Source: Dialister histaminiformans (GTDB lineage: Bacteria; Bacillota; Negativicutes; Veillonellales; Dialisteraceae). From it: a stretch of 64,000 nucleotides of DNA. The notes under the pieces were generated by a model. The model had not been told where the DNA came from. It searched no databases and saw only the letters and a list, made by a program, of their open reading frames with translations. The translations under genes and the position numbers were made by a program. The stretch lies in contig NZ_FMXA01000003.1 in the NCBI RefSeq assembly GCF_900103425.1, positions 186,001 through 250,000 on the forward strand, read 5' to 3'. Positions 1 to 64,000 of the stretch are shown here, one piece after another. The number at the start of each line of letters is the position of its first letter. The first letter of the stretch is position 1.

Positions 1-206
1 GCCTGAATGAAAGATTTTCCTATAAGGAAGTCTCTGTGCTTTCCCGTAAGCTGGCAAAATGCAGAATTGACATAGCGGATTCTATATATTCTCCCGGACC
101 GGCTGTCTGCCATTTCCACAATGCAGGAGGGTACCTGCAGCAGGTCCATAGCCTCATCTATCCATCCCCCGGTGATTCTCTTATCTATCTTCTTATCTGT
201 ACTCAT
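1..206 (-). CDS. PAS-domain signalling protein, N-terminal part (cut by window edge)
   Basis: Only the first 68 codons lie in the window. The ATG overlaps the stop of the preceding gene as ATGA, and GAGG stands 8 bases upstream of it inside that gene, so translation is probably coupled. Residues 19-68 read like the start of a PAS sensor fold: a hydrophobic strand (LLQVPSCIVEMAD), then RYVNSAFCQLTGKHRDFLIG, the usual 'N..F..LTG....LIG' pattern. It is the third member of a run of PAS/GGDEF/EAL genes, so it may be another c-di-GMP-type protein. The output domain is outside the window and that part is inference. Confidence 0.6.
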   Translation of the reverse strand, partial: MSTDKKIDKRITGGWIDEAMDLLQVPSCIVEMADSRSGRIYRIRYVNSAFCQLTGKHRDFLIGKSFIQ

Positions 207-1690
207 TCCGCGTACCTCGTTTCCAGCAAAGTTTCCAGACCTATCCCCAGATTTTTAATGAGTCCCTTCATTCCGTCGTCACTGAATAAGAGGCATTGTA
301 CTTTCATCTGCACCGTAACTGGATACCCATCGATTTCCTGGATGGCATACACTCCCTGCTGAATCGTCCGTCCAACCTCTTCTGCTTCGGCCCTGCTCTG
401 TACCTGCATGAGCGCAAGGAAGCGTTTCCTTTCCACGCGCCCCAGCACCCCATGAATCCCCAATATTCTGCGAATCCGGTCGCTGATAGCTCGCACCAGT
501 TTCCGTTCGATTTCCACACCATAGGACTGCAGCGTGTTTTCAAGAGAAAGAATCTCGATGTCCATCATAGTAAAATTCTGCTTGTTCCGTGCATACGTTT
601 CATAGTATCGGCTGAGCCTGTCCATGATTCCTATCAGGTTAAGCGCCCCGCTATCAATATCCGAATACAACAACCGGGGAAACAGCTGCTGTCGTTCTGC
701 CTCCTCCTGAAGGTCGGTAAAATAGCCTATCAGTCCCTGAATCTCCCCCTGCCGGTACAGCGGCACCTTCGTGGCCATGATGGCATGTTCTATACCATTC
801 ACTATACAGTGCCCCGGCATGTTGATAACCAGTCTGCCCCGATGAATACAATTTTCTTCGGCTTCCTGGAATCCGTGATCATTCACATGCCATCCCATAT
901 CTTCATCGGTCTTGCCGATCAGATCCCTGCGCTGGATGCCATAATAGTCCAGGAAGGCGCGGCTGGCTCCCAGGAATCTCCGTTCGCTGTCTTTCCAAAA
1001 CAATTTAATCGGGGAAAAACTAAGTACACTTTCCCATATATCCCGGGCCAGCGCATTCTTCTCACTTCCATCCGTCGCCAGATGCAGACTTTCTATAATC
1101 GCTTCGGTAATTTTCCGGTTATCCATACGGGTTTCTGCCGTCGCATATATCAGATGATTCTTTTCTGCCAGCGCAAAGAGAAAATGAATACTCCAGGAAT
1201 AACTGCCATCTGCATTCTTTGTCCTGAACAAATCTTGCAAATATCCACTCTGCTGCAATCGCTCTGACAGACTCTTCCTGTCAATCCATACCGCATAACG
1301 ATCCCAATCCTCCGGATGCACATACTTCCGGTATCTTCCTGCCGTCCAGGCCGAAGGTTTTCCAACACTCCCTAAAGGAACAGAAGTACGGTTTATCAGC
1401 ATATGATTGTAATCCTTCTCCAGATTCCAGAACATGGCTACCCGGTAAAAGGAATTAAGAATCACCGACATGGAATGTTCAGATGCATCCCATTCCCCGA
1501 TTTCCCGATTCAACATCTGAATCCTGCAGGAGTATACCCGCCGCCATCCAGTCTTCCCCAGAAGTTGAACCCTCATACGCAGATAGATATGCCCATAATT
1601 ATATTCCTGTTCATTACTATCCCCTTCTTCATTCACCGAGAACAACAGGTCACGCATTCGTTCCCATTTTATTCCTTCCAGCGAATGCAA
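203..1690 (-). CDS. C-terminal half of a split PAS/GGDEF/EAL protein (PAS plus degenerate GGDEF)
   Basis: This frame continues the preceding 626-residue gene after a frameshift in a G8 run. It aligns by eye along its whole length with the second half of the intact neighbour at 3626-6943. It shares YGHIYLRMR, the HPEDWDRY region, LFRTKNADGSYSWSIH, the PAS-like segment KLFWKDSERRFLGASRAFLDYYG and a terminal degenerate GGDEF (GRVERKRF where GGDEF is expected). The first possible start codon is a TTG with no Shine-Dalgarno, so independent translation is doubtful. The open frame runs upstream to the G tract. It may be made only by slippage or from a cell variant with nine (or six) G. A sequencing error in the run is the alternative. 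Confidence 0.75.
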   Translation of the reverse strand: MHSLEGIKWERMRDLLFSVNEEGDSNEQEYNYGHIYLRMRVQLLGKTGWRRVYSCRIQMLNREIGEWDASEHSMSVILNSFYRVAMFWNLEKDYNHMLINRTSVPLGSVGKPSAWTAGRYRKYVHPEDWDRYAVWIDRKSLSERLQQSGYLQDLFRTKNADGSYSWSIHFLFALAEKNHLIYATAETRMDNRKITEAIIESLHLATDGSEKNALARDIWESVLSFSPIKLFWKDSERRFLGASRAFLDYYGIQRRDLIGKTDEDMGWHVNDHGFQEAEENCIHRGRLVINMPGHCIVNGIEHAIMATKVPLYRQGEIQGLIGYFTDLQEEAERQQLFPRLLYSDIDSGALNLIGIMDRLSRYYETYARNKQNFTMMDIEILSLENTLQSYGVEIERKLVRAISDRIRRILGIHGVLGRVERKRFLALMQVQSRAEAEEVGRTIQQGVYAIQEIDGYPVTVQMKVQCLLFSDDGMKGLIKNLGIGLETLLETRYAE

Positions 1691-3549
1691 AATACGATGC
1701 GCGACTTCTTCCTCAGTGCCCCCCCCAGCATTTTCAAAATGCTCAGATATTCCGGATTAATGTACAGATACCGTACCGATTCTCCATCCGTTTCCACTAC
1801 ACAGAATGGTCCTGGTGTCAGGAAATCTGCCCGCCCTGCCTTTTCATAAAGCCCCTTATCCTTCCGCATCTCTACAGGCAGTTTTCTTTTCTGCATTGCT
1901 TCCAGAATCCGGTCATAAGAATCCGGCCGTGCCAGCACATATCCCTGCACCTTTTCACAGCCTATGCTCTTCAGAAATCTATACTCTTCTTCCGTCTCAA
2001 TTCCTTCTGCCAGCGTATGGGTATGCAGCCGTTTCGCCATAGACACGACAGACTTAACGATTTTTCTTGATTTATCAGAGAAGGTAGAAAAGAAATCCAT
2101 ATCTAGCTTGATTTCATCAAAGTCATAGTCTTTCAGCAGATTCAGCGATGAATACTGACTTCCAAAATCATCCATCCACACCGCATATCCCAGCTGATGA
2201 AATTTTTCAATGGTTTCATATATCACATCCCGGTCATCCATCAGTACAGATTCTGTGATTTCCACATAAAGCATATCTTTGGGCACGCGATACTTTTTCG
2301 CCTGCTCATCGACAAAATCCACCATATCTTCTACCAGTAAATCATAACGAGACAGGTTAAAGGAAACCGGGAGAACCGTCTTCCCCTGATTTATCCGGCT
2401 TTCATATTCCTGGCAGATGCTCTGCACCATATATTTGTCCAGTTTGATAATCTGCTTTGTCTTTTCCAGTACCGGAATAAACTCTGCCGGGCGAAGCATA
2501 CCATGCTGCGGATCAATCCAGCGGGCCAGCGCTTCCATACTACAGATAGAATCAGTGACTGTACGTATCACCGGTTGGTAGAAAACATGAATCCACCCCT
2601 TCTCTACTGCCTCATCAATATGTGCTGCCACATATCGCTCCATGGCCTGCTGCCTCGCCATACGACTGTCATACCAGGCCGTGTCCCGTTCCATATCCCG
2701 ATAAACGCTACGGCAGGCCTCTTCCGCACAGCTCATGCAGACACTGGCCTGAATCTCTCCAGCAGGCACCTCATAAATCCCTGCATCCAGGATAAGATGC
2801 CACTCCGGATGATGTTTCTGAACCATACTGCGTATCCCGGAAATTTCGGTTTCCACATTCTTTTTACTGGTGAGAAGGCAGAAATGATCAACGGAATACC
2901 GTACTACCGGATCCCCGGGGAAAGCATGCACGAGCAGCTCGGCCAGCAGACGAATACAGTCATCTCCTGCCTCCATACCAAATCGTTCATTGAGCAAACG
3001 GAATCCCTCTACATTGAGAAATATAAATACCCGGGGCTCCCGATCCGGCAAATCCTGATCCATTTCCAGAATATCCTGGACCCGTCTTATAAACTGCGTA
3101 TGTCCGGAAAAGCCAGTAAGCCGGTCGATATTAGACCGGGCCAGCTGTTTTTTATACACGCTGGCATATATCAGCTTCCCCAGCCGTTCATCTTCTTCCA
3201 CTCGTCCGAAGATTTCCACTTCCTGAATCTGTCCATCCCGGGAACGGGTACGAAATTCCACATTGCCCACGCCGCCCTGCACCTGCCTGAACTGCTGTAT
3301 CATTTCCATTTCTGCACGCTTTACATCAGCTGGCAAGGCCGCCTTCAGCATCGATGCCCCCAGGAAGTCCATCAGTTCCTTTCCACTGGTGCAACCCCAG
3401 ATCTCTGCGGCCTTGCGGTTCGCATAGAGAATTTCATAGGATTCACTCACCCGATAAATGATAATTCCTCCGGGAAGCCTTTCCAGGTCCTGATGAATTG
3501 GCATCATGCCGGCTTCCTGCTCATCGTCTCCATGCCATTTTTCCTTCAT
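1669..3549 (-). CDS. PAS-GGDEF(degenerate)-EAL c-di-GMP phosphodiesterase-like protein, truncated by frameshift
   Basis: The order is a PAS fold (about residues 15-125), a GGDEF fold with RYSVD in place of the catalytic GGDEF, and an EAL domain (about 310-560). The EAL residues expected for Mg-dependent c-di-GMP hydrolysis are visible: EALAR, NLSRYD, EITES, MDDFGS, IKLD, AEGIET and QGY. GAGGTG precedes the ATG. Compared with the 1105-residue neighbour the protein should continue for about 500 more residues, but after a run of eight G the frame shifts and it ends with 17 unrelated residues. It may still be an active phosphodiesterase lacking the C-terminal PAS/GGDEF sensory half. The gene is 76 bp downstream of its paralogue, probably in one operon. 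Confidence 0.85.
   Translation of the reverse strand: MKEKWHGDDEQEAGMMPIHQDLERLPGGIIIYRVSESYEILYANRKAAEIWGCTSGKELMDFLGASMLKAALPADVKRAEMEMIQQFRQVQGGVGNVEFRTRSRDGQIQEVEIFGRVEEDERLGKLIYASVYKKQLARSNIDRLTGFSGHTQFIRRVQDILEMDQDLPDREPRVFIFLNVEGFRLLNERFGMEAGDDCIRLLAELLVHAFPGDPVVRYSVDHFCLLTSKKNVETEISGIRSMVQKHHPEWHLILDAGIYEVPAGEIQASVCMSCAEEACRSVYRDMERDTAWYDSRMARQQAMERYVAAHIDEAVEKGWIHVFYQPVIRTVTDSICSMEALARWIDPQHGMLRPAEFIPVLEKTKQIIKLDKYMVQSICQEYESRINQGKTVLPVSFNLSRYDLLVEDMVDFVDEQAKKYRVPKDMLYVEITESVLMDDRDVIYETIEKFHQLGYAVWMDDFGSQYSSLNLLKDYDFDEIKLDMDFFSTFSDKSRKIVKSVVSMAKRLHTHTLAEGIETEEEYRFLKSIGCEKVQGYVLARPDSYDRILEAMQKRKLPVEMRKDKGLYEKAGRADFLTPGPFCVVETDGESVRYLYINPEYLSILKMLGGALRKKSRIVFCIRWKE
1719..1726 (-). repeat. 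G8 homopolymer tract at the frameshift point
   Basis: Eight consecutive C on the plus strand are eight G in the coding strand. With eight G the upstream frame reads L-G-G-A-L-R and stops at 1669. With nine (or six) G it would read into T-E-E-E-V-A-H and continue through the 203-1690 frame, restoring a protein like the 1105-residue neighbour. Mononucleotide G runs of this length inside genes are a known substrate for slipped-strand phase variation. Confidence 0.8.
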
Positions 3550-3625
3550 AACTTACACCTCATCTACACTGATATCTGCTACGGGTATGATCACAATCCG
3601 GATGTCTCTGATTTCCAGAGTTATT

Positions 3626-6600
3626 TCACGGCCGTAATGTCTGTTCTGCCCTGTCAGCAGAAAATCGTTTTATTCCTTCCATGATAGCCTGCCACATGAT
3701 TTCCACGCCCTGCTCACTGAAAGGTGCTCCCCGGCATTCTGCCTGTACAGTAATGGATATATTGTCCACCTCATGGATATTCCATACTGCCTCTTTAATC
3801 TTTTCCATCCATTCCGTAATTTCATCCCGTTTACGAAAATGGATAATCGCCAGGAACTGGTCTTCTGACAGCCGGGCCAGCTCCCCATGATTTCCCAGCA
3901 CCTGCTGCAGAGTTCCGGTAATATGCTTCACCACAAGCTGTGTAAACCTTTCCCCATAGGAGGACCAGATTTCATCCATCCCCCGAATGTGAATGTCCGC
4001 CAGTGCAAAATCAACCCCCAGCTGATGATACGACCGGGCAAAACGGTACACCTCTCCGGCCAACCCATTATGATTCATCACTCCGGTCAGCGAGTCCACG
4101 GTAAGCAACCGCTGACGCTGTGCCTCTACCGCCTTCATTTCCTCCTCGCTGAAAAAATAGCCAATCAGCCCGATAACCTCTCCATTGGTGAATACAGGAA
4201 TCTTAGAGGAATAAATATGCCGGGACATGCCACCCACCGTAACCTGCCCCTCTGTATTCATAATAGCTTTTCCTTCCTGCATACACTGGTCTTCATCATC
4301 TATATACAGCCGGCGGTCAATAACCCAGTTTCCAATTTCTTCTTCTTTCTTACCCACAATATCTTTCAAAGACACTCCATAGTAAGTAAGGAAGCTGTGA
4401 CTTGCCCCCAGGAACCGGTGCTCTCTGTCTTTCCAGAAGAATTTGAATGGCATGAAATCCACCAGGGAATCCCATAGTTCTGCCCGGAGCAGTACCGCAT
4501 CTCGTGGATTGGATGCCTGTCCCTTGCTGCTGTTTTCATACATCGCCGCCACCACATCCTGCGAATCAAAGGTAATGGCCGATGTAAGGTAGAGCAGCTG
4601 TCTGTCCGGGTCTGAGAATCTGGCAATAATATGGATTCGCCATGGATAACTTCCATCATCAGCCCGGGTACGGAAAAGCCCGGCCACATACTGTCTTCCC
4701 TGCAGTGCTTTCTTCAGTTTTTCCCGATCAACAAATGCAGCATACCGATCCTGATCCATAGGATGAATCAGCCGGCGATATCCCCTCTGCGTCCATTCTG
4801 ACAGATTGGTCCCTGCCAGCAGTCCCTCGGGTACCCCGGTGTAATTGAAAACAACCTGTATTTTATTCTCCGGCACCGACACAATTGACGCATATCGGAA
4901 AATCTGACTGATATTTCTAGCCACCGCTTCCCCCATCTGCGAATACCGGTTTCCCCTGCTTTTCACCATGGTAAGACTGCAGGCATACAGACGGCGGTCT
5001 TCCCCTTTAAGAACCGATACAACCCGTGCTTCCAGCCGGATATAGATATATCCATGAGCCATATAAGTGACGCCTTCACTGCCTTCCTGTTTCAAGGTCT
5101 GCAGGAAATCAATGGTCTGTCCCCATGGTGCAGATGGTTCTTCCACCCTGAGTTTTCTACCGGTAATTTTACAAAGCTCATCCAGCAGCTTCTTATAGTC
5201 CTGTCGGATATACAGCGGTGTCAGCGTCTGTCCATTAAGTTCGGCAAGAGCCAATGGGGTATCCTGCTGAAAATCCACCTTTATCGCCTTATCTATGAAC
5301 CGGCGGATGCGCCTTGGCTCAATCTGCACGCCCAGTTTCTTTACCTGTTCCAGTGTCGCATCATATGGTGCCGGTTTTCCAATGTAATATCCCTGCGCAC
5401 GTTCACAGCCAATCCGCTTCAGAAACTCAAATTCCTCCGCTGTCTCTACCCCTTCTGCCAGGGTCTGACTGTGGAGCTCCTTGATCATCCGCACCATGGT
5501 CATAACGATGTGCTTCGATTTCTGTGTGAAGGTGGAGAAGAACTTCATATCCAGCTTAATCTTGTCAAAGTCATAATCCTTCAGCAGATTCAACGACGAA
5601 TACCCGCTGCCAAAATCGTCCATCCACACCTGATAGCCCGCTTCATGAAGCCTCCTGACCGCTGATGCAATTACTTCCACTTCGCTGACCATCATCGATT
5701 CCGTGATTTCCACATGAATCATATCTTTGGGCACATGATGCGTCCGCACTTCATCTTCAATAAACGACACAATGTCCCCGGTAAGGAAATCATATCGCGA
5801 CAAATTAAAAGAAACAGGAACTACCTCTTTCCCCTGGCTTACCCGCTTTTCATATTCCCGGCAGACAAGGGATATCATAGCCCGGTCCAGTTTATGAATC
5901 TGCTTCTTTTCTTCCAATATGGGAATGAATTGTCCCGGAACAAGGAACCCGAAATTCGGATCCTCCCAGCGAGCCAGCGCTTCCATGCTGCAGAGTGCCA
6001 TATTGACCGGCCTCACTACCGGCTGATAATATACCTTAATCCATCCCCGGGAAACCGCCTCTTCCAGATGTCCTTCAATATACCGCGCAAAGGCAATCTC
6101 CTTTTCCAGTGCCCTGTCATAATAAGCAATCCGTTTCCCGTTCGTTCCGGTCAGGCTGCGGCAGGCCTGCATAGCGTGACTCATACATACACCTACAGGA
6201 AGTTCCCTGGACGGCATGAGAAACACCCCGATGTTCACCACACATTTCCATTCCGGAGACATCTGCTTTTTCAACAGTTCCCTGTATATTTCCAATGCGT
6301 CATCCATATGTGCGGTTTGCGTAAACACATAAAATGTATCCACCGCATAACGGCATACAATCCCACCGGAAAAAACCCGGGTAAGAATGCCGGCCAGACG
6401 CTTCAGGCAAAGATCGCCCTCCCTGAGTCCAAATCGTTCATTAATCAGTCGGAATCGTTCAATATTAAAGGCCAGAACCGCATATTTCCCTGCCTCAGTA
6501 CCATTTCGGCACAGTGCCTCCACATGGCTGGAGAACTGCATAGGTCCCGGCAATCCGGTCAGCATGTCCACATCGGATTCTTCCGCATTGTGCACCGTTA

Positions 6601-6943
6601 CACAGGCATAAATGAGCCCATCCTGCACCTCTCTCCGTCCGGACATGTGGACAAAGCGCATGGCCCCCTTGCGGGTAAGAATACGGAACGTGATCTGAAA
6701 CTCATTCTTTTCTCCGTCAGACACCTGCGATATATCCTGAAATACCCGATCCATATCTCCCGGATATATACCATGAGAAAGCCCTGCATTCCAGTATGCC
6801 AGAAGCTCCTCTTCATCCTGGCAGTCCCACACCTGTGCTGCCCGTCGGCTGGCAAACAGAATATGATTATAATCTCTGCTATCAAACACCAGAACCCCAA
6901 AGGGAATTTTTTCCAATGCCTGGTTATCTATGTGCGTCCCCAT
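3626..6943 (-). CDS. PAS-GGDEF*-EAL-PAS-PAS-GGDEF* signalling protein, likely c-di-GMP phosphodiesterase
   Basis: The 1105-residue protein has a PAS fold (about 10-120), a degenerate GGDEF domain (about 125-275, RYAVD at 198-202), an EAL domain (about 290-535), two further PAS-like segments (about 690-940) and a second degenerate GGDEF-like domain at the C-terminus (SEDQF). Catalytic EAL residues are all present: E321 of EAL, N380, E412, D442-D443, K463, E498 and Q517. I therefore infer c-di-GMP hydrolysis, with the GGDEF folds as regulatory or GTP-binding modules. No membrane segment is evident, so it is probably cytosolic. Start chosen at the ATG with AAGGAG 6 bases upstream; an ATG 21 bases earlier lacks a site. 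First gene of the cluster. Confidence 0.88.
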   Translation of the reverse strand: MGTHIDNQALEKIPFGVLVFDSRDYNHILFASRRAAQVWDCQDEEELLAYWNAGLSHGIYPGDMDRVFQDISQVSDGEKNEFQITFRILTRKGAMRFVHMSGRREVQDGLIYACVTVHNAEESDVDMLTGLPGPMQFSSHVEALCRNGTEAGKYAVLAFNIERFRLINERFGLREGDLCLKRLAGILTRVFSGGIVCRYAVDTFYVFTQTAHMDDALEIYRELLKKQMSPEWKCVVNIGVFLMPSRELPVGVCMSHAMQACRSLTGTNGKRIAYYDRALEKEIAFARYIEGHLEEAVSRGWIKVYYQPVVRPVNMALCSMEALARWEDPNFGFLVPGQFIPILEEKKQIHKLDRAMISLVCREYEKRVSQGKEVVPVSFNLSRYDFLTGDIVSFIEDEVRTHHVPKDMIHVEITESMMVSEVEVIASAVRRLHEAGYQVWMDDFGSGYSSLNLLKDYDFDKIKLDMKFFSTFTQKSKHIVMTMVRMIKELHSQTLAEGVETAEEFEFLKRIGCERAQGYYIGKPAPYDATLEQVKKLGVQIEPRRIRRFIDKAIKVDFQQDTPLALAELNGQTLTPLYIRQDYKKLLDELCKITGRKLRVEEPSAPWGQTIDFLQTLKQEGSEGVTYMAHGYIYIRLEARVVSVLKGEDRRLYACSLTMVKSRGNRYSQMGEAVARNISQIFRYASIVSVPENKIQVVFNYTGVPEGLLAGTNLSEWTQRGYRRLIHPMDQDRYAAFVDREKLKKALQGRQYVAGLFRTRADDGSYPWRIHIIARFSDPDRQLLYLTSAITFDSQDVVAAMYENSSKGQASNPRDAVLLRAELWDSLVDFMPFKFFWKDREHRFLGASHSFLTYYGVSLKDIVGKKEEEIGNWVIDRRLYIDDEDQCMQEGKAIMNTEGQVTVGGMSRHIYSSKIPVFTNGEVIGLIGYFFSEEEMKAVEAQRQRLLTVDSLTGVMNHNGLAGEVYRFARSYHQLGVDFALADIHIRGMDEIWSSYGERFTQLVVKHITGTLQQVLGNHGELARLSEDQFLAIIHFRKRDEITEWMEKIKEAVWNIHEVDNISITVQAECRGAPFSEQGVEIMWQAIMEGIKRFSADRAEQTLRP

Positions 6944-7173
6944 GCAGAACTCCTTCCTGCCCATCTGATTTATTTTTATACCAGATAGTGTCTCTTTTAA
7001 GGAAGAAGCACCATCTGCTGCTAGTTTCCACGTCCGATTCGTACTCTGACTGCTCTGATTTCACAAATGTAAACTTTATCGATTTTATTGTATGCCCCTA
7101 CCGCTCTGCACGTCAAGAAATCCCCTGCCCCTTTCCCCTGACCTGAGCCGAGATAGTATAAAGTGGATAAGTA

Positions 7174-7202
7174 TTGTGTACATTGCCATATTCCCTTATA
7201 CT
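7174..7202 (+). promoter_or_regulatory. Predicted sigma-70 promoter for the DUF438 gene
   Basis: TTGTGT (7174-7179) and TATACT (7197-7202) are separated by 17 bases, 48 bases before the start codon and with AAAGGA in between. It lies in the divergent intergenic region between the signalling cluster and the DUF438 gene. Confidence 0.6.
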
Positions 7203-7249
7203 AAAAGGGAGATATTTCCATCATATTCATATAAGAAAAGGATAAATCT

Positions 7250-8698
7250 ATGGATAAAATTGTAGATCTGAATAAAACCGTATATGACCTGGTTCAGGAA
7301 TTCCCGGAAGTAAAAGATGTACTGGCTTCCCTTGGTTTTTCAAAAATCACCAGCCCGATGGCTCTCAAGGTTATGGGCCGCGTCATGACCATCCCCAAGG
7401 GTGCTGCCATGATGGGTATTCCCATGGAAACCATCATCAGAGCCTTTGCTTCCCGCGGTCTTACCGTAAAAGATGCGCCACCTGCCACAGAGTCAGAACA
7501 GCAGGCGGAAATACAGAGCCATGCAGAAAAAATCAAACAGCTTCTCAAACGGCTCGGTGCCGGTGAAGATTTTGAATCGGTGCGAAAAGACTTTGTCACA
7601 GACTTCGGCCAGGTATCCGCTCACGACATCATGAAAGCCGAACAGAGCCTTATCGCCGAAGGAGAAGATCCAGCCCGTATCCGCAAGCTCTGCGACCTTC
7701 ACTCCACCTTATTCCACGGCCGCACAGAAATGGAAATCCTGTCTGAAGAAAAAAGAAAGCAGAAAGCCGGGCTGTCCCAGATTCCATCCGGTCATCCGGT
7801 AGACTATTTCTTCCATGAAAATACAGCACTGACCAAAGAGCTGGACCTCCTGTCTGTCCTTCTGTTCAAAGGCGACAAAGTGCGTATCATAGAATCTCTG
7901 AAAACACTGAAAAAAGTGCGTGTTCTCTACAGTAAAAAAGAGGAGCTTCTCATGACGGTACTGGTGCGTTACGGCGTAACCGGCCCCTCGGAAGTCATGT
8001 GGGGTGTAGATGATGAAATCCGCATGGACCTTTCCCGCATTCTCCACCGACTGACAAGAGAAGAGGTATCTGCTCTCAAAGAGACCATAAAGGCAGTAAT
8101 TACCCGGATGAAAGAAATGATTTACAAGGAAGAACATATCCTCTTTCCACTCTGCCTGTCCCATTTTACCGATGAAGAATGGGTGGATGTATACCGGGAT
8201 CTCCATGAAATGGGGCCTGCCTTTATTCAGGAAATACCCAGCTGGCCACACGGGGACGAAGTACTTTCCCGCCGGAAGGCTTCCCAGAATGAAACAGAAG
8301 CTATTCAGGACGGAACCCTGTCATTCTCCGGCGATGGCGTAAAAAGCCCGGCCGGGACCCTGACCATGGCGCAGATGAAATCCATACTTTCTCTGCTTCC
8401 CCTGGATATTACAGTTATCGATGAACAGGAAATCAACCGATTCTATAAGAATACCGACCGGGTATTCTCCCGTCCTCTGTCTACCCTGAACCGCCCCACC
8501 TATGACTGTCATCCGCCATATATCAAGCCCATGGTGGAACGCATGATCCGTCAGTTTAAAGAAGGATCCAGCGACAAGCAGGTCCGTACCTTCCCCAAAG
8601 ACGGCAAAATGGTCACTGTAACCTATGCCGCCATGCGGGATGAAAAAGGCAACTATCTTGGAACCGTGGAGTTCATTCAGGAAAGCGAGCAAAAATGA
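7250..8698 (+). CDS. DUF1858-DUF438-hemerythrin-like-PAS protein
   Basis: The 482-residue cytosolic protein has the layout of the DUF438 family found in anaerobes. It has an N-terminal DUF1858 module (residues 1-70, beginning MDKIVDLNKTVYDLV), a DUF438 helical region (about 90-160), a hemerythrin-like HHE bundle (about 175-330; HPVDYFFHEN and EEHILFPL carry candidate iron ligands) and a C-terminal PAS fold (about 375-480). Family members are thought to sense oxygen, NO or redox state, but no exact reaction is established, so a redox-sensing role is inference. Single gene with its own promoter and a strong terminator 130 bp downstream. It is divergent from the c-di-GMP-type cluster. Confidence 0.85.
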   Translation: MDKIVDLNKTVYDLVQEFPEVKDVLASLGFSKITSPMALKVMGRVMTIPKGAAMMGIPMETIIRAFASRGLTVKDAPPATESEQQAEIQSHAEKIKQLLKRLGAGEDFESVRKDFVTDFGQVSAHDIMKAEQSLIAEGEDPARIRKLCDLHSTLFHGRTEMEILSEEKRKQKAGLSQIPSGHPVDYFFHENTALTKELDLLSVLLFKGDKVRIIESLKTLKKVRVLYSKKEELLMTVLVRYGVTGPSEVMWGVDDEIRMDLSRILHRLTREEVSALKETIKAVITRMKEMIYKEEHILFPLCLSHFTDEEWVDVYRDLHEMGPAFIQEIPSWPHGDEVLSRRKASQNETEAIQDGTLSFSGDGVKSPAGTLTMAQMKSILSLLPLDITVIDEQEINRFYKNTDRVFSRPLSTLNRPTYDCHPPYIKPMVERMIRQFKEGSSDKQVRTFPKDGKMVTVTYAAMRDEKGNYLGTVEFIQESEQK

Positions 8699-9060
8699 GC
8701 GGCGCTCATCTACTCGAAACGGCAAGCCTTCGGCTCGAGGTCGCAAGAGTCCTTCAGAATTCTCAGAATGGTATAAAACATCCTGCTTTGCAGGATAAAA
8801 CAGGATAATCCATTTACAGAATGACAAAAAGCAGAAAGAATCTGGAAATCAGTCAGATTCTTTCTGCTTTTTTACCATGTGACCATTCGTAAAATCCATT
8901 CCAGGAAAAAGTTTTTACTTTCTCACAGTTCCGGCCTTTGGACGTTAAGTCACAACCCTGAGCTGAAGGTTACAGCCCATGAGCATCAGCTCATCCTCAC
9001 TTGATTAACTGAATCCATCAAGCCTTCCCCTCAAATCTCGTCACTCATCCCTGTCTTTTT
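8699..9060. other. Intergenic region between convergent genes
   Basis: About 360 bases with no convincing gene. It holds the terminator at 8826-8872. The rest, with short hairpin-forming pieces such as CATCCTGC/GCAGGATA near 8780-8805, shows no ribosome-binding site followed by a sensible reading frame. Confidence 0.6.
8826..8872. terminator. Bidirectional intrinsic terminator
   Basis: A 19-base arm (AAAAAGCAGAAAGAATCTG) at 8826-8844 is repeated inverted at 8854-8872 with a 9-base loop, giving A- and T-runs on both sides. It lies between the convergent DUF438 and C69 peptidase genes. The core of the stem is reused in the aspA terminator. Confidence 0.9.
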
Positions 9061-10563
9061 TCAGAATCCTTCAAAATGATAAGCACTTTCTGTATCCTTC
9101 AGAATCTGTGCCATCAGGGTATGTGTCAGTTCTTCTGCCACCTGGAGACCGCCGGTGAGGGTCTTATCTTCAAAATTCTGAAGAATAGCCTGCGCCTGAA
9201 TCGGATTATCCTTATACACCGCCAGATACTGTTTCTCCATTTCGGCCTGTTCTTTAGCTACTTTGGCTTCATAGTCTGCGTAGGTCTTCTTTACTATAGG
9301 TGCATACTTGTTGTAATTGGTCATAGCCAGTACCTGCGGTTTTCTGTAAATCCAGCTGGCTGCCTTTTCATTCAGAGGGGTTTCTCCCGCATGATAGGCA
9401 TCCGGTACACTGGTGAGGCCCTGATAGAACGGCAGGAACAATCCCAGGTCGGCCATGCCGTATTCCATATAGTTGACTGATCCGATAGCTGCCGGCAGGT
9501 CCGGACGTACCGTCAGGATATGCACTTCTTCGCAGCGCATAACGGAAATCGGGCGATACGGTTCATTAGGATTTGCGTTAGCATACGGATCATGTTCAGT
9601 GCCGTTGTAGTGATCTCTTTCCAGAGCCTTCAAATCTTCCACTGACAGTTTTCTGGATGGAGTAATCAGCACCGGAGCTGCCGTAGTACCACTGTCAGCA
9701 ACTGTCGTAGTCATGGACGGATTAATCAGATGCTGCAGGCGCCATACTCTCGGGTAGTTATACGTTTCATCATTCTTTCGTTCTTCAAAGTAAGCCTTAT
9801 GGAAATCAAATGCCCCGTCTTTCGGATTATACAGGCCATTCTTTTCCGCAAAGGAAATTACGGTAGGAGAAGCCATGTAATTTTCCTTATCCGCAGGATC
9901 ATAAGTTCTGAGCCGGCCTTCGTTGGCAGAAACAAATACCTTGTCAGACGGCAACTTCATAGCCATCCACTGGTGTCCCCCTGCATTTTCCAGATACCAG
10001 ATGCCTTCCGTATCAATAAAGGCAGCGCCAAAACCTTCTCCGGAACCCATGGTTTCAATCATATGTCCTAACCGGGTTACCCCATCTTTAGCCGACTTCG
10101 CATAGGGAAGAACAGCGTCCAGCATTTCATTTTCTGTAATTCCTGTATCTTCCAGATAAGGGTCCACTTTCAGCATATTGTCGCTGGAATAAATGGTTTC
10201 CGTAGCACTTTCGCCAACCCCCAGTTCATTGAAACCGGCTTCACTGTACCCATACCCATCCTTTTCATTGCCAAGGTCCGGATTTCCCGTATAAGCCATA
10301 GCGGTCTGCGGCAGTGCCATCTTAAAAGTATCCCTGTCATAGGCTTTGAAATTTCCTGTCTGATTTGTCTTCTTCGGATGTACGATAAATTCCATATTTT
10401 CCGTACCATTGGAAGAATCCACCGCACGGGCTACCATCCAGGAACCATCCACACTGGCATCCTTACCTACCAGAATCGTAGTGCAGGCCATGGATACAGC
10501 CGGAATACAGAACATCATCGCTGAGAGCACGCAGGCTTTTAACATTTTCTTACGGATAGACAT
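9061..10563 (-). CDS. Secreted C69-family dipeptidase (Ntn hydrolase)
   Basis: The 500-residue protein begins with a typical signal peptide (MSIRKKMLKACV, then a hydrophobic stretch) ending AVSMA, directly followed by CTTILVGKDAS. In peptidase family C69 the Cys of this motif becomes the N-terminal nucleophile after processing, so here export and activation may be one cut. The remaining length and the DGSWMVAR and SVNYMEYGMADLG blocks fit the family. The Cys is not in a lipobox (SMAC), so a lipoprotein is unlikely. Start chosen at the ATG with AAGGAG 6 bases upstream rather than 12 codons earlier. It probably cleaves di- or short peptides outside the membrane. Preceded by a leader of about 240 bases. 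Confidence 0.88.
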   Translation of the reverse strand: MSIRKKMLKACVLSAMMFCIPAVSMACTTILVGKDASVDGSWMVARAVDSSNGTENMEFIVHPKKTNQTGNFKAYDRDTFKMALPQTAMAYTGNPDLGNEKDGYGYSEAGFNELGVGESATETIYSSDNMLKVDPYLEDTGITENEMLDAVLPYAKSAKDGVTRLGHMIETMGSGEGFGAAFIDTEGIWYLENAGGHQWMAMKLPSDKVFVSANEGRLRTYDPADKENYMASPTVISFAEKNGLYNPKDGAFDFHKAYFEERKNDETYNYPRVWRLQHLINPSMTTTVADSGTTAAPVLITPSRKLSVEDLKALERDHYNGTEHDPYANANPNEPYRPISVMRCEEVHILTVRPDLPAAIGSVNYMEYGMADLGLFLPFYQGLTSVPDAYHAGETPLNEKAASWIYRKPQVLAMTNYNKYAPIVKKTYADYEAKVAKEQAEMEKQYLAVYKDNPIQAQAILQNFEDKTLTGGLQVAEELTHTLMAQILKDTESAYHFEGF

Positions 10564-10955
10564 AACAATCTCCTTATCAGGGATAACCGAAAAGGGCATG
10601 GGTTAATCGGCAGGGAACGCCGGAGCCTTCTCCGTTAACTTTCTGAAATCTGACAGTACACTTTCCTGTATAACAGCAGGTATCGTACACATGCCTCACA
10701 TCAGTTTCCCACATAGAACGCCATTCCTGCCGGGTCAATTACAGGACTCACATTCTTCTTACTTCAAACAACCTTACCTCCACCCCTCCTTCTCCGGGAA
10801 AATTATAACTCTTTTAATACAAATAGTATAATAATATAAAATCTATATATCGTTTTTGTAAACCAATAATTAAAAAGAAGCCACTGCCAGATGTATATCA
10901 TTCTGGTGTGGTTTCTTTTTATTGATACACTATATTATAAATTATAAGAACTGGT
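10564..10955 (-). promoter_or_regulatory. Long structured leader region of the C69 peptidase gene
   Basis: The 390 bases hold an AT-rich stretch at about 10800-10860, where the minus strand offers several -10-like boxes, and then about 240 bases of leader without a gene. Near the start codon GTTAACGG (10639-10632) can pair with CCGATTAAC (10610-10602), enclosing GGAG/CTCC and GGC/GCC pairs. It matches no riboswitch class I recognise. The terminator of the next gene upstream is at 10872-10920. Confidence 0.4.
10872..10920 (-). terminator. Terminator of the PLD-helicase gene
   Basis: AAAAAGAAGCCAC pairs with GTGGTTTCTTTTT, with a second inner CCAGA/TCTGG pair. It stands 36 bases after the helicase stop codon on the minus strand. 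Confidence 0.85.
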
Positions 10956-13900
10956 TCAGATAACTCCGCTAGCCGCTGTTTCCCTAAGGTACTTAGCCGG
11001 AATTGGATGTCTGAGCTTATATATGATGCTCATAGGCTGACTCCCCTGCCAGCTGGCGATATCCGCTGCCCCAAGGAAAGTATATGGCATAGATCGTTTA
11101 TACGCATCTACTTTGGCACTCCGCACAAAGAGCAATACAATATTTCCCTTTTCCCGCTGATGTATATATCTCTGTCCAGTGGCTGACTCAGGCCGTATCT
11201 TATTCTGACTCTGCCAATGGAAAAGATTTTTATCTATCGCATAATCCTCATATAAAGTGGTCTGTGAAAATTCCTTCTCCGTCTTGTTTAATGTGATTAA
11301 AAGCACATCTGTCCCTGCGGTAACTACGTCGCTGTTCCCACTGGTCAGGTACCTTACTCCTTCTCTGACACTTCCCGGCTTGCCATATCCAAGTGCAGCT
11401 AAAATCTGATTTCGTGTATACGTGGAATATACATCCAGCGCACAAGTATATGGTAGATTTTCCTGCATAGGAATAACATCTACTCTACCGTACTGCATCT
11501 CCAGCACCTCATTCACTTCTTCTGCCAGAGGCTTGATTTCAGAGAGGCGTGTCAAGGCATCCCAGGGGGATTTCATTCCTGCCTGGTCGTAATCCTGCAT
11601 CCAAAGGGTGTATTGCCACATCCTTATATATTGCTTTTGTACTGCGGATATAGGAACGGGTCCATGTACCAGACTCTGCTGTATGAATCGTATCCACTTA
11701 GGTGAATCCATGGAAATAATCTTAGGCATCGCTTTGGCCACTATTTTTTCCATGCCCTCCTCATCGGAAAAAGGAGGGATAATCCCTGCATCTATGCAAA
11801 GGCGGGTAAATGTCCGTTTTCCATTATAGAAAACTTCCGGTTCAATCCCAGCCGCTTTAAAAAACTCCTGTACATGCGGTACCCGCCGGTCTGATGCACA
11901 ATATAATTCCTGTACAAGTTCCTTATAGAAATCACTGTTCCTCAATCGTTTCCGGATATTATCCAGTATGTTTTTTTCCGCAATTTCTTCCAACTGTATT
12001 GAACAGCCTTTAGGAACGTGCGGGAATTTATTTTTTATTTCCTTAGAAATCTGCACGTGCCTTTTACCAAGAAGTGAAGAAAAACGGGATGCAAAATCAT
12101 ATTTGGTATTAGCCTGCGCCACAAAATCCAGAACGGTAAGACAGTCTTTCCCTTTAGATAATCGGAGACCTCTCCCCAACTGCTGAAGGAATACAGTCAT
12201 ACTGTTGGTTGGTCGCAAAAACAGGACCGTATTCACTTCTGGAATATCCACGCCTTCATTGAATAAATCCACTACAAAAAGACATTTTAACTCCCCACTG
12301 GCCAGCTGGGTGCAAGCAGAATCTCGTTCTTCCTTTTTAGAATCCGCATCCAACGCCATGGACGGGATATTATGCTTCTCGAAATACTCGGCCATAAAAT
12401 GAGCATGTTTCTTAGATACGCAGAAGCCTAAGGCCTTCACATCACGGATATCGGCTGTATATCTGTCTAATGCACCGAGTATCTGCCCGGCTCGTTTATC
12501 TGCCGTATAGTGATCCAACGCATAAATTCTGGTCAACTCTTCGTTATCATAGTGACCATTAGTCCATTTCACATGGGTTAAGTCAATAGCATCAGTCACT
12601 CCAAAGTAATGAAATGGGCAAAGAAGCCGCTTTTCAATCGCATCAGGCAGTCGAATCTCTGCTGCCAGGTGGCCATCAAAATATTTCAAGATACTCTTTC
12701 CATCCATACGTTCCGGTGTAGCGGTGAGTCCAAGTAAAATCTTAGGCTTAAAATACGACAGAAGTTTCTGGTAAGAAGCTGCTGCCGCATGATGGAATTC
12801 GTCCACAATAACCATGTCATAATAGGCTGGATTCATCTTTTCCCAAAGTTTAAGACTGTTCAATGTCTGCACAGAAATAAAGAGATGTTCTGTCCGCTTT
12901 GCCTTATATTCACCTACTGCCAGATTCCCAAACTGAGGGTTCTTTAGTGCCTGACGAAAACACTGTATGCTCTGTTCCAAGATTTCCTTTCGGTGGGCAA
13001 CAAAAAGAAGCCTGGCTGTCTTTCCCTCCTTTTTCTGCCGTTCACAGAACGACCGATAATCAAAGGCAGAAATTGCAGTTTTTCCTGTACCGGTAGCTGC
13101 TACTACCAGATTTTTCCAATGGTTCCTGTCAATCCGTTCCGCCCATAAAGCATCCAAAATTGCCTGCTGATATGTATAAGGTTTGATTTCGAAATAATAG
13201 CGCCCCTGACTTCCCGTCTTGCCACGATTTCTTACCGCATCAATTTCTGCTTCCAGAGCCTCTATATCCTCTGTATGAACCGTATTAAACCCAGGAGAAT
13301 GCCAGTATCCTTCAAAGGAGGCTTCCATTTTCCGCATAACTTCCGGCATATCCTGTTTGGCAATTTTCATATTCCATTCCAATCCATCCGCAATGGCTGC
13401 ATGAGACAAATTAGACGACCCCACATAGGCCGTAGAAAATCCACTATTCCGATGGAACATATAGGCTTTAGCATGAAGCCGGGTCCGATCCGTATCATGA
13501 GACATACGGACTTCGGTATTAGGCAATTCAGTCAACACCTTTACAGCCTTGGCATCGGTAGCCCCCATATAAGTGGTAGTGATGACACGGAGCTGGCCCC
13601 CTCGTTCCGTAAAGCGCCGCAAATCAGGAAGTATCATAGTGAGCCCGGAAAACTTAATGAACGAGACAAGGAAATCTATTCGGTCAGAAGATAATATTTC
13701 CCGACTCAGTTCCGATGCCATAGAAGCTTCCGCCTTATCATTGGTAAAAAGGAATGACCTGGTCAACGGAGTCTCTGGGCGTACCCATTCCTGTTCCTTA
13801 ATCTTATTCCGTCGATGTTCCAATGAGGTAAGCAGAAAGTTCTCTTTTACCACTTCTTCTTTCCCTTGCAGAACATCGGCCTGTTGGACCAATTCCTGAA

Positions 13901-14156
13901 TCAGCCGGTTGATAACCGATACTTCTCTCTGCTTGGACTCTTTTCCCGTTCTGTCCTCATCTGCAATATCCTTCAATGTCAGTCTGACCAGTTTTTCTAA
14001 ATATTTTGCTAAATAGGGTACTGCCTCATGACTGTCCAAATCTTCAAAATTCGCCCATATGGTTTTATCGGCCAGTGCCTTTTTTATCTTTTCCTCTAAG
14101 GATTGAGAGACTACTTCCTCATAAATCCCATCCGGTAAATGCTGTATATCCGACAT
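10956..14156 (-). CDS. PLD nuclease-SF2 helicase-DUF3427 protein
   Basis: The 1066 residues contain a phospholipase-D-type domain (about 130-290, HAK at 228-230 followed by GSSN) and an SF2 DEAD/DEAH helicase core (about 320-690). The core shows ATGTGKT at 354-360, DEFHH at 452-456, LTATPERMDG and QLGRGLR. The C-terminal region of about 280 residues (DKNLFHWQSQN ... HQREKGNIVLLFVR ... FLGAADI) fits DUF3427. Such proteins are believed to act on nucleic acids, often near defence genes or in defence islands; antiviral or repair function here is inference because its neighbours are ordinary. AGGAGG lies 10 bases before the ATG. It forms its own unit, ending at the terminator at 10872-10920. By eye the gene is richer in A+T than most of the window. 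Confidence 0.88.
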   Translation of the reverse strand: MSDIQHLPDGIYEEVVSQSLEEKIKKALADKTIWANFEDLDSHEAVPYLAKYLEKLVRLTLKDIADEDRTGKESKQREVSVINRLIQELVQQADVLQGKEEVVKENFLLTSLEHRRNKIKEQEWVRPETPLTRSFLFTNDKAEASMASELSREILSSDRIDFLVSFIKFSGLTMILPDLRRFTERGGQLRVITTTYMGATDAKAVKVLTELPNTEVRMSHDTDRTRLHAKAYMFHRNSGFSTAYVGSSNLSHAAIADGLEWNMKIAKQDMPEVMRKMEASFEGYWHSPGFNTVHTEDIEALEAEIDAVRNRGKTGSQGRYYFEIKPYTYQQAILDALWAERIDRNHWKNLVVAATGTGKTAISAFDYRSFCERQKKEGKTARLLFVAHRKEILEQSIQCFRQALKNPQFGNLAVGEYKAKRTEHLFISVQTLNSLKLWEKMNPAYYDMVIVDEFHHAAAASYQKLLSYFKPKILLGLTATPERMDGKSILKYFDGHLAAEIRLPDAIEKRLLCPFHYFGVTDAIDLTHVKWTNGHYDNEELTRIYALDHYTADKRAGQILGALDRYTADIRDVKALGFCVSKKHAHFMAEYFEKHNIPSMALDADSKKEERDSACTQLASGELKCLFVVDLFNEGVDIPEVNTVLFLRPTNSMTVFLQQLGRGLRLSKGKDCLTVLDFVAQANTKYDFASRFSSLLGKRHVQISKEIKNKFPHVPKGCSIQLEEIAEKNILDNIRKRLRNSDFYKELVQELYCASDRRVPHVQEFFKAAGIEPEVFYNGKRTFTRLCIDAGIIPPFSDEEGMEKIVAKAMPKIISMDSPKWIRFIQQSLVHGPVPISAVQKQYIRMWQYTLWMQDYDQAGMKSPWDALTRLSEIKPLAEEVNEVLEMQYGRVDVIPMQENLPYTCALDVYSTYTRNQILAALGYGKPGSVREGVRYLTSGNSDVVTAGTDVLLITLNKTEKEFSQTTLYEDYAIDKNLFHWQSQNKIRPESATGQRYIHQREKGNIVLLFVRSAKVDAYKRSMPYTFLGAADIASWQGSQPMSIIYKLRHPIPAKYLRETAASGVI

Positions 14157-14265
14157 AATCGTGATTCCTCCTGCATATTATATCCATTATAGCAGCCCCA
14201 TGGGGAGAAAAATTAAACACTGTGTTCTCCATGCTATACTGAATATATATTTCAGGAGGTGGCTT

Positions 14266-14787
14266 ATGGATTTTGAACAGGTTCTGTCTTTGCGGCGTTC
14301 TGTTCGCCAGTTTCAGAATAAGGAGATTCCGGAGACTCTGATTAATAAGATGGTGCGTGCCGGAGAGTGTTCGCCTGTCGGCAAGGCGGATTTCTCGCAT
14401 TATGCCATAGCGGTTATCACGGATTCTGACATTCTTTCTTCGCTGGCTGCAGAAGATGAGAAAATCACCGGGCGGGGAAATCCTGTATTTGATGCGCCTC
14501 TGGTATTCCTGATTATGTCCAGAGATGGCGCATTAGATGATTCGATAAAGCTTAATGCAGGAATTATTGCGGAAAATATTCATCTGGAGGCTACCAATCT
14601 GGGACTGGCTTCGGTCTGTGTATACAGTTTTATCCGCAACCTGAAAAACCGGAAAGAAGATAGTTCATGGTTACCCCGCATGGATCTTCCGAAAGGATAT
14701 CATCCAGAATTTGCTGTAGCCGTGGGGTATCCGGCAACAGAAATTAAAGAGCGTCCATGCCGCGCCCGGATACCGGTTTTCCGCTGA
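14266..14787 (+). CDS. Nitroreductase-family flavoprotein
   Basis: The 173-residue protein begins MDFEQVLSLRRSVRQF, the FMN-contacting start of the nitroreductase fold. It continues with the usual NLGLASVCVYSF and AVAVGYP blocks. Family members reduce nitro compounds, quinones or flavins with NAD(P)H; the substrate here is unknown. Start set at the ATG preceded by AGGAGG (14254-14259), not at an earlier in-frame codon that would overlap the divergent helicase promoter. A TATACT box lies at 14235-14240. The DUF523 gene follows after 11 bases, so the two are probably cotranscribed. Confidence 0.85.
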   Translation: MDFEQVLSLRRSVRQFQNKEIPETLINKMVRAGECSPVGKADFSHYAIAVITDSDILSSLAAEDEKITGRGNPVFDAPLVFLIMSRDGALDDSIKLNAGIIAENIHLEATNLGLASVCVYSFIRNLKNRKEDSSWLPRMDLPKGYHPEFAVAVGYPATEIKERPCRARIPVFR

Positions 14788-14798
14788 AGGAGGAGCTC

Positions 14799-15242
14799 AT
14801 GAAACCATGTACTGTACTGGTCAGCGCCTGTCTCCTGGGACACAACGTAAAATATAATGGCGGAAACAACGACAATTCCGCCGTCCACGCTTTTCTTCGG
14901 GATAAACAGGTCATCCCCGTATGCCCGGAAGTCCTTTCCGGCATGCCGGTTCCCCGACCTCCGGTGGAACTCTGTAAAGGGCGGGTCATCAACGAAAAGG
15001 GGATGGATCTTACCGCCATTTATCAGAAGGGCGTGGACCGGGTGATTCAGCAGCTTAGGGGAAAATCTGTAGACCTGGCTGTACTCAAGGCTAAAAGTCC
15101 CACCTGCGGAAACCGGGAAATCTACGATGGAACCTTTTCCCATCACCTCGTTCCCGGGCAGGGACTCCTGGCCGCAGCCCTCACGAAACTTGGCATCCCG
15201 GTGCTGAACGAAAAGGATGTAGAGTCTCTCATGAATCGCTGA
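14799..15242 (+). CDS. DUF523-family protein
   Basis: The 147-residue protein matches the DUF523 pattern throughout: VSACLLGHNVKYNGGNN near the N-terminus, PVCPEVLSGMPVPRPP, then KAKSPTCG and GLLAAAL. The conserved cysteines in SACLLG, VCPE and SPTCG suggest metal binding, but I know of no proven reaction. AAGGAGG is 4-5 bases before the ATG. Second gene after the nitroreductase, ended by a long palindromic terminator. Confidence 0.85.
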   Translation: MKPCTVLVSACLLGHNVKYNGGNNDNSAVHAFLRDKQVIPVCPEVLSGMPVPRPPVELCKGRVINEKGMDLTAIYQKGVDRVIQQLRGKSVDLAVLKAKSPTCGNREIYDGTFSHHLVPGQGLLAAALTKLGIPVLNEKDVESLMNR

Positions 15243-15252
15243 TATATCTGAC

Positions 15253-15305
15253 ATGACAAAAGCTCCATTTTTCCGAATTTTCCGGAAAAATGGAGTTTTT
15301 TGTCA
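15253..15305. terminator. Bidirectional terminator between DUF523 and copA
   Basis: A near-perfect inverted repeat: ATGACAAAA and CTCCATTTTTCCG on the left are mirrored by CGGAAAAATGGAG and TTTTTTGTCAT on the right. It serves convergent genes. Confidence 0.9.
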
Positions 15306-15324
15306 TGCTTATATTCCGTTCTTC

Positions 15325-15537
15325 TTATTTTTCAATGCCAAGGAATTTATAATCTTTTCCTTCTACTGCCGCCTGAATGTCCTTATCGGCTACGGCGTGG
15401 GAGAGAGTCAGCACCGCTTCTCCTTTTTCGTGAGATACTTCAGCCTGTTCCACTCCGTCCAGTGCTTCCAGTGCTTTCTTTACTGTGGCTTCACAATGAC
15501 CACACATCATTCCTTCAATTTTTACTGTTTCTTTCAT
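15325..15537 (-). CDS. Internal in-frame CopZ-like copper chaperone within copA
   Basis: The last 70 codons of copA form a complete heavy-metal-associated domain ([20 protein letters not shown]...) of the exact size of free CopZ chaperones. Directly before its Met codon the DNA reads AAGGAGG followed by 8 bases and ATG, as good a start site as that of any stand-alone gene nearby. I infer that a separate soluble CopZ may be made from the same mRNA in addition to the long ATPase. The long form is unquestionably open through this point; the short product is unproven. Confidence 0.55.
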
Positions 15538-18099
15538 TTTGTTTTCCTCCTTATCAGGGATTGTCCCTTTATAAACATATCCAGCCTGGGTAATGGCTTC
15601 TTCTATTGATTTTTCCTCCACATTTCTGTGGCAGATAATCTGCACTTCTCCCCGGGCATGATCGGCATGCGCCTCCTTAATCCCGGAAATCTTTTCCAAT
15701 GCCCCCTTCACCCGGTTTTCACAATGACCGCACATCATACCATCCACCTGGATGGTCATTCGCCTTTCTTCCGGCGTTTCGACTGTCTTTTCCCGGGCTG
15801 CCCGATGACGCAACGGTTTATCATGCCTGGAATTATGAACATCCGTCCAGTTCAGCCGCAGCGCATTCAGGCACACGGTGACGCTGGAAATGGACATAGC
15901 CGCTGCTCCCCACATAGGATTCATGTGGATTCCCGGATACAGCCCAGCCGCCATGGGGATAAGCAGTACATTGTACGCAAAAGCCCAGAAAAGATTTTCG
16001 TAGATATTTTTCAGCGTCTTCCGGCTGAGGCGTACGGCGGCTGACACATCAGTGAGCCGGGAATTCATAAGAACGATATCCGCCGAATCTACTGCCACAT
16101 CAGTACCGGTACCGATGGCAATACCTGTATCTGCCCGGACCAGTGCCGGCGCATCATTGATACCATCGCCCACCATGGCCGTGCGTCCTCGTTTCTGCAG
16201 ATTCCGGATTGTCGCTTCTTTCCCATCGGGAAGTACTCCGGCAATGACGGAATCCACACCGGCCATTTTTGCAATGGCACGAGCGGTCTTCTCGTTGTCG
16301 CCAGTGAGCATGATGGTTTCAATTCCCATGTTCCGAAGTTCCTGAATCGCCTGAGCGGAATCGGACTTGATTACGTCAGCCGCCCCGAGCATGCCCAGAT
16401 ATTCATCATCCCTTACAAAGAGAAGGGGTGTCTTTCCTTCCTCTGCCAGTCGTTCTGCCTCTTTCCGAACGGTGTCAGAAATAGAGATGCGGGAAGAAAT
16501 GAAAGACAGGGACCCACCCATAAGAGCATGACCTTCCACGGTGCCGGAAATCCCATGTCCCGGAAGATTTCTGAATCCGGTAATTTCCCGTTTCAAAAGG
16601 CCCAGGGCTTCCGCCTTCTCCGTCACCGCTCTGGCCAACGGATGTTCCGACGGGCTTTCCAGAGCATACGCCAGGGAAAGAAATTCTTTCTCTGACAGAC
16701 CGGCGGCCGGAAGGATATCCGTAATCTGCGGTTTTCCCTCGGTAATGGTACCGGTCTTATCCAATGCCACAATCTGTATTTTCCCCGCATTTTCCAGTGC
16801 TTCGCTGGTTTTGAAGAGAATGCCGTTTCTGGCTCCCACCCCATTGCCCACCATGATGGCCACTGGAGTAGCTAGCCCCAGGGCACATGGACAGGAAATA
16901 ACCAGAACGCTGATGCCATAAGTCAGAGCTTCTGCCAGACTGGCGCCCAGCATGAGCCACACGATGGTAACTACGACAGCGATGCCAATGACCGCCGGCA
17001 CAAATACAGCAGATACCTTATCGGCAATGCGGGCAATCGGCGCTTTGGTAGCCGCCGCATCGCTGACCATGCGGATAATCTGGGCGAATCCGGTGTCTTC
17101 CCCTACTCTGAGGGCTTTTACCCGGATAAATCCGGAGGTATTGTGGGTAGCTGCACTGACCTTATCCCCTTCGCCTTTATCTACCGGTACGGATTCTCCG
17201 GTAAGTGCCGATTCATCCACCGAGGTTTCTCCGGAAAGGATAATGCCATCCGCAGGGATGGATTCCCCGGGGCGTACGGCCAGAATATCCCCCGGCTGCA
17301 CTTCGTCGGCGGCAATGGTGACTTCTTTACCGTCTCTTTCCACCACCGCGGTTTTCGGTGCAATTTTCATGAGCTGTTTCAGCGCATCGGTAGTCCTTCC
17401 TTTGGACATGGATTCCAGCATCTTCCCCACCGTAATCAGGGCCGGAATCATGGCAGCCGATTCAAAATACAGCTGATTCCTATACAGGTCCTCCACCAGG
17501 GAAACCGGAGCGCCCTGCGAAACCGCCACAGTTATTTTAAATAATACTGTCAGCGACCAGAGAAAGGATATACCGGATCCCAACGCCACCAGAGTGTCCA
17601 TATTAGGCGCTCCCATAAGAAAGGAACGGGTTCCGGAGGCAAAGAATGCATGATTAATCTGCATCACTATGAGGGCCAGCAGCATCTGCAGAACCGCAAG
17701 CCCCGCATAATTTCCATCAAGGAAATCAGGAAGCGGCATGCCCAGCATATTATGTCCCATGGTTATGGACATAAGGAGCAGAAGAAAAATAATGGACAGC
17801 AACAGCCGGCGTTTCAGTTTCGGAGTTTCCCTGTCCTTTAATGCCTCTTCTCCGGCGCGAAGCTGAGCTGCCGCTCCGCTTTTTTTCTCTGCCTCCAGCG
17901 GGCGGGCCCCATACCCTGCTTTTTCCACCGCCTCCTCTATAGCTTCATCTGACGCATTTCCCTCCACTCCCATGGAATTGGTGAGAAGGGATACCGCTAC
18001 CGATTTTACTCCCGGTACCGCCGATACCGCCTTTTCCACATGCGCCTGGCAGGCAGAGCAGGTCATGCCCGTTACTATATATTTTTTCAAATAAATCAC
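15325..18099 (-). CDS. copA: Copper-exporting P1B-type ATPase with extra C-terminal metal-binding domains
   Basis: The 924-residue membrane pump has an N-terminal HMA domain (C14-SA-C17) and about eight membrane segments. It carries TGES at 300-303, CPC at 403-405, the phosphorylated Asp in DKTGT (447-451), SEHPLARA and GDGINDAP. The late YN and MSISS residues are typical of Cu(I) transport. It drives Cu(I) out of the cytosol with ATP. Unusually, two more HMA domains, each with GMMCGHC, are added after the last membrane segment (about 780 onward). The last has its own ribosome-binding site. The gene lies 28 bp after csoR and is expected to be induced by copper through the operator at 18471-18499. 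Confidence 0.93.
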
Positions 18100-18127
18100 C
18101 TTCTTATCATTACTGCAACTGCTTCGG

Positions 18128-18454
18128 TTATTTCATCAGCTTCTGCAGCATATTACAGAGTTCGTCCACCTTACCTTCGCCGCCTTCACGGATTTCCTCG
18201 GTCACGCAGCCCCGGATATGGGCTTCCAGAAGCTGTCGGTTAAAGCTGTGAATAGCGCAGGCAGCCGCTGAAGACTGCATAAGGATATCCGGGCAGTATG
18301 CATCATTCTCTACCATTTTTTCCAATCCTCTTATCTGGCCTTCTATGCGGCGAAGCCGGGAAAGAAGCCGTTTCTTTTCTTCGTCGTTCCGCCAGGTATG
18401 CCGCTTACAGCAATTTTCATCCGTATGATTTATATTTTCCTTCTTTTTGTCCAT
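18128..18454 (-). CDS. csoR: Copper-sensing repressor, CsoR family
   Basis: The 108-residue helical protein has the CsoR Cu(I) site: C54 in DAYCPDIL, H79 and C83 in EAHIRGC. It also has the leading [15 protein letters not shown] helix. CsoR tetramers bind a GC-flanked palindrome and release it when Cu(I) binds. The matching operator lies on its own promoter, and copA follows, so this is an autoregulated copper-efflux operon. AGGAGG is 8 bases before the ATG. Confidence 0.93.
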
Positions 18455-18470
18455 AAAGCATCCTCCTGTG

Positions 18471-18503
18471 CATAATATACCCCCATAGGGTATATTATGT
18501 CAA
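18471..18503 (-). promoter_or_regulatory. csoR-copA promoter with overlapping CsoR operator
   Basis: On the minus strand TTGACA (18503-18498) and TATATT (18479-18474) are 18 bases apart. A perfect inverted repeat with 12-base arms (CATAATATACCC, 18471-18482; mirrored at 18488-18499) and 5-base spacer covers the spacer and -10. The TACCC...GGGTA core is the known CsoR operator form, so bound repressor would block RNA polymerase. Confidence 0.88.
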
Positions 18504-18563
18504 TAATCCCCATCTGATACTGCCAGGCTGTCTTCTGTTCCTTACATTTTTGTGTATTCACTT

Positions 18564-18575
18564 ATTTGATCAAAT
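18564..18575. repeat. Palindrome ATTTGATCAAAT upstream of aspA
   Basis: A perfect 12-base palindrome 46 bases before the aspA -35 box. It resembles, but lacks the central spacer of, Crp/Fnr-type sites. A regulator site is possible but unproven. Confidence 0.3.
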
Positions 18576-18620
18576 TTGCACTTCTTAAAAGAGTGTATCC
18601 TTAAAACATATGCATTGACG

Positions 18621-18649
18621 TTGATAGTTATACTTAAATGTGGTATTAT
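18621..18649 (+). promoter_or_regulatory. Predicted aspA promoter
   Basis: TTGATA (18621-18626) and TATTAT (18644-18649) are separated by 17 bases, about 68 bases before the start codon. Confidence 0.6.
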
Positions 18650-18716
18650 ACCTACAAGATTAATTGATTAAGCATACATTTATTAAATTATATGTATTTT
18701 CACAAAGGAGATTACA

Positions 18717-20114
18717 ATGCGTATTGAACACGATTTTCTCGGCGAACTGCAGGTTCCGGATGATGCTTACTATGGTGTACAGACCATGCGTGCCATCCAA
18801 AATTTCCAGATTACCGGACAGCATCTGGATCCGGATTTCATTAAAGCTATCGCCACAGTAAAGAAGGCTGCCTGCCTGACCAACATGGAAACAGGCCGTA
18901 TGCCAAAGGAAATCGGAAAAGCCATTGTACAGGCTGCCGATGAGATTATTGCCGGCAAAATGTTGGATCAGTTCCCATTGGACCCGATTCAGGGTGGTGC
19001 CGGAACATCCATCAACATGAACATGAACGAAGTTTTGTGCAACCGCGCACTGGAAATTCTCGGCTATGAACGTGGCCGCTATGATATCATCTCCCCAAAC
19101 AACCATGCCAACATGGCACAGTCCACTAACGATGCCTTCCCAACCAGTATCAAGGTCTGCATTCTGAGAAAGGCCGAAATTCTGAACGATGCCCTTATCA
19201 ATATGGCACGGGAATTTGAAAAGAAGGGCGTGGAATTTGAAGACGTAATCAAGATGGGACGTACCCACCTGCAGGATGCGGTTCCGATCACTCTTGGCGA
19301 AGAAATGACTTCTTACGGCTCGGTAGTCCGCCGCTGCATCTGGAGAATTACCCGCTCCCTTGGCGCACTGCAGAACATTAACATGGGCGGCACCGCAGTA
19401 GGTACCGGCCTCAATGCGGAAGTGGAATATATCAAAAAGTTCCCGCCGATTCTGTCCGACCTGGTTGGTTTCCAGTTTGAATCCGCTCCCAACCTGATTG
19501 ATACCACCAACAGTACTGACTGCTTCGCTGAAGTTTCCTCTGCACTGAAGGTATCTGCCCTGTCCCTCATCAAGATTGCCAACGATATGCGTCTCATGGC
19601 CTCCGGCCCACGCTGCGGCCTCAATGAAATCAAACTGCCACCACGTCAGCCAGGTTCTTCCATCATGCCAGGCAAGGTAAACCCGGTTATCGCCGAAGTA
19701 CTTGACCAGACCTGCTATCATGTAATCGGCAACGATCTGGCCGTTACCATGGCTGTAGAAAATGGTCAGCTGGAACTGAACGTTATGGAACCAGTACTGG
19801 CATTCAATCTGTTCAATTCCTTCCGTTATCTCACCAATGCCATCAACACATTCACCAACCTGCTCCTCAAGGACCTGAAGGCTAACAAGGAACAGTGCCA
19901 GAAGTGGGTTGATAACAGTGTAGGTATCATCACCGCCCTGCTTCCGCATCTGGGATATGAAAAGTGCTCTGCTATTGCCAAGGAAGCATATAACCAGGGT
20001 ACGCCGGTCAAGGAAATCATCATGCGTGAAAAACTCATGACCAGAGAAAGAATGGAAGAAATCCTTTCCCCATTTGAAATGACCCATCCGGGGATTGCCG
20101 GCGGAAAGAAGTAA
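18717..20114 (+). CDS. aspA: Aspartate ammonia-lyase
   Basis: The 465-residue enzyme converts L-aspartate to fumarate and ammonia, feeding anaerobic fumarate/succinate metabolism. The superfamily signature GSSIMPGKVNPV is present, as are SPNNHANMAQSTNDAFPTS and TNSTDCFAEVSSALK; length is typical of bacterial AspA. AspA and fumarase C share these motifs, and the overall pattern (YYGVQTMRAIQNF near the N-terminus) favours AspA. AAAGGAG lies 6 bases before the ATG. Single gene with its own promoter and strong terminator. A 475-codon open frame on the opposite strand is a shadow of its codon usage. Confidence 0.92.
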   Translation: MRIEHDFLGELQVPDDAYYGVQTMRAIQNFQITGQHLDPDFIKAIATVKKAACLTNMETGRMPKEIGKAIVQAADEIIAGKMLDQFPLDPIQGGAGTSINMNMNEVLCNRALEILGYERGRYDIISPNNHANMAQSTNDAFPTSIKVCILRKAEILNDALINMAREFEKKGVEFEDVIKMGRTHLQDAVPITLGEEMTSYGSVVRRCIWRITRSLGALQNINMGGTAVGTGLNAEVEYIKKFPPILSDLVGFQFESAPNLIDTTNSTDCFAEVSSALKVSALSLIKIANDMRLMASGPRCGLNEIKLPPRQPGSSIMPGKVNPVIAEVLDQTCYHVIGNDLAVTMAVENGQLELNVMEPVLAFNLFNSFRYLTNAINTFTNLLLKDLKANKEQCQKWVDNSVGIITALLPHLGYEKCSAIAKEAYNQGTPVKEIIMREKLMTRERMEEILSPFEMTHPGIAGGKK

Positions 20115-20167
20115 AAAACAGACGTCAGACAGGGAGCGTTTCCCTCCCTGACTTCAGACAAAACTGA

Positions 20168-20210
20168 AAAGCAGAAAGAATCAATTTTCGTTTGATTCTT
20201 TCTGCTTTTC
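20168..20210 (+). terminator. aspA terminator
   Basis: An 18-base arm (AAAAGCAGAAAGAATCAA) is mirrored by TTGATTCTTTCTGCTTTT around a 7-base loop. Its first 16 bases are the same as in the stem at 8826. Confidence 0.9.
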
Positions 20211-20399
20211 TATTACCCAGACCACACGGGGTTACAGAACCATTTAGTCTGATAATCTGATTTGCCAGAATGAGGATGGCCAGTTAAGCAGTGTCTATAC
20301 TTATAGGTATGGCACAACCGCCTGCCGATGCGCAAAGCAAATCTGCCTCCCCCCTGTCTTTTCCCCTCTTACCTCAATTCGCGTACCTTTCTTTTCTGC

Positions 20400-21209
20400 T
20401 CATCTTTCATTTCTGATGTAGTAAAACATGTACTGCTGCATAATCCCCGCAGTTTCCGGATAGAGTACAAATGGATTTCGGCCTCCATAATGTTCCCGGA
20501 TTACCCGTTCAATCCATACATCTATCGGTGCACGGGATATGCGATGAAATCCGAAGAGGGCTGTGCAGTTGGCCACTTTGATACCCACCCCGGGAAATTC
20601 CAGAAGTTTTTCCATAAGTGTCTCATCAGGAAGACTATTCCATTGGGAAAGATGTATCTTTTCTCTGCATACCCGTTTCACTGTCTGGTAAATGTAGGGA
20701 GCCCTGTACCCCAGAGAGCATTCCCGGAGGTCCTCCTCTGACAGACGGGCCAGCTCCCCTGGCCGTGGAAAAGTATAAAAGTTTTCCCCGCCTTCTTCAC
20801 AAAGGGTTCCTGCCTTTTCACACAACATCTCCACCGCACTTCGGATGGCCGGAATGGATTTCCTCTGAGAAATTATAAACGTTATGAGCATTTCCCATGG
20901 ATCCTGCCTGAGAATGCGTATCCCCTGGCTGTACTCTGCTGCCCAGGTAAGATAAGTATCCGAGTCGGGAATGGAACGGCGTATAGCGGCATAGGAGGCA
21001 TTTAAATCAAAGTACGGTTTCCAGGTATGCTTCCAGTTCCACCGGGAGCAGTCCACCTCATACCGCCCGTCTCCCAGTTCCTGTATGTGCAGGAGATGTT
21101 TCCCGGTAATGAAACGATAGCGTCCATCCGGAATCTTCACCGGCCGGAAACACTGGCCGCTGTCAATGATGCGCTGCAGATTAAAATCATCGTGTATAGT
21201 AATTATCAT
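20400..21209 (-). CDS. OGG1-type 8-oxoguanine DNA glycosylase/AP lyase
   Basis: The 269-residue protein has the helix-hairpin-helix-GPD core: LGYRAPYI, LEFPGVGIKVANCTALF and PIDVWIERVI. The Lys in GVGIKVANC and the Asp in PIDVW correspond to the catalytic Lys and Asp of OGG1 (VGTKVADC, PVDVH), and SQRKSIPAIR fits the same family. It should remove 8-oxoguanine from DNA and nick the abasic site. Annotation as 3-methyladenine glycosylase is the alternative. It follows nrdG after about 90 bases on the same strand. Confidence 0.85.
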   Translation of the reverse strand: MIITIHDDFNLQRIIDSGQCFRPVKIPDGRYRFITGKHLLHIQELGDGRYEVDCSRWNWKHTWKPYFDLNASYAAIRRSIPDSDTYLTWAAEYSQGIRILRQDPWEMLITFIISQRKSIPAIRSAVEMLCEKAGTLCEEGGENFYTFPRPGELARLSEEDLRECSLGYRAPYIYQTVKRVCREKIHLSQWNSLPDETLMEKLLEFPGVGIKVANCTALFGFHRISRAPIDVWIERVIREHYGGRNPFVLYPETAGIMQQYMFYYIRNER

Positions 21210-21297
21210 AAATTTTCCTGTAAATCAGTAAATCAAAAGCGGGCTGGAGAAAACCGGAATGTCCTATTTTCCCTATGCCCGTCTTTTTTGTCATATT

Positions 21298-21852
21298 TTA
21301 AAGATGCGTCTTTGGATTCATTGTCGTAATGCCCGGTTTCCAGAGCACAATCTTTCCTTCCTTCCGGGAGCGCTGTACATCAATAGTACGCTGATTGGAT
21401 GACCCCTTAAACAGCAAGGTAATATCTTTCTTAGCCAGTATGAATTCTCCATCTACCAATACATCAATGCGTTTAAGTAACTCTTCCGTTTCCGGCATCA
21501 CTTTGCAGAAATGCCCGAGCAGGTCTTCATCATACAGGTATCCGGTGTAGCACCAGAGGTCTTTTTCCGGATAAGTCTCCTTAAACCGCTTAACCAGCGG
21601 AAGCAGTCCCTTCTGATTCACCGGTTCCATCGGTTCACCGCCCAGCAGAGTGATTCCCTGATAACAGTCCTGTGCCATCTGTTTCATAATATAGTCTATG
21701 GTTTCCTCTGTAAAAGGCTGTCCATAGTCAAAATCCCAGGTCATCTGGTTGAAGCATCCCTTGCAGTGGTGAGTGCATCCGGACACAAACAGGGAAAGCC
21801 GGATTCCCGGACCATTGGCGATGTCATACGTCTTAATATTTGAGTAGTTCAA
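21298..21852 (-). CDS. nrdG: Anaerobic ribonucleotide reductase activating protein
   Basis: The 184-residue radical-SAM enzyme uses a 4Fe-4S cluster held by CTHHCKGC to create the glycyl radical on NrdD. NGPGIRLSLFVSGC and LLGGEPM (SAM-binding GGEP) are clear. I place the start at the TTG reading MNYSNIKTYDIANGPG, because AGGAGG lies 5 bases before it and the family begins MNY. An ATG eight codons upstream has no ribosome-binding site. It follows nrdD by 133 bases in the same direction. Confidence 0.9.
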   Translation of the reverse strand: MNYSNIKTYDIANGPGIRLSLFVSGCTHHCKGCFNQMTWDFDYGQPFTEETIDYIMKQMAQDCYQGITLLGGEPMEPVNQKGLLPLVKRFKETYPEKDLWCYTGYLYDEDLLGHFCKVMPETEELLKRIDVLVDGEFILAKKDITLLFKGSSNQRTIDVQRSRKEGKIVLWKPGITTMNPKTHL

Positions 21853-21985
21853 AGGAACCTCCTGTGAAAAATCCATGATTCAGAAATGATAAAAGGTGAT
21901 GTAAAAACGATGTAACGCTTTTGACACCACCTTTTACTGTATATATGCCTGTTATAAGCGCTGTATCAGGTCATACAGGAGCATA

Positions 21986-24193
21986 TCAGAGGTGTAGTAC
22001 TCTGTCCTTGATTTCCTGTGTACGGCCCTGGTTCCAGAACTGTGTGCCGATATAACCGCAGGTACGGCGGGCAACGGACATCTGATGCTGATCGGTGTTG
22101 CCGCATTTCGGGCACTTCCAGATTAACTTGCCATCTTCATCTTCAACGATCTGAATTTCGCCATCATATCCGCACTTCATGCAGTAATCGCTCTTGGTAT
22201 TCAGTTCTGCATACATAATGTTGTCATAAATATACTTCATTACCGTGAGAACTGCCGGAATATTGTTCTGCATGTTCGGCACTTCAATGTAGCTGATAGC
22301 GCCGCCTGGAGAAAGTCTCTGGAAATCAGATTCGAACTTGAGCTTATGGAATGCATCAATCTGTTCATGTACATGAACATGATAGCTGTTGGTAATATAG
22401 TTCTTGTCGGTTACACCTGGAATGATGCCAAAGCGCTTCTGCAGGCACTTGGCAAACTTATAGGTTGTGGATTCCATCGGGGTTCCATATACGGAATAGC
22501 TGATGTTTTCAGCCTTCTTCCATTCTGCGCACTTGTCATTCAGTCTCTGCATAACCTTGAGAGCAAATTCCCGTCCTTCCGGAGTGGTATGGGACTTGCC
22601 AAGCATACGTACGCACATTTCGTACAGTCCGGCATATCCCAGGGAGATGGTGGAATAGCCATTGTAGAGGAGCTTATCAATGGTTTCACCCTTCTTGAGT
22701 CTTGCCAGAGCGCCATACTGCCAGAGGATTGGTGCTACATCGGACACGGTCCCCAGCAGACGTTCATGACGGCAACGGAGTGCTCTGTGGCAGAGTTCCA
22801 GACGTTCATCCAGAATCTTCCAGAATGCATCCATATCCCCGTAGGAAGAGCATGCCACATCCACCAGATTGATGGTCACTACGCCCTGATTGAAACGGCC
22901 ATAGAACTTGTGGCTTCCATCCGGATTTCTCTGGCGGTCTTCCACAGTGAGGAAAGAACGGCATCCCATGCAGGTGTATACATTGCCCTGCTTGAGCTGC
23001 TTCATGATCTTAGCAGAAATGTAGTCCGGTACCATACGCTTAGCCGTGCACTGTGCAGCCAGTTCGGTAAGGTAGTAATATGGAGAATCTTCGTGAATGT
23101 TGTCTTCATCCAGTACGTAAATAAGCTTCGGGAACGCCGGGGTAATCCATACACCCTTTTCATTCTTTACGCCCTGCATACGCTGGCGGAGTACTTCTTC
23201 AATAATCATAGCCAGGTCTTCCCGTGTCTGGCCTTCCGGTACTTCATCCAGGTACATGAACATGGTTACAAACGGAGCCTGTCCATTACAGGTCATCAGA
23301 GTAATCAGCTGGTACTGAATGGTCTGAATACCGCTCTTTACTTCTTCTGCCAGACGATGCTTTACAATCTTGGCAATCACTGCATCATCCAGGGATTCAC
23401 CGCATTCTTTCCGTTCTTCTATAACCTGCTTCCTGATCTTCTGGCGGCTTACATCTACAAAGGGTGCCAGATGGGACAGGGTGAAGGACTGTCCGCCGTA
23501 CTGATTGGATGCTACCTGCGCAACAATCTGGGTAGTTACGTTGCAGGCAGTGAAGAAGCTGTGCGGCTTTTCAATCATAGTCTGGCTGATAACGGTTCCG
23601 TTCTGCAACATATCTTCCAGATTGATAAGGTCGCAGTTATGTTCACGCTGAGCAAAGTAGTCAGAATCATGGAAATGAATAATGCCTTCCTTGTGTGCCT
23701 TCACAATCTCTTCCGGCAGGAGAAGACGTTCTGTCAGGTCCTTGGATACTTCACCGGCCATGTAATCGCGCTGTGTGGAGTTAATTACCGGGTTCTTATT
23801 GGAATTTTCCTGCTTTACTTCTTCATTGGACAGGTCAATCAAAGAAAGGATTCCATTATCCGTAGTATTGGACTTACGGGAGATTTCTCTCTTATAACGA
23901 TAACGGACATACTTCTGGGCTACTTCGTAGGCGCGCATTTCCATGATGCCGCGTTCCACCATATCCTGAATATCTTCTACGTTTACCGCATGAAGCATAT
24001 TATTTACCGTCTTGGCTATGGTATCTGCTACAGCACGGATCTGAAAATCATTCATCTGGTGAAGTTCACTGACTTCCCTGTTGGCTGCAGCAATCGCATT
24101 GATAATCTTATGTCCATCAAATGCTACTTCCTGACCATTTCTCTTTATAACTCTTGTCTTTACTTCAATCAGATCACTCTTCAGCGGTGCCAT
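21986..24193 (-). CDS. nrdD: Class III anaerobic ribonucleoside-triphosphate reductase
   Basis: The 735-residue enzyme makes deoxynucleotides without oxygen. It has an N-terminal ATP-cone (about 5-100, VIKRNGQEVAFDGHKI) and the catalytic barrel. A C-terminal zinc ribbon (CMKCGYDG, CPKCGN) is followed by the glycyl-radical site RRTCGYIGTQFWNQGRTQEI. Start set at the ATG with GGAGG 8 bases upstream; the earlier ATGs have the site inside or too near. With nrdG this marks an anaerobic lifestyle. Two copies of a 10-base inverted repeat upstream may be NrdR sites. Confidence 0.93.
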   Translation of the reverse strand: MAPLKSDLIEVKTRVIKRNGQEVAFDGHKIINAIAAANREVSELHQMNDFQIRAVADTIAKTVNNMLHAVNVEDIQDMVERGIMEMRAYEVAQKYVRYRYKREISRKSNTTDNGILSLIDLSNEEVKQENSNKNPVINSTQRDYMAGEVSKDLTERLLLPEEIVKAHKEGIIHFHDSDYFAQREHNCDLINLEDMLQNGTVISQTMIEKPHSFFTACNVTTQIVAQVASNQYGGQSFTLSHLAPFVDVSRQKIRKQVIEERKECGESLDDAVIAKIVKHRLAEEVKSGIQTIQYQLITLMTCNGQAPFVTMFMYLDEVPEGQTREDLAMIIEEVLRQRMQGVKNEKGVWITPAFPKLIYVLDEDNIHEDSPYYYLTELAAQCTAKRMVPDYISAKIMKQLKQGNVYTCMGCRSFLTVEDRQRNPDGSHKFYGRFNQGVVTINLVDVACSSYGDMDAFWKILDERLELCHRALRCRHERLLGTVSDVAPILWQYGALARLKKGETIDKLLYNGYSTISLGYAGLYEMCVRMLGKSHTTPEGREFALKVMQRLNDKCAEWKKAENISYSVYGTPMESTTYKFAKCLQKRFGIIPGVTDKNYITNSYHVHVHEQIDAFHKLKFESDFQRLSPGGAISYIEVPNMQNNIPAVLTVMKYIYDNIMYAELNTKSDYCMKCGYDGEIQIVEDEDGKLIWKCPKCGNTDQHQMSVARRTCGYIGTQFWNQGRTQEIKDRVLHL

Positions 24194-24755
24194 ATCCATA
24201 ACCTCCATAAACATTCATAAAACTTCAGTATTTAAAGGCTTTTTGCCTTTTTTGTTTAGTTTACTCTATATACAATATGCTGTTCTTATTATTTTTTCAG
24301 CACTACATATTGTATGTCGTCCTTGACTATAATACTCCCCTGCCATCATATTTTCAACTCCAAAACATGTCCGCTTTTCTACCCATTTCACTTTTGACCA
24401 TTCTCAATATCTCTGAAAAGTCAATGATAAGTGTACTTTTGCGCCTTTTGTTTTTTTCTGCAGCATCCGGAAAATTGAATCATATCTTTTTTGCATACAG
24501 GTTATTACTCTCAGGTATACTTCAGACACATTCGGCGTTTACTGCCTGTTCGTAATCTGTAAACCACTTTTATCCTTCTCTGTATATAACCATTATCTTT
24601 ACTTCGATTCTGGTTGGTCTCCAGTTCCCCTTTGCGATAAAATAAAAGGACAGAAGGTTTCATTCCTTCTGTTTCCACTGAAAATATTCATTTACAATAT
24701 ATAGTATACCCGCCCCTGCCCGTGGGCAGGAAAGCGTCCATTGCAAGGAGGAACT
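24194..24755. other. Divergent intergenic region nrdD/tatD
   Basis: About 560 AT-rich bases without a convincing gene. It contains the inverted repeat at 24270-24315 and a hairpin near 24650-24677 oriented for the minus strand. CCTGCCC/GGGCAGG (24715-24730) lies just before the tatD ribosome-binding site. A 92-codon plus-strand frame here has no ribosome-binding site and looks spurious. Confidence 0.55.
24270..24315 (-). promoter_or_regulatory. Candidate NrdR-like operator pair upstream of nrdD
   Basis: ATACAATATG (24270-24279) is mirrored exactly by CATATTGTAT (24306-24315), centres about 36 bases apart. Each half resembles the AT-rich NrdR box, and nrdD is a standard NrdR target. However, the usual spacing is about 31-32 bases, so this is tentative. 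Confidence 0.35.
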
Positions 24756-25532
24756 ATGCGTACTTATTATGATATTGGATTAAATCTGTTTGTCCGTTCA
24801 TTTCATGACCCTGAAAAAATCATAGCCGATGCCGAAGCGGCCGGTGTATGCTGCATACTCACCGGTGCTCAGCCGGACGATAATGAAAAAGTGGATACCT
24901 TTGTCCGCACCCACGATGTATACGGTACTGCAGGTATCCATCCCCATGTAGCTCAGCACGCCACACCGGCCGACGTACTCCGCATAAGGGAAATCGTATC
25001 CTCCAACCCCCGCATTGTCGCCGTAGGAGAATGCGGCCTGGACTATGACCGCATGTATTCTCCCAGAGAAAAACAGCTCTCCGTATTCCGGTCCCTCATC
25101 CAGGCTGCGGAAGATCTCAACAAGCCGCTGTTCCTTCATGAACGGGAAGCAGAAAAAGACTTTATTTCCTGCTTTTCCGGCCACGAAGATATCTGCCACA
25201 GGTCAGTAGTCCATTGTTTCACCGGAAACCGTCAGATGGCCGAAAAACTCATTTCCATGGGATTTTACATCGGCATCACCGGGTGGATTTGTGATGAACG
25301 CCGTGCCGACGACCTCCGGGGGGCGGTAACAGCCATCCCACTGGACCGCATCATGATTGAAACGGATGCACCATATCTCACCCCCAGAGGATTCAACCTG
25401 CCGCGCACCAATGTACCGCAGAACATAACCTATGTAGCCGAAACCCTGGCTTCCTACATGGGCGTCCCCACGGAGGAACTGGTAAAGCATGCCAGAGAAA
25501 ACACCGAGCGCTTCTTCGGAATCGGAAAATAA
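24756..25532 (+). CDS. TatD-family metal-dependent DNase
   Basis: The 258-residue TIM-barrel hydrolase shows the family's ligands: GIHPHVAQ, AVGECGLDYDR, LFLHEREA, VVHCFTGN and IETDAPYLTPRG. TatD proteins are Mg-dependent 3'-5' nucleases linked to DNA repair and quality control. The usual first HxH strand reads YDIGLNLF, with Asp and Asn in place of the more common His pair, so metal binding at that site may differ. Start at the ATG after AAGGAGG. Confidence 0.85.
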   Translation: MRTYYDIGLNLFVRSFHDPEKIIADAEAAGVCCILTGAQPDDNEKVDTFVRTHDVYGTAGIHPHVAQHATPADVLRIREIVSSNPRIVAVGECGLDYDRMYSPREKQLSVFRSLIQAAEDLNKPLFLHEREAEKDFISCFSGHEDICHRSVVHCFTGNRQMAEKLISMGFYIGITGWICDERRADDLRGAVTAIPLDRIMIETDAPYLTPRGFNLPRTNVPQNITYVAETLASYMGVPTEELVKHARENTERFFGIGK

Positions 25533-25554
25533 GCCATCCATTTGGCCCTTCTTT

Positions 25555-25583
25555 TACCCCGGCCTTTCAGCACCGGGGTATTT
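25555..25583 (+). terminator. Terminator of the tatD-family gene
   Basis: TACCCCGG (25555-25562) pairs with CCGGGGTA (25573-25580), followed by a short T-rich stretch. Confidence 0.65.
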
Positions 25584-25600
25584 GTGTTATCATGTTATAG

Positions 25601-26266
<666 letters not shown>

Positions 26267-26338
26267 AAAACAGGTTAATTCTTTCAGAATTCAAAGGGGT
26301 TAGTAAGTGAATCCCGCCTGTAACTGCGAATACCAAAT

Positions 26339-26386
26339 AAAAGAGGCTGTGCAAAAATGAAAAATCATTTTTGCACAGCCTCTTTT
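26339..26386. terminator. Bidirectional terminator between upp and the UDG gene
   Basis: A 22-base perfect inverted repeat, beginning AAAAGAGGCTGTGC and ending GCACAGCCTCTTTT, around a 4-base loop between convergent genes. Confidence 0.92.
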
Positions 26387-26508
26387 GCATTCTCGATTTT
26401 TATCAGGGAGGCTATTCACAAAATCCGCCTCATTAAAGTTTCGGAGATGTTTTTAGCGTCCAGAGCCGAAGTTTGCAATCCATGTGCCGCCGGCTCATCT
26501 CTGTCAGT

Positions 26509-27240
26509 TCATTTGGATTCTGCAAGCTCTTTACGCATCAGAATCCGCTGAGCATACATCTCTGTCAGGTCAGGCACATTCCCGCTCTTCCAGACCCAGT
26601 CCGGAGCCAGAGCTGCCGCTTTATCCCTTGCCGCCATGAGATCGTAATATACGGCCCATTTGGCCTCCACCTGGGCATGTCCCTCCTGCCGGAGAAGATA
26701 GGCCGGATGAAATGTGGGCATCACCGGAATGCCATGCCAGGATATCCAGTGTCCCCGGTTTCGGATAATTCCGGCTTCCCGGCCAAGGAAGAACCGGAGT
26801 GCCGGTTTGCCAAGTGCGACGATAACTTTCGGTTTCACCAGACCGATTTCCCTTACCAGCCAGCGGGATGCACAGAAATATCCTTCCTGCTGCGTCGGTG
26901 TACGGTTTCCTCTGGGGCGGCATTTTACAATATTGGTTACATATACATGGTCGCGGGTAATCCCTACAGACAGCAGGGCCCGGTCAAGAAGCTGTCCGGA
27001 CGGCCCGATAAGCGGCAGTCCGTGTTCATCTTCCACACTGCCAGGGCCCTCCCCGACCAGCATAAGCGGTGCCGGGCATGGGCCTGTAGAAAGGACAGGA
27101 CCATGCCCGCCTTCCCGGCGGAGCGGACAGGCCCGACAGTGATAAAACTCCCTTTCCATGCCTTCATAATCCGTTTCCTCCGGAGGTTTCTTCTCTTCCG
27201 CCTCCCGGTCCCACCAGTCTTCATTTCCCCATAAATCCAT
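26509..27240 (-). CDS. Family 4 uracil-DNA glycosylase with Fe-S cluster
   Basis: The 243-residue protein removes uracil from DNA. Family 4 marks are visible: cysteines C35 and C38 (YHCRACPL) and a second pair (KCRPRGN ... GYFCASRW) as 4Fe-4S ligands, the active-site block GEGPGSVED, and the MPTFHPAYLLR motif. An acidic N-terminal extension of about 25 residues precedes the fold. It lies 24 bases after dnaB on the same strand, probably as the last gene of the lonC-dnaB unit. Confidence 0.88.
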   Translation of the reverse strand: MDLWGNEDWWDREAEEKKPPEETDYEGMEREFYHCRACPLRREGGHGPVLSTGPCPAPLMLVGEGPGSVEDEHGLPLIGPSGQLLDRALLSVGITRDHVYVTNIVKCRPRGNRTPTQQEGYFCASRWLVREIGLVKPKVIVALGKPALRFFLGREAGIIRNRGHWISWHGIPVMPTFHPAYLLRQEGHAQVEAKWAVYYDLMAARDKAAALAPDWVWKSGNVPDLTEMYAQRILMRKELAESK

Positions 27241-27264
27241 ACGCTCAGCCCTTTCCTGACGTGC

Positions 27265-28698
27265 TTACATACCTTCCGGTTCTTCCTGGTTCGTCAGTTC
27301 ATAGAACAGTGTGAACTGACCTGCAAAGTACATCTCAATGGTCCCTACCGGGCCATTACGGTTCTTAGCCAGGATGACTTCTGTCGCATTGTTCTTTTCA
27401 TCATCATCCTGCATTTCCTTGTTATAGTAAGCTTCACGATACAGAAAACCTACCATATCCGCATCCTGTTCCAGAGAGCCGGATTCACGCAGGTCAGACA
27501 GCATCGGGCGATGGTCCTGACGGGATTCCACGCTTCGGGACAGCTGGGACAGAGCGATAACCGGTACGTTGAGTTCACGGGCCAGACTCTTTAAGGAGCG
27601 GGAAATCTCAGAAATTTCCTGCTGCCTGTTTTCACTGGCACGGCTGGAGTTTCCCCGCATAAGCTGGAGATAGTCAATCATGATAATATCCAGGCCCCGT
27701 TCCGCCTTCAGCCTTCTGGCCTTGGAACGGACTTCGGATACGGAAATCCCCGGAGTGTCATCAATATAAAGCGGAGCATTAATCAGATGACCTGCTGCCG
27801 CTGCCAGGTTCCTCCATTCTTCCTGGCTGGTAATGCGCCCGGTTCTCAGTTTCTGGCTGTCAATCAGTGCTGTGGAGCAAAGCAGACGCTGTACCAGCTG
27901 TTCTCTCGACATTTCCAGAGAAAAGAATGCTACCGTCTTATGATCACTGGAAAGCGACATATTCTTGGCAATATTAAGTACGAAAGCGGTCTTACCCATG
28001 GATGGACGGGCAGCAATGATTATGAAATCGCCTTTCTGAAATCCGCTGGTAAATGCATCCAGCTTGGCAAACCCGGTAGAAAGCCCGGTAACGCCCTGCT
28101 TGTTCTGAAATTTTTCATTGATTTCTTCCAGTGCATGCTGCACCGCTTCCCCGATAGGGATGAAATCACTCTTTCGTTCATCCTTGGCTACTTCCAGAAT
28201 GCGCCGTTCTGCATCATCGACAATATCCTGCACGGATTCGCGTTCGCTGTACGCATTGTCAGCAATGGTACCAGCCGCATCAATCAGATGACGGAGTTTT
28301 GATTTTTCCTGCACAATCTTAGCATGTTCCCCTACCGATTTGGTGGAAAACACCTTCTCTGCCAGGCTGTTGATATAGATGACTCCTCCTACATCATCCA
28401 GTCGTCCCATACGGCGAAGTTCTTCTGTGACGGTAAGAATATCCGCTTCCTTATTGTTTCTTGCCAGATTTAAAATAGCTTCAAAAATAATACCGTCCGC
28501 ATCCCGGTAAAAGTCATCAGACCGGAGCATATCTTCTGCGGTGACGATGGCCTCCTTATCCAGAAGCATGGCCCCCAGTACGGCCTGCTCTGCATCCAGA
28601 TTCTGTGGCGGCACACGGCTCACCAGCATATTATCAGTGGAAGTATTTCTTCTGCCGTCATCTCGTCGGTTCCATTTCTTTGTTTCTTCCTGTGGCAT
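27265..28698 (-). CDS. dnaB: Replicative DNA helicase
   Basis: The 477-residue hexameric helicase that unwinds DNA at the fork. The N-terminal DnaB domain (NLDAEQAVLGAMLLD) is followed by the RecA-like motor with ARPSMGKTAF (Walker A), FSLEMSREQLVQRL, IMIDYLQLM (Walker B) and LSQLSRSVESR. The ATG overlaps the lonC stop codon by one base (TAATG), showing cotranscription. Confidence 0.96.
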   Translation of the reverse strand: MPQEETKKWNRRDDGRRNTSTDNMLVSRVPPQNLDAEQAVLGAMLLDKEAIVTAEDMLRSDDFYRDADGIIFEAILNLARNNKEADILTVTEELRRMGRLDDVGGVIYINSLAEKVFSTKSVGEHAKIVQEKSKLRHLIDAAGTIADNAYSERESVQDIVDDAERRILEVAKDERKSDFIPIGEAVQHALEEINEKFQNKQGVTGLSTGFAKLDAFTSGFQKGDFIIIAARPSMGKTAFVLNIAKNMSLSSDHKTVAFFSLEMSREQLVQRLLCSTALIDSQKLRTGRITSQEEWRNLAAAAGHLINAPLYIDDTPGISVSEVRSKARRLKAERGLDIIMIDYLQLMRGNSSRASENRQQEISEISRSLKSLARELNVPVIALSQLSRSVESRQDHRPMLSDLRESGSLEQDADMVGFLYREAYYNKEMQDDDEKNNATEVILAKNRNGPVGTIEMYFAGQFTLFYELTNQEEPEGM

Positions 28699-30689
28699 TA
28701 TTTACTCCCCTTCATTTTCTGTTTTTTTCTTACCAGCATATGTTCCAGTATATCCTGTATGGTATCTACCGGGATAACCTTCATATGCATATATTCACTG
28801 CCCATATCCAGGGCATTCTGCTTCGGTATGAGGATGGCCTTCATACCTCCCTGATGGGCACCAAACGCCTTTTCTGCAATGCCACCCACAGGCTTTATCC
28901 TTCCTGACAGGGAAATCTCCCCGGTCACCGCAATATCCTGACGCAGCGGTTTTCCTGTAAGTGCCGAAATGATGGCACAGGTAATGGCTGCTCCGGCAGA
29001 GGGACCATCAATATTTCCTCCCCCTACCACATTGACATGCACATCGTAATCAGAAAGGTTCTTTCCTGTAATCATGCGCACCACCGAGCTGGCATTGGTT
29101 ACTGAATCTCTGGCCATGGACCCTGCGGTGTCATTAAAATGGATGGTACCTTTTTCTCTGTTTCCCAGTGGGTGTACCACCGCTTCTATTTCAATAGTGC
29201 TCCCCCAGTAACCGGCGACCCCCAGTCCGTAAATATGTCCCACCTGAGGCACCGGGGATGCCACGCGAAATTGCCACGGAGTCAGATGGGCCGACCGGGC
29301 TGCTTCTTTCAGTGTATCCCTGGTTACAGTGACCTGCCTGCATCCATCCGCCTCATAAACAGACAGGCTATAAGCATCAGTAAGCAGGCTTACCGCCTTT
29401 CGTCCTTCCATGGTATATTCACTCACCATATCCGGCACCCCATCTTCCAGCTTTACATGAAGACGTGTGGCCGCCTCTCTGACAATGCGGGATATATCTT
29501 CCGGCTGCAGGGGATTAAAAAACACCTCAGCACACCGGGAGCGGATAGCCGGACAGATTTCATCCGGCTGACGGGTTGTCGCCCCGATAAGAATGAAATC
29601 TGCAGGTGCTCCGTCACGGAAAAGCTTCCGGATGTAGGAAGGAATGGCCTTGTTATCTTCATCATAGTAGGCCGATTCAAAAAATACCCGCTTATCTTCC
29701 AGCACTTTCAGCAGCTTATTGAGCAGCAGCGGATCCAGTTCTCCGATTTCATCGATGAACAGTATGCCCCCATGAGCCCTGGTAACCAGGCCCGGTTTAG
29801 GTTCAGGGATTCCGGAATCTGCCAGATTTCTTCTGGCTCCCTGATAAATAGGGTCATGTACTGAACCAATCAGCGGATTGGTCATATCCCGGTTGTCCCA
29901 GCGCAGGGTGGTACCATCACATTCCACAAACGGCGCATCCGGCCCGAACACCGAACTATCCCGTTTTTTAGCTTCTTCCAGTACCAGTCTCGCCGTGGTC
30001 GTTTTGCCCACACCTGGCGGACCATACAGAATCAGGTGCTGCGGATAAGGAGAAGCAATGCGGGCTGCTGTGGCTTTAACTGCGTCATCCTGCCCCACAA
30101 TATCGGAAAGCTTCTGCGGGCGCACCTGAGCAAGAGCTGCGTCGGTAAGATGTATTTCATCCAGGGCTTTCAGCTTTTCCAGTTTATTCCTTTCCTGCTC
30201 GGTTTCCCCTGCTCCCTCTTCTTTCAGAATTTCCTTCCGGATTTCATTGACATAGTCCTGCTGCCGTTCTTCCAGCCTGGCAGCAATCTTCCGTTCCAGC
30301 CGCTCTTCCACTGCGCGCCGGGCCAGCAGTTCAGACAGCCGGTTTTCCAGCTTGTCCATCACTACCGGCATATCTTCCGGCGATGGAGGAATATGATAAT
30401 CCCTGCTTTCCAGAATCAGTCGCTGCAGACCAAGCAGTCGTTTCCCTGGATTTTCATCATGTATATATTTCAGTGCATCATACTTTCCGGCGTTTATAAT
30501 CAGCTGTTCAGGTCCTACTGTCCCTGCATAGATCCGGTAAATGGCGTCTATCTGTTTTTTCAGTTCATCCTGCCTGATTTCCTCCTCATCTCCCCGATGA
30601 AGAAGTCGATTCAGCATATTACTAAGCTCTTCCATACCCGCCTCGAAATTTCTGTGTTTCATTAATCTGTAAAAATCCGTCTCCTGCAA
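28698..30689 (-). CDS. LonC/LonB-type ATP-dependent protease
   Basis: The 663-residue protein has a charged helical N-terminal region (about 1-190), an AAA+ module (GPPGVGKT at 223-230, GGILFIDEIGEL, sensor GATTRQPDE) and a Lon protease domain. That domain has the catalytic Ser in DGPSAGAA and Lys in RIKPVGGIAEKA. It lacks the usual long Lon N-domain and is LonB/LonC-like, a class found beside dnaB in Firmicutes. The first start (TTG) and an ATG 9 codons later both lack a well-placed ribosome-binding site, so the N-terminus is uncertain. An extended -10 box lies at 30751-30756. Confidence 0.88.
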   Translation of the reverse strand: MQETDFYRLMKHRNFEAGMEELSNMLNRLLHRGDEEEIRQDELKKQIDAIYRIYAGTVGPEQLIINAGKYDALKYIHDENPGKRLLGLQRLILESRDYHIPPSPEDMPVVMDKLENRLSELLARRAVEERLERKIAARLEERQQDYVNEIRKEILKEEGAGETEQERNKLEKLKALDEIHLTDAALAQVRPQKLSDIVGQDDAVKATAARIASPYPQHLILYGPPGVGKTTTARLVLEEAKKRDSSVFGPDAPFVECDGTTLRWDNRDMTNPLIGSVHDPIYQGARRNLADSGIPEPKPGLVTRAHGGILFIDEIGELDPLLLNKLLKVLEDKRVFFESAYYDEDNKAIPSYIRKLFRDGAPADFILIGATTRQPDEICPAIRSRCAEVFFNPLQPEDISRIVREAATRLHVKLEDGVPDMVSEYTMEGRKAVSLLTDAYSLSVYEADGCRQVTVTRDTLKEAARSAHLTPWQFRVASPVPQVGHIYGLGVAGYWGSTIEIEAVVHPLGNREKGTIHFNDTAGSMARDSVTNASSVVRMITGKNLSDYDVHVNVVGGGNIDGPSAGAAITCAIISALTGKPLRQDIAVTGEISLSGRIKPVGGIAEKAFGAHQGGMKAILIPKQNALDMGSEYMHMKVIPVDTIQDILEHMLVRKKQKMKGSK

Positions 30690-30750
30690 AAGATTATTTC
30701 TCTATGTCCCCTTATTTTAGCATAAATGCGTCTTCCTTTATAACGCCGGG

Positions 30751-30759
30751 ATTATAGCA
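30751..30759 (-). promoter_or_regulatory. Extended -10 promoter element upstream of the lon-type gene
   Basis: On the minus strand TGCTATAAT, a TGnTATAAT extended -10, lies about 60 bases before the start. No good -35 box is visible. Confidence 0.45.
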
Positions 30760-30761
30760 TT

Positions 30762-30803
30762 GAAAAAGGGAAAATTCCATATTCTCTCTGCTGAAAGAAT
30801 ATG
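30762..30803 (-). terminator. Probable terminator of the yfbR operon
   Basis: CATATTCT (30803-30796 on the minus strand) pairs with AGAATATG (30785-30778), followed by a T-rich stretch. It lies about 110 bases after the yfbR stop. Confidence 0.55.
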
Positions 30804-30912
30804 AAATCTTCCCGTAATTCAGTTAAATACCATTTACCGCCCTGTTTTATCAGGCAAAATCACTGTCTCCACTCAATTTCCGTACCTTCCATTTCCCCAG
30901 AAGACACTGTAC

Positions 30913-31488
30913 TTATTCCATCTCATCCAACGTGAGAGTAAAGCTTTGGGCAAAATGATTGAGAAACCAGTCGGCTTCTCTGCAGTGCATATCCTCTATT
31001 TTCTTCTTTATTTCGTCATGTGCCTTTTTGAACTCATGATTGCCTGCCCGAAGCTCTTCCACACACTTCAGATAGGCTGACAGCGTATCCGCCGCCTTGG
31101 CCAGCGGCCAGAGTTCATCTTTTTCCATATCTACCACATAAGGTTTATATCCTGGCCGCATTTCTTCCGGCAATGTGCGAAGCAAACGTTCTCTGGCCAT
31201 CATTTCAATCTTTTCATATTCCCCGTGCAGTGCCGGATTAAAATATTTTACCGGTGTAGGCAGATCCCCGGTAAACACTTCACTGGCATCATGATAAACC
31301 GCCAGCATGGCGCAGCGCTCCACATTGCATGGCACATGAAATACATCCCGGCGTATAACCGCCAGCGCATGAGCTATGGTGACTGTCTGCAGTGTATGTT
31401 CTGCATCATTTTCAGGCCACACGCTCTGCATAAGTCCCCATCGGCGAATCAGTTTAAGTCGTGCCAGATAAGCAAAGAAAGAATTCAT
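30913..31488 (-). CDS. yfbR: 5'-deoxynucleotidase, YfbR family
   Basis: The 191-residue HD-domain phosphatase resembles E. coli YfbR along its length: FFAYLARLKLIRRWGLM, NDAEHTLQ, YHDASEVFTGDLPTPVKYF and AYLKCVEELRAGNHEF. It removes phosphate from dNMPs. Its start overlaps the thiD stop by 4 bases. Last gene of the DUF2157-sixA-thiD-yfbR unit. Confidence 0.9.
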   Translation of the reverse strand: MNSFFAYLARLKLIRRWGLMQSVWPENDAEHTLQTVTIAHALAVIRRDVFHVPCNVERCAMLAVYHDASEVFTGDLPTPVKYFNPALHGEYEKIEMMARERLLRTLPEEMRPGYKPYVVDMEKDELWPLAKAADTLSAYLKCVEELRAGNHEFKKAHDEIKKKIEDMHCREADWFLNHFAQSFTLTLDEME

Positions 31489-32297
31489 TTCATCTTACCC
31501 CAGTCATTTCCATAAAACCAGAAATGGGATACCGGTCCATGCCCATGTCCCACTTTTTCCACAGCGGCTTTCCGAATAGCTCCGGTAAGATATTTTTTTG
31601 CCAGAGCTGCAGCCCTGACCACAGAATAGCCCTGGGCCAGATATACCGCCAGCGCACTGGATAAGGTGCATCCGGTGCCATGAGTATTTTCCGTATCTAT
31701 TTTTTCTCCTCTGAACACGTGAAACGTCTCTCCATCATACAGGAAATCCGTTGCATCATGAACTTTATGTCCCCCTTTGATGAGTACTGCCTTCGGACCC
31801 AAGCCCATTATCTTTTCTGCAGCCTGCTTCATATCCTCTTCCGTATGGATGGCCATCCCGGAAAGCACTTCCGCTTCCGGAATATTTGGCGTTACCAGCG
31901 TAGCCAGCGGAATGAGCCGCTCCTTATAAGAAATGATGGCTTCCTCATCGAGAAGACGCGCGCCGGTAGTAGCTACCATCACTGGATCTACAACCAGAGG
32001 CGCCTGATTATGACTCTCCAGAAAGCCGGCCACCGTTTCCACGGTTTCCCGGCATGACAGCATCCCAGTCTTAACTGCATCAGGAACAATGTCGCTGTAA
32101 ATGGCGGCAAGCTGTCCACGTATCATTGCCTGTGATACATTTTCCACCTTATCCACCCCCTGTGTGTTCTGTGCAGTTAAGGCAGAGATACAGCTCATTC
32201 CATAGGTCCCCAGCGCAGAAAAAGTCTTCAGATCGGCCTGCACACCTGCGCCGCCGGAAGAATCCGATCCGGCAATCGTAAGACATTTCTTTATCAT
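31485..32297 (-). CDS. thiD: Hydroxymethylpyrimidine/phosphomethylpyrimidine kinase
   Basis: The 270-residue ribokinase-fold enzyme phosphorylates HMP and HMP-P for thiamine synthesis. It begins CLTIAGSDSSGGAGVQADLKTF and carries DPVMVATTGARLL, TPNIPEAEVL and the C-terminal anion-hole DTENTHGTGCTLSSALA. No other thiamine genes are nearby, so salvage of pyrimidine is possible. It overlaps sixA by one base. Confidence 0.93.
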   Translation of the reverse strand: MIKKCLTIAGSDSSGGAGVQADLKTFSALGTYGMSCISALTAQNTQGVDKVENVSQAMIRGQLAAIYSDIVPDAVKTGMLSCRETVETVAGFLESHNQAPLVVDPVMVATTGARLLDEEAIISYKERLIPLATLVTPNIPEAEVLSGMAIHTEEDMKQAAEKIMGLGPKAVLIKGGHKVHDATDFLYDGETFHVFRGEKIDTENTHGTGCTLSSALAVYLAQGYSVVRAAALAKKYLTGAIRKAAVEKVGHGHGPVSHFWFYGNDWGKMK

Positions 32298-32794
32298 TAT
32301 TCCTCCTCAGATTCCCGATAGGAATCCTCTATCATCCTGCAAAGCCCAGGGGTAAGAAATGCCAGCAGCTTTCCTTCCCGCCAGGCCACATCATACCGTA
32401 TAACGGCCATGGATGCCGGTGCAAATTTCAGTCCGGCTGAAGCGATGGACAGCAGATAGGACTGAAGGATCGGCTGATGACTCACCAGAATCAGCGGCCT
32501 TCCTTCCCGGATAAGCTGAGACGAAGTAAGTACCCAGGATGTCTGAATCAGTTTATCTGTCACCTGCACACCTTCTGCCCCGGCCAGTTCAGAAACCAGT
32601 ACTTCTGCAGTTTCCCTGGTCCGCCGGTAAGGGCTGGCCCAGACGGTAAGGGGCTGATTACCAAGCAGCCTCTTCAGCAGTTCCGCTGACTTCTTTACCT
32701 GCCGGCGGCCTTTATCGGTGAGCCTTCTGCTCCGGTTCGAAACCTTATCTGTTTCCGGCTCCGCTTCCCCATGTCGTACCAGAATAATATACAT
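32297..32794 (-). CDS. sixA: SixA-type phosphohistidine phosphatase
   Basis: The 165-residue protein has the histidine-phosphatase fold: catalytic LVRHGEAEP at the N-terminus, SPYRRTRETAE and LVSHQP with the second His. The short length and lack of a lid match SixA, which dephosphorylates phosphohistidine proteins. The assignment to this subgroup is moderate. It ends by overlapping thiD by one base (TAATG). Confidence 0.8.
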   Translation of the reverse strand: MYIILVRHGEAEPETDKVSNRSRRLTDKGRRQVKKSAELLKRLLGNQPLTVWASPYRRTRETAEVLVSELAGAEGVQVTDKLIQTSWVLTSSQLIREGRPLILVSHQPILQSYLLSIASAGLKFAPASMAVIRYDVAWREGKLLAFLTPGLCRMIEDSYRESEEE

Positions 32795-32829
32795 AAGTTC
32801 CTCCTCAGAAACTAACGGAAATCATGTTA

Positions 32830-33561
32830 TCACAGCAGCTTATCCAGCCAGGATGCCCTGTCTCCGGAAATTTCCGGTTTGGATACACTGTCCATATCCA
32901 TACCTTCAGTAGTCACCACATCCTTGTCAGTCTGTCCGTTGGAATAGGTAATGTGCGTATTAGTTCCCACCGTGGTATAGGCCAGCTCCACCGGTGCCCC
33001 ATTGCACAGAAGACGTTCAATCACCGCATGCCCGTCATAAATACGAATGATGGCAGTAATCCGGTTTTTAAGCTGTGTTCTGGTCTTATCCTCCTTATCT
33101 GTCCCCTCTTTTACCTGCACCCGTTCCGTAAGTTCCAGTACAGACAGTTTTTTCATCTGTCCGGAAGTCATATATACACGACTGGCAGGGAAATCGAAGG
33201 ATACGCGGCCATACAGGTAATCTTTAGCCATAACGGTCAGATATTCTCCGGATGGTTTTACATCACTGGCCCGTCGGATAAACAACATGCCATCCACATT
33301 TTTCCCCGGAATCAGATAAATTTCCTTTCCTTTTTCCGGTGCATTCTTCCCTACCCATACCGCGCTGGTGACGGGAATGTACACACTGAGATAGTTTCTC
33401 TCCGCAAAATCCGGCTTAAAGTCCACCGATGCCGGCGATTCATACACCGTACCGCTGGAAAGGACGGTCATATACCGGTTTCTGCACCAGAACAGGAGCA
33501 CACATTCCAGCGCCAGCAGTATCAGAAGAAGGATGATCTTATTTCGTCTGGTCATGGTCAT
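32830..33561 (-). CDS. Membrane-anchored GDYXXLXY-type protein, partner of the DUF2157 protein
   Basis: The 243-residue protein has one N-terminal membrane segment (IILLLILLALECVLLFW) and an extracytoplasmic domain with an AKDYLYGRVSF segment. That segment and the genomic position behind a DUF2157 protein match the GDYXXLXY-domain family, whose function is unknown. It starts 23 bases inside the upstream gene, with AAGGAG 4 bases before the ATG, so translation is coupled. Confidence 0.7.
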   Translation of the reverse strand: MTMTRRNKIILLLILLALECVLLFWCRNRYMTVLSSGTVYESPASVDFKPDFAERNYLSVYIPVTSAVWVGKNAPEKGKEIYLIPGKNVDGMLFIRRASDVKPSGEYLTVMAKDYLYGRVSFDFPASRVYMTSGQMKKLSVLELTERVQVKEGTDKEDKTRTQLKNRITAIIRIYDGHAVIERLLCNGAPVELAYTTVGTNTHITYSNGQTDKDVVTTEGMDMDSVSKPEISGDRASWLDKLL

Positions 33562-35071
33562 TTTCTCCTTTATCTGTACCCGGGCGATGGAACACCGGAA
33601 CTGGCGGTGCCTCCCACGTTTCCTGTATATCCGGAGCCGGAACTTCCTGGCTCTTCTTCTGTACAGCCATCGGCTGTTCGCTCCGGCGGCTGCTATGTGT
33701 CACCGGTTTACGCTTTCCTTTTCTCCGGTTCTTCCTCCGCGGCCAGTAGACGGCCAGGCATACCAGCGCCATAACCAGTCCGGCAGCAAGGAAATAGATG
33801 CCCCGCTGCGCCAGTGTCAGTGTGGAATCCACCATACGGAGGGCACTCATGACAAAAAGCAGGATAAATCCAAGCATCCCCTGCCAGCTCCGTCCGGTCT
33901 GAATCCCACGCAGTATGACACCCAGTGAAAGAACCACTGCAGTAAGAGTGATAACCAGGCCGGAGGCCGCCCCGGATGTATCCCACAGGGAAAGGAGCGC
34001 CGCACTCAGCATGGATACCGGCACCATACCGGAAGCCGCTGCCAGCCATTCTCTCTTCTGCAGCGCCTTCATAAGGACATACAGATTCAGAAGGAGAAGA
34101 AGCCCGAAGGCGCCCCAGAGGAGCCATCCGCTTTCCTGACTCAGCGGAGCTATCCAGAGCTGTCCAAACGAACTGATTCCCAGCACGCCGAACATGGCGG
34201 TGGAACCAAGGAAACGCACCGCCATCCCTGCCGCTGTGTAAGAACGCATCATGGATCCGATAATCCAGGTGAAGGCGGCCGCTTCGGAAAAGAACATCAT
34301 TTCCCAGAGCATATTGGTCGTCCGGGAAATAAGGAACAACACTCCGGCGGTCCAGCACCAGGAAAGGACGATGAGACTGTATTGTCTGTCATTCTTCAGA
34401 AGAGTAAGAAGGAAAGGAACGAGGGCCGCCATGAGTCCCCAGGAGGCGGTGACTATCCAGTCATGACCGCCTGTCACAGCCGCCGCAGTGGCAGCCAGCA
34501 CACAGGCCACACTGAGGGACAGGGAATCCATAAGAAACGTGAGAATCAGAAGAATCACACCGGCTCCCAGAAGCAGCAGCGGCAATGTGCCGGGGATAAA
34601 GAAAGTATCCTCCAGGAGATAGCATGCCAGGAGCAGGGCCCCTCCGTGGAATGCACAGAGAATTTCCCGGGCATAGTCCGGAACGCGGTAACGCGTCACC
34701 GTTTCCTCCTCCCGGTCACTTTCATCCATATAGGCAGTTTCCATACGCCGTCTTACTACATTTTTCCAGTGCCCTGTCACCGGAACCTTTCGGTCCAGTG
34801 CCACCAGGGCCAGCATAAGCAGTGCCGACAGAAGAAGCGGAATCATAGCGGTGACAAAACGCTGTCCCTGAGTGAGTCCATTCCAGAATGAGGCTCCAAG
34901 GGAAAGCAGGCCTCCCCCTATGGACAACGAAGCCATAATGAAAAATATACCCTGATAGGAATGAGATTCTTCCCCATACTGTGCCAGAATGGCATTCCCT
35001 TCAGAAGGTGTAATCAGGTCATTCTGCACCCACTTTCTGATTTCGGCTTTGAGCCATCGCTTACTGCTCAT
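33539..35071 (-). CDS. DUF2157 multi-spanning membrane protein
   Basis: The 510-residue protein has a soluble N-terminal DUF2157 segment (about 1-45, WLKAEIRKWVQNDLITPSEGNAIL). About twelve or more hydrophobic membrane segments follow, then a basic, Pro-rich cytosolic tail (RRKNRRKGKRK onward). Function is unknown. Start set at the ATG with GGAGGG 7 bases upstream, five codons after a TTG. First gene of a five-gene unit with the next protein, sixA, thiD and yfbR. Confidence 0.75.
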   Translation of the reverse strand: MSSKRWLKAEIRKWVQNDLITPSEGNAILAQYGEESHSYQGIFFIMASLSIGGGLLSLGASFWNGLTQGQRFVTAMIPLLLSALLMLALVALDRKVPVTGHWKNVVRRRMETAYMDESDREEETVTRYRVPDYAREILCAFHGGALLLACYLLEDTFFIPGTLPLLLLGAGVILLILTFLMDSLSLSVACVLAATAAAVTGGHDWIVTASWGLMAALVPFLLTLLKNDRQYSLIVLSWCWTAGVLFLISRTTNMLWEMMFFSEAAAFTWIIGSMMRSYTAAGMAVRFLGSTAMFGVLGISSFGQLWIAPLSQESGWLLWGAFGLLLLLNLYVLMKALQKREWLAAASGMVPVSMLSAALLSLWDTSGAASGLVITLTAVVLSLGVILRGIQTGRSWQGMLGFILLFVMSALRMVDSTLTLAQRGIYFLAAGLVMALVCLAVYWPRRKNRRKGKRKPVTHSSRRSEQPMAVQKKSQEVPAPDIQETWEAPPVPVFHRPGTDKGENDHDQTK

Positions 35072-35090
35072 ACATTTTCCCTCCAACGTA

Positions 35091-35122
35091 AAAGAAGAAC
35101 CGCATATAGCGGCTCTTCTTCT
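35091..35122 (-). terminator. Terminator of a universal stress protein gene
   Basis: AGAAGAACCGC pairs with GCGGCTCTTCT around a 5-base loop, just after the stress protein stop codon on the minus strand. It separates that gene from the DUF2157 operon. Confidence 0.75.
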
Positions 35123-35128
35123 GCATGT

Positions 35129-35578
35129 TTACTTAATAACCAGAACCGGGCATTTAGCACGGCTGACCAGATAGCTGGAAACAGAGCCCATGAAAATTCC
35201 CTTGATTGGCCCAAGTCCCCGGCTGCCCATAACAATCAGATCGATGTGATGGTCATCAGCAAATTCAAGAAGAGCCGGTCCTGGAGAACCAATTTCAAAA
35301 ACTTCTTCGTGCTTTATACCTTCCGGAACCATTTTCTTAGCTTCTTCCAAATCTGCTTTGCACTGGTTTTCCAGATCCTGAGCCAGTTTGGTTGTGAGGC
35401 AGCCTTCAGCAATAGATACCTGATCGAAATTGCTCATAGCAGCTACCATATTACAAATCGAGGCAATATATACTTTAGTGCCATCACCGGCCTGTGCCAG
35501 TGCGCAAGCCTGCGCCAGTGCGCTTTTTGCATGTTCGGATCCGTCATAGGGGACCATAATATTTTTGTACTTTAGCAT
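35129..35578 (-). CDS. Universal stress protein
   Basis: The 149-residue UspA fold: IMVPYDGSEHAKSAL at the N-terminus and the ATP-binding GSRGLGPIKGIFMGSVSSYLVSRAKCPVLVIK at the end. The Gly/Ser pattern suggests it binds ATP. Start at the ATG three codons after a GTG. An extended -10 (TGATATAAT) lies at 35668-35676, and a terminator follows, so it is a single-gene unit. Confidence 0.9.
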   Translation of the reverse strand: MLKYKNIMVPYDGSEHAKSALAQACALAQAGDGTKVYIASICNMVAAMSNFDQVSIAEGCLTTKLAQDLENQCKADLEEAKKMVPEGIKHEEVFEIGSPGPALLEFADDHHIDLIVMGSRGLGPIKGIFMGSVSSYLVSRAKCPVLVIK

Positions 35579-35667
35579 ATTACCCACCTTCCAATTCTCA
35601 AATATTCCATCGGATAAAACACAGTTATTTCACATATCTGTTATTTTTATTCGACTTTACTGTATTG

Positions 35668-35676
35668 ATTATATCA
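35668..35676 (-). promoter_or_regulatory. Extended -10 promoter of the stress protein gene
   Basis: TGATATAAT on the minus strand about 90 bases before the start codon, with no clear -35. Confidence 0.5.
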
Positions 35677-35761
35677 CAAAATAAAGGCAGTCTATGCGAT
35701 AAAGCATAAACTGCACCTATTTATTTATTTCTATGTATCATCCATTTTGTCATTTTACAAA

Positions 35762-36835
35762 TCAGAATTCTACCATTTCCTCATGCCAGGGCATATGTTC
35801 ATTATGGAATGGAATCACCTTTCCAAAAGTGTTTTTCCTGACAATCTCCTCCATCTCTGAGAGCGAGGTATGGTTAGGCCATACGGCCAGATGGATGCGC
35901 CCGCTTTCCACATACTCCCGGGCCTGACCATATCCATGCAGAGGTCCGGTAAGCAGCACCGGCATGTCCGGATTCCGATCCACAAGCTGCCGGTTTTCCG
36001 CCTTGCCCAGCTGGGAATCGGTGAGGAAATAGATGCCGTTTCCTTCCAGTGTCTTCCCATCCCAGCAGCGGAACCTGTCCAGAGGAATGTTAAATATTTC
36101 CTCATTTACGAAATAGTGCCGTCTCGCCAGGGACTGCCACTGATTCCACAGGTTTTCCGACATGAATATCGGGCGGTCAAATCCCGGAGTCAGCGCCAGC
36201 GCGGAAGCGATTGACAGTCCCCGGCCATGCAGGGATACCGGAAGAAGGACAGACTTTCCACCTTCCATAAGGGAAAACAGGGTATCCATCACCTGCCGGC
36301 GCATAGGCTGCGCATACAGTCCCCTGTCCAGATGAGCTTCCATAATGGCCAGATCCGCGGTTATGTCCCGTATGGGCTGGCAGCGGTAGAACACATCGCC
36401 TTCCCGGTAATCCCCGGAATAAAAGACACGCTTGCTGCCCACCTGAATCAGATACCATACCGAGCCGGCACAGTGCCCCGTAAGTCCCCACTTAATCCGC
36501 ACATCCGGCAGCAGTTCCAGTTCCGGTGCCGTGGAATCAAGAATCATAGTGTTCTTCGGCTTGTATGACAGCTGCTGATACGTCCGGTTGGACATGAGCA
36601 CCGGCCCGGTATACCCCATGTCTTCCACATATTCAATGGCTCCGGAGTGATCTTTATGGGAATGGGAAAGGAACAGGAATTCCGCTTTCTCCAGCTGTTC
36701 CGCCGTAAAGTCAGGGATGCGGTTGAGTCCGTCCGTGGATACGCCGCAGTCCAGAATAAACGCATGCCCGTTTCCTGCTATATAAAATGCGTTACGGCCG
36801 CAATCCCCGCAGCCGCCTGCTATAACCAGTTTCAA
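35762..36835 (-). CDS. Metallo-beta-lactamase-fold hydrolase
   Basis: The 357-residue protein carries the metal motif SHSHKDH (H58, H60, D62, H63), then GHCAGSVWY and FYSGDYREGDV, in the order seen in RNase/beta-CASP-like MBL proteins. The C-terminal half (SVLLPVSLHGRG ... HNEHM) fits that group too. The substrate is unknown. It could be a nuclease, but it is short for a full beta-CASP enzyme. The start is a TTG with GGAGG 6 bases upstream. Confidence 0.8.
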   Translation of the reverse strand: MKLVIAGGCGDCGRNAFYIAGNGHAFILDCGVSTDGLNRIPDFTAEQLEKAEFLFLSHSHKDHSGAIEYVEDMGYTGPVLMSNRTYQQLSYKPKNTMILDSTAPELELLPDVRIKWGLTGHCAGSVWYLIQVGSKRVFYSGDYREGDVFYRCQPIRDITADLAIMEAHLDRGLYAQPMRRQVMDTLFSLMEGGKSVLLPVSLHGRGLSIASALALTPGFDRPIFMSENLWNQWQSLARRHYFVNEEIFNIPLDRFRCWDGKTLEGNGIYFLTDSQLGKAENRQLVDRNPDMPVLLTGPLHGYGQAREYVESGRIHLAVWPNHTSLSEMEEIVRKNTFGKVIPFHNEHMPWHEEMVEF

Positions 36836-36926
36836 AAGAAGCCTCCATTGTGAATCAGATCGCAGATATTATACCATTTCCGCTTCGTTTTACACTAATT
36901 CATAACATATCGCCTATACTGCGTAC

Positions 36927-37358
36927 TTACAAGGCTACCATGATCACGCCGGCAAAGCAGAGCAATATGCCCACCCAGTTGATTCCTGCCAGCCGGTCAT
37001 GAAACAGGGCCACCCCCACCACCGCAAGCAGGGTGGATGTCAGAATGTCCGCAACCAGCGCCCCCTGACTGACCTGCCAGCCGTTGTGGTACATGAGGAT
37101 GAATCCTGCCTCCAGTCCGGGAACGAACAGCCCGAACAGCAGATAATGAAGCGGTGTTTCCTTCCATTCTTTCAGCAGCGGTCCCTTCCGGGTAAGCACG
37201 CCGGCCAAAAAGCAGAGTACACTGGCCAGCAGATAGGCACCGGCGATTCCCAGGAACTGATTGCCTCCCACAGGAATGCTCCGGCTTACCAGATGATATC
37301 CCAGGTTGGCAGCTAACACAATGGCCAGAGAGCCGTAATAAAGACCTGTCTTATGCAT
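36927..37358 (-). CDS. Half-size EamA/SMR-like membrane transporter, subunit 2
   Basis: The 143-residue protein has four or five hydrophobic segments and is a paralogue of the next gene upstream: NLGYHLVSRSIPVGGNQF against GLGYHMVSRGVPDGGNRF, and MYHNGWQVSQGALVADILTSTLL against MYHSGWQVSKAALTADVLVTSLL. Each is about half the size of a DMT exporter. The pair, 9 bases apart, probably forms a heterodimer in the membrane. The substrate is unknown. Confidence 0.75.
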   Translation of the reverse strand: MHKTGLYYGSLAIVLAANLGYHLVSRSIPVGGNQFLGIAGAYLLASVLCFLAGVLTRKGPLLKEWKETPLHYLLFGLFVPGLEAGFILMYHNGWQVSQGALVADILTSTLLAVVGVALFHDRLAGINWVGILLCFAGVIMVAL

Positions 37359-37367
37359 ATGCCGCGC

Positions 37368-37790
37368 CTACCTTTCCAGCAGAATCACACCAGCAAAGCA
37401 GCACAGCACGCCGGCCAGATTGATAAGGGACAGATGTTCCCCGAAAACAAGCATACCGATGAGGACGAGAAGGCTCGTTACCAACACATCCGCGGTAAGC
37501 GCTGCCTTGCTGACCTGCCATCCGCTGTGATACATGGCGATAAATCCCACTTCTACGCCCGGGACCATGATACCGATAAGGAAATAGTGCCAGGAAATCG
37601 CCTGCCATTCCTGAGCCAGACTCCCCTGTTTTGTGAAAAGGAAGCAAATTATGCAGATGATAAAGCCTACCACATACGCCATGCCCACTCCGATAAACCG
37701 GTTTCCACCATCCGGAACACCACGGCTTACCATGTGGTATCCCAGTCCGGCCGCCAACACCAGCGCCAGCGCGAAATAATGCATAAACAT
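37368..37790 (-). CDS. Half-size EamA/SMR-like membrane transporter, subunit 1
   Basis: The 140-residue protein has an N-terminal membrane helix, the shared GYHMVSRG loop and a C-terminal hydrophobic GVLCCFAGVILL helix. It is nearly collinear with its partner downstream. AAGGAG lies 8 bases before the ATG. Paired small transporters of this kind often export cationic compounds, but nothing here identifies the substrate. A leader of about 200 bases with hairpins precedes it. Confidence 0.75.
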   Translation of the reverse strand: MFMHYFALALVLAAGLGYHMVSRGVPDGGNRFIGVGMAYVVGFIICIICFLFTKQGSLAQEWQAISWHYFLIGIMVPGVEVGFIAMYHSGWQVSKAALTADVLVTSLLVLIGMLVFGEHLSLINLAGVLCCFAGVILLER

Positions 37791-38021
37791 GGTTTTCTCT
37801 CCTTCCCTGCGGCACAGCCCCTGCTTTCGCCGTAAGCCAACGAATCATCCTATCTCCATTCCGTACTTTTCTTCTGGAAATCACTGAAAAGGCACCCCTT
37901 TCAGAACATGCGCTGTATTTCACGGCACAGGCGCAGCCTGCATGCTCTCAGGGATGCCACGATGGTAATCCGTCAATACTCAATATGAAATCAGTGTATC
38001 ACGGTTTAAAAAATACTGTCA
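37791..38021 (-). promoter_or_regulatory. Promoter and structured leader of the paired transporter genes
   Basis: TTGACA (38021-38016) and TACACT (37997-37992) are 18 bases apart on the minus strand. The leader of about 190 bases contains a GCAGGC-TGC-GCCTG hairpin, then CTGAAAGG/CCTTTTCAG, then a small GCTT/AAGC hairpin near the ribosome-binding site. I looked for guanidine and other riboswitch motifs and did not find a match. Confidence 0.5.
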
Positions 38022-38073
38022 ATGCAGGCAAAACGGCCCGGCCATCCTGCCTGGATGACCGGACCGCTGATGG

Positions 38074-38604
38074 TCACTGATTCTTTTTTCCGTTTCTCTC
38101 CGCGAGACGGCTGGGATAGAACTGTTCTTCCCATTCTTCCTTCTCTTTTTTCTTCTTCATCGCTTCCGGATTTTTAACGATCATGACCGGGCAAAACGCG
38201 TTTTCCAGTACATACTGGCTTACACTGCCTGTCATAAACCGCTTCATTCCGCCGCTTCCCCGGTTACCCATAACCACGAGCTGCACATCCAGCTTATGGG
38301 CCAGCGCGGTAATGGTAAGGGAAGGCGCTCCGGCCGCCGCAACGCACCGGATCCGGCTGCCTGCCCCGGCTTTCTTTCGGAACGGAGCCAATACCGGGCG
38401 TGCCTCTTCTTCCACTTCGTCCTGGGTACAGGCTTCTTTTTCTCCGGTCAGTTTTTCAAAGGTGGACATCTTTTTCCGGATATCCATCACATAGGCTACA
38501 ATCACTTCTGCATCGGCCAGTCTGGCGATTTCCATTGCTTTCTCAAAGGCCGCCGACGCTTCCACGGAGCCATCAACGGGAACCAAAATCCGCTGTATAG
38601 CCAT
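38074..38604 (-). CDS. Universal stress protein with charged C-terminal tail
   Basis: The 176-residue UspA fold (ILVPVDGSVEASAAF; VMGNRGSGGMKRFMTGSVSQYVLENAFCPVMIVK) is followed by an extra tail of about 28 residues rich in Lys and Glu. Last of three tandem stress proteins, 20 bases after the previous one. Family proteins bind ATP or AMP and aid survival of stress or starvation. Confidence 0.9.
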   Translation of the reverse strand: MAIQRILVPVDGSVEASAAFEKAMEIARLADAEVIVAYVMDIRKKMSTFEKLTGEKEACTQDEVEEEARPVLAPFRKKAGAGSRIRCVAAAGAPSLTITALAHKLDVQLVVMGNRGSGGMKRFMTGSVSQYVLENAFCPVMIVKNPEAMKKKKEKEEWEEQFYPSRLAERNGKKNQ

Positions 38605-38624
38605 ATCACACCCCCTGGATAAAA

Positions 38625-39068
38625 TCAGGCCTGTGCGTCCGCTTTAACGGTAAGCACCGGACAGGACGCCCTATGAAGTACATATGTGGACACCGATCCC
38701 AGCGCCCAGCGGGCAACCCGGCCCATGCCGCGGCTTCCCATAACTACCAGATTAATGTCATGTTTGTCCACCAGACGTACAATATCCGGTCCCGGATCCC
38801 CATAGACGGTCACCGTATGTACGGATATGCCTTCAGGTGCCTTCTCACAAAGCGTCTGCAGAATTTTCTTTCCCTGCTCATGATCAAAATATTCCGGCTT
38901 TTCCGGTCCGCCAGGAAGGCCCAGACTTCCCAGCTTGGTGGTATCCACAATATAAAGCAAAGTAATTTCTGCGTCATAATACCTGGCCAGGTCACATGCC
39001 CAGGCAAAGGCCGCTTCCGATTCAGCAGAACCATCTGCCGGTACAAGAATACGTTCAACGTGCATCAT
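38625..39068 (-). CDS. Universal stress protein
   Basis: The 147-residue UspA fold with ILVPADGSAESEAAF and the nucleotide loop MGSRGMGRVARWALGSVSTYVLHRASCPVLTV. Two in-frame ATGs follow the ribosome-binding site AGAGGG; I choose the one 6-7 bases away. Middle gene of the tandem array. Confidence 0.9.
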   Translation of the reverse strand: MMHVERILVPADGSAESEAAFAWACDLARYYDAEITLLYIVDTTKLGSLGLPGGPEKPEYFDHEQGKKILQTLCEKAPEGISVHTVTVYGDPGPDIVRLVDKHDINLVVMGSRGMGRVARWALGSVSTYVLHRASCPVLTVKADAQA

Positions 39069-39089
39069 AATCATCCCTCTTTTACCAGT

Positions 39090-39551
39090 TTATGAAATAA
39101 CCCCTGTCCTTACCTGCTTCTCCCGGGTAACCAGCACCGGGCACTCTGCATGATGAAGCACATAGGTAGATACTGAGCCAAAGGCCAGACGGCGAACCGC
39201 CCCCAGACCACGGTTTCCCATAACGATAAGGTCCACATCCATAGTGGAGGCCAGTCTGACAATACCCTCTGCCGGAGGTCCTACGGCAATAATCTTTTCC
39301 ACAGTAATTCCAGGAGGGGCATGTTTCGAAAACTCCTCTACCACCCGTACCCCTTCTTTACGGGCTTCCTTTTCTCCGCTCTCTATCCCAATCGGCACCC
39401 GGCCGGCTCCTGCCACCTGTTTCCGCGCATCCACCATATACACCATGTGCACCTGCGCCTGGAAACGGGAGGCCAGTTCACAGGCCCACATAAACGCTTC
39501 AAACGATGCAGTCGAACCATCTACCGGTACCAGAATTTTCTGAATATTCAT
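39090..39551 (-). CDS. Universal stress protein
   Basis: The 153-residue UspA fold with ILVPVDGSTASFEAF and MGNRGLGAVRRLAFGSVSTYVLHHAECPVLV. GGAGG lies 7 bases before the ATG. First of three tandem copies that differ mainly in the middle region, so their ligands or partners may differ. Confidence 0.9.
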   Translation of the reverse strand: MNIQKILVPVDGSTASFEAFMWACELASRFQAQVHMVYMVDARKQVAGAGRVPIGIESGEKEARKEGVRVVEEFSKHAPPGITVEKIIAVGPPAEGIVRLASTMDVDLIVMGNRGLGAVRRLAFGSVSTYVLHHAECPVLVTREKQVRTGVIS

Positions 39552-39611
39552 TATGTTTCCTCCCTTTCAGATTACCGGAAACAGCCTTTCTGTAATGAAG
39601 GATGACTCCGG

Positions 39612-40238
39612 TCAGTCCATTTCCCACTCTGTCCCCATTACACGGACAAAGCCGCCACCGAATTTTGTGGTCGCCAGCCAGTTCTCCAGGTTAAAGCGCA
39701 GCGGTTTGCCTTCATCCCACAACGTAACCATGTGCCCCTGCCCGATATCTTCCAGTTTGACCAGCACCATCCAGTGCCAGTGATACGGAATAGGTTCCGT
39801 TCCGCTATGAAGATTCAGGAAACCAACCGGGCAGTCTGCCCGCAGTCCTTCTTCAATAAATCTGGCCACTTTAGAAGCCCGGGGTGCCACCAGGTGAAGT
39901 GCCGGTATGGACATGGACTCCGCCTTGCCCCGCAAACCATGATCTGCCATATACTGGTTAAGTCCGTCGCGCAGCCAGTGCGTCTTATACAGACCATGCA
40001 TGTGCGGCGTCGCATACTTCCACACCTCCAGCATCTTCCTTACCGCTTCATCCCTGGTGACCGCCGGAACCTTCCATTCCTTCATTTCCACATAAGTCAT
40101 CATATCCGACCCCACGGTAGGACCACAGCCGGCCATCCGCTGCCGTCCCTGAGGGTACCATTCCTGATCAAATCCATAGAACGGCTGTCCGTCAATCTGC
40201 AGTGTCAGCCATTCCGGATGCCGGATTACCGCTGTCAT
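39612..40238 (-). CDS. Papain-fold (C39-like) cysteine-peptidase-like protein
   Basis: I do not recognise a named family. In the 208 residues, GCGPT (C38) followed later by HWHWM (H153/H155) and LWDEGK (D175) has the order Cys-His-Asp and the local patterns of C39-like papain-fold peptidases. Those patterns are a Cys at the helix start and His before a strand, followed by Trp-Asp. No signal peptide or membrane segment is seen, so it acts inside the cell. Its start overlaps the tcdA stop by 4 bases (ATGA). The stress proteins follow. Target unknown. Confidence 0.5.
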   Translation of the reverse strand: MTAVIRHPEWLTLQIDGQPFYGFDQEWYPQGRQRMAGCGPTVGSDMMTYVEMKEWKVPAVTRDEAVRKMLEVWKYATPHMHGLYKTHWLRDGLNQYMADHGLRGKAESMSIPALHLVAPRASKVARFIEEGLRADCPVGFLNLHSGTEPIPYHWHWMVLVKLEDIGQGHMVTLWDEGKPLRFNLENWLATTKFGGGFVRVMGTEWEMD

Positions 40239-40936
40239 TGTATCCCCTTCTTCTTTAAAATTTCACGGATAACATATCCTGCCATCAGCATACCGGATAC
40301 CGGCGGAACAAAGGAAATCGATCCGGGCTGATACCCTTCCCCGATAATCTTATGTGCCGGTTCTCTGGAATACACCACAGGAAGACGTCTGACCCGTGCT
40401 TCCTTCAGAGCCTTTCTCATTTTTCTTGCCAGGTGGCATACGCTGGTCTTATATATATCCGAAATTTCCAGCAGTTCCGGATGCAGCCGGTTGCCGGTTC
40501 CCATAGAGGAAATTTCCGGAACCTTATGCTTCCAGCAGCAGATAGCCATGGCCACCTTAGCCGGTACATCATCAATAGCATCGATTACAAAATCTGCATG
40601 AAGAGATGGGATGAACTCTTCGTCTGTCGGATCATACAGTTTTACAATACTCTTTACATCACAGGACGGATTTACCCTTCTGGCACGCTCTGCCATAACC
40701 TCCGCCTTGTTTCTTCCCAGTGTGGTCAGGTCGGCTACCAGCTGACGGTTCATATTGGTTTCATCCACTACATCCTTGTCAATGAAAATCAAATGCCCCA
40801 CTCCGGCGCGAGCCAGTGCTTCGCAGGCATACGATCCTACTCCACCGGTGCCAAATACTGCCACAGTGGCATCCTTAAGAGCCCTTACCCCTTCTTCCCC
40901 GATAATGCGGGCTGTTCTCTGATACAGTAAATCCAT
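40235..40936 (-). CDS. tcdA: tRNA threonylcarbamoyladenosine dehydratase
   Basis: The 233-residue E1-like enzyme cyclises t6A37 in tRNA using ATP. GTGGVGSYACEALARAGVGHL (nucleotide loop), IDKDVVDETNMNRQ and DAIDDVPAKV are characteristic of the YgdL/TcdA branch. It overlaps the downstream gene by 4 bases and the upstream glyoxalase-like gene by one, so all belong to one unit. Confidence 0.9.
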   Translation of the reverse strand: MDLLYQRTARIIGEEGVRALKDATVAVFGTGGVGSYACEALARAGVGHLIFIDKDVVDETNMNRQLVADLTTLGRNKAEVMAERARRVNPSCDVKSIVKLYDPTDEEFIPSLHADFVIDAIDDVPAKVAMAICCWKHKVPEISSMGTGNRLHPELLEISDIYKTSVCHLARKMRKALKEARVRRLPVVYSREPAHKIIGEGYQPGSISFVPPVSGMLMAGYVIREILKKKGIQ

Positions 40937-41307
40937 TATTTTCCTCCCGGGATGATTTCCACCCAGTAATTATCCGGATCATGGATGAAATAAATGCCCA
41001 TGGCCTTGTTTTCAAAACAGATGCATCCCATTTTTTCATGCTTTTCATGGGCTGCTTCCATATCATCTACTGCCATAGCCAGATGGAATTCATTTTCTCC
41101 CAGATTATATGGTTCTTTTCTGTCTCGAAGCCAGGTCAGTTCCAGCTGATGTGGTGTCACTCCATCCCCCAGATACGCCAGGATGAATGAACCGTCCGGA
41201 GCTTCATATTTTCTTACCACTTTAAGTCCCAGTGCCTCTTCATAAAAAGCGATGGATTTCTGTAAATCCAGCACATTGAAGTTATTATGGTTAAACGTGA
41301 ATTTCAT
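40936..41307 (-). CDS. Glyoxalase I-like VOC protein
   Basis: The 123-residue protein reads FNHNNFNVLDLQKSIAFYEEALGLKVV, then LELTWLRDRKEPYNLGENEFHLAM and DPDNYWVEIIPG. This matches lactoylglutathione lyase (metal ligands H, E, H, E). Which thiol it uses is unclear, since many Firmicutes lack glutathione. AGAGGG lies 5 bases before the ATG. First gene of the tcdA unit. Confidence 0.85.
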   Translation of the reverse strand: MKFTFNHNNFNVLDLQKSIAFYEEALGLKVVRKYEAPDGSFILAYLGDGVTPHQLELTWLRDRKEPYNLGENEFHLAMAVDDMEAAHEKHEKMGCICFENKAMGIYFIHDPDNYWVEIIPGGK

Positions 41308-41404
41308 GGAATCCCTCTTTTCTGTTACTGTTATATAAACTTAAATATATAGAATTTTATTTTTCTGACTGTAGTATATCACAAAAAGGGTCCCCGGAAA
41401 TGGC

Positions 41405-41434
41405 TTTACATTTCTATATTTCATCGGATATGTT
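41405..41434 (+). promoter_or_regulatory. Predicted tyrS promoter
   Basis: TTTACA (41405-41410) and TATGTT (41429-41434) are 18 bases apart, about 115 bases before the start codon. Confidence 0.5.
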
Positions 41435-41454
41435 ACACTAGTAAGAACAATAAA

Positions 41455-41517
41455 ATCGGATGGTGCGCCTCCGGACGGTCAAAATACCGGCTGTCTGTGA
41501 CGGCGCCTTCAGCCGAT
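41455..41517 (+). ncRNA. Structured leader of tyrS, not a T-box
   Basis: Three nested helices can form: ATCGG (41455-41459) with CCGAT (41513-41517), GCGCC (41465-41469) with GGCGC (41502-41506), and CGGT (41476-41479) with ACCG (41486-41489). The element ends 33 bases before the tyrS ATG. The T-box consensus (TGGNACC) and a terminator are absent. Function unknown. Confidence 0.4.
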
Positions 41518-41550
41518 GGAAAAAAGGAAAACAGAAAGGTGTGTAATTTT

Positions 41551-42813
41551 ATGAACATTATTGATGAACTCAAATGGCGTGGTGCGGTAAACCAGCAGAC
41601 AGATGAACAGGGCCTGTATGACCTGGTGGGAAAGCAGTCCATCTCTGTCTATTGCGGCGTTGACCCAACCGGCGACAGCATGCATGTAGGCCATTTGATT
41701 CCTTTCATGATTCTCAAACGTTTCCAGCTGGCAGGACATCATCCATATATGCTCATCGGCGGCGGCACAGGTTCCATCGGTGATCCGAGCGGACGCAAGA
41801 CTGAACGTGTCCTTCAGACCATGGACAAGGTACAGCATAACGTAGAATGCCTGACCGCTCAGCTGACCCGTCTGTTCGGCGGCGAAGAAAATATTACCTT
41901 CGTAAACAACTATGACTGGCTGTCCAAGCTGTCCCTGCTGGACTTCCTGCGCGATTACGGCAAAGTGTTCAACATCAACAAGATGCTGGCCAAGGAAGTC
42001 GTAGCCAGCCGTCTGGAAACCGGTATTTCCTTCACTGAATTCACTTACCAGATTCTCCAGTCCATTGACTTCAAGCATCTCCATGACACCTACGGCGTAC
42101 AGCTCCAGATCGGCGGCGCCGATCAGTGGGGCAACATCACCGCAGGTATCGATATGATTCACAGCATGGAAGGGGCTGACGTTCCGGTATACGGCCTCAC
42201 CATTCCGCTCATGCTCAAGGCTGACGGCACCAAGTTCGGCAAGTCCGCTGGCGGCGCTGTATGGCTGGATCCGAAGAAGACCTCTCCCTATGAATTCTAT
42301 CAGTTCTGGTTCAACCAGGACGACCAGGATGTAGTGAAGTATCTCAAGTACTTCACCTTCCTCTCTCACGAAGAAATCGACGCACTGGCGGAAGAAGTAG
42401 CTCAGCATCCGGAAAAGAGAGAGGCACAGAGACGCCTGGCGGAAGAAGTTACCCGTTTCGTACACGGGGAAGAAGGCCTTGCGGAAGCACAGCGCGTAAC
42501 CCAGGCTCTCTTCAGCGGTAACGTACAGGAACTCAGCGGCGCAGAAATTGAAGGCGCATTCCGCAACACCAAGGGGGAAACCCTGGCAGTGGTTCCGATG
42601 AACATTGTCGAAGCCCTGGTAGAAGGCGGCGTGGAAAAGTCCAAGCGCCAGGCCAGAGAAGATGTCCAGAATGGTGCTATCCGCATCAACGGTGAAAAGA
42701 TTACCGATATTGAAGCTCAGGTTTCCGCTCATCCAAATACCGATGGCAAGTATGTCATTGTAAGAAAAGGCAAGAGAAACTACTTCCTGTTAAAGGTAGC
42801 TCAGGCACAGTAA
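41551..42813 (+). CDS. tyrS: Tyrosyl-tRNA synthetase
   Basis: The 420-residue class I synthetase charges tRNA-Tyr. The HIGH motif is HVGH, the KMSKS motif is KFGKS, and DPTGDSMHVGH, GGGTGSIGDPSGRK and QIGGADQWGN are unmistakable. A C-terminal S4-like RNA-binding region (SKRQAREDVQNGAIRINGEKI) completes it. Start set at ATG 41551, with AAAGGTG upstream. It has its own promoter and terminator. Confidence 0.96.
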   Translation: MNIIDELKWRGAVNQQTDEQGLYDLVGKQSISVYCGVDPTGDSMHVGHLIPFMILKRFQLAGHHPYMLIGGGTGSIGDPSGRKTERVLQTMDKVQHNVECLTAQLTRLFGGEENITFVNNYDWLSKLSLLDFLRDYGKVFNINKMLAKEVVASRLETGISFTEFTYQILQSIDFKHLHDTYGVQLQIGGADQWGNITAGIDMIHSMEGADVPVYGLTIPLMLKADGTKFGKSAGGAVWLDPKKTSPYEFYQFWFNQDDQDVVKYLKYFTFLSHEEIDALAEEVAQHPEKREAQRRLAEEVTRFVHGEEGLAEAQRVTQALFSGNVQELSGAEIEGAFRNTKGETLAVVPMNIVEALVEGGVEKSKRQAREDVQNGAIRINGEKITDIEAQVSAHPNTDGKYVIVRKGKRNYFLLKVAQAQ

Positions 42814-42825
42814 CAGTAAATAGCG

Positions 42826-42870
42826 AAAAAGAGGAGAATCTCCTGAATAAAGGAGGTCCTCCTCTTTTTT
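42826..42870 (+). terminator. tyrS terminator
   Basis: AAAAAGAGGAG pairs with CTCCTCTTTTTT and contains a second inner TCTCCT/AGGAG pair. Confidence 0.88.
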
Positions 42871-42978
42871 ATTGTTCAGATCCACCTCAGGGAAATTAAA
42901 CAGATATTAAACGGGCCTTAAATAAAAAGTATCTCTGAGATAACCACTTATAAATGACCATTCCAGGCCCGCCGATAG

Positions 42979-43018
42979 AAAAATGGACAGCGAAAGATAA
43001 TTTTTCACTGTCCATTTT
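42979..43018 (-). terminator. sbcC terminator
   Basis: AAAATGGACAG (42980-42990) is mirrored by CTGTCCATTTT (43008-43018), 16 bases after the sbcC stop on the minus strand. Confidence 0.85.
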
Positions 43019-43034
43019 ATTGCCTGCGTACAGG

Positions 43035-45677
43035 CTATTCCACCTCAAATACAGCCACGCTTCCCTTTTTCGTGCGATCTACACGAAGGCGGGTGGTAAT
43101 TCGTTCTTCCAGTTCTGACACGTGGGAAATAATACCTATAAGCCGGTTCTGTCCCTGCAGTCCGGCCAGTGTCTTCAGTGCCAGATCCAGGGTTTCCTGA
43201 TCCAGGCTGCCAAATCCTTCATCGATGAACATGGAATCCAGACGGACACCGCCTGCATATTCCTGTACCACATCAGCCAGTCCCAATGCCAGGGAGAGGG
43301 AAGCCAGGAATGTTTCGCCGCCGGAAAGTGTAGAGGCCGGCCGAGCTTTTCCGGTGTAGCTGTCCATAACTTCCAGATCCAGGCCTGCCTTCTTTCTGGC
43401 ATCGGCCCGTTCCCCTAAGGCGCGCTGCAGCTGATAACGTCCGCCGCTCATAACAGACAGGCGGATGTTGGCTTTTCTTGTCACATCATCCAGAAGGGCC
43501 CCCAATACAAAGCGCTCCAGATTAATTCCTGTTTCCTGTCCCCTTATGACATCATAGAGGCCTCCCACCACGCGATATGTCCTGTCCAGCTCCGCGCCGG
43601 AAGCGGTGAGCGCATCAATCTGTGCTGCCGCTTCTTTCTGCGCCTTTTCCTGTTCTTCCAGTGTCCCCTTCTGGCTGGCCAGGGCCTTGATTTCTTCTGT
43701 AATCTTCCGGTTCCGGCTGTTCCACTGTTCCATATCCGGCTTGCTGCGGCCCCCTATAAACGTCTTTTCTTTATTTTCCGTTTCCGCCTGCATTTTCCGG
43801 TCCGCACCGTAGGACTCCAGTTCCTGTGTCAGACTGTCCTTTTCCCCAATGCGGTCATGATACCGTTTCTGTTCTTCCAGACTCTGGAACCCCTGTGCCG
43901 TAACCTTCTCAGTAAAGGTCTGAAGCCCCTGCTGATAATCCCGGCTGAGGCTTTCCAGATTTTTCCTGATTTCCAGCACGGTGGTATTCTGTTTTTCCAG
44001 CTGGATTTTCTGTTCCTGTCTGGCAGCATCCGCTGTCCTGCTCCGGTTATCAAAATCGGTTATAGCTTTACTCAGTTTCCCGATTTCCAGATTCAATACC
44101 CCCGGTGTCCGGTAGGCTTTATCTACCTTGCGTCCCAGTTCTTCCAGAAGGTTCTTCGCCTTATTGGCCTTGTCACGAAGAGGCATGTACTCCTTTTCCT
44201 TAAATTCCTGAAGATGTTTCCGCCCATCACCTGCTGTCTTCTCCGCCTGTTCCGCTGCCGTCCTGGCTTTGTCCACATCCTCCCGGGTCACCTGGTTTTC
44301 CGCGGATATGGCCGGTTCCGGATGATGCAGGGAACCGCATACAGGACAGGGCATCCCATCCTGCAGCCCTTCCGCCAGGAAAGACGCCTGTCCCCGGATA
44401 AAGCTTTCTGTCAGGGCATGTTCCACCTTGCGGGCTGTGACCGCGGTCTTTTCCACTTCCTCCTGCGTATCGGTCCTCTCTTTCAGTGTCTTTTCCAGAT
44501 TCGTCAGCTGACCGGATACCTTCTCATAGGACTGACTGGCGGAAATAAAAGAATCCACATCCGGCTTTAATGCCTCCAGGGCAGCCAGACGGTTAATCCG
44601 TGCCTGTTGCTGCGGGCGTTCCCGTTCCAGCTGTTCAAACTGCTTTTCCGCGTTTTCCCAGCCGTCTCTGGCTTCCTTCTGTTCTTTTTCCGCCCTGGCC
44701 AGGTCATTTTCCTTTGTCTTCCGGTTCATGTACAGAGTAACCAGGGCTTCCCGGTCCCCGTTTAGCGCAATGGCAGCATCTATCTTCTTCAGATCCGCCC
44801 GCTTTTGGACCATCTCCCCTTCCTGCTTATTCAGTTCCTGTGCACGCTTCACGGCCTGTTCAAGACGGGAGAAGGATTCCGCCAGACGGGATGCCTCATT
44901 ATAGTGACGGATGAATTCCTCATTTTCCCGCTCTTTTTTCTTCTGTTCTTCCTCCAGCTGCTTTATTTTCTTTCCTGCCTCATCCATCATGAGCTGCAAC
45001 TGCTCTCTGTTTTCCGCATGCCGGGAAGCCAGAAGTGTCTGTACCTGACTGTGCGCCTGTTCTGCCTGTCCTTTCAGCTGAGATACTTCTTCCCGCAGCC
45101 GGTTTTCAATCAGTCCATAGCGCATAGTCCCAAAGAGTTCCTGCATGATATCCTGACGCTCTGTGGAATCCGCAAGGAGCAGCCTTCGGAAATCCCCCTG
45201 CGGAAGAAGGATAATCTGCCGGAACTGTTCCACGCCTATACCGATTAACTCTTCAACCCGCTGCTCCACTCCTTTTGAGGCAATCTGGCGCACTACATTT
45301 CCCTTGTCATCAATTTCCGAGAAAACCGCTTTTCCTGCTTTTTCCACCGGTTTATCCGACGGTCCGCGTTTGCGCCGCGCCAGCTGGGCAGGACTCCTGT
45401 GCACCCGGTAGTACTTTCCGCCCAGCGCAAAATCGAATTCCACAAAAGTTTCCTCTTCCAGACCGGCATACGATGAGCGCATGTTTTCCCCAGTGCGCAC
45501 ATCCCCGCTGGTCCGCCCGTACAGGGCATAGCACATAGCATCCAGAATCGTGGATTTACCGGCTCCGGTAGGGCCGCAGATAAGAAACAGAGTGTGGTTC
45601 CCCAGACAGGTAAAATCCAGAACCTGTTTATGGGCATATGGTCCAAACGCACTCATAGTCAGTTTCACCGGTTTCAT
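43035..45677 (-). CDS. sbcC: Exonuclease subunit SbcC (Rad50-like)
   Basis: The 880-residue SMC-type ATPase works with SbcD to cut hairpins and blocked DNA ends. Walker A GPTGAGKS is at 35-42, and LPQGDFRRLLLA forms the Q-loop region. Long coiled coils flank a zinc hook PCPVCGSLHHPEPA near the middle. LSGGETFLASLSLALGLAD and LDSMFIDEGFGSLD are the signature and Walker B. It is shorter than the E. coli protein because of shorter coils. It overlaps sbcD by 4 bases. Confidence 0.93.
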   Translation of the reverse strand: MKPVKLTMSAFGPYAHKQVLDFTCLGNHTLFLICGPTGAGKSTILDAMCYALYGRTSGDVRTGENMRSSYAGLEEETFVEFDFALGGKYYRVHRSPAQLARRKRGPSDKPVEKAGKAVFSEIDDKGNVVRQIASKGVEQRVEELIGIGVEQFRQIILLPQGDFRRLLLADSTERQDIMQELFGTMRYGLIENRLREEVSQLKGQAEQAHSQVQTLLASRHAENREQLQLMMDEAGKKIKQLEEEQKKKERENEEFIRHYNEASRLAESFSRLEQAVKRAQELNKQEGEMVQKRADLKKIDAAIALNGDREALVTLYMNRKTKENDLARAEKEQKEARDGWENAEKQFEQLERERPQQQARINRLAALEALKPDVDSFISASQSYEKVSGQLTNLEKTLKERTDTQEEVEKTAVTARKVEHALTESFIRGQASFLAEGLQDGMPCPVCGSLHHPEPAISAENQVTREDVDKARTAAEQAEKTAGDGRKHLQEFKEKEYMPLRDKANKAKNLLEELGRKVDKAYRTPGVLNLEIGKLSKAITDFDNRSRTADAARQEQKIQLEKQNTTVLEIRKNLESLSRDYQQGLQTFTEKVTAQGFQSLEEQKRYHDRIGEKDSLTQELESYGADRKMQAETENKEKTFIGGRSKPDMEQWNSRNRKITEEIKALASQKGTLEEQEKAQKEAAAQIDALTASGAELDRTYRVVGGLYDVIRGQETGINLERFVLGALLDDVTRKANIRLSVMSGGRYQLQRALGERADARKKAGLDLEVMDSYTGKARPASTLSGGETFLASLSLALGLADVVQEYAGGVRLDSMFIDEGFGSLDQETLDLALKTLAGLQGQNRLIGIISHVSELEERITTRLRVDRTKKGSVAVFEVE

Positions 45678-46810
45678 TGTCCCACCTCCACGTCTTTAAT
45701 AATGCCTGCCATATATTTTCGTTCTTCTGCCGTCATTTCCCGCTGCCGGAACTCCTTCATAAAGGTTTCCACCATATCCAGGGAACTGATCTTATTATGC
45801 AGGGAAAAGTTTCTCTCCCCCGAATCATCCCGGGTAAGGCGGCTGGTCGTGAGCATCATAATATTCGGATATACCGAACGCAGCCGGGACATGGCATCGA
45901 TGACCGGTCCTTCATCCGTAAGGTCCGCGCGGATAAAGTCATCCAACCCGTCTCCTTCGCCCTTCATAAGTTCATCAAATGTACCGGAAATAATGCGCAC
46001 ATCGTGCCGGGCCTTCAGCGGTTCAAACCGGCAGGTGACCTGCCCTTCCTTATCGATTTCCCCGACAATGACCCCTTTCTTCTGACTGGCTTCACTGAAT
46101 GAGTATTTAAGAAGGCTTCCACTGTACCGGATAACTTCGCTTCCCACCTTCTGCGGTCCATGGAGATGCCCCAGGGCGGTGTAATTATACGGTGCAAAAA
46201 TATCCGCGGAAATCTGTTCCGTTCCGCCGATATCCAGCGGCCGTTCTGAGTCACTGGATGTCCCTCCCGCTACATAGGCGTGCGCCAGGGCCACCTTGCG
46301 TTTTCCTTCAGGAACCCCCTGAAGCTGCCAGGCAGAAAAGGCCCGCTGGGCCTCCTCATGAGTGTGAATGGAATCATCCTGCAGCAGATGACGGATAACC
46401 CCCGGGTCCGCATAGGGAAGCGGTACAAAATATACCTCGCCCCACGGGTCGGACAGGACAACAGGCTGAGTAGTAGACATTAGTTCCCCGCACATGTACA
46501 GTCCCTGAGCCCGCAGCAGGTCCGAAGCAAACGAAAGGCGTTCCGCGCTGTCATGATTACCGCTTATCACCACCATAGGTATATGGCGCCTGCCGCAGAT
46601 TTCGGAAATCACATGATTAAACAGGTCCACGGCTTCTGCCGGCGGTACGGACCGGTCATATACATCGCCGGACAACAGAATCACGTCCGGCTTTTCTTCA
46701 TCCACTAAGGGGATAAACTGGTGTTCAAGAAGCCATTCCTGTTCTTCGGTAAGATAATTTCCATAAAATAATTTTCCCAGATGCCAGTCCGCTGTATGAA
46801 TAAATTTCAT
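45674..46810 (-). CDS. sbcD: Exonuclease subunit SbcD (Mre11-like)
   Basis: The 378-residue metallophosphoesterase nuclease begins MKFIHTADWHLGK and has LLSGDVYDR, VISGNHDS, HAYV and LGHLHGPQ as metal-binding motifs. A C-terminal capping region follows. Start chosen at this ATG with AAGGAG 5 bases upstream; the open frame begins 8 codons earlier inside the nfo end. Second gene of the nfo-sbcD-sbcC repair operon. Confidence 0.93.
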   Translation of the reverse strand: MKFIHTADWHLGKLFYGNYLTEEQEWLLEHQFIPLVDEEKPDVILLSGDVYDRSVPPAEAVDLFNHVISEICGRRHIPMVVISGNHDSAERLSFASDLLRAQGLYMCGELMSTTQPVVLSDPWGEVYFVPLPYADPGVIRHLLQDDSIHTHEEAQRAFSAWQLQGVPEGKRKVALAHAYVAGGTSSDSERPLDIGGTEQISADIFAPYNYTALGHLHGPQKVGSEVIRYSGSLLKYSFSEASQKKGVIVGEIDKEGQVTCRFEPLKARHDVRIISGTFDELMKGEGDGLDDFIRADLTDEGPVIDAMSRLRSVYPNIMMLTTSRLTRDDSGERNFSLHNKISSLDMVETFMKEFRQREMTAEERKYMAGIIKDVEVGQ

Positions 46811-46826
46811 AAGCTCTCCTTTCCTC

Positions 46827-47663
46827 TCAGTCATTGCGCCAGCTTTTCAGCATGGCAATTTCTTCCTTAAATCCAGCCAGCTCATTCGGTGTCTCCAGAA
46901 TAAAGGGCAGATCCTTCAGTGCCTTATCATTGATAATCCGGGCAAAGACGTCATTCCCCAGGGACCCCTGTCCGATTTTTTCATGCCGGTCCCTGTGACT
47001 TCCGATTTCATTCTTATCATCGTTAAGATGAATCGCCCGGAGCCTTGATAGTCCAAGTACCCGGTCAAACTGCGCAAGCACACCGGGAAGGTCTTCTTTT
47101 ATATCGTATCCTGCATCATATACATGACAGGTATCCAGGCAGACGCCCATCAGGTCTTTTCGTTCCACCCGGTGGATGATTTCCCCCAGTTCCTCGAACG
47201 TGCGCCCGATTTCCGTTCCCTTTCCTGCCATGGTTTCCAGCAGAAATGGCATCTGTATTCGGTCGCAGTCCAGCACTTCATTAATGCAGTCGGCAATCAG
47301 GGTGATTCCTTTCTCCACCCCCTGCTTCACATGCGCTCCCGGGTGAACATTGTACAACACCCCCGGCAAAGAGGAAATTTTCATTAAATCTTCTTTCATA
47401 CTCTGACAGGCAAAACGACGTACCTCTTCCCTGGCAGAAGCCGCATTCATGGTATACGCCCCATGGCATACCACCGGGCCGAATCCATGGGCCTTCATAA
47501 ACTCTCCGGCGGCCGTCATATCTTCCTCATTCACCGATGCCGATGCGCCGCCCCTCGGGTTCCTTGGGAAGAACTGAAACGTATTGGCCCCCAGAGAAGC
47601 CGCACTTTTCACCATATGGAGATAACCTGACGAAACTGACAGGTGACACCCAACATAAAACAT
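46827..47663 (-). CDS. nfo: Endonuclease IV
   Basis: The 278-residue TIM-barrel AP endonuclease cuts DNA 5' to abasic sites. Motifs NTFQFFPRNPRG, VCHGAYTMN, NVHPGAH, LLETMAGKGTEIG, CLDTCHVYDAGYD, HLNDDKNEIGSHRDRHEKIGQG and FILETPN hold the three zinc ions. Start set at MFYVG with AAAGGG upstream, since the 41 extra codons before it are not family-like. First gene of the repair operon; spacing to sbcD is 16 bases. Confidence 0.93.
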   Translation of the reverse strand: MFYVGCHLSVSSGYLHMVKSAASLGANTFQFFPRNPRGGASASVNEEDMTAAGEFMKAHGFGPVVCHGAYTMNAASAREEVRRFACQSMKEDLMKISSLPGVLYNVHPGAHVKQGVEKGITLIADCINEVLDCDRIQMPFLLETMAGKGTEIGRTFEELGEIIHRVERKDLMGVCLDTCHVYDAGYDIKEDLPGVLAQFDRVLGLSRLRAIHLNDDKNEIGSHRDRHEKIGQGSLGNDVFARIINDKALKDLPFILETPNELAGFKEEIAMLKSWRND

Positions 47664-47749
47664 ATCTGTTCCCTTTCTGTATATAAAGTTCCCTCCAAAA
47701 CGGGAACTGGTAAAAAGAAATTCCCTGTGGCTATTATACCTGTTTTGCC

Positions 47750-47776
47750 TTGATACTGTCCGGTTTATGATATAAT
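47750..47776 (+). promoter_or_regulatory. Predicted promoter of the secreted beta-helix protein
   Basis: TGATATAAT is an extended -10 box (47768-47776). TTGATA at 47750-47755 gives a 15-base spacer, which is short, so the extended -10 probably dominates. Confidence 0.55.
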
Positions 47777-47823
47777 GAAATCGCATGTATTAGTTCATCT
47801 GAACCGTTGAAAAGAGGTATCTT

Positions 47824-49497
47824 ATGAGACATATAACCATTCGTGCTGCTCTTTGTGCACTGGCCATTACCGGATATCTGATTCCGGCGACCTTTGCTGC
47901 AGAACCAGCCGCTGTTTCCGCAACCCAGACTGCCAGTGAGGACAGCCAGCCTGTAGACATGACCAGCGCCCTTCTCCGCGGTCTGGAATCCACCCTCCCT
48001 ACTGTAGAACAGAAGGTACAGCAGGGTGACTACGCACAGGCAGAATCGCGCCTCCGTGAACGTCAGGCGCAGGAAGCAGCCTACAAAGAAGCGCAGGCTA
48101 AGCAGGCCGCTCAGCAGAAGGCAGCTGAAGAAGCTGCTAAAAAGGCCGCTGCCAAAGCCGCTGCCGAGGAAGCAGCCAGAAAGGCCAAGGAACCGCCGTC
48201 TGTTTCCCAGCGTACAGCCTCCGGCCTCTATCAGGGCACCGCTGCTGTCAACTATGATCTGGACGGAAGCTACACGGAACAGGCCTATACGTCGAAGAAG
48301 AACGATGAAAACGCTCTGCGCGTAACTTACGCACGCATCGCTATCACCAATTCCACCATTTCCAAGACCGGCGGCAATTCTACCAGTCTTCAGGACACCA
48401 TAGATTCCGGTCTGAACGCAGCATTCCTGGGTACTGGAAACTCCGGTACGGATATTTCCGCTACTAAGATTTCCTCTTCTGCCCCCAATGCCATCGGTGC
48501 ATTCAGCTACGGTAAGAGCACATTTGTACGCCTTACCGATTCCAGCGTAACCACCAGCGGCACCGGTTCTGCCGGCGTGGAAGTAGCTGGTGGCGGCAAG
48601 CTCAGCGCCATTAATACCCAGGTATCTACTTCCGGAACCAATGCTCCGGCTATCAATACAGGAACCAACGGCGGTATCATCACAGTAGAAGGCGGCTCCT
48701 ATGCCACCACTGGTGCTGATTCCCCGGTTATCCGTGCCGCCGGAAGCGTTACTTCCAGCAAGTCATCCATGACTTCCGCTAAGGCAGAAGCTGTCCGTGT
48801 CATCGGGACCAACGCCGTAATTCTCTCCCAGACCGCTGTGGATAGCACCGGCGCACCGTATGGTGTCCTCATGACCAGTACCTCCAAAGAAGCCCTTTCC
48901 GCAGGAAATGCAGAATTTACCATGTTCGGTGGCAGCCTTACCAGCCATTCCGGCGATGGTATTGTGGTGACCAACACCAAAGCAACCATCCATCTCACCA
49001 ATAACGCCACAATAACTCCTAAGGACGGATCTAATCTCCTGACGGTTACTGCCAATGATGGCAAGCGTGGCTGGGGATATGCAGGCTCCAATGGAGGGGA
49101 AGCGGATGTATTCTTTGATAACACTACTCTGTCCGGAAATATTTCTGTAGATCAGTATTCCCGCATGAATCTGATTCTTCAGAATAACTCCACCTTCACA
49201 GGCACAATCAATCTTACGGATAACGCAGCCGTTACCGCTAAGGCCAGTGAAATCAGAGCCAGTGCCAACACATCCACTGATTCCGATGAAGATACCCCAT
49301 CTATCCCGGATGTAATTACCCGCAACCGCGCGGAAGTGGTCGTTGGCGCCGGTTCCACCTGGAATCTTACTGCAGATGCCCACATTTCCAGCCTTATGTG
49401 CATGGGCACCATTAATTACAATGGTCATCAGATTGTACTGGCGGATGGAACGGTTATGACCGGGGCAGAAGAAACCACAGCTGAAACAGAAAACTAA
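47824..49497 (+). CDS. Secreted coiled-coil and beta-helix surface protein
   Basis: I recognise no named family. The 557-residue protein starts with a signal peptide (about 1-25, ending ATFAAEP). Residues about 75-125 are an Ala/Lys/Glu-rich coiled coil like TolA. From about 135 to 540 runs a Ser/Thr/Gly-rich series of short repeating strands (VRLTDSSVTTSGTGSAGVEV; ITVEGGSYATTGADSPVIRA) typical of a right-handed parallel beta-helix. No LPxTG, SLH or beta-barrel anchor is seen. It resembles passenger domains of autotransporter-like adhesins without the barrel, so release or non-covalent surface attachment is inferred. Own promoter and terminator. Confidence 0.65.
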   Translation: MRHITIRAALCALAITGYLIPATFAAEPAAVSATQTASEDSQPVDMTSALLRGLESTLPTVEQKVQQGDYAQAESRLRERQAQEAAYKEAQAKQAAQQKAAEEAAKKAAAKAAAEEAARKAKEPPSVSQRTASGLYQGTAAVNYDLDGSYTEQAYTSKKNDENALRVTYARIAITNSTISKTGGNSTSLQDTIDSGLNAAFLGTGNSGTDISATKISSSAPNAIGAFSYGKSTFVRLTDSSVTTSGTGSAGVEVAGGGKLSAINTQVSTSGTNAPAINTGTNGGIITVEGGSYATTGADSPVIRAAGSVTSSKSSMTSAKAEAVRVIGTNAVILSQTAVDSTGAPYGVLMTSTSKEALSAGNAEFTMFGGSLTSHSGDGIVVTNTKATIHLTNNATITPKDGSNLLTVTANDGKRGWGYAGSNGGEADVFFDNTTLSGNISVDQYSRMNLILQNNSTFTGTINLTDNAAVTAKASEIRASANTSTDSDEDTPSIPDVITRNRAEVVVGAGSTWNLTADAHISSLMCMGTINYNGHQIVLADGTVMTGAEETTAETEN

Positions 49498-49941
49498 ATA
49501 ACACAAATAAAATCCTGACGCAGTAATGCGCCAGGATTTTTATTTCTCCTATGTCTTATTCCCCCTCCTGACAATACATCCCCTGAGAGTTTAAAATCTC
49601 CTGCAGCAGATATGTTTCTCCCTGTTCCCGTCCTGCCTCCGATTTTGCACATTTCCATCGGCTGCCCATGTCCTGTAAACCTGACCTGCTCTGCCGGCAG
49701 ACATATTTCCTGTACCATTGGCATATGCATTATTCCTGTATATTTTCACTGCATAAACGTCGATCTTCCGAAAAGAATATTTAATGCTTTCCGATTTTTT
49801 CGTCCCTGATAACTGACAATTATTTAGAAATTTTCGGTATATATGCATATCCATACAAGACAGAATTGATAGTCTATTGTATACTGTATATATCCAGATT
49901 TGTCGTACAATAAAACGACTGTTATTATCCCGGAGGTTATA
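49498..49941. other. Intergenic region before the WG-repeat gene
   Basis: About 440 bases. They hold the terminator at 49509-49541 and, near 49866-49894, TTGATA and TATATC 17 bases apart as a plausible promoter for the next gene. Two minus-strand open frames here lack ribosome-binding sites and resemble nothing I know. Confidence 0.5.
49509..49541 (+). terminator. Terminator of the beta-helix gene
   Basis: AAAATCCTG-CGCA pairs with TGCG-CAGGATTTTT, 12 bases after the stop codon. Confidence 0.85.
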
Positions 49942-51441
49942 ATGTTTCATACTCCCCGAAAAGCCGCTTTATTTATTTCTGTTCTCGGCCTGCTTTCCGT
50001 CACAACGACAGGCCTGTATTCTGTTCACGCCGAGGAACCGGCCATGATAGCTTACCATGAGCACCGGGAAAGCCATACCACATCCCGCGAAACGACCACC
50101 TGGAGTGAAAAAACGAGTACATCTAAAAAGTCCACCAGCCACTCCACTTCCGTTAATGTACCGGATGCGGGAATCATCGCCGGAACCGTTCTTTTTTCCG
50201 GACTGGAGAAATCCTCACTCACTCATTTTGCAGAGGGCTATGAAGATTCTCAGCCGGCCAGCCATGGGGCCCTGGCTTCTATTCAGGACAAGAAAGGAAA
50301 ATGGGGACTGGTTGGCATGGATGGCACTCTGTCCGTAGCACCTGCCTATAAGTCCATTTCCTACCAGGGGCATGGATTATTTTCCGTAACCGGAAAAAAA
50401 GGGGTAAAATATATTACCTCCCATGGCACAGTCCCGGACTCCCTGCCCCCGGTATGGGATGATTCGGCAGAGTTCATTGCCTATCGGGAAAATGGACGCT
50501 GGGGATTCAAAAATCCACAGGGCCATGTGGTTATTACTCCCAGATACAAAGATGCGTATACCAATTTCCATGAAGGAATTGCCTTTGTCAAAGATGAAGA
50601 CGGCCATAAGATAGCCATCAACAATAAGGGAAATTTCCTGTTTGAAGCACCTTATGATGCCATTTACCCTTTCCACAATGGTCTGGCCGAAATAAGAAGG
50701 AATGTGCACTCCTTCAGCTGGAGCAGTCTGGCCGGTGCTGCTGTGGTTGGCTCTCTCACTCATGCTCATTATGATGAAGATGCAGACTATGGACTATCCC
50801 GTAAGGACATAAAACGAGGGTATATCAATACTCAGGGGCAGGAAATCTTTGACAGCCGCAGTGATTCCGTGTATCCTATGACGCCTTATGGTACCTTCAT
50901 CCGGGACAAGGGCCAGATTCGATTTGCTGACCGCAGTGGAAAAACAATTTTCGGACCTGGACCATACGATGTGGACGATACCACATTCGCCATGAAGGAA
51001 GGTCTTGCTGCACTGGAAAATGACCAGACGGATAAGATGGGTGCCATCAGCCTGGTTACCGGAGAGACCGTAATTCCTTTCGCTTATGATGAAGTTCGTT
51101 TCCTTGGAAGTGACCGGGTGGAACTGGACACAGGAAATACGCATGTCCTGGCCAGCGTTTCCACCGGCAGAGCCATCATAAGTCTCCCGGAAGACAGCGA
51201 TATACTCCCGTTTGGAAATCAGTCGGTTACCTGGGTAATCGGTGATGATAAAAAGGATTTTACCCTGCTTTCTGTGGACGGCCAGACACTGGCACACTTT
51301 ACAGGAAATCAGATTAAGGAGGTCACCCCGTTCCACCATGGGTTCTCCCGGGTAAAGACTGACATGGGCACCGGTCTGATGGATGAAACCGGAGCCTGGG
51401 CACTCCCACCGCAGTATCGTACCATTCACTTCTACAGCTAA
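49942..51441 (+). CDS. Secreted WG-repeat protein
   Basis: The 499-residue protein has a signal peptide (ending TTTGLYSVHAEEP). A Ser/Thr-rich linker of about 30 residues follows, then a tandem array of WG-type repeats: GKWGLVGMDGTLSVAPAYKSI, GRWGFKNPQGHVVITPRYKDA, HKIAINNKGNFLFEAPYDAI and others to the end (TGLMDETGAWALPPQYRTI). WG repeats form beta-propeller-like or strand-rich scaffolds of unknown binding. GGAGG lies 5 bases before the ATG chosen, 14 codons inside the open frame. With the previous gene it forms a pair of exported proteins, but each has its own terminator. Confidence 0.8.
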   Translation: MFHTPRKAALFISVLGLLSVTTTGLYSVHAEEPAMIAYHEHRESHTTSRETTTWSEKTSTSKKSTSHSTSVNVPDAGIIAGTVLFSGLEKSSLTHFAEGYEDSQPASHGALASIQDKKGKWGLVGMDGTLSVAPAYKSISYQGHGLFSVTGKKGVKYITSHGTVPDSLPPVWDDSAEFIAYRENGRWGFKNPQGHVVITPRYKDAYTNFHEGIAFVKDEDGHKIAINNKGNFLFEAPYDAIYPFHNGLAEIRRNVHSFSWSSLAGAAVVGSLTHAHYDEDADYGLSRKDIKRGYINTQGQEIFDSRSDSVYPMTPYGTFIRDKGQIRFADRSGKTIFGPGPYDVDDTTFAMKEGLAALENDQTDKMGAISLVTGETVIPFAYDEVRFLGSDRVELDTGNTHVLASVSTGRAIISLPEDSDILPFGNQSVTWVIGDDKKDFTLLSVDGQTLAHFTGNQIKEVTPFHHGFSRVKTDMGTGLMDETGAWALPPQYRTIHFYS

Positions 51442-51458
51442 TCTCCTACTCTGTTCCG

Positions 51459-51507
51459 AGCAGAAGGGCGAGAATATACTTCACATATTCTCATCCTTCT
51501 GCTTTTT
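51459..51507 (+). terminator. Terminator of the WG-repeat gene
   Basis: AGCAGAAGG pairs with CCTTCTGCT, with an inner GAGAATAT/ATATTCTC pair, followed by six T. Confidence 0.9.
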
Positions 51508-51586
51508 TGCTGTCTCTTCCGGCTCATTCCCAGTGGGGCCTTACCCTATTCATTTAAACTATGGATAAGCACAGAATATATATACA

Positions 51587-51615
51587 TTGACATAGTCAGC
51601 CTGAAAAACCATACT
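51587..51615 (+). promoter_or_regulatory. Predicted aminotransferase promoter
   Basis: TTGACA (51587-51592) and CATACT (51610-51615) are 17 bases apart, about 57 bases before the start codon. Confidence 0.55.
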
Positions 51616-51671
51616 ATGAAATATTACAGAAATTGCAGGGTTCTCTCAGAGGACCAGAAAGGTGATAATAT

Positions 51672-52847
51672 ATGACTCAGCTCAGCAATCGTTCCGCTCA
51701 TTTTTCAGATTCCGTAATTCGCCGTATGACCCGGGTAGCCAGTCAGTATGGCGCTGTCAATCTTTCCCAGGGATTTCCGGATTTTGCCCCACCGGTAGAA
51801 ATTACCAACCGTCTTGCCGAGGTTGCCCATACGGGACCTCATCAGTATGCCATTACCTGGGGCGCTCAGAATTTCCGCGAAGCTCTGGCCAGAAAGCAGA
51901 AGCATTTTTCCGGCATTTCCTATGACCCGAACAGCGAAATCACAGTCACCTGCGGAAGCACAGAAGCTATGATGGCGGTTATGATGGCCATCATCAACCC
52001 GGGTGATAAGGTGGCCATTTTCTCCCCGTTCTATGAAAACTATGGAGCCGACACCATCCTCACTGGCGCCCAGCCGGTATACATTCCTCTTGTGCCGCCG
52101 GATTTCCACTTCGACGCCAACCAGCTGGAAGACGCTTTCCGCCAGGGAGCAAAGGCACTGATTCTCTGCAATCCATCCAACCCATGCGGCAAGGTATTTA
52201 CCAGAGAGGAACTTCTGGTCATTGCTGACCTGGCAAAGAAATACGATGCGTACGTGGTAACCGATGAAGTATATGAACACATTCTCTATGCTCCGCACAA
52301 GCATGTATATATGGCTTCTCTTCCAGGCATGAGAGATCGCACCATTGTATGCAATTCCCTGTCCAAGACGTATTCCATCACCGGATGGCGTCTGGGATAT
52401 GTTCTGGCCAATCCTGAAGTGACTGACCGGGTAAAGAAGGTGCATGACTTCCTTACGGTTGGTGCTGCCGCGCCGCTTATGGAAGCCGCAGTAACCGGCC
52501 TGAATTTCGGGGATGACTACTACCGGGACCTGCAGGCTCATTACACCCATATGAAGAATCTTTTCGTAGGCGGGCTGAAAAATCTGGGATTTACCGTCAC
52601 GGAACCGCAGGGTGCCTACTATGTGCTCATGGACGTATCGGAATTCAATGTTCACGATGATTATAAGTTCGCCGAATGGATGACCCGGGAAGTCGGAGTC
52701 GCCACCGTTCCAGGCTCCAGTTTCTTCAAAGAAGATGTACACAATTTCGTCCGCTTCCACTTTGCAAAGCAGGACGCTACATTAAACGAAGCACTGAACC
52801 GCCTGGAATCCCTGAGAGAAAAGGCAAAGAGCGTTCATTCTTTCTAA
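51672..52847 (+). CDS. PLP-dependent class I/II aminotransferase
   Basis: The 391-residue enzyme shows fold type I marks: LSQGFPDF, ALILCNPSNPCGKVF, DEVYEHILY, and the PLP lysine in SLSKTYSITGWRLGY. The N-terminal VNLSQGFPDFAPP and the QYAITWGAQNFREAL block resemble kynurenine/methionine aminotransferases of the YbdL type. The amino acid substrate cannot be fixed from sequence alone. It could serve Phe/Tyr formation from prephenate-derived keto acids, but that is a guess. Own promoter and terminator. Confidence 0.88.
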   Translation: MTQLSNRSAHFSDSVIRRMTRVASQYGAVNLSQGFPDFAPPVEITNRLAEVAHTGPHQYAITWGAQNFREALARKQKHFSGISYDPNSEITVTCGSTEAMMAVMMAIINPGDKVAIFSPFYENYGADTILTGAQPVYIPLVPPDFHFDANQLEDAFRQGAKALILCNPSNPCGKVFTREELLVIADLAKKYDAYVVTDEVYEHILYAPHKHVYMASLPGMRDRTIVCNSLSKTYSITGWRLGYVLANPEVTDRVKKVHDFLTVGAAAPLMEAAVTGLNFGDDYYRDLQAHYTHMKNLFVGGLKNLGFTVTEPQGAYYVLMDVSEFNVHDDYKFAEWMTREVGVATVPGSSFFKEDVHNFVRFHFAKQDATLNEALNRLESLREKAKSVHSF

Positions 52848-52869
52848 CCTCTGAATTCTGTCTTTCAGC

Positions 52870-52913
52870 AAAAAAGAGAAGCTCCCCCAACCCATAGGGA
52901 GCTTCTCTTTTTT
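52870..52913. terminator. Bidirectional terminator between aminotransferase and CBS-domain gene
   Basis: AAAAAAGAGAAGCTCCC is mirrored by GGGAGCTTCTCTTTTTT around a 10-base loop between convergent genes. Confidence 0.92.
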
Positions 52914-52928
52914 ATGCCTTCCCGGCCA

Positions 52929-54299
52929 TTATTCTTTTTCCTGGTCTTCCTGTTTTGTCTCCGGCTTTGGCTGTACAGTGACCAGCACCTTATCAATTCG
53001 ACGGTTATCACAGTCCACAATCTCAAAGGTATATGGGCCATAGGTAATTTTTTCTGCTTCCTTCGGAATATATCCAAACCGATAGGTCAGAAAACCGCCA
53101 AGTGTCTTATAGTAATCTTCCGCTTCACCAGGAAGTTCATCTTCAATATGGAAATAGTTCCTGAAATCATCAATGGTGCAGAGTCCTTCCACGAGCCAGG
53201 AATGTTCATCCCTCTGCAGAATCTTATTCTTTTCTTCTTCCACATCTTCCTGATCCCCGGGAACATCGCCCAGTATCTGTTCCAGTACATCATGCAGGGT
53301 GACCATGCCGGTGAGAATACCATATTCATCAATGACCATGGCCTCATGTGTACCCTGTTTCTTAAATGTACCGAGCACCTTATCCAATGTCAGTGTTTCC
53401 GGAATCAGCACCGGTTCATACAGGCACTTCTTTATGGACTCCTTAAGGGGCCAGCGCCCCTGGCTCTGATGCTGATCCAACAGGATATCTGTGGTAGTTA
53501 CCAGCCCGCAGAATTTGTCCAGTGAACCTTCTCCCACCAGCAGGCGGTAATGTTCATTTTCTTCCAGCTCGGTCCACAGCTTCTCATCGCTGTCTTCCAG
53601 GTCCAGCCATTTCAGTTTGCTTCTCGGCGTCATACAGTCTTCCGAGGTGAGGTCGTTCATCTGGAATACCCGGTCAATAATTTCCGGTTCTTCCTTATCA
53701 AATGTCCCCATACGGGCGCCCTGATGGAGAAGCACCATGATTTCATCTTCAGAAACCGGCTTTTCCCCGGACATATGAATACCCAGAGCGGAAACCACCA
53801 CCTTGGTAGACCAGGAGCAGAAGGAAACTATCGGTTTAAATGCTGTGGAAATCCAGATCATAGGGCGCGCTACAACGCAGGCCGCCTTTTCCGGAATAGC
53901 AATGGCAATCCACTTCGGCACCAGTTCCCCGATAATCAGAGAAAAATAGGTAACCAGTGCCATGACAATGAACAACGCCAGGCCGCTGGCATACGGACGC
54001 ACCGCTGGAAACTGTTCCAGAAATCCAGCTACCGGTCCGGACAGAGACGCTCCGGAAAACATACCGGTAAGGATACTGATGGTCGTAATACCTACCTGAA
54101 TAGTGGAAAAAAGTTCTTCTGTGTGATGGGAGACTTCCAGAGCCGCCCTGGCATTCTTATTGCCATCCTTTGCCAGCTCTGCCAGTTTTGTCTTTCTGGC
54201 CCCCACAATGGCGATTTCCGCCAGGGAACAGAATCCGTTCGCCAGCACAAGAAGAATCAATACCAGTAACTCGGGCCATAAAGGGCCTCCACTTTCCAT
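52929..54299 (-). CDS. CNNM/HlyC-CorC family membrane protein with CBS pair
   Basis: The 456-residue protein has a DUF21 membrane domain with about four segments (residues 1-200, ELLVLILLVLANGFCSLAEIA ... SLIIGELVPKWIAI). Two CBS domains follow (about 205-340, MTPRSKLKWLDLED ... MVIDEYGILTGMVTLHDVLEQILGDVPGD), then a C-terminal CorC_HlyC domain (about 355-440). Such proteins are linked to Mg2+/Co2+ export or resistance; the old name haemolysin is not supported by mechanism. AGGAGG precedes the ATG. Single gene. Confidence 0.88.
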   Translation of the reverse strand: MESGGPLWPELLVLILLVLANGFCSLAEIAIVGARKTKLAELAKDGNKNARAALEVSHHTEELFSTIQVGITTISILTGMFSGASLSGPVAGFLEQFPAVRPYASGLALFIVMALVTYFSLIIGELVPKWIAIAIPEKAACVVARPMIWISTAFKPIVSFCSWSTKVVVSALGIHMSGEKPVSEDEIMVLLHQGARMGTFDKEEPEIIDRVFQMNDLTSEDCMTPRSKLKWLDLEDSDEKLWTELEENEHYRLLVGEGSLDKFCGLVTTTDILLDQHQSQGRWPLKESIKKCLYEPVLIPETLTLDKVLGTFKKQGTHEAMVIDEYGILTGMVTLHDVLEQILGDVPGDQEDVEEEKNKILQRDEHSWLVEGLCTIDDFRNYFHIEDELPGEAEDYYKTLGGFLTYRFGYIPKEAEKITYGPYTFEIVDCDNRRIDKVLVTVQPKPETKQEDQEKE

Positions 54300-54418
54300 A
54301 AACGCAATAACCTCCTGTATACAACTTATAATTTATCAGTATTAGTAATTATACCATAATAAAAAAACAAACTAAACCGCCAGCCTCCATCGAATCTGCA
54401 GGCCCGGCTATGCTGTAT

Positions 54419-54460
54419 AAAAGGCGGACTCCCAACTGCGCAGGATGTTCCGCCTCTTTT
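54419..54460 (-). terminator. Terminator of the aromatic biosynthesis operon
   Basis: On the minus strand AAAAGAGGCGGA pairs with TCCGCCTTTT around a 20-base loop, starting 3 bases after the aroK stop. Confidence 0.75.
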
Positions 54461-54462
54461 AA

Positions 54463-54972
54463 CTATATCTTATATTTAATGGCCTGATGGATAGCTTCCA
54501 GCATCTGTCCAAGGACCTCTTCCGGCGTTCCCCGGTTATCAATGATAATATCCGCTGAGTCCCGGTAAGCCTTCCGGCGTTCCCGGTACAGGTCAAACAC
54601 TTTCTGCGGCCCGTCCTTAAGGAGCGGCCGACTCTCCACTTCCACATCGTTAACGATGTCATCCACCGGCCGGTCAATAAGAAGTATCAGCCCGTTCCGA
54701 CGAAGATTCTCTACGTTCGCGGTCCGTTTCACCACGCCGCCTCCGGTGGAAATTACGATGCCCTGTCTGTCTGCCAGTTCCCGGATAGTCCGTTCTTCCG
54801 CATCCCGGAATGCCTTCTCGCTTTCTGCGAAGAAGCTGGAAATTGTCCGTCCTTCCCGCTCTTCCAGATAATCATCCGCATCCACAAAGGGACGGTTCAG
54901 TTCTCTGGACAGCGCACGGCCAAACGTGGTTTTCCCGCTTCCCGGCATGCCGATAAGTACTATATTTTTCAT
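54463..54972 (-). CDS. aroK: Shikimate kinase
   Basis: The 169-residue P-loop kinase phosphorylates shikimate at O3. Walker A GMPGSGKTTFG, DADDYLEER, the conserved GGGVV and RPLL are clear. The open frame extends about 88 codons upstream, but that part lies in aroE and is not kinase-like. The ATG chosen overlaps the aroE stop by 4 bases. Last gene of the operon. Confidence 0.93.
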   Translation of the reverse strand: MKNIVLIGMPGSGKTTFGRALSRELNRPFVDADDYLEEREGRTISSFFAESEKAFRDAEERTIRELADRQGIVISTGGGVVKRTANVENLRRNGLILLIDRPVDDIVNDVEVESRPLLKDGPQKVFDLYRERRKAYRDSADIIIDNRGTPEEVLGQMLEAIHQAIKYKI

Positions 54973-55775
54973 GACATCATTTCCTTTACTATGGCCTGCA
55001 CGGTGTCCTCGGAAATATCTCTGTCCATCCATATTTCCTCCGCTGCCACCGCCTGCATGACCAGCATATACATACCGTTTATTCTGTCGCCCCGGGCATC
55101 CTTCAGAAGCTGTGTTTCCGCCGGATTGTAGATAATATCCACCACCTTGGGGAATCTGGCAGTTATCTCTGCCGGTACCGGGGATACGCCCATATGAGGA
55201 TACATGCCCACCGGGGTCGCGTTCACCAGAAGCCACGGATTGGGTGCAGAAGGAACCCAGTCGTATCCGCGGATGACCGCGTGCCGCGCTCTGGCAAATG
55301 CCTCAAATTCGCTGTCTATATGGTCCGGATGCCGGCTGATAACGGCGATATCCTGCGCCCCTTCATCGGCAAGACACTGAATAATGGCCCGGGAAGCTCC
55401 GCCATGCCCCAGTACAACGGCTGAACGCCCTTTCATGTCGCAGTGAATGCGTGCCAGTGTCCGTTTAAACCCAGTGTAATCCGTATTATATCCGATGAGA
55501 CATCCATTTTTTCTGGCAATGGTATTTACTGCCCCGATAGTCTTTGCTTCCGGGGACAGTTCATCCAGAAAGGGAATGACCGCCACCTTATAGGGGATGG
55601 TTACGTTAAGTCCATCATAGTCGGCCAGCATACGGGGAAGCTGTTCTTCCAGCTCTGCCTCCGGCACTTCCAGGAGTTCATACGTGGACTGGCACCCTTC
55701 CTGCCGAAACAGCGACTCATGTATTTTCGGTGACATACTATGCCCCAGCACTTTGCCAAGCAATCCCAGTTTCAT
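54969..55775 (-). CDS. aroE: Shikimate 5-dehydrogenase
   Basis: The 268-residue enzyme reduces 3-dehydroshikimate. GKVLGHSMSPKIHESLF, GLNVTIPYK, GAVNTI and YNTDYTGF are family marks, and the nucleotide loop reads GHGGASRA, a variant of GAGGAA. AAGGAGG is 4 bases before the ATG. It overlaps pheA by 4 bases. Confidence 0.93.
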   Translation of the reverse strand: MKLGLLGKVLGHSMSPKIHESLFRQEGCQSTYELLEVPEAELEEQLPRMLADYDGLNVTIPYKVAVIPFLDELSPEAKTIGAVNTIARKNGCLIGYNTDYTGFKRTLARIHCDMKGRSAVVLGHGGASRAIIQCLADEGAQDIAVISRHPDHIDSEFEAFARARHAVIRGYDWVPSAPNPWLLVNATPVGMYPHMGVSPVPAEITARFPKVVDIIYNPAETQLLKDARGDRINGMYMLVMQAVAAEEIWMDRDISEDTVQAIVKEMMS

Positions 55776-56620
55776 GACTCCTCCTTATGTGTATATGACG
55801 GATAATTACCAAGAATTTTAAAATATGTGCTCATAGATTCAATCCCCCGCAGTGTCTGCGCATTAGCCGGATTTCTGAGTTTTCCCATAACATCGATATG
55901 AAAAAAATATTCGAATGGCTTGCCTTTAATGGGACGTGACTCCAGGTGCGTCATATTCATACCGCCGTAGAAAAAATATCCCAGTACATGATAGAGTGCC
56001 CCCGATTCGTGGCGTACAGATAATACCAGAGTAATCTTATCCGCATCATCAGCAATTTCCATAGCCGGTCCAATGATAAAAAACCGGGTATAGTTGCTGC
56101 TGTTGAACGCAATCGCATCCTTCAATACCTGAAGCCCATAAAGACGACCTGCCGTCCGGCTGGCCACAGCGGCCTGGTTCTTCTTTCCTTCTCTGGCCAC
56201 CTTTTCCGCGCTCTGCGCTGTGGAAAAATAAGGCTGCTGCTTCCAATTTCTCTTCTCCATAAAGAATTCCCTGCACTGGGCAAACCCCTGCGGATGAGAA
56301 TACACCGTATCGATATCATCCAGTGTGGCCCCCGGGACACCGAGCAGCACATGCTCAATCTTCACCATCTGCTCTCCCACAATGGCGCAGTCGTAATGCT
56401 GGATCAGATCATATACTTCCGTAATGCCGCCGGTGGATGAATTTTCCATGGGCACTACCCCATAATCCGCCTGACCTTCCCGTACTGCTTTCACCACATC
56501 TTCAAACAGAGGACAGAAAATGACTTCCTTTTCCCTGTTTCCAAACTGTTTTTCCATGGCTTCATAGGTGTAGGCACCTCTGGCGCCATAGCAGGCTACG
56601 CGCAGTTTTTTATTTCCCAT
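55772..56620 (-). CDS. pheA: Prephenate dehydratase
   Basis: The 282-residue monofunctional enzyme converts prephenate to phenylpyruvate. It has YGARGAYTYEAMEK at the N-terminus, VPMENSSTGGITEVYDLI, and the catalytic SSNYTRFFIIG. A C-terminal ACT domain (TLVLSVRHESGALYHVLGYF ... NMTHLESRPIKGKPFEYFFHID) binds Phe for feedback. No chorismate mutase domain is fused. Start at the ATG with GGAGG 7 bases upstream, overlapping aroC by 11 bases. Confidence 0.93.
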   Translation of the reverse strand: MGNKKLRVACYGARGAYTYEAMEKQFGNREKEVIFCPLFEDVVKAVREGQADYGVVPMENSSTGGITEVYDLIQHYDCAIVGEQMVKIEHVLLGVPGATLDDIDTVYSHPQGFAQCREFFMEKRNWKQQPYFSTAQSAEKVAREGKKNQAAVASRTAGRLYGLQVLKDAIAFNSSNYTRFFIIGPAMEIADDADKITLVLSVRHESGALYHVLGYFFYGGMNMTHLESRPIKGKPFEYFFHIDVMGKLRNPANAQTLRGIESMSTYFKILGNYPSYTHKEES

Positions 56621-57710
56621 AGGACAGCCTCCTGTCGGTAAGGAGACGGTCCAGTACCACCAGAGCGGCTGCATTTTCAATCACCGGGATGGCCCGTGGC
56701 ACAATGCACGGGTCATGGCGCCCGCCCACAGAAAGCAGGGTATCTTCCTTTTTCTCAATATCCACCGTATGCTGCCGTTTACCGATAGAGGCAGTAGGCT
56801 TCACTACTGTCCGGAACAATACCGGGGCTCCGCTGGTGATCCCACCCAGGAGCCCACCATTGTGGTTAGACAAACTTTCCACCCGGCCGTCATGATAATG
56901 CATGGCATCGTTGGCCTGTGATCCATATAAACGGCTGAACCTGAATCCATCACCGAACTCCAGCCCCTTTACCGCCGGGATAGAGAACATCATATGGGCC
57001 ATGCAGCTTTCCAGGGAATCAAAGAACGGGTCTCCAAGTCCTGCAGGAAGTCCGCAGAGGATGCATTCCACAATGCCACCGGTAGAATCTCCTGCTTTCT
57101 GCGCCGTCAGTATCTGTGCTTCCATCGCCTGTCCGGCTTCTCTGTCCAGCACAGGAAGTCTCATGGAATCCAGAGATTCCAGTACCTGACGGTCTTCCCC
57201 CATGGGATTAAACGACCGATCAGGAATCCCATGAACTTCCAATGCATGAGCTCCCACATACACTCCTTCCTTCTCAAGGACCTGCCGGGCAATGGCTCCA
57301 GCGAAGGTAAGAGGCGCCGTGATACGGCCAGAGAAATGACCGCCGCCTCGATAATCATTATATCCATGATATTTTACATATCCGGTATAATCCGCATGTC
57401 CCGGGCGCATCTTGCTCTTCAGTTCTCCATAATCCCTGGAATGCTGGTTTTCATTCCGAATTTCCATGGCTAGCGGTGTACCTGTGGTATACCCATTAAA
57501 GTATCCGGACAGTACAGTAAAACTGTCCTTTTCCCTTCTCGGTGTCGCCAGCGGGGAACTTCCCGGGGCGCGGCGTGCCATTTCCTTCTTTACCCGCTCC
57601 CAGTCAATCGCGATTCCAGGAGGCAGTCCATCGATAACCGCACCGATGCCCGTGCCATGAGACTCCCCAAACAGAGTCACCCGTATGGTTTCTCCCCAGG
57701 TATTACTCAT
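56610..57710 (-). CDS. aroC: Chorismate synthase
   Basis: The 366-residue flavin-dependent enzyme makes chorismate from EPSP. FGESHGTGIGAVIDGLPPG, RRAPGSSPLATPRREKD, MRPGHADYTGYVKY, GGGHFSGRITAP and GRHDPCIVPRA are characteristic. AGGAGGG lies 10 bases before the ATG. It overlaps aroA by 8 bases. Confidence 0.95.
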   Translation of the reverse strand: MSNTWGETIRVTLFGESHGTGIGAVIDGLPPGIAIDWERVKKEMARRAPGSSPLATPRREKDSFTVLSGYFNGYTTGTPLAMEIRNENQHSRDYGELKSKMRPGHADYTGYVKYHGYNDYRGGGHFSGRITAPLTFAGAIARQVLEKEGVYVGAHALEVHGIPDRSFNPMGEDRQVLESLDSMRLPVLDREAGQAMEAQILTAQKAGDSTGGIVECILCGLPAGLGDPFFDSLESCMAHMMFSIPAVKGLEFGDGFRFSRLYGSQANDAMHYHDGRVESLSNHNGGLLGGITSGAPVLFRTVVKPTASIGKRQHTVDIEKKEDTLLSVGGRHDPCIVPRAIPVIENAAALVVLDRLLTDRRLSYGK

Positions 57711-58977
57711 AATTGCATTGCCCTCCTGTCTTTACAAAATCATCCCAGAAACGTGGATAGGATTTTCTCACACTGTCAGCTCCGTCGATAGTAAGCCGCC
57801 CATTAATAGCGGGAGATATGGAAGCCAGGGCCATGGCTATCCGGTGATCGTTCCAAGAAGAAACAGCACCGCCATGAAGCGGCGCCCCTCCATGAATTAT
57901 CAGTCCGTCGTCCTTTTCTTCCACTCTGGCTCCCAGGCGGGAAAGTTCCACCGCCATAGCATGCAGCCGGTCGCATTCCTTGAGGCGTACCCTTTCTGCA
58001 TGAACGATTTCCGTGGTTCCTTCACTGACTGCTGCCAGCGCCGCCATAACCGGCACCAGATCCGGTACATTTTCCGCATCCATGACAATGCCGTGAAGCC
58101 GGCTCTTTCCGGCGCACAGACCTTCTCCGGTTTCCTCAATGCATCCGCCCATACGGCGAAGCAGGGAAACGATGGCCTTATCCCCCTGGAGGGAATCCAC
58201 GGACAGGCCTTTAAGTGTGATTGGCCCGCCCAGAAGCCCGGATGCCAGCCAGAAGGCTGCCTGCGAAAAATCCCCTTCCACAGCAAAGTTTCCGGCCTTA
58301 TAAGTCTGATTACCCGAAATCTCATACTGTCCTCTTCCGGTTTCATTCACCGTAATGCCATGTCGGGCCAGAGTATCCAGCGTCATCTTTACATAACTTT
58401 CTGACTCCAGCGGCGTGGTGCTGACCAGGCGGGAATTCCCTTCAAGCAGCGGCAAGGCAAACAGCAGCCCGGTGAAAAACTGGGAGCTTACATTTCCTGA
58501 CAGGGCATACGTCCCCGGCAGCAGCCGCCCTTTTACATACAGCGGCAGTCCGTTCTTCCCCTTCCAGGTAATCCCTTTTTCATCAAATATCTGATAGTAC
58601 GGCGAAAGAGGACGTTCAGCCAGTCGCCCTTCGCCGGTATATGTCACTTTATTGCCTGATACGAGCCCCAGCGGGATAAGGAAACGGAGCGTAGAACCGG
58701 ATTCTCCCGCGTGAGCCGTCACCGGTTTCTCCTGCGCCTTCAAGCCTCCCTTTATCAGGAGTGTCGTCCCTTCTGTCCCTTCCTGCCTCTGGATACTGGC
58801 TCCCAGGAGGGAAAGTATGCGCACGGTAGCCTCAATATCCTGAGACCAGCTTACTCCGGTAAGCCGGCTCTCCCCATGAGCCAGTGCCGATGCGATGATT
58901 TCCCGATGGGTCATACTTTTAGAGGAAGGAATCCGGATCTGCCCTTCCAGGCGTGTTGGCGTAATGGTCACCTTCAT
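57703..58977 (-). CDS. aroA: EPSP synthase
   Basis: The 424-residue enzyme joins shikimate-3-phosphate and PEP. The N-terminal PSSKSMTHREIIASAL, GESGSTLRFLIPLG and the later SWNDHRIAMALA are the substrate loops. The early motif reads AGESGS, where many enzymes have NAG(T/N)A. That change resembles class II enzymes, which often tolerate glyphosate, but sensitivity cannot be judged here. It overlaps both neighbours by a few bases. Confidence 0.94.
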   Translation of the reverse strand: MKVTITPTRLEGQIRIPSSKSMTHREIIASALAHGESRLTGVSWSQDIEATVRILSLLGASIQRQEGTEGTTLLIKGGLKAQEKPVTAHAGESGSTLRFLIPLGLVSGNKVTYTGEGRLAERPLSPYYQIFDEKGITWKGKNGLPLYVKGRLLPGTYALSGNVSSQFFTGLLFALPLLEGNSRLVSTTPLESESYVKMTLDTLARHGITVNETGRGQYEISGNQTYKAGNFAVEGDFSQAAFWLASGLLGGPITLKGLSVDSLQGDKAIVSLLRRMGGCIEETGEGLCAGKSRLHGIVMDAENVPDLVPVMAALAAVSEGTTEIVHAERVRLKECDRLHAMAVELSRLGARVEEKDDGLIIHGGAPLHGGAVSSWNDHRIAMALASISPAINGRLTIDGADSVRKSYPRFWDDFVKTGGQCNYE

Positions 58978-60053
58978 AAGGCATCCTCTCCTGTCACAAT
59001 ATAGCGGGAAAGCTCTTCTGTATCTACCGGAAGAAGTTCCGCTTCTCCAATACGGGGAATGGTTACCAGGGTAATCCGGTTCCCCCTTCTCTTTTTGTCA
59101 TGCATAATTTCGGGAATCAGTCTGGCGGCCTCCACCGGTACCGTTACAGGAAGAGACAGCTTTTCCAGTACCTTCTTCATCCGCGCTGCCGTCCCTTTTT
59201 CTGTAAGCCCCATCCGTTCTGTCTGCTCGGTAAGAAGAGCCATACCAATAGCCACCCCTTCCCCATGCGTATAGGTCTCATAGTGGAAATACCGTTCCAC
59301 CGCATGGCCTATGGTATGCCCGAAATTAAGAATCTGACGGAGATTCTGTTCTTTTGCATCCGCTTCTACCACCCGGGCCTTCTGCTGCACACTGGCACAG
59401 ATAATGTCTTCCATATGGGCTTCCAGGTCCGCTTCGTTTTCCATAGACTCAAACAGAGAAAACAAACGGCTGTCCCCAATGCATCCATACTTTACCGCTT
59501 CGGCCAGTCCATCATGAATAAACCGGGCCGGCAGCGTGCTGAGTAAATCCGGATCAATGAAGACTCCTCTGGGCTGATAGAAAGCTCCGGCCAAATTTTT
59601 ACCTGCCGGCAGATCCACAGCCACCTTCCCTCCTACCGAGCTGTCAATCTGTGCCAGTATAGTGGTAGGAACCTGAAAGAACGGAATACCCCGCATATAG
59701 GATGCTGCTGCATAACCGCCCAAATCACCAGGCACACCGCCGGAGAGGGTCACCAGCGCATCTTTACGTGTCATTTCAAAATCGGCCATGGCATTGAGCA
59801 CATCTCCAAATACAGAAAGATTCTTGCTCGTTTCTCCTGCCGGTATGGTGATAATCCGAACGGTAAATCCGGCGTCTTCCAGAATCCGGCGGAACCGTTC
59901 TCCGTAAAGGGGCCCTACATGGTCATCAGTGACCACGGCGATTTTCTCCGCATCAGTAAGACGGCGTATCTTTCTTCCCGTATCTTCCAGAAGTCCCCTC
60001 CGGATTTCCACGGTATATGAATCTTTCCCAAGATGTATATCAACGGCTGCCAT
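58974..60053 (-). CDS. aroB: 3-dehydroquinate synthase
   Basis: The 359-residue NAD-dependent enzyme cyclises DAHP. VTLSGGVPGDLGGYAAASYMRGI, QVPTTILAQIDSSVGGKVAVDLPAGKNLAGAF, LAEAVKYG and the zinc ligands in NFGHTIGHAVE and THGEGVAIGM are present. It overlaps tyrA by 14 bases and aroA by 4. Confidence 0.95.
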   Translation of the reverse strand: MAAVDIHLGKDSYTVEIRRGLLEDTGRKIRRLTDAEKIAVVTDDHVGPLYGERFRRILEDAGFTVRIITIPAGETSKNLSVFGDVLNAMADFEMTRKDALVTLSGGVPGDLGGYAAASYMRGIPFFQVPTTILAQIDSSVGGKVAVDLPAGKNLAGAFYQPRGVFIDPDLLSTLPARFIHDGLAEAVKYGCIGDSRLFSLFESMENEADLEAHMEDIICASVQQKARVVEADAKEQNLRQILNFGHTIGHAVERYFHYETYTHGEGVAIGMALLTEQTERMGLTEKGTAARMKKVLEKLSLPVTVPVEAARLIPEIMHDKKRRGNRITLVTIPRIGEAELLPVDTEELSRYIVTGEDAL

Positions 60054-60900
60054 GATGTATCATTTCCCTTCTTCTTCTCCGGGCCTCTGTGAAAAACTCA
60101 CAAAGCGCTTCCGCATCCTCTGTCTCCAGCGCTTTCCTGAGCTTGCAAAGAGACTCCTGAAAAGAGTCCATTTCTGCTAAAATCTTATCCCGGTTTGACA
60201 GGAACAGGCTTGTCCAGAGCCGGCCATTTATATCTGCCACCCGTGTGGCATCCGTAAAGGAACCTCCGATAAACATTCCGGTATCCTTCTCATAAGATTC
60301 ACTGTTCATCAGAGAAGCCGCCACTGCATGTGGGAGACCGCTGGTGTAAGCGATGAACCGGTCGTGCTCCTCCGCCGTAACCCGGGGAATATGTTTTGCC
60401 CCCAGGGCTCTGGCGAGCCGGGCAATGAGTTCCAGGTGTTCCGGCTCATTTTCCTTTTCCGGGATGAGTACATAATTGCAATTATTAAAAATCGTCCCAT
60501 CCGCCTGCGCCAGTCCGGCTCCTTCCCGGCCACACATAGGATGTGCGGATATAAAGTCCATTCCTGGCGGGAGCAGCTCCCGTATACGGGGCCAGTTGTG
60601 ATCTTTCACTCCGGCAATATCCGTGAGTACGGCTCCTTCTTTCAGCCAGTCCCCATGTTCCTTAAGGAAGGCCAGTGTTCCCTTCACTGGTGTACAGAAA
60701 ATCACAATATCCGCTTTCTTCAGATCCTGTGGATTAACAGACTGTACCAAGCCCATTCTCAGCGCCTGTTCTGCGGTTTCCTCTGTTCGGTTAAATCCGA
60801 TGACAAAACACCCCAGCTCAGTGAGCCGTTCTGCAAAAGAGCCTCCCATCAGCCCCAGTCCGATAACGGCAACCGGCCTGTTTTTAAAGTCACTGTTCAT
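60040..60900 (-). CDS. tyrA: Prephenate dehydrogenase
   Basis: The 286-residue NAD-dependent enzyme makes 4-hydroxyphenylpyruvate for tyrosine. The N-terminal VAVIGLGLMGGSFAERL binds NAD; DISAHPMCG-like FISAHPMCGREGAG and YTSGLPHAVAASL are family motifs. It has no ACT or mutase domain. AGGTGG lies 6 bases before the ATG chosen; the open frame begins 19 codons earlier. First gene after aroF and a hairpin. Confidence 0.9.
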   Translation of the reverse strand: MNSDFKNRPVAVIGLGLMGGSFAERLTELGCFVIGFNRTEETAEQALRMGLVQSVNPQDLKKADIVIFCTPVKGTLAFLKEHGDWLKEGAVLTDIAGVKDHNWPRIRELLPPGMDFISAHPMCGREGAGLAQADGTIFNNCNYVLIPEKENEPEHLELIARLARALGAKHIPRVTAEEHDRFIAYTSGLPHAVAASLMNSESYEKDTGMFIGGSFTDATRVADINGRLWTSLFLSNRDKILAEMDSFQESLCKLRKALETEDAEALCEFFTEARRRRREMIHHGSR

Positions 60901-60960
60901 AATCATCCACCTGTTGTAATGATAGCACGGGTCATACGACACCGTATATCTCTCCATTTA

Positions 60961-60996
60961 CAAAACAGGGCGCCTGATTAAGACGCCTTGTTTTTT
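60961..60996. terminator. Hairpin between aroF and tyrA
   Basis: AAAACAGGGCGCCT pairs with GACGCCTTGTTTT (one mismatch). The longer T run is on the plus strand, where no gene ends. On the minus strand it would be a leaky terminator after aroF, lowering but not stopping readthrough into tyrA-aroK. Confidence 0.5.
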
Positions 60997-61006
60997 CCCG
61001 AACCGA

Positions 61007-62023
61007 TTATAATTCTCTGCCCACAATAGGAGCCAGCTGTCTTAACCGGCCCATAAGGTGGTCAAAGGTTTCCGGAGTAATGGATTCTGCCCCATCACAC
61101 CATGCGTGTTCCGGATCATTATGAACTTCACACATAATACCATCTGCACCAGCAGCAATGGCTGCCATGGCCATGTCTTCTACCATCCAGCGATGGCCGG
61201 TAGCATGGCTTGGATCTACAATAACCGGCAGGTGGCTTCTGCGCTTAACTACCGTAACGGCGGACAAATCCAGAGTATTTCTTGTCGCCTTTTCAAAGGT
61301 GCGGATACCGCGTTCGCAGAGAATGACATTCTGGTTGCCTTCTGACATGATATATTCTGCACTCATGAGCCATTCATCAATCGTAGCGGAGAGGCCGCGC
61401 TTTAACAGTACCGGCACATTGAGACGACCTACAGCACGAAGCAAATCGAAATTCTGCATATTTCTTGCCCCAATCTGAATCAGATCCACCTTCTTTTCCA
61501 GGAAGGTCCCAATCTTATCTGCACTCATCAACTCAGTAACTACTGGCAGCTGTACATCCTTCGCCGCTTCAATGAGCATATCCAGTCCCTTTTCCCGGAG
61601 TCCCTGGAAAGAGTATGGAGATGTTCTGGGCTTGAATGCGCCACCACGCAGAAGAGATGCGCCGGAATTCTTAACTGCCTGTGCCACGGTATGAATCTGT
61701 TCCGGAGTTTCAATGGAACATGGTCCGGCCATAACCACCAGCTTCTTTCCACCTACTTTGACCCCGCTTACATCAATAATGGAATTCTGCGGATGGAAAG
61801 AACGGCTGGCACGCTTGTATGGTTCCTGTACTCTCATTACTTTTTCTACCCATTCATTACCAAGGAAATCGCGTTCATCCAGCTTGAATGTATCTCCAAT
61901 AAGCCCGAGTACCACCTTACTTTCCCCCTGGCTGCGAGACACTTTGAATCCTCTGTTGTTCAACTCAGTTTCCAGGTTTTCCACTGCTGTGAGCGGTGCA
62001 TTCTGCTTCATAACGATAATCAT
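61007..62023 (-). CDS. aroF: DAHP synthase, type I beta
   Basis: The 338-residue enzyme catalyses the first step of the shikimate pathway from PEP and erythrose-4-phosphate. The barrel motifs VVMAGPCSIET, LLRGGAFKPRTSPYSFQGL, IGARNMQNFDLL, LLKRGLS, LCERGIRTFE and DPSHATGHR are clear. Residues 1-70 form the ferredoxin-like regulatory domain (MIIVMKQNAP ... VVLGLIGDT) that in Thermotoga-type enzymes mediates Tyr/Phe inhibition. AGAGGAGG lies 5 bases before the ATG. Transcription is probably controlled by the attenuator described at 62117-62347. Confidence 0.94.
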   Translation of the reverse strand: MIIVMKQNAPLTAVENLETELNNRGFKVSRSQGESKVVLGLIGDTFKLDERDFLGNEWVEKVMRVQEPYKRASRSFHPQNSIIDVSGVKVGGKKLVVMAGPCSIETPEQIHTVAQAVKNSGASLLRGGAFKPRTSPYSFQGLREKGLDMLIEAAKDVQLPVVTELMSADKIGTFLEKKVDLIQIGARNMQNFDLLRAVGRLNVPVLLKRGLSATIDEWLMSAEYIMSEGNQNVILCERGIRTFEKATRNTLDLSAVTVVKRRSHLPVIVDPSHATGHRWMVEDMAMAAIAAGADGIMCEVHNDPEHAWCDGAESITPETFDHLMGRLRQLAPIVGREL

Positions 62024-62116
62024 AAAATCCTCCTCTGCCGGTTAAGGCACCTTCAATACTACACTTTACTTCAGATATGAAACTCTAACCGCTCATTATT
62101 ACAAGCCCATCCTTAC

Positions 62117-62149
62117 AAAAAAAAGCAGGCTCGCCTGAGCCTGCTTTTC
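62117..62149 (-). terminator. Attenuator terminator in the aroF leader
   Basis: On the minus strand GCAGGCTC (62144-62137) pairs with GAGCCTGC (62132-62125) around a 4-base loop, followed by eight T. It starts 22 bases after the leader-peptide stop and about 95 bases before aroF, with no other gene to terminate. An upstream strand, CTGAGTC (62191-62185) plus CTTTTC (62177-62172), can pair with GGCTCAG (62141-62135) and GAAAAG (62149-62144) and so exclude it. Confidence 0.85.
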
Positions 62150-62165
62150 TTAAAACGATACGATT

Positions 62166-62288
62166 CTATCTGAAAAGACCATGTGACTCAGCACGTAACG
62201 GGTATGCAAAAAATCCGAAGCCATAAAAATAGCTCCAGTCATAGTTTACGTATGCAAGTCCCATAGTATTCATTGGCTGTGTCATCAT
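62166..62288 (-). CDS. Aromatic-rich leader peptide of the aro operon
   Basis: A 40-codon gene with AGGAAAGGAG 5 bases before ATG. Codons 13-29 read YVNYDWSYFYGFGFFAY: ten of seventeen are Tyr, Phe or Trp. It stands between a consensus promoter and an intrinsic terminator in front of aroF. Uncharged tRNA-Tyr, -Phe or -Trp would stall the ribosome there. The peptide itself probably has no function. GCATACGTAAAC (62255-62244) can pair with GTTACGTGC (62199-62191), forming a pause hairpin that spans the aromatic codons. A longer open frame begins upstream but lacks a start site. Confidence 0.82.
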   Translation of the reverse strand: MMTQPMNTMGLAYVNYDWSYFYGFGFFAYPLRAESHGLFR

Positions 62289-62318
62289 AATCTCTCCTTT
62301 CCTGTTAGAGTTAAAGTA

Positions 62319-62347
62319 AGTATAGACACTTTTAAATTTGTTGTCAA
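62319..62347 (-). promoter_or_regulatory. Consensus promoter of the aroF leader
   Basis: On the minus strand TTGACA (62347-62342) and TATACT (62324-62319) are separated by exactly 17 bases. Transcription should start near 62312, leaving a leader of about 290 bases before aroF. Confidence 0.85.
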
Positions 62348-62727
62348 GAGGAAAAATCAAAAGATGGGCAACGCTCATACTCATGGACCATAAACCTCAT
62401 AGCAGGCCTGCCTTCCATCAGCAAGGGATTAAGCAGGAATGATGAAGCATTATCCTTTCTCCACCAGAACAGCTATGCCATTTTCAAATCCGTGCAATTT
62501 CTGAAGATTTGCCGGAAAAACCCAATGGGGCAAAAAAACGACTTCCATTTAGAATCGGAAGTCGTTTTTTTGCTTTTTAGATATTCGCAGAATCTGCCCC
62601 TCGCAATTCCCGGAGAATTGCACAACTCTGTCTGAAGTTTGTTAAGACACAACCTTATGCGCCAAAGGCTCATACAGTCATACGAATTTCTTCAGAACTC
62701 GTCCCCCATAAGCACCAGCGTATTCAC
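62348..62727. other. Intergenic region between aroF promoter and the flavodoxin gene
   Basis: About 380 bases. A strong terminator lies at 62532-62571. The rest, with GCAATTC/GAATTGC near 62602-62622, shows no credible gene. A 66-codon minus-strand frame runs through the terminator and is spurious. Confidence 0.5.
62532..62571. terminator. Intrinsic terminator downstream of the flavodoxin gene
   Basis: AAAAAAACGACTTCC (62532-62546) is mirrored by GGAAGTCGTTTTTTT (62557-62571) around a 10-base loop. It has A/T runs on both sides, so it can work in either direction. Confidence 0.88.
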
Positions 62728-63303
62728 TCAGTATCCCAGCTTTTCCAGCCACTGATTCAGGTCTTCCGCCTTCTTGGGCGTGTTTATAAAATAATGATCC
62801 TTAATCTGTGCCCCCGGAGCATGTATTTCCAGATCGGTCAGACTTTGTCCCATATCCCCCTTCGGGGATCCTGCCACGGGAATCAGGTTCACACCGGTAA
62901 GATTGGTTTCCTGCAAGAAGGTAAATACCGGCATCGGCATAGTACCCCACCAGAGCGGATAGCACAGGAATACGGTCTTATAGCTGTTGGCATTGGGAAT
63001 CTTTGTGGCAATAGGTGGCAAAGTGTGGTTAACCGCTTCTTCCCTGGCAGCCTGCATGGCCTGTTTAAGATCCACCGGGAACGGAACCTGACGGCGAATT
63101 TCCACTATGCGGCCTCCGGTCTTGCTGGCAATGGCTTCTGCCACATGCCCCATAATATCGGAATCCGAATAATACACGATAAGCACATTCGGATTTTTCG
63201 CTGTTTCTTCACTGGCCGTCTGCGTCTCCGTATTTCCCAGACTGCATGCCGTAAGCACTGCCGATAAACATACCGCTAATATAATGGTTATCCATTTTTT
63301 CAT
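62728..63303 (-). CDS. Flavodoxin-domain lipoprotein
   Basis: The 191-residue protein has a signal sequence with lipobox LTAC (Cys about 20), then a flavodoxin fold: VLIVYYSDSDIMGHVAEAI (the FMN phosphate loop) and VFLCYPLWWGTMPMPVFTFL. Its likely place is anchored outside the cytoplasmic membrane, unlike ordinary flavodoxins. It resembles flavodoxin_4-type proteins; the electron partner is unknown. Single gene followed by a terminator at 62532-62571. Confidence 0.85.
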   Translation of the reverse strand: MKKWITIILAVCLSAVLTACSLGNTETQTASEETAKNPNVLIVYYSDSDIMGHVAEAIASKTGGRIVEIRRQVPFPVDLKQAMQAAREEAVNHTLPPIATKIPNANSYKTVFLCYPLWWGTMPMPVFTFLQETNLTGVNLIPVAGSPKGDMGQSLTDLEIHAPGAQIKDHYFINTPKKAEDLNQWLEKLGY

Positions 63304-63376
63304 AAGCCTGACCCCCTGACTGCCGTTTCCAATCTGCCTGTATATTGTTTCACTTATTATCTTACACCAACCGGAG

Positions 63377-64000
63377 CTATTTCATAATAGGGGAGATGAC
63401 TGTTTTTTCTGATTTCTTTTCTTTTTCCTTCAGTTCCTGTTCCACCCACAGGCCCCGCCGGATTGCTCTTTCTCCAAACTGTTCCTGCAGCGCATCCACC
63501 ACGGCCGCCGCCTTTCCCTTCCTGTCACGGCTTTCACTGAAAAGATTCATCATACCTTCCCCTTCCACAAGACGGGATGCGGTCACCCCGACAAGCCGGA
63601 CGCCTTCGCTGAGCGGAATCCGCTGAAGGAGAATCCTGGCCGCCTTTTCAATATCCTCTGCCAGCCGGGTGGGTTCGCTCAGTGTCATAGACCGGGTAAG
63701 CGTGCGGAAGGAAGCAAAACGTATTTTAAGCGTCACCGCCTGCCCGGACAATCCCTTTTTCCGGAGCCTTCTGGCTACCACATCACTGTGCAGCGCAATC
63801 TGGCGTTCTATGTCCTCCCTGTCAAAGATATCTTCCTCCATTGTCGATTCATCACCAATGGACTTGACCTCCCGCTCCGCTTCCACAGGACGGGAATCTA
63901 TCCCCAGCGCCAGCTGATGAAACAGTACCGCCTGATTCCCCAGCACTTTTCGCAGCTGAGATACTGGCGCATTCTGCATATCCCCTATGGTCTCAAACCC
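63377..64000 (-). CDS. dinB: DNA polymerase IV, C-terminal part (cut by window edge)
   Basis: The open frame continues past the window end: before the internal Met the codons read GFETIGD, the DinB helix-hairpin-helix region (GIxTIGDL). The remainder matches the thumb and little-finger domain: SIGDESTMEEDIFDREDI, LRKKGLSGQAVTLKIRFASFRTLTRS, RLVGVTASRLVEGEGMMNLF. The catalytic palm is outside the window. Y-family polymerases copy past damage. Confidence 0.88.
   Translation of the reverse strand, partial: GFETIGDMQNAPVSQLRKVLGNQAVLFHQLALGIDSRPVEAEREVKSIGDESTMEEDIFDREDIERQIALHSDVVARRLRKKGLSGQAVTLKIRFASFRTLTRSMTLSEPTRLAEDIEKAARILLQRIPLSEGVRLVGVTASRLVEGEGMMNLFSESRDRKGKAAAVVDALQEQFGERAIRRGLWVEQELKEKEKKSEKTVISPIMK

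Follow-up and report, generated by a model that had tools for sequence, protein, structure and literature searches.

A G8 tract coincides with the frame break in a c-di-GMP phosphodiesterase gene of Dialister histaminiformans, a candidate poly-G contingency locus

Phase-variable second-messenger enzymes form a small class of recent date, known so far to switch by promoter inversion or by epigenetic means. In C. difficile, the c-di-GMP phosphodiesterases pdcB and pdcC are phase variable by promoter inversion (PMC9286219; reviewed in PMC11868660). In E. coli, a phosphodiesterase gene lies in the sfa operon, whose phase variation is epigenetic (cited in PMC11868660). Gene switching by tracts of eight or more G is documented in C. 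jejuni, and tracts near the cut-off may mutate at rates below 1e-5 (PMC6321876). Poly-G tracts late in reading frames of H. canadensis have been proposed to switch C-termini (PMC2823697). No example of repeat-based (poly-G) phase variation in GGDEF or EAL genes was found in the open-access literature.

Here, we describe a split c-di-GMP phosphodiesterase gene in a 64-kb stretch of Dialister histaminiformans DNA (referred to as the window), in which a run of eight G coincides with a break in the reading frame. If this tract switches, the locus would resemble pdcB and pdcC in that a c-di-GMP phosphodiesterase varies stochastically and heritably, giving rise to mixed populations. However, the invertible promoters of pdcB and pdcC turn the whole gene on or off, whereas a coding poly-G tract would here change the C-terminal half of the protein. 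As in H. canadensis, a poly-G tract late in the frame would alter the C-terminus without preventing synthesis of the N-terminal part. The H. canadensis tracts are G10 or more, show read-level variation, and affect other protein targets, whereas the present tract is G8 and would entail the loss of about 490 residues. The locus shares with C. jejuni a tract of at least 7 or 8 G within a frame that would be switched by one base, but C. jejuni has many G9-G10 tracts, above chance, whereas this genome has five G8 runs in total and avoids long G/C runs in genes. The likeness to sfa lies in the tie between phase variation and c-di-GMP breakdown, although sfa switching is epigenetic rather than repeat based. 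An invertible promoter was considered for the present locus and rejected, as there are no inverted repeats of at least 10 nt at 3500-3700 or 6900-7300, near either gene start. Promoter-like sites across positions 1-7300 are no more frequent than in shuffled sequences.

The tract reads as C8 on the plus strand and as G8 on the minus strand, which is the gene strand, and it lies exactly where a preliminary description of this DNA had placed it (Table 1). The 626-residue PAS-GGDEF-EAL frame named in that description was also recovered, with its stop 16 codons past the tract. The second frame is open from stop to stop between 1756 and 203, a span of 517 codons. We re-translated the region with the tract length alone varied from five to eleven G. 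Nine or six G, the two lengths that had been suggested to join the frames, did so, yielding proteins of 1,115 and 1,114 aa, respectively; with 5, 7, 8, 10, or 11 G, translation terminated no more than 16 codons past the tract. A one-step change from eight to nine G switches between two frames, one of which encodes the full protein. The tract also has the form known for poly-G phase-variable genes, a G/C homopolymer of at least 7 to 8 within an open frame.

Table 1. Features of the split gene and its surroundings (window positions) and poly-G loci elsewhere in the genome and family
Feature	Position	Strand	Details
G8 homopolymer	1719..1726	-	Upstream-frame codons CTG GGG GGG GCA
First half of split gene: PAS, degenerate GGDEF (SVDHF), complete EAL	1669..3549	-	626 aa; stop UAA 1671-1669
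Second half of split gene: PAS_4 and degenerate GGDEF	203..1718	-	~504 codons after tract; without a normal start
Intact paralog, PAS-GGDEF-EAL-PAS-GGDEF	3626..6964	-	1112 aa; 76 nt upstream of split gene
Next gene, start of PAS-GAF-GGDEF protein (457 aa)	1..206	-	ATG 206-204; extends beyond window
Promoter-spacer G8, same genome	L030:7843-7850 = C25:23842-23849		In 16-bp spacer between perfect TTGACA and perfect TATAAT, before autotransporter (PF03797)
Glycosyltransferase copy 1, G009	L089:3080-3089		G10, stopped at TAG
Glycosyltransferase copy 2, G009	L097:1523-1530		G8, open
Type III restriction-modification methyltransferase, G005	L100:1494-1502		G9; splits the gene (PF12564 before, PF01555 after)
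G8 tracts soon after signal peptides, G003 and G004	L103:1532-1539, L106:1478-1485 (G003); L131:1501-1508 (G004)		TonB receptor and two surface-type proteins
Promoter-spacer G8, G003	L108:1536-1543		Before YadA-type adhesin
Promoter-spacer G9, G003	L105:1550-1558		Before autotransporter

An intact paralog lies immediately upstream and likely belongs to the same operon as the split gene. It encodes 1,112 aa rather than the 1,105 residues first given. By BLASTP, the first half of the split gene aligns with residues 14-607 of this neighbor (42% identity) and the second half with residues 614-1088 (32% identity), such that the two frames together match the intact protein, as had been claimed, and meet at the tract. 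The codon-usage score indicates a frame change between 1719 and 1689. Taken together, the codon-usage change and the homology junction place the break at the tract or a few codons after it.

Decay of the downstream frame, which had been put forward as an observation that would speak against a switch, was looked for and not found. Approximately 500 codons are open, and their conservation is like that of the intact copy. When compared with an independent third paralog (contig C40), the second half shows 23.9% identity for the split gene and 24.5% for the intact neighbor, and the EAL half shows 48.4% and 47.1%, respectively. This relative-rate comparison, a test of modest power with three sequences, suggests that both reading states are under selection. 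At the 3' end of the second half, the stop codon TGA (205-203) and the start codon of the next gene share bases in an ATGA overlap.

The EAL domain of the first half is complete (profile positions 4-236 of 236). In an alignment with solved EAL enzymes, the catalytic E, N, E, DD, K, E, and Q residues are all present, and the EAL, NLS, TES, DDFG, IKLD, EGIE, and VQGY motifs align with 4rnh. On the basis of these conserved residues, the first half is predicted to be an EAL c-di-GMP phosphodiesterase. The GG(D/E)EF motif is intact in neither half, reading SVDHF in the first and VERKRF at the corresponding place in the second, and neither GGDEF domain is predicted to be an active diguanylate cyclase. 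The domain profiles of both halves bear out the earlier view that the short form has the EAL domain and lacks the C-terminal PAS/GGDEF module, which is likely a regulatory or sensory part. Some homologs stop short of the last PAS-GGDEF of the neighbor (875 aa in G011 and 828 aa on contig C30); none of the homologs compared ends at the same point as the 626-aa form. About ten further EAL/GGDEF genes are found elsewhere in the genome, and 24 GGDEF matches were obtained across its 1.7 Mb. A search for PilZ effectors gave no match in the whole genome, so this large c-di-GMP complement lacks a common family of effectors, and we propose no output pathway. The "mixed surface or biofilm states" of the preliminary description may be a consequence of switching.

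The 457-aa protein encoded by the next gene has an intact RSGGDEF motif (PF00990, 81 bits) and is predicted to be an active diguanylate cyclase. Because the gene has a GAGG ribosome site of its own, translational coupling to the second half is probable but not certain. Given the ATGA overlap, the break may also uncouple this cyclase gene and be polar on it, a point absent from the preliminary description.

G/C runs of at least 6 are strongly avoided in the coding sequence of the window, with 2 seen compared with 14.4 expected from synonymous shuffling. Runs of four G/C are slightly overrepresented. Synonymous shuffling of the window's genes gives 0.84 G/C runs of at least eight per window, and enrichment of G8 over chance was dropped as an argument since the shuffles yield approximately one. 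Pattern searches of the whole 1.7-Mb genome returned nine G7 runs and five G8 runs, none longer; four of the five G8 runs lie outside ORFs, leaving the tract in the split gene as the only run of at least eight G in coding sequence. Homology confines the frame break to ~70 nt, and this sole coding G8 falls inside. By our estimate, such a coincidence would arise by chance at ~70 in 1.5 million, or about 5e-5, and is thus very unlikely. Because a run alone is expected about once per window, the useful evidence is the avoidance of G runs together with the exact coincidence with the break. Moreover, given this avoidance of long G/C runs, a G8 tract retained in a gene needs a reason.

Poly-G tracts also occur elsewhere in this genome. 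The G8 between perfect -35 (TTGACA) and -10 (TATAAT) hexamers, upstream of an autotransporter gene, is a strong candidate for promoter-type phase variation. Near L030:9033-9035, an in-frame TGA also interrupts this autotransporter gene. Among the nine G7 tracts, two lie 7-8 nt upstream of the start codons of EAL genes (L075:5142-5148 on C40 and L076:5849-5855 on C35), where they occupy the position of the ribosome-binding site, and a change in their length could tune translation. A further G8 lies in the degenerate last repeat of a CRISPR array (L017:1501-1508 = C30:41093-41100), shortly before an ORF that we take to be cas1-like.

We then consider the family, where G8 runs were present in all 12 of the genomes searched and several genomes had G9-G13. 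Some of the longest G runs, which lie at contig ends (G006 and G008), were excluded as possible sequencing artifacts, and weak split cases (L109, L122, L126, and L091) were excluded as G+C-rich intergenic repeats or for unconvincing frames. G009, a single-contig genome, carries two copies of a glycosyltransferase family 2 gene that are identical over ~1.4 kb and differ only in the tract; one copy looks to be off and the other on. This was the only tract-length difference observed, and it concerns a gene other than the phosphodiesterase. The split methyltransferase of G005 is a possible phasevarion. G003 has a G8 just downstream of the signal-peptide sequence of a TonB receptor and a second G8 in a gene for a surface-type protein, and in G004, one follows a signal peptide; at these loci, the frames are open on both sides of the tract and out of register. 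Two further tracts of G003 lie in promoter spacers, the G8 within TTGACA-18-TATTAT before the adhesin gene (YadA-head ESPR) and the G9 within TTGTTA-19-TATAAT. Because the tracts of the family sit in classic targets of poly-G phase variation, G8 is likely long enough to matter in this family.

The best reading of the split gene is a slipped-strand contingency locus that changes the C-terminal module of a c-di-GMP phosphodiesterase, and we place its probability at roughly 0.58. We favor it because the tract and the frame break coincide and because the second half shows no decay and keeps its ATGA overlap; the poly-G switch signatures elsewhere in the family and in the same genome raise the plausibility of switching. 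During replication, slipped-strand mispairing at the tract would reversibly gain or lose one G. With eight G, as in this assembly, the product would be the 626-aa phosphodiesterase (PAS, degenerate GGDEF, and complete EAL), which ends in a 16-residue out-of-frame tail. A frame-restoring length, with nine G being one step away, would instead yield an enzyme of ~1,115 aa with the C-terminal PAS/degenerate-GGDEF module, and enzyme activity may differ between the two forms. In the eight-G state, ribosomes would leave the message about 1.46 kb before the start of the 457-aa gene, and translation of the diguanylate cyclase would be weakened by the lost coupling and possibly by polarity over poorly translated message. 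The switch would in this way alter both the control of c-di-GMP breakdown and c-di-GMP supply.

Several points weigh against a switch. Eight G is near the lower limit of the lengths that switch efficiently, and all five G8 runs of the genome are exactly eight, giving no sign of the longer tracts of its relatives. Those relatives in which switch-like tracts occur are members of other genera, and a single genome is behind the locus. The classic poly-G targets in Campylobacter and Neisseria are surface genes and not signaling enzymes, which we also count against a switch. A scan of genome contigs found no close ortholog or other isolate, with relatives at no more than 46% identity; the split gene is absent from the one other genome of the genus searched, and the viral contigs scanned gave no match.

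The frame break could also be a real but non-adaptive frameshift recently fixed in this strain, with the tract an ordinary mutation hotspot and the gene being lost or shortened. Any G8 or G9 tract is prone to mutation, the locus is known from a single genome, and the selection against long G runs in the genes of that genome is as expected if such runs are merely harmful. The intact adjacent paralog and about ten more EAL/GGDEF genes could cover the loss. However, the second half has not decayed, and the tracts of the family lie in classic phase-variable gene classes and include otherwise identical copies of unequal tract length; we regard a fixed frameshift as unlikely. Somewhat less likely again is a miscounted homopolymer, with nine G in the true sequence and an unbroken gene. 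Homopolymers of at least 8 are the commonest place of assembly errors, and this is a draft assembly of 40 contigs, but 10 of 10 control genes in the window align to their families with no break, indicating that the assembly is not generally indel-prone. A G9 tract would, in any event, still be the longest G run of the genome and a candidate switch.

Alternatively, programmed -1 ribosomal frameshifting or transcriptional slippage at the G tract could yield both forms from a single DNA sequence. The shift needed is -1, G GGG GGG formally qualifies as a slippery heptamer, and the 79 nt that follow are predicted to fold slightly more stably than shuffled sequences (-21.6 kcal/mol, z -1.88). Given that this z-score is modest, that no ortholog was found to show conservation of the site, and that poly-G tracts of the family behave as DNA repeats of variable length, we consider this explanation highly improbable. 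We see hardly any prospect that the halves are two separate genes, with the second translated alone after a restart at ATG 1657. This ATG follows the UAA by 12 nt and is preceded by GGAAGGAA at a distance of about 14 nt, and low-level restart there is possible; however, a well-placed start is absent, homology spans the break, and the paralog is a single protein.

Slipped-strand switching at the G8 tract may have a wider reach, which we advance only tentatively. A one-base poly-G switch could set c-di-GMP turnover across the operon, by removing the regulatory half of the phosphodiesterase and uncoupling the cyclase, and be part of a family-wide poly-G phasome. If true, that phasome would also cover autotransporters, a TonB receptor, a glycosyltransferase, and a type III DNA methyltransferase. 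The family survey points to a testable phasome, of which we found no prior report, in diderm, apparently anaerobic bacteria. At the locus itself, repeat-based trimming of a phosphodiesterase regulatory module beside an overlapping cyclase would, if true, give a population a simple genetic means of spreading across different c-di-GMP set points.

Follow-up and report, generated by a model that had tools for sequence, protein, structure and literature searches.

A probable leader-peptide attenuator with Phe, Tyr and Trp codons upstream of the shikimate operon of Dialister histaminiformans

In the trp attenuator of E. coli, strand 1 of the leader RNA holds the Trp codons, the ilv and thr leaders read more than one amino acid, and T-boxes read one tRNA each. 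Leader peptides for His are known in several Firmicutes groups (PMC9413887), and precedents also exist at the gene considered here, aroF. In Corynebacterium glutamicum, the Phe-Tyr-Phe leader aroR lies before aroF, in the DAHP synthase operon, and is reported to mediate ribosome-dependent transcription attenuation that responds to Phe limitation (Neshat et al. 2014, as related in PMC11802643 and PMC4046766). In Acholeplasma, uORFC-13-1 combines a uORF, a possible promoter, a ribosome-binding site (RBS) and a Phe-coding U run, directly before a terminator and aroF (PMC8632094). Lastly, two Phe/Tyr-coding uORFs before shikimate genes came out of a five-genome screen that included C. novyi, the legend leaving the carrier genome unstated; the same source also places some C. 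novyi motifs in Negativicutes (PMC6429828).

Here we describe a leader ahead of the shikimate operon of Dialister histaminiformans, within a 64,000-nucleotide stretch of contig NZ_FMXA01000003.1 (the window), which on comparative sequence evidence is very likely a ribosome-mediated transcription attenuator of the shikimate/Phe/Tyr operon that senses Phe and Tyr. A first-pass annotation of the window had proposed that such control might be undescribed, a suggestion that the precedents at the same gene in Corynebacterium, Acholeplasma and the five-genome screen set aside: because aroR, uORFC-13-1 and the F/Y shikimate uORFs precede it, this kind of control is already known. The C. glutamicum aroR leader shares with ours the gene and a short aromatic leader, but it is Phe-Tyr-Phe only, belongs to another phylum and shows no Tyr effect, whereas in the window leader the aromatic codons number ten and a conserved helix links the RBS to the antiterminator strand. 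Compared by description, uORFC-13-1 is reported only from Acholeplasma and environmental sequences, with 24 examples, and is described as coding for at least one Phe (PMC8632094), and the uORFs of PMC6429828 are alike in linking F/Y codons to shikimate genes, the main-text passages of that source giving neither a mechanism nor a coevolution analysis. The Clostridium aroF leaders reported below may be the same element as those shikimate uORFs. With the E. coli trp, pheA, pheST, ilv and thr attenuators our leader shares the working principle, while peptides and RNAs differ, and its strand 1 sits at the RBS, not at the sensing codons as in E. coli. What sets it apart from known leaders is its unusual breadth, with the RBS helix as its most distinctive trait. 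Evaluating the window against Rfam, we found no leader family at gathering score, nor any even at E up to 5, and scans of the window plus 40 related loci gave no known leader family at aroF except T-boxes in leaderless relatives. Our literature search returned no report of an aroF leader peptide in Negativicutes, which is weak evidence, subscription papers lying mostly outside that search.

The operon (Table 1) holds most of the common pathway together with the Tyr and Phe branches, the Trp branch being absent; its tyrA, aroE and aroK scored under the curated NCBIfam cut-offs, yet were clear by E-value, and its AroF shares 84% identity with the Dialister sp. UBA1703 protein. Upstream, a strong inverted repeat plus T run (AAAAAAACGACTTCC...GGAAGTCGTTTTTTT, window 62572-62532) lies 3' of a flavodoxin-like gene (62728-63303), where it probably terminates that gene's transcript and insulates the aro promoter. 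Elsewhere in the family, the relatives G001, G003 and G004 (genomes of 1.3-1.6 Mb) possess neither this aroF nor trpA; because 3 of 12 family genomes lack both genes, aromatic synthesis appears to have been lost during the family's history, and their gene content suggests that these three gave up making aromatic amino acids.

Table 1. Features of the leader region and of the operon that follows it, in window coordinates.
Feature	Position	Strand	Evidence
Sigma-70-type promoter, TTGACA-17-TATACT	62319..62347	-	11/12 consensus matches
Leader ribosome-binding site, AAAGGAG	62294..62300	-	5 nt 5' of ATG
Strand 1: RBS/start region pairing with 62195-62172 (anti-antiterminator)	62271..62297	-	fold, coevolution, alignment folding
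Leader peptide ORF, 40 codons, stop TAG	62166..62288	-	homologues in relatives
Sensing stretch: aromatic codons 13-29, ten Phe/Tyr/Trp	62202..62252	-	ORF translation
Hairpin in the aromatic codons, then T run; probable polymerase pause hairpin	62215..62238	-	fold, recoding test, alignments
Strand 2: antiterminator 5' strand	62172..62191	-	duplex, coevolution
Strand 3: terminator 5' arm, partner of strand 2	62135..62149	-	duplex, coevolution
Intrinsic terminator, eight T	62117..62151	-	sequence, fold; compensatory pairs in alignments
aroF (DAHP synthase), the operon's first gene	61007..62023	-	profile match
tyrA, aroB, aroA, aroC, pheA, aroE, aroK (remaining operon)	54463..60957	-	profile matches
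Possible terminator 3' of aroK	near 54455-54415	-	sequence

The first-pass annotation had read, ahead of aroF, a consensus promoter, a 40-codon leader with a good RBS, ten aromatic residues within codons 13-29 and a terminator with eight T, and each of these held up on re-examination (Table 1). The leader peptide is MMTQPMNTMGLAYVNYDWSYFYGFGFFAYPLRAESHGLFR, with its aromatic residues at Y13, Y16, W18, Y20, F21, Y22, F24, F26, F27 and Y29, and the terminator is a 15-pair stem (62151-62137 with 62132-62118) with a 4-nt loop and its T run at 62124-62117; our terminator scan of the window flagged the in-ORF hairpin and missed this real terminator, whose stem consumes part of the T run. Folded as RNA, the region reaches -67 kcal/mol versus -43.8 for dinucleotide shuffles (z = -6.0, none of 200 as stable). 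Promoter sites of the sigma-70 type also arise by chance, at 1.4 per shuffled region, and the order of promoter and leader is visible as well 5' of the leader at locus L007.

Turning to relatives, where the first-pass annotation had proposed aligning aroF upstream regions of Negativicutes and looking for a conserved aromatic-rich short gene with covarying hairpins, we drew aroF upstream regions from 80 named contigs, the window's family and a class-wide Negativicutes sample, calling leader starts, terminators and aromatic clusters by script with thresholds set in this analysis. The short gene proved to be conserved: at a threshold of 7 aromatics, 79 of the 91 Negativicutes regions had a leader, in 78 cases together with a terminator. 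A leader was also present in 31 of 71 non-Negativicutes loci, mostly Clostridium, with others in Treponema/Spirochaetaceae and further Firmicutes. One more Negativicutes locus (L138) carries a clear leader that falls marginally below the threshold, and a terminator lies 3' of 112 of the 115 leaders scanned. Three other Negativicutes aroF upstream regions (L160, L151 and L120) revealed no aromatic leader and no T-box above cut-off. That the arrangement arose by chance, or is an ordinary gene-end terminator beside a spurious ORF, is next to inconceivable: short ORFs and promoter matches are frequent by chance, but in our first set an ORF with at least 8 aromatics in 16 residues lay 5' of aroF in 41 of 86 loci versus 9 of 1720 shuffles, and two competing helices coevolve (see below). 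We rejected the chance ORF as contradicted by these conservation results, and on comparison of sequences we regard the leader and its codon bias as real.

Some genomes carry more than one such gene. Locus L133 (G089:C1:1820491-1823500) holds a tandem aroF pair with a separate aromatic leader and terminator before each member (L133a, L133b); the upstream member has an in-frame TGA and matches residues 1-282 only. Tandem duplicate aroF is common in family f18 (G064, G196, G193, G201, G206, G208), where a gap of about 20 to 50 nt can separate the two genes, too short for the second to have its own leader.

We assessed the leader RNAs for helices that could compete with the terminator. In the window, the antiterminator proposed in the first-pass annotation (62191-62172 with 62149-62135) forms a duplex of -14.3 kcal/mol (shuffle p 0.02). 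Because such single-locus tests against shuffles were mostly weak (p<0.05 in 33 of 112 loci), we used a swapped-partner test instead, in which true pairs of strand 2 and terminator arm beat swapped ones by a mean of 1.95 kcal/mol (-1.95; 0 of 20000 permutations; 92 non-redundant loci), although permutation values overstate independence because the loci are related. Among 43 loci, the pair flanking the [A/G]TGAG/CTC core is A-T 19 times and C-G 12 times, and is paired in 84% versus 50% when permuted. Because the strand-2 core [A/G]TGAG falls in frame 0 at 32 loci and in frame 1 at 23, giving x-Met-Ser-like or Asn-Glu-like residues, it is the RNA pairing that is conserved and not the peptide. 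A further helix, missed in the first-pass annotation, joins the leader's own RBS to strand 2 (62297-62271 with 62195-62172); here own pairing beats swapped by 4.97 kcal/mol (-4.97; 0 of 20000), and alignment folding of a Veillonellaceae-like group found the helix with compensatory pairs (A-U to C-G, C-G to U-A). Covarying positions were recovered in this helix, in the terminator, which shows compensatory changes in three alignments, and in a Megasphaera counterpart of an outer helix discussed below; the window's own family is too divergent 3' of the aromatic cluster, such that its alignment folds only the in-ORF hairpin and the terminator. The competing helices and their coevolution are thus shown by sequence comparison, and the claim that the antiterminator strands pair and compete with the terminator stands, the Veillonellaceae-like group excepted.

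From these parts we infer a switch that would work as follows. The promoter, if active, would yield a leader RNA of about 195 nt, on which the leader would be translated. With charged tRNA ample, the ribosome would pass the aromatic codons, and strand 2 would either lie under the ribosome ending at the stop codon or pair with the RBS of the leader, such that the terminator (62151-62118) would form and transcription would end before aroF. With charged tRNA-Phe or tRNA-Tyr short (and here probably tRNA-Trp too), the ribosome would stall within codons 13-29 and strand 2 would be kept free, most likely by a following ribosome on the RBS, pairing instead with the terminator 5' arm and letting polymerase enter the operon. 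The hairpin within the ORF would probably pause polymerase, allowing the ribosome to keep pace.

To evaluate ribosome occupancy, we used an equilibrium model in which the RNA extends up to the terminator loop, ribosome footprints are blocked and the readout is the number of antiterminator pairs. For the window the model gave 2.75 pairs without a ribosome, and the same number for a mid-cluster stall on its own. With the RBS occupied, a stall at any of codons 13-22 or at codon 29 raised this to about 12. For stalls at codons 23-28 the figure was about 5-8, and a ribosome that had reached the stop left about 4-5. Across 112 loci the median was 4.0 with none, 9.6 with a stall and occupied RBS, and 2.5 at the stop. 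The first-pass annotation had a ribosome stalled up to codon 29 freeing the antiterminator, of which one part survives, that the parts can switch in the model, while in the window the stall by itself proved insufficient and the model also needs an occupied RBS. In this picture strand 2 is contested between the RBS and strand 3, and a second ribosome following the first may have to keep it open. For the Veillonellaceae-like group the model gives no antiterminator on stalling, so that another antiterminator or a different logic may operate there. Where the window's leader has its stop codon is compatible with a ribosome there covering strand 2. In members of the Megasphaera and Pelosinus type the stop is found at least 35 nt past strand 2, leaving that strand out of reach of such a ribosome, and termination could instead follow from the RBS helix re-forming behind the ribosome.

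The first-pass annotation also placed a pause hairpin over the aromatic codons, at 62255-62244 with 62199-62191. A hairpin does lie there, but the best conserved one is 62238-62215 and not this outer helix, of which a covarying counterpart exists in Megasphaera. The in-ORF hairpin is more stable than synonymous recodings at p<0.05 in 57 of 111 loci (median z -2.0), the window's own giving p 0.069 when taken alone, and it probably serves as a polymerase pause.

Stalling could in principle depend on the peptide itself, as in TnaC, with a nascent chain arresting the ribosome on a small molecule and not on hungry codons. Recognisable peptide motifs are indeed kept within lineages, such as W-G/S-Y-F-x-F-S-A-G-Y/F-F in the leaders of Megasphaera, Pelosinus/Sporomusa and Clostridium, but this motif overlaps the hairpin whose stability exceeds that of synonymous recodings, and the RNA can therefore account for some of the conservation seen in the peptide. 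Elsewhere in the class, families have aromatic-rich yet quite different peptides, with QYFYWFFIQxTGKEL in one family of the same order and YGFxFxQSYYFGFGYF in another family of the class, and the reading of the strand-2 core in two frames likewise argues against arrest by the peptide, making this explanation very improbable. Very improbable, too, is that an aromatic metabolite is sensed by a riboswitch or by a protein bound to the leader, the ORF being incidental. The conserved RNA structure is extensive, and another cis-regulatory element has been reported ahead of an Enterococcus aroF operon, its proposed signal being aromatic amino acids or their precursors (PMC4448216), but a ligand-binding RNA would not need the aromatic richness of the ORF that persists across lineages of differing sequence, and no Rfam family matches; on these two grounds we rejected the riboswitch reading. 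Codon-directed stalling accordingly stays our preferred account of the leader.

We next consider T-boxes, which resemble this leader in sensing amino acid supply via tRNA and acting by termination, and which in two related lineages occupy the same site before aroF. The remark in the first-pass annotation that T-boxes are the usual Firmicutes device is sound, and in those lineages one replaces the leader. Six leaderless Negativicutes loci (L152, L154, L156, L157, L158, L159) have a T-box directly 5' of aroF, with specifiers, by position in the model alignment, of UAC (Tyr) in L157 and L154 and UUC (Phe) in L152. The genome of the window has 18 T-box matches, ten of them above the Rfam cut-off, but none 5' of aroF, and no match to RF00230 in the window, for which reason T-box identity was rejected for the window leader. 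One of this genome's T-boxes (L186:224-1990, 92.3 bits against a cut-off of 93) lies directly 5' of its trp operon, whose genes were named from gene order and a trpA match, and has the specifier UGG (Trp).

Which amino acids the leader reads was assessed from 97 non-redundant leaders, revealing F+Y+W in 60, F+Y only in 36 and F+W in one. Given this codon content, Phe and Tyr sensing would be the rule: codons for both occur together in 96 of 97 leaders, while Trp codons fall in the clusters of 61 of 97 and are missing from those of several members of the window's own family. The claim that one leader senses all three therefore holds for Phe and Tyr and only in part for Trp, whose sensing is probable for the window leader and, judged by codon content, not a universal feature. 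Codon content is itself no proof, as in C. glutamicum aroR a Tyr codon is present and Tyr is without effect (PMC11802643). We give a little less than even weight to the possibility that in practice the same attenuator reacts to Phe or Tyr alone, or to just one of the two, with the Trp codon incidental. Consistent with this are the 36 of 97 clusters without Trp, several from the window's family and among them relatives that make Trp (trpA present), an operon holding the Tyr and Phe branches and not the Trp branch, a separate T-box with UGG at the specifier position for the trp operon of the same genome, and the example of aroR, where only Phe acts despite the Tyr codon (PMC11802643). Against it, Trp is still common in the leaders (2.4% of residues; 61 of 97 clusters) and often stands at the same spot in the W-G/S-Y-F motif, a placement that the RNA hairpin may explain.

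Taken more broadly, and tentatively, these leaders could form a widespread family across Negativicutes, Clostridia and some Spirochaetes. Each would combine the signals for Phe and Tyr, and often for Trp as well, use its own RBS as an anti-antiterminator and require both a stalled and a second ribosome for antitermination, with a single-tRNA T-box in its place in some lineages; we consider this fuller picture more apt to fail than to hold. The aromatic aroF leader is a candidate new Rfam family, and it shows clearly how a coding sequence can also encode a hairpin and an antiterminator. A genome with about 18 T-box matches has a peptide leader for an operon feeding several amino acids, where related lineages have a T-box, which makes testable the question of whether control by several inputs favours a peptide leader rather than a T-box, and at what cost the one can replace the other.
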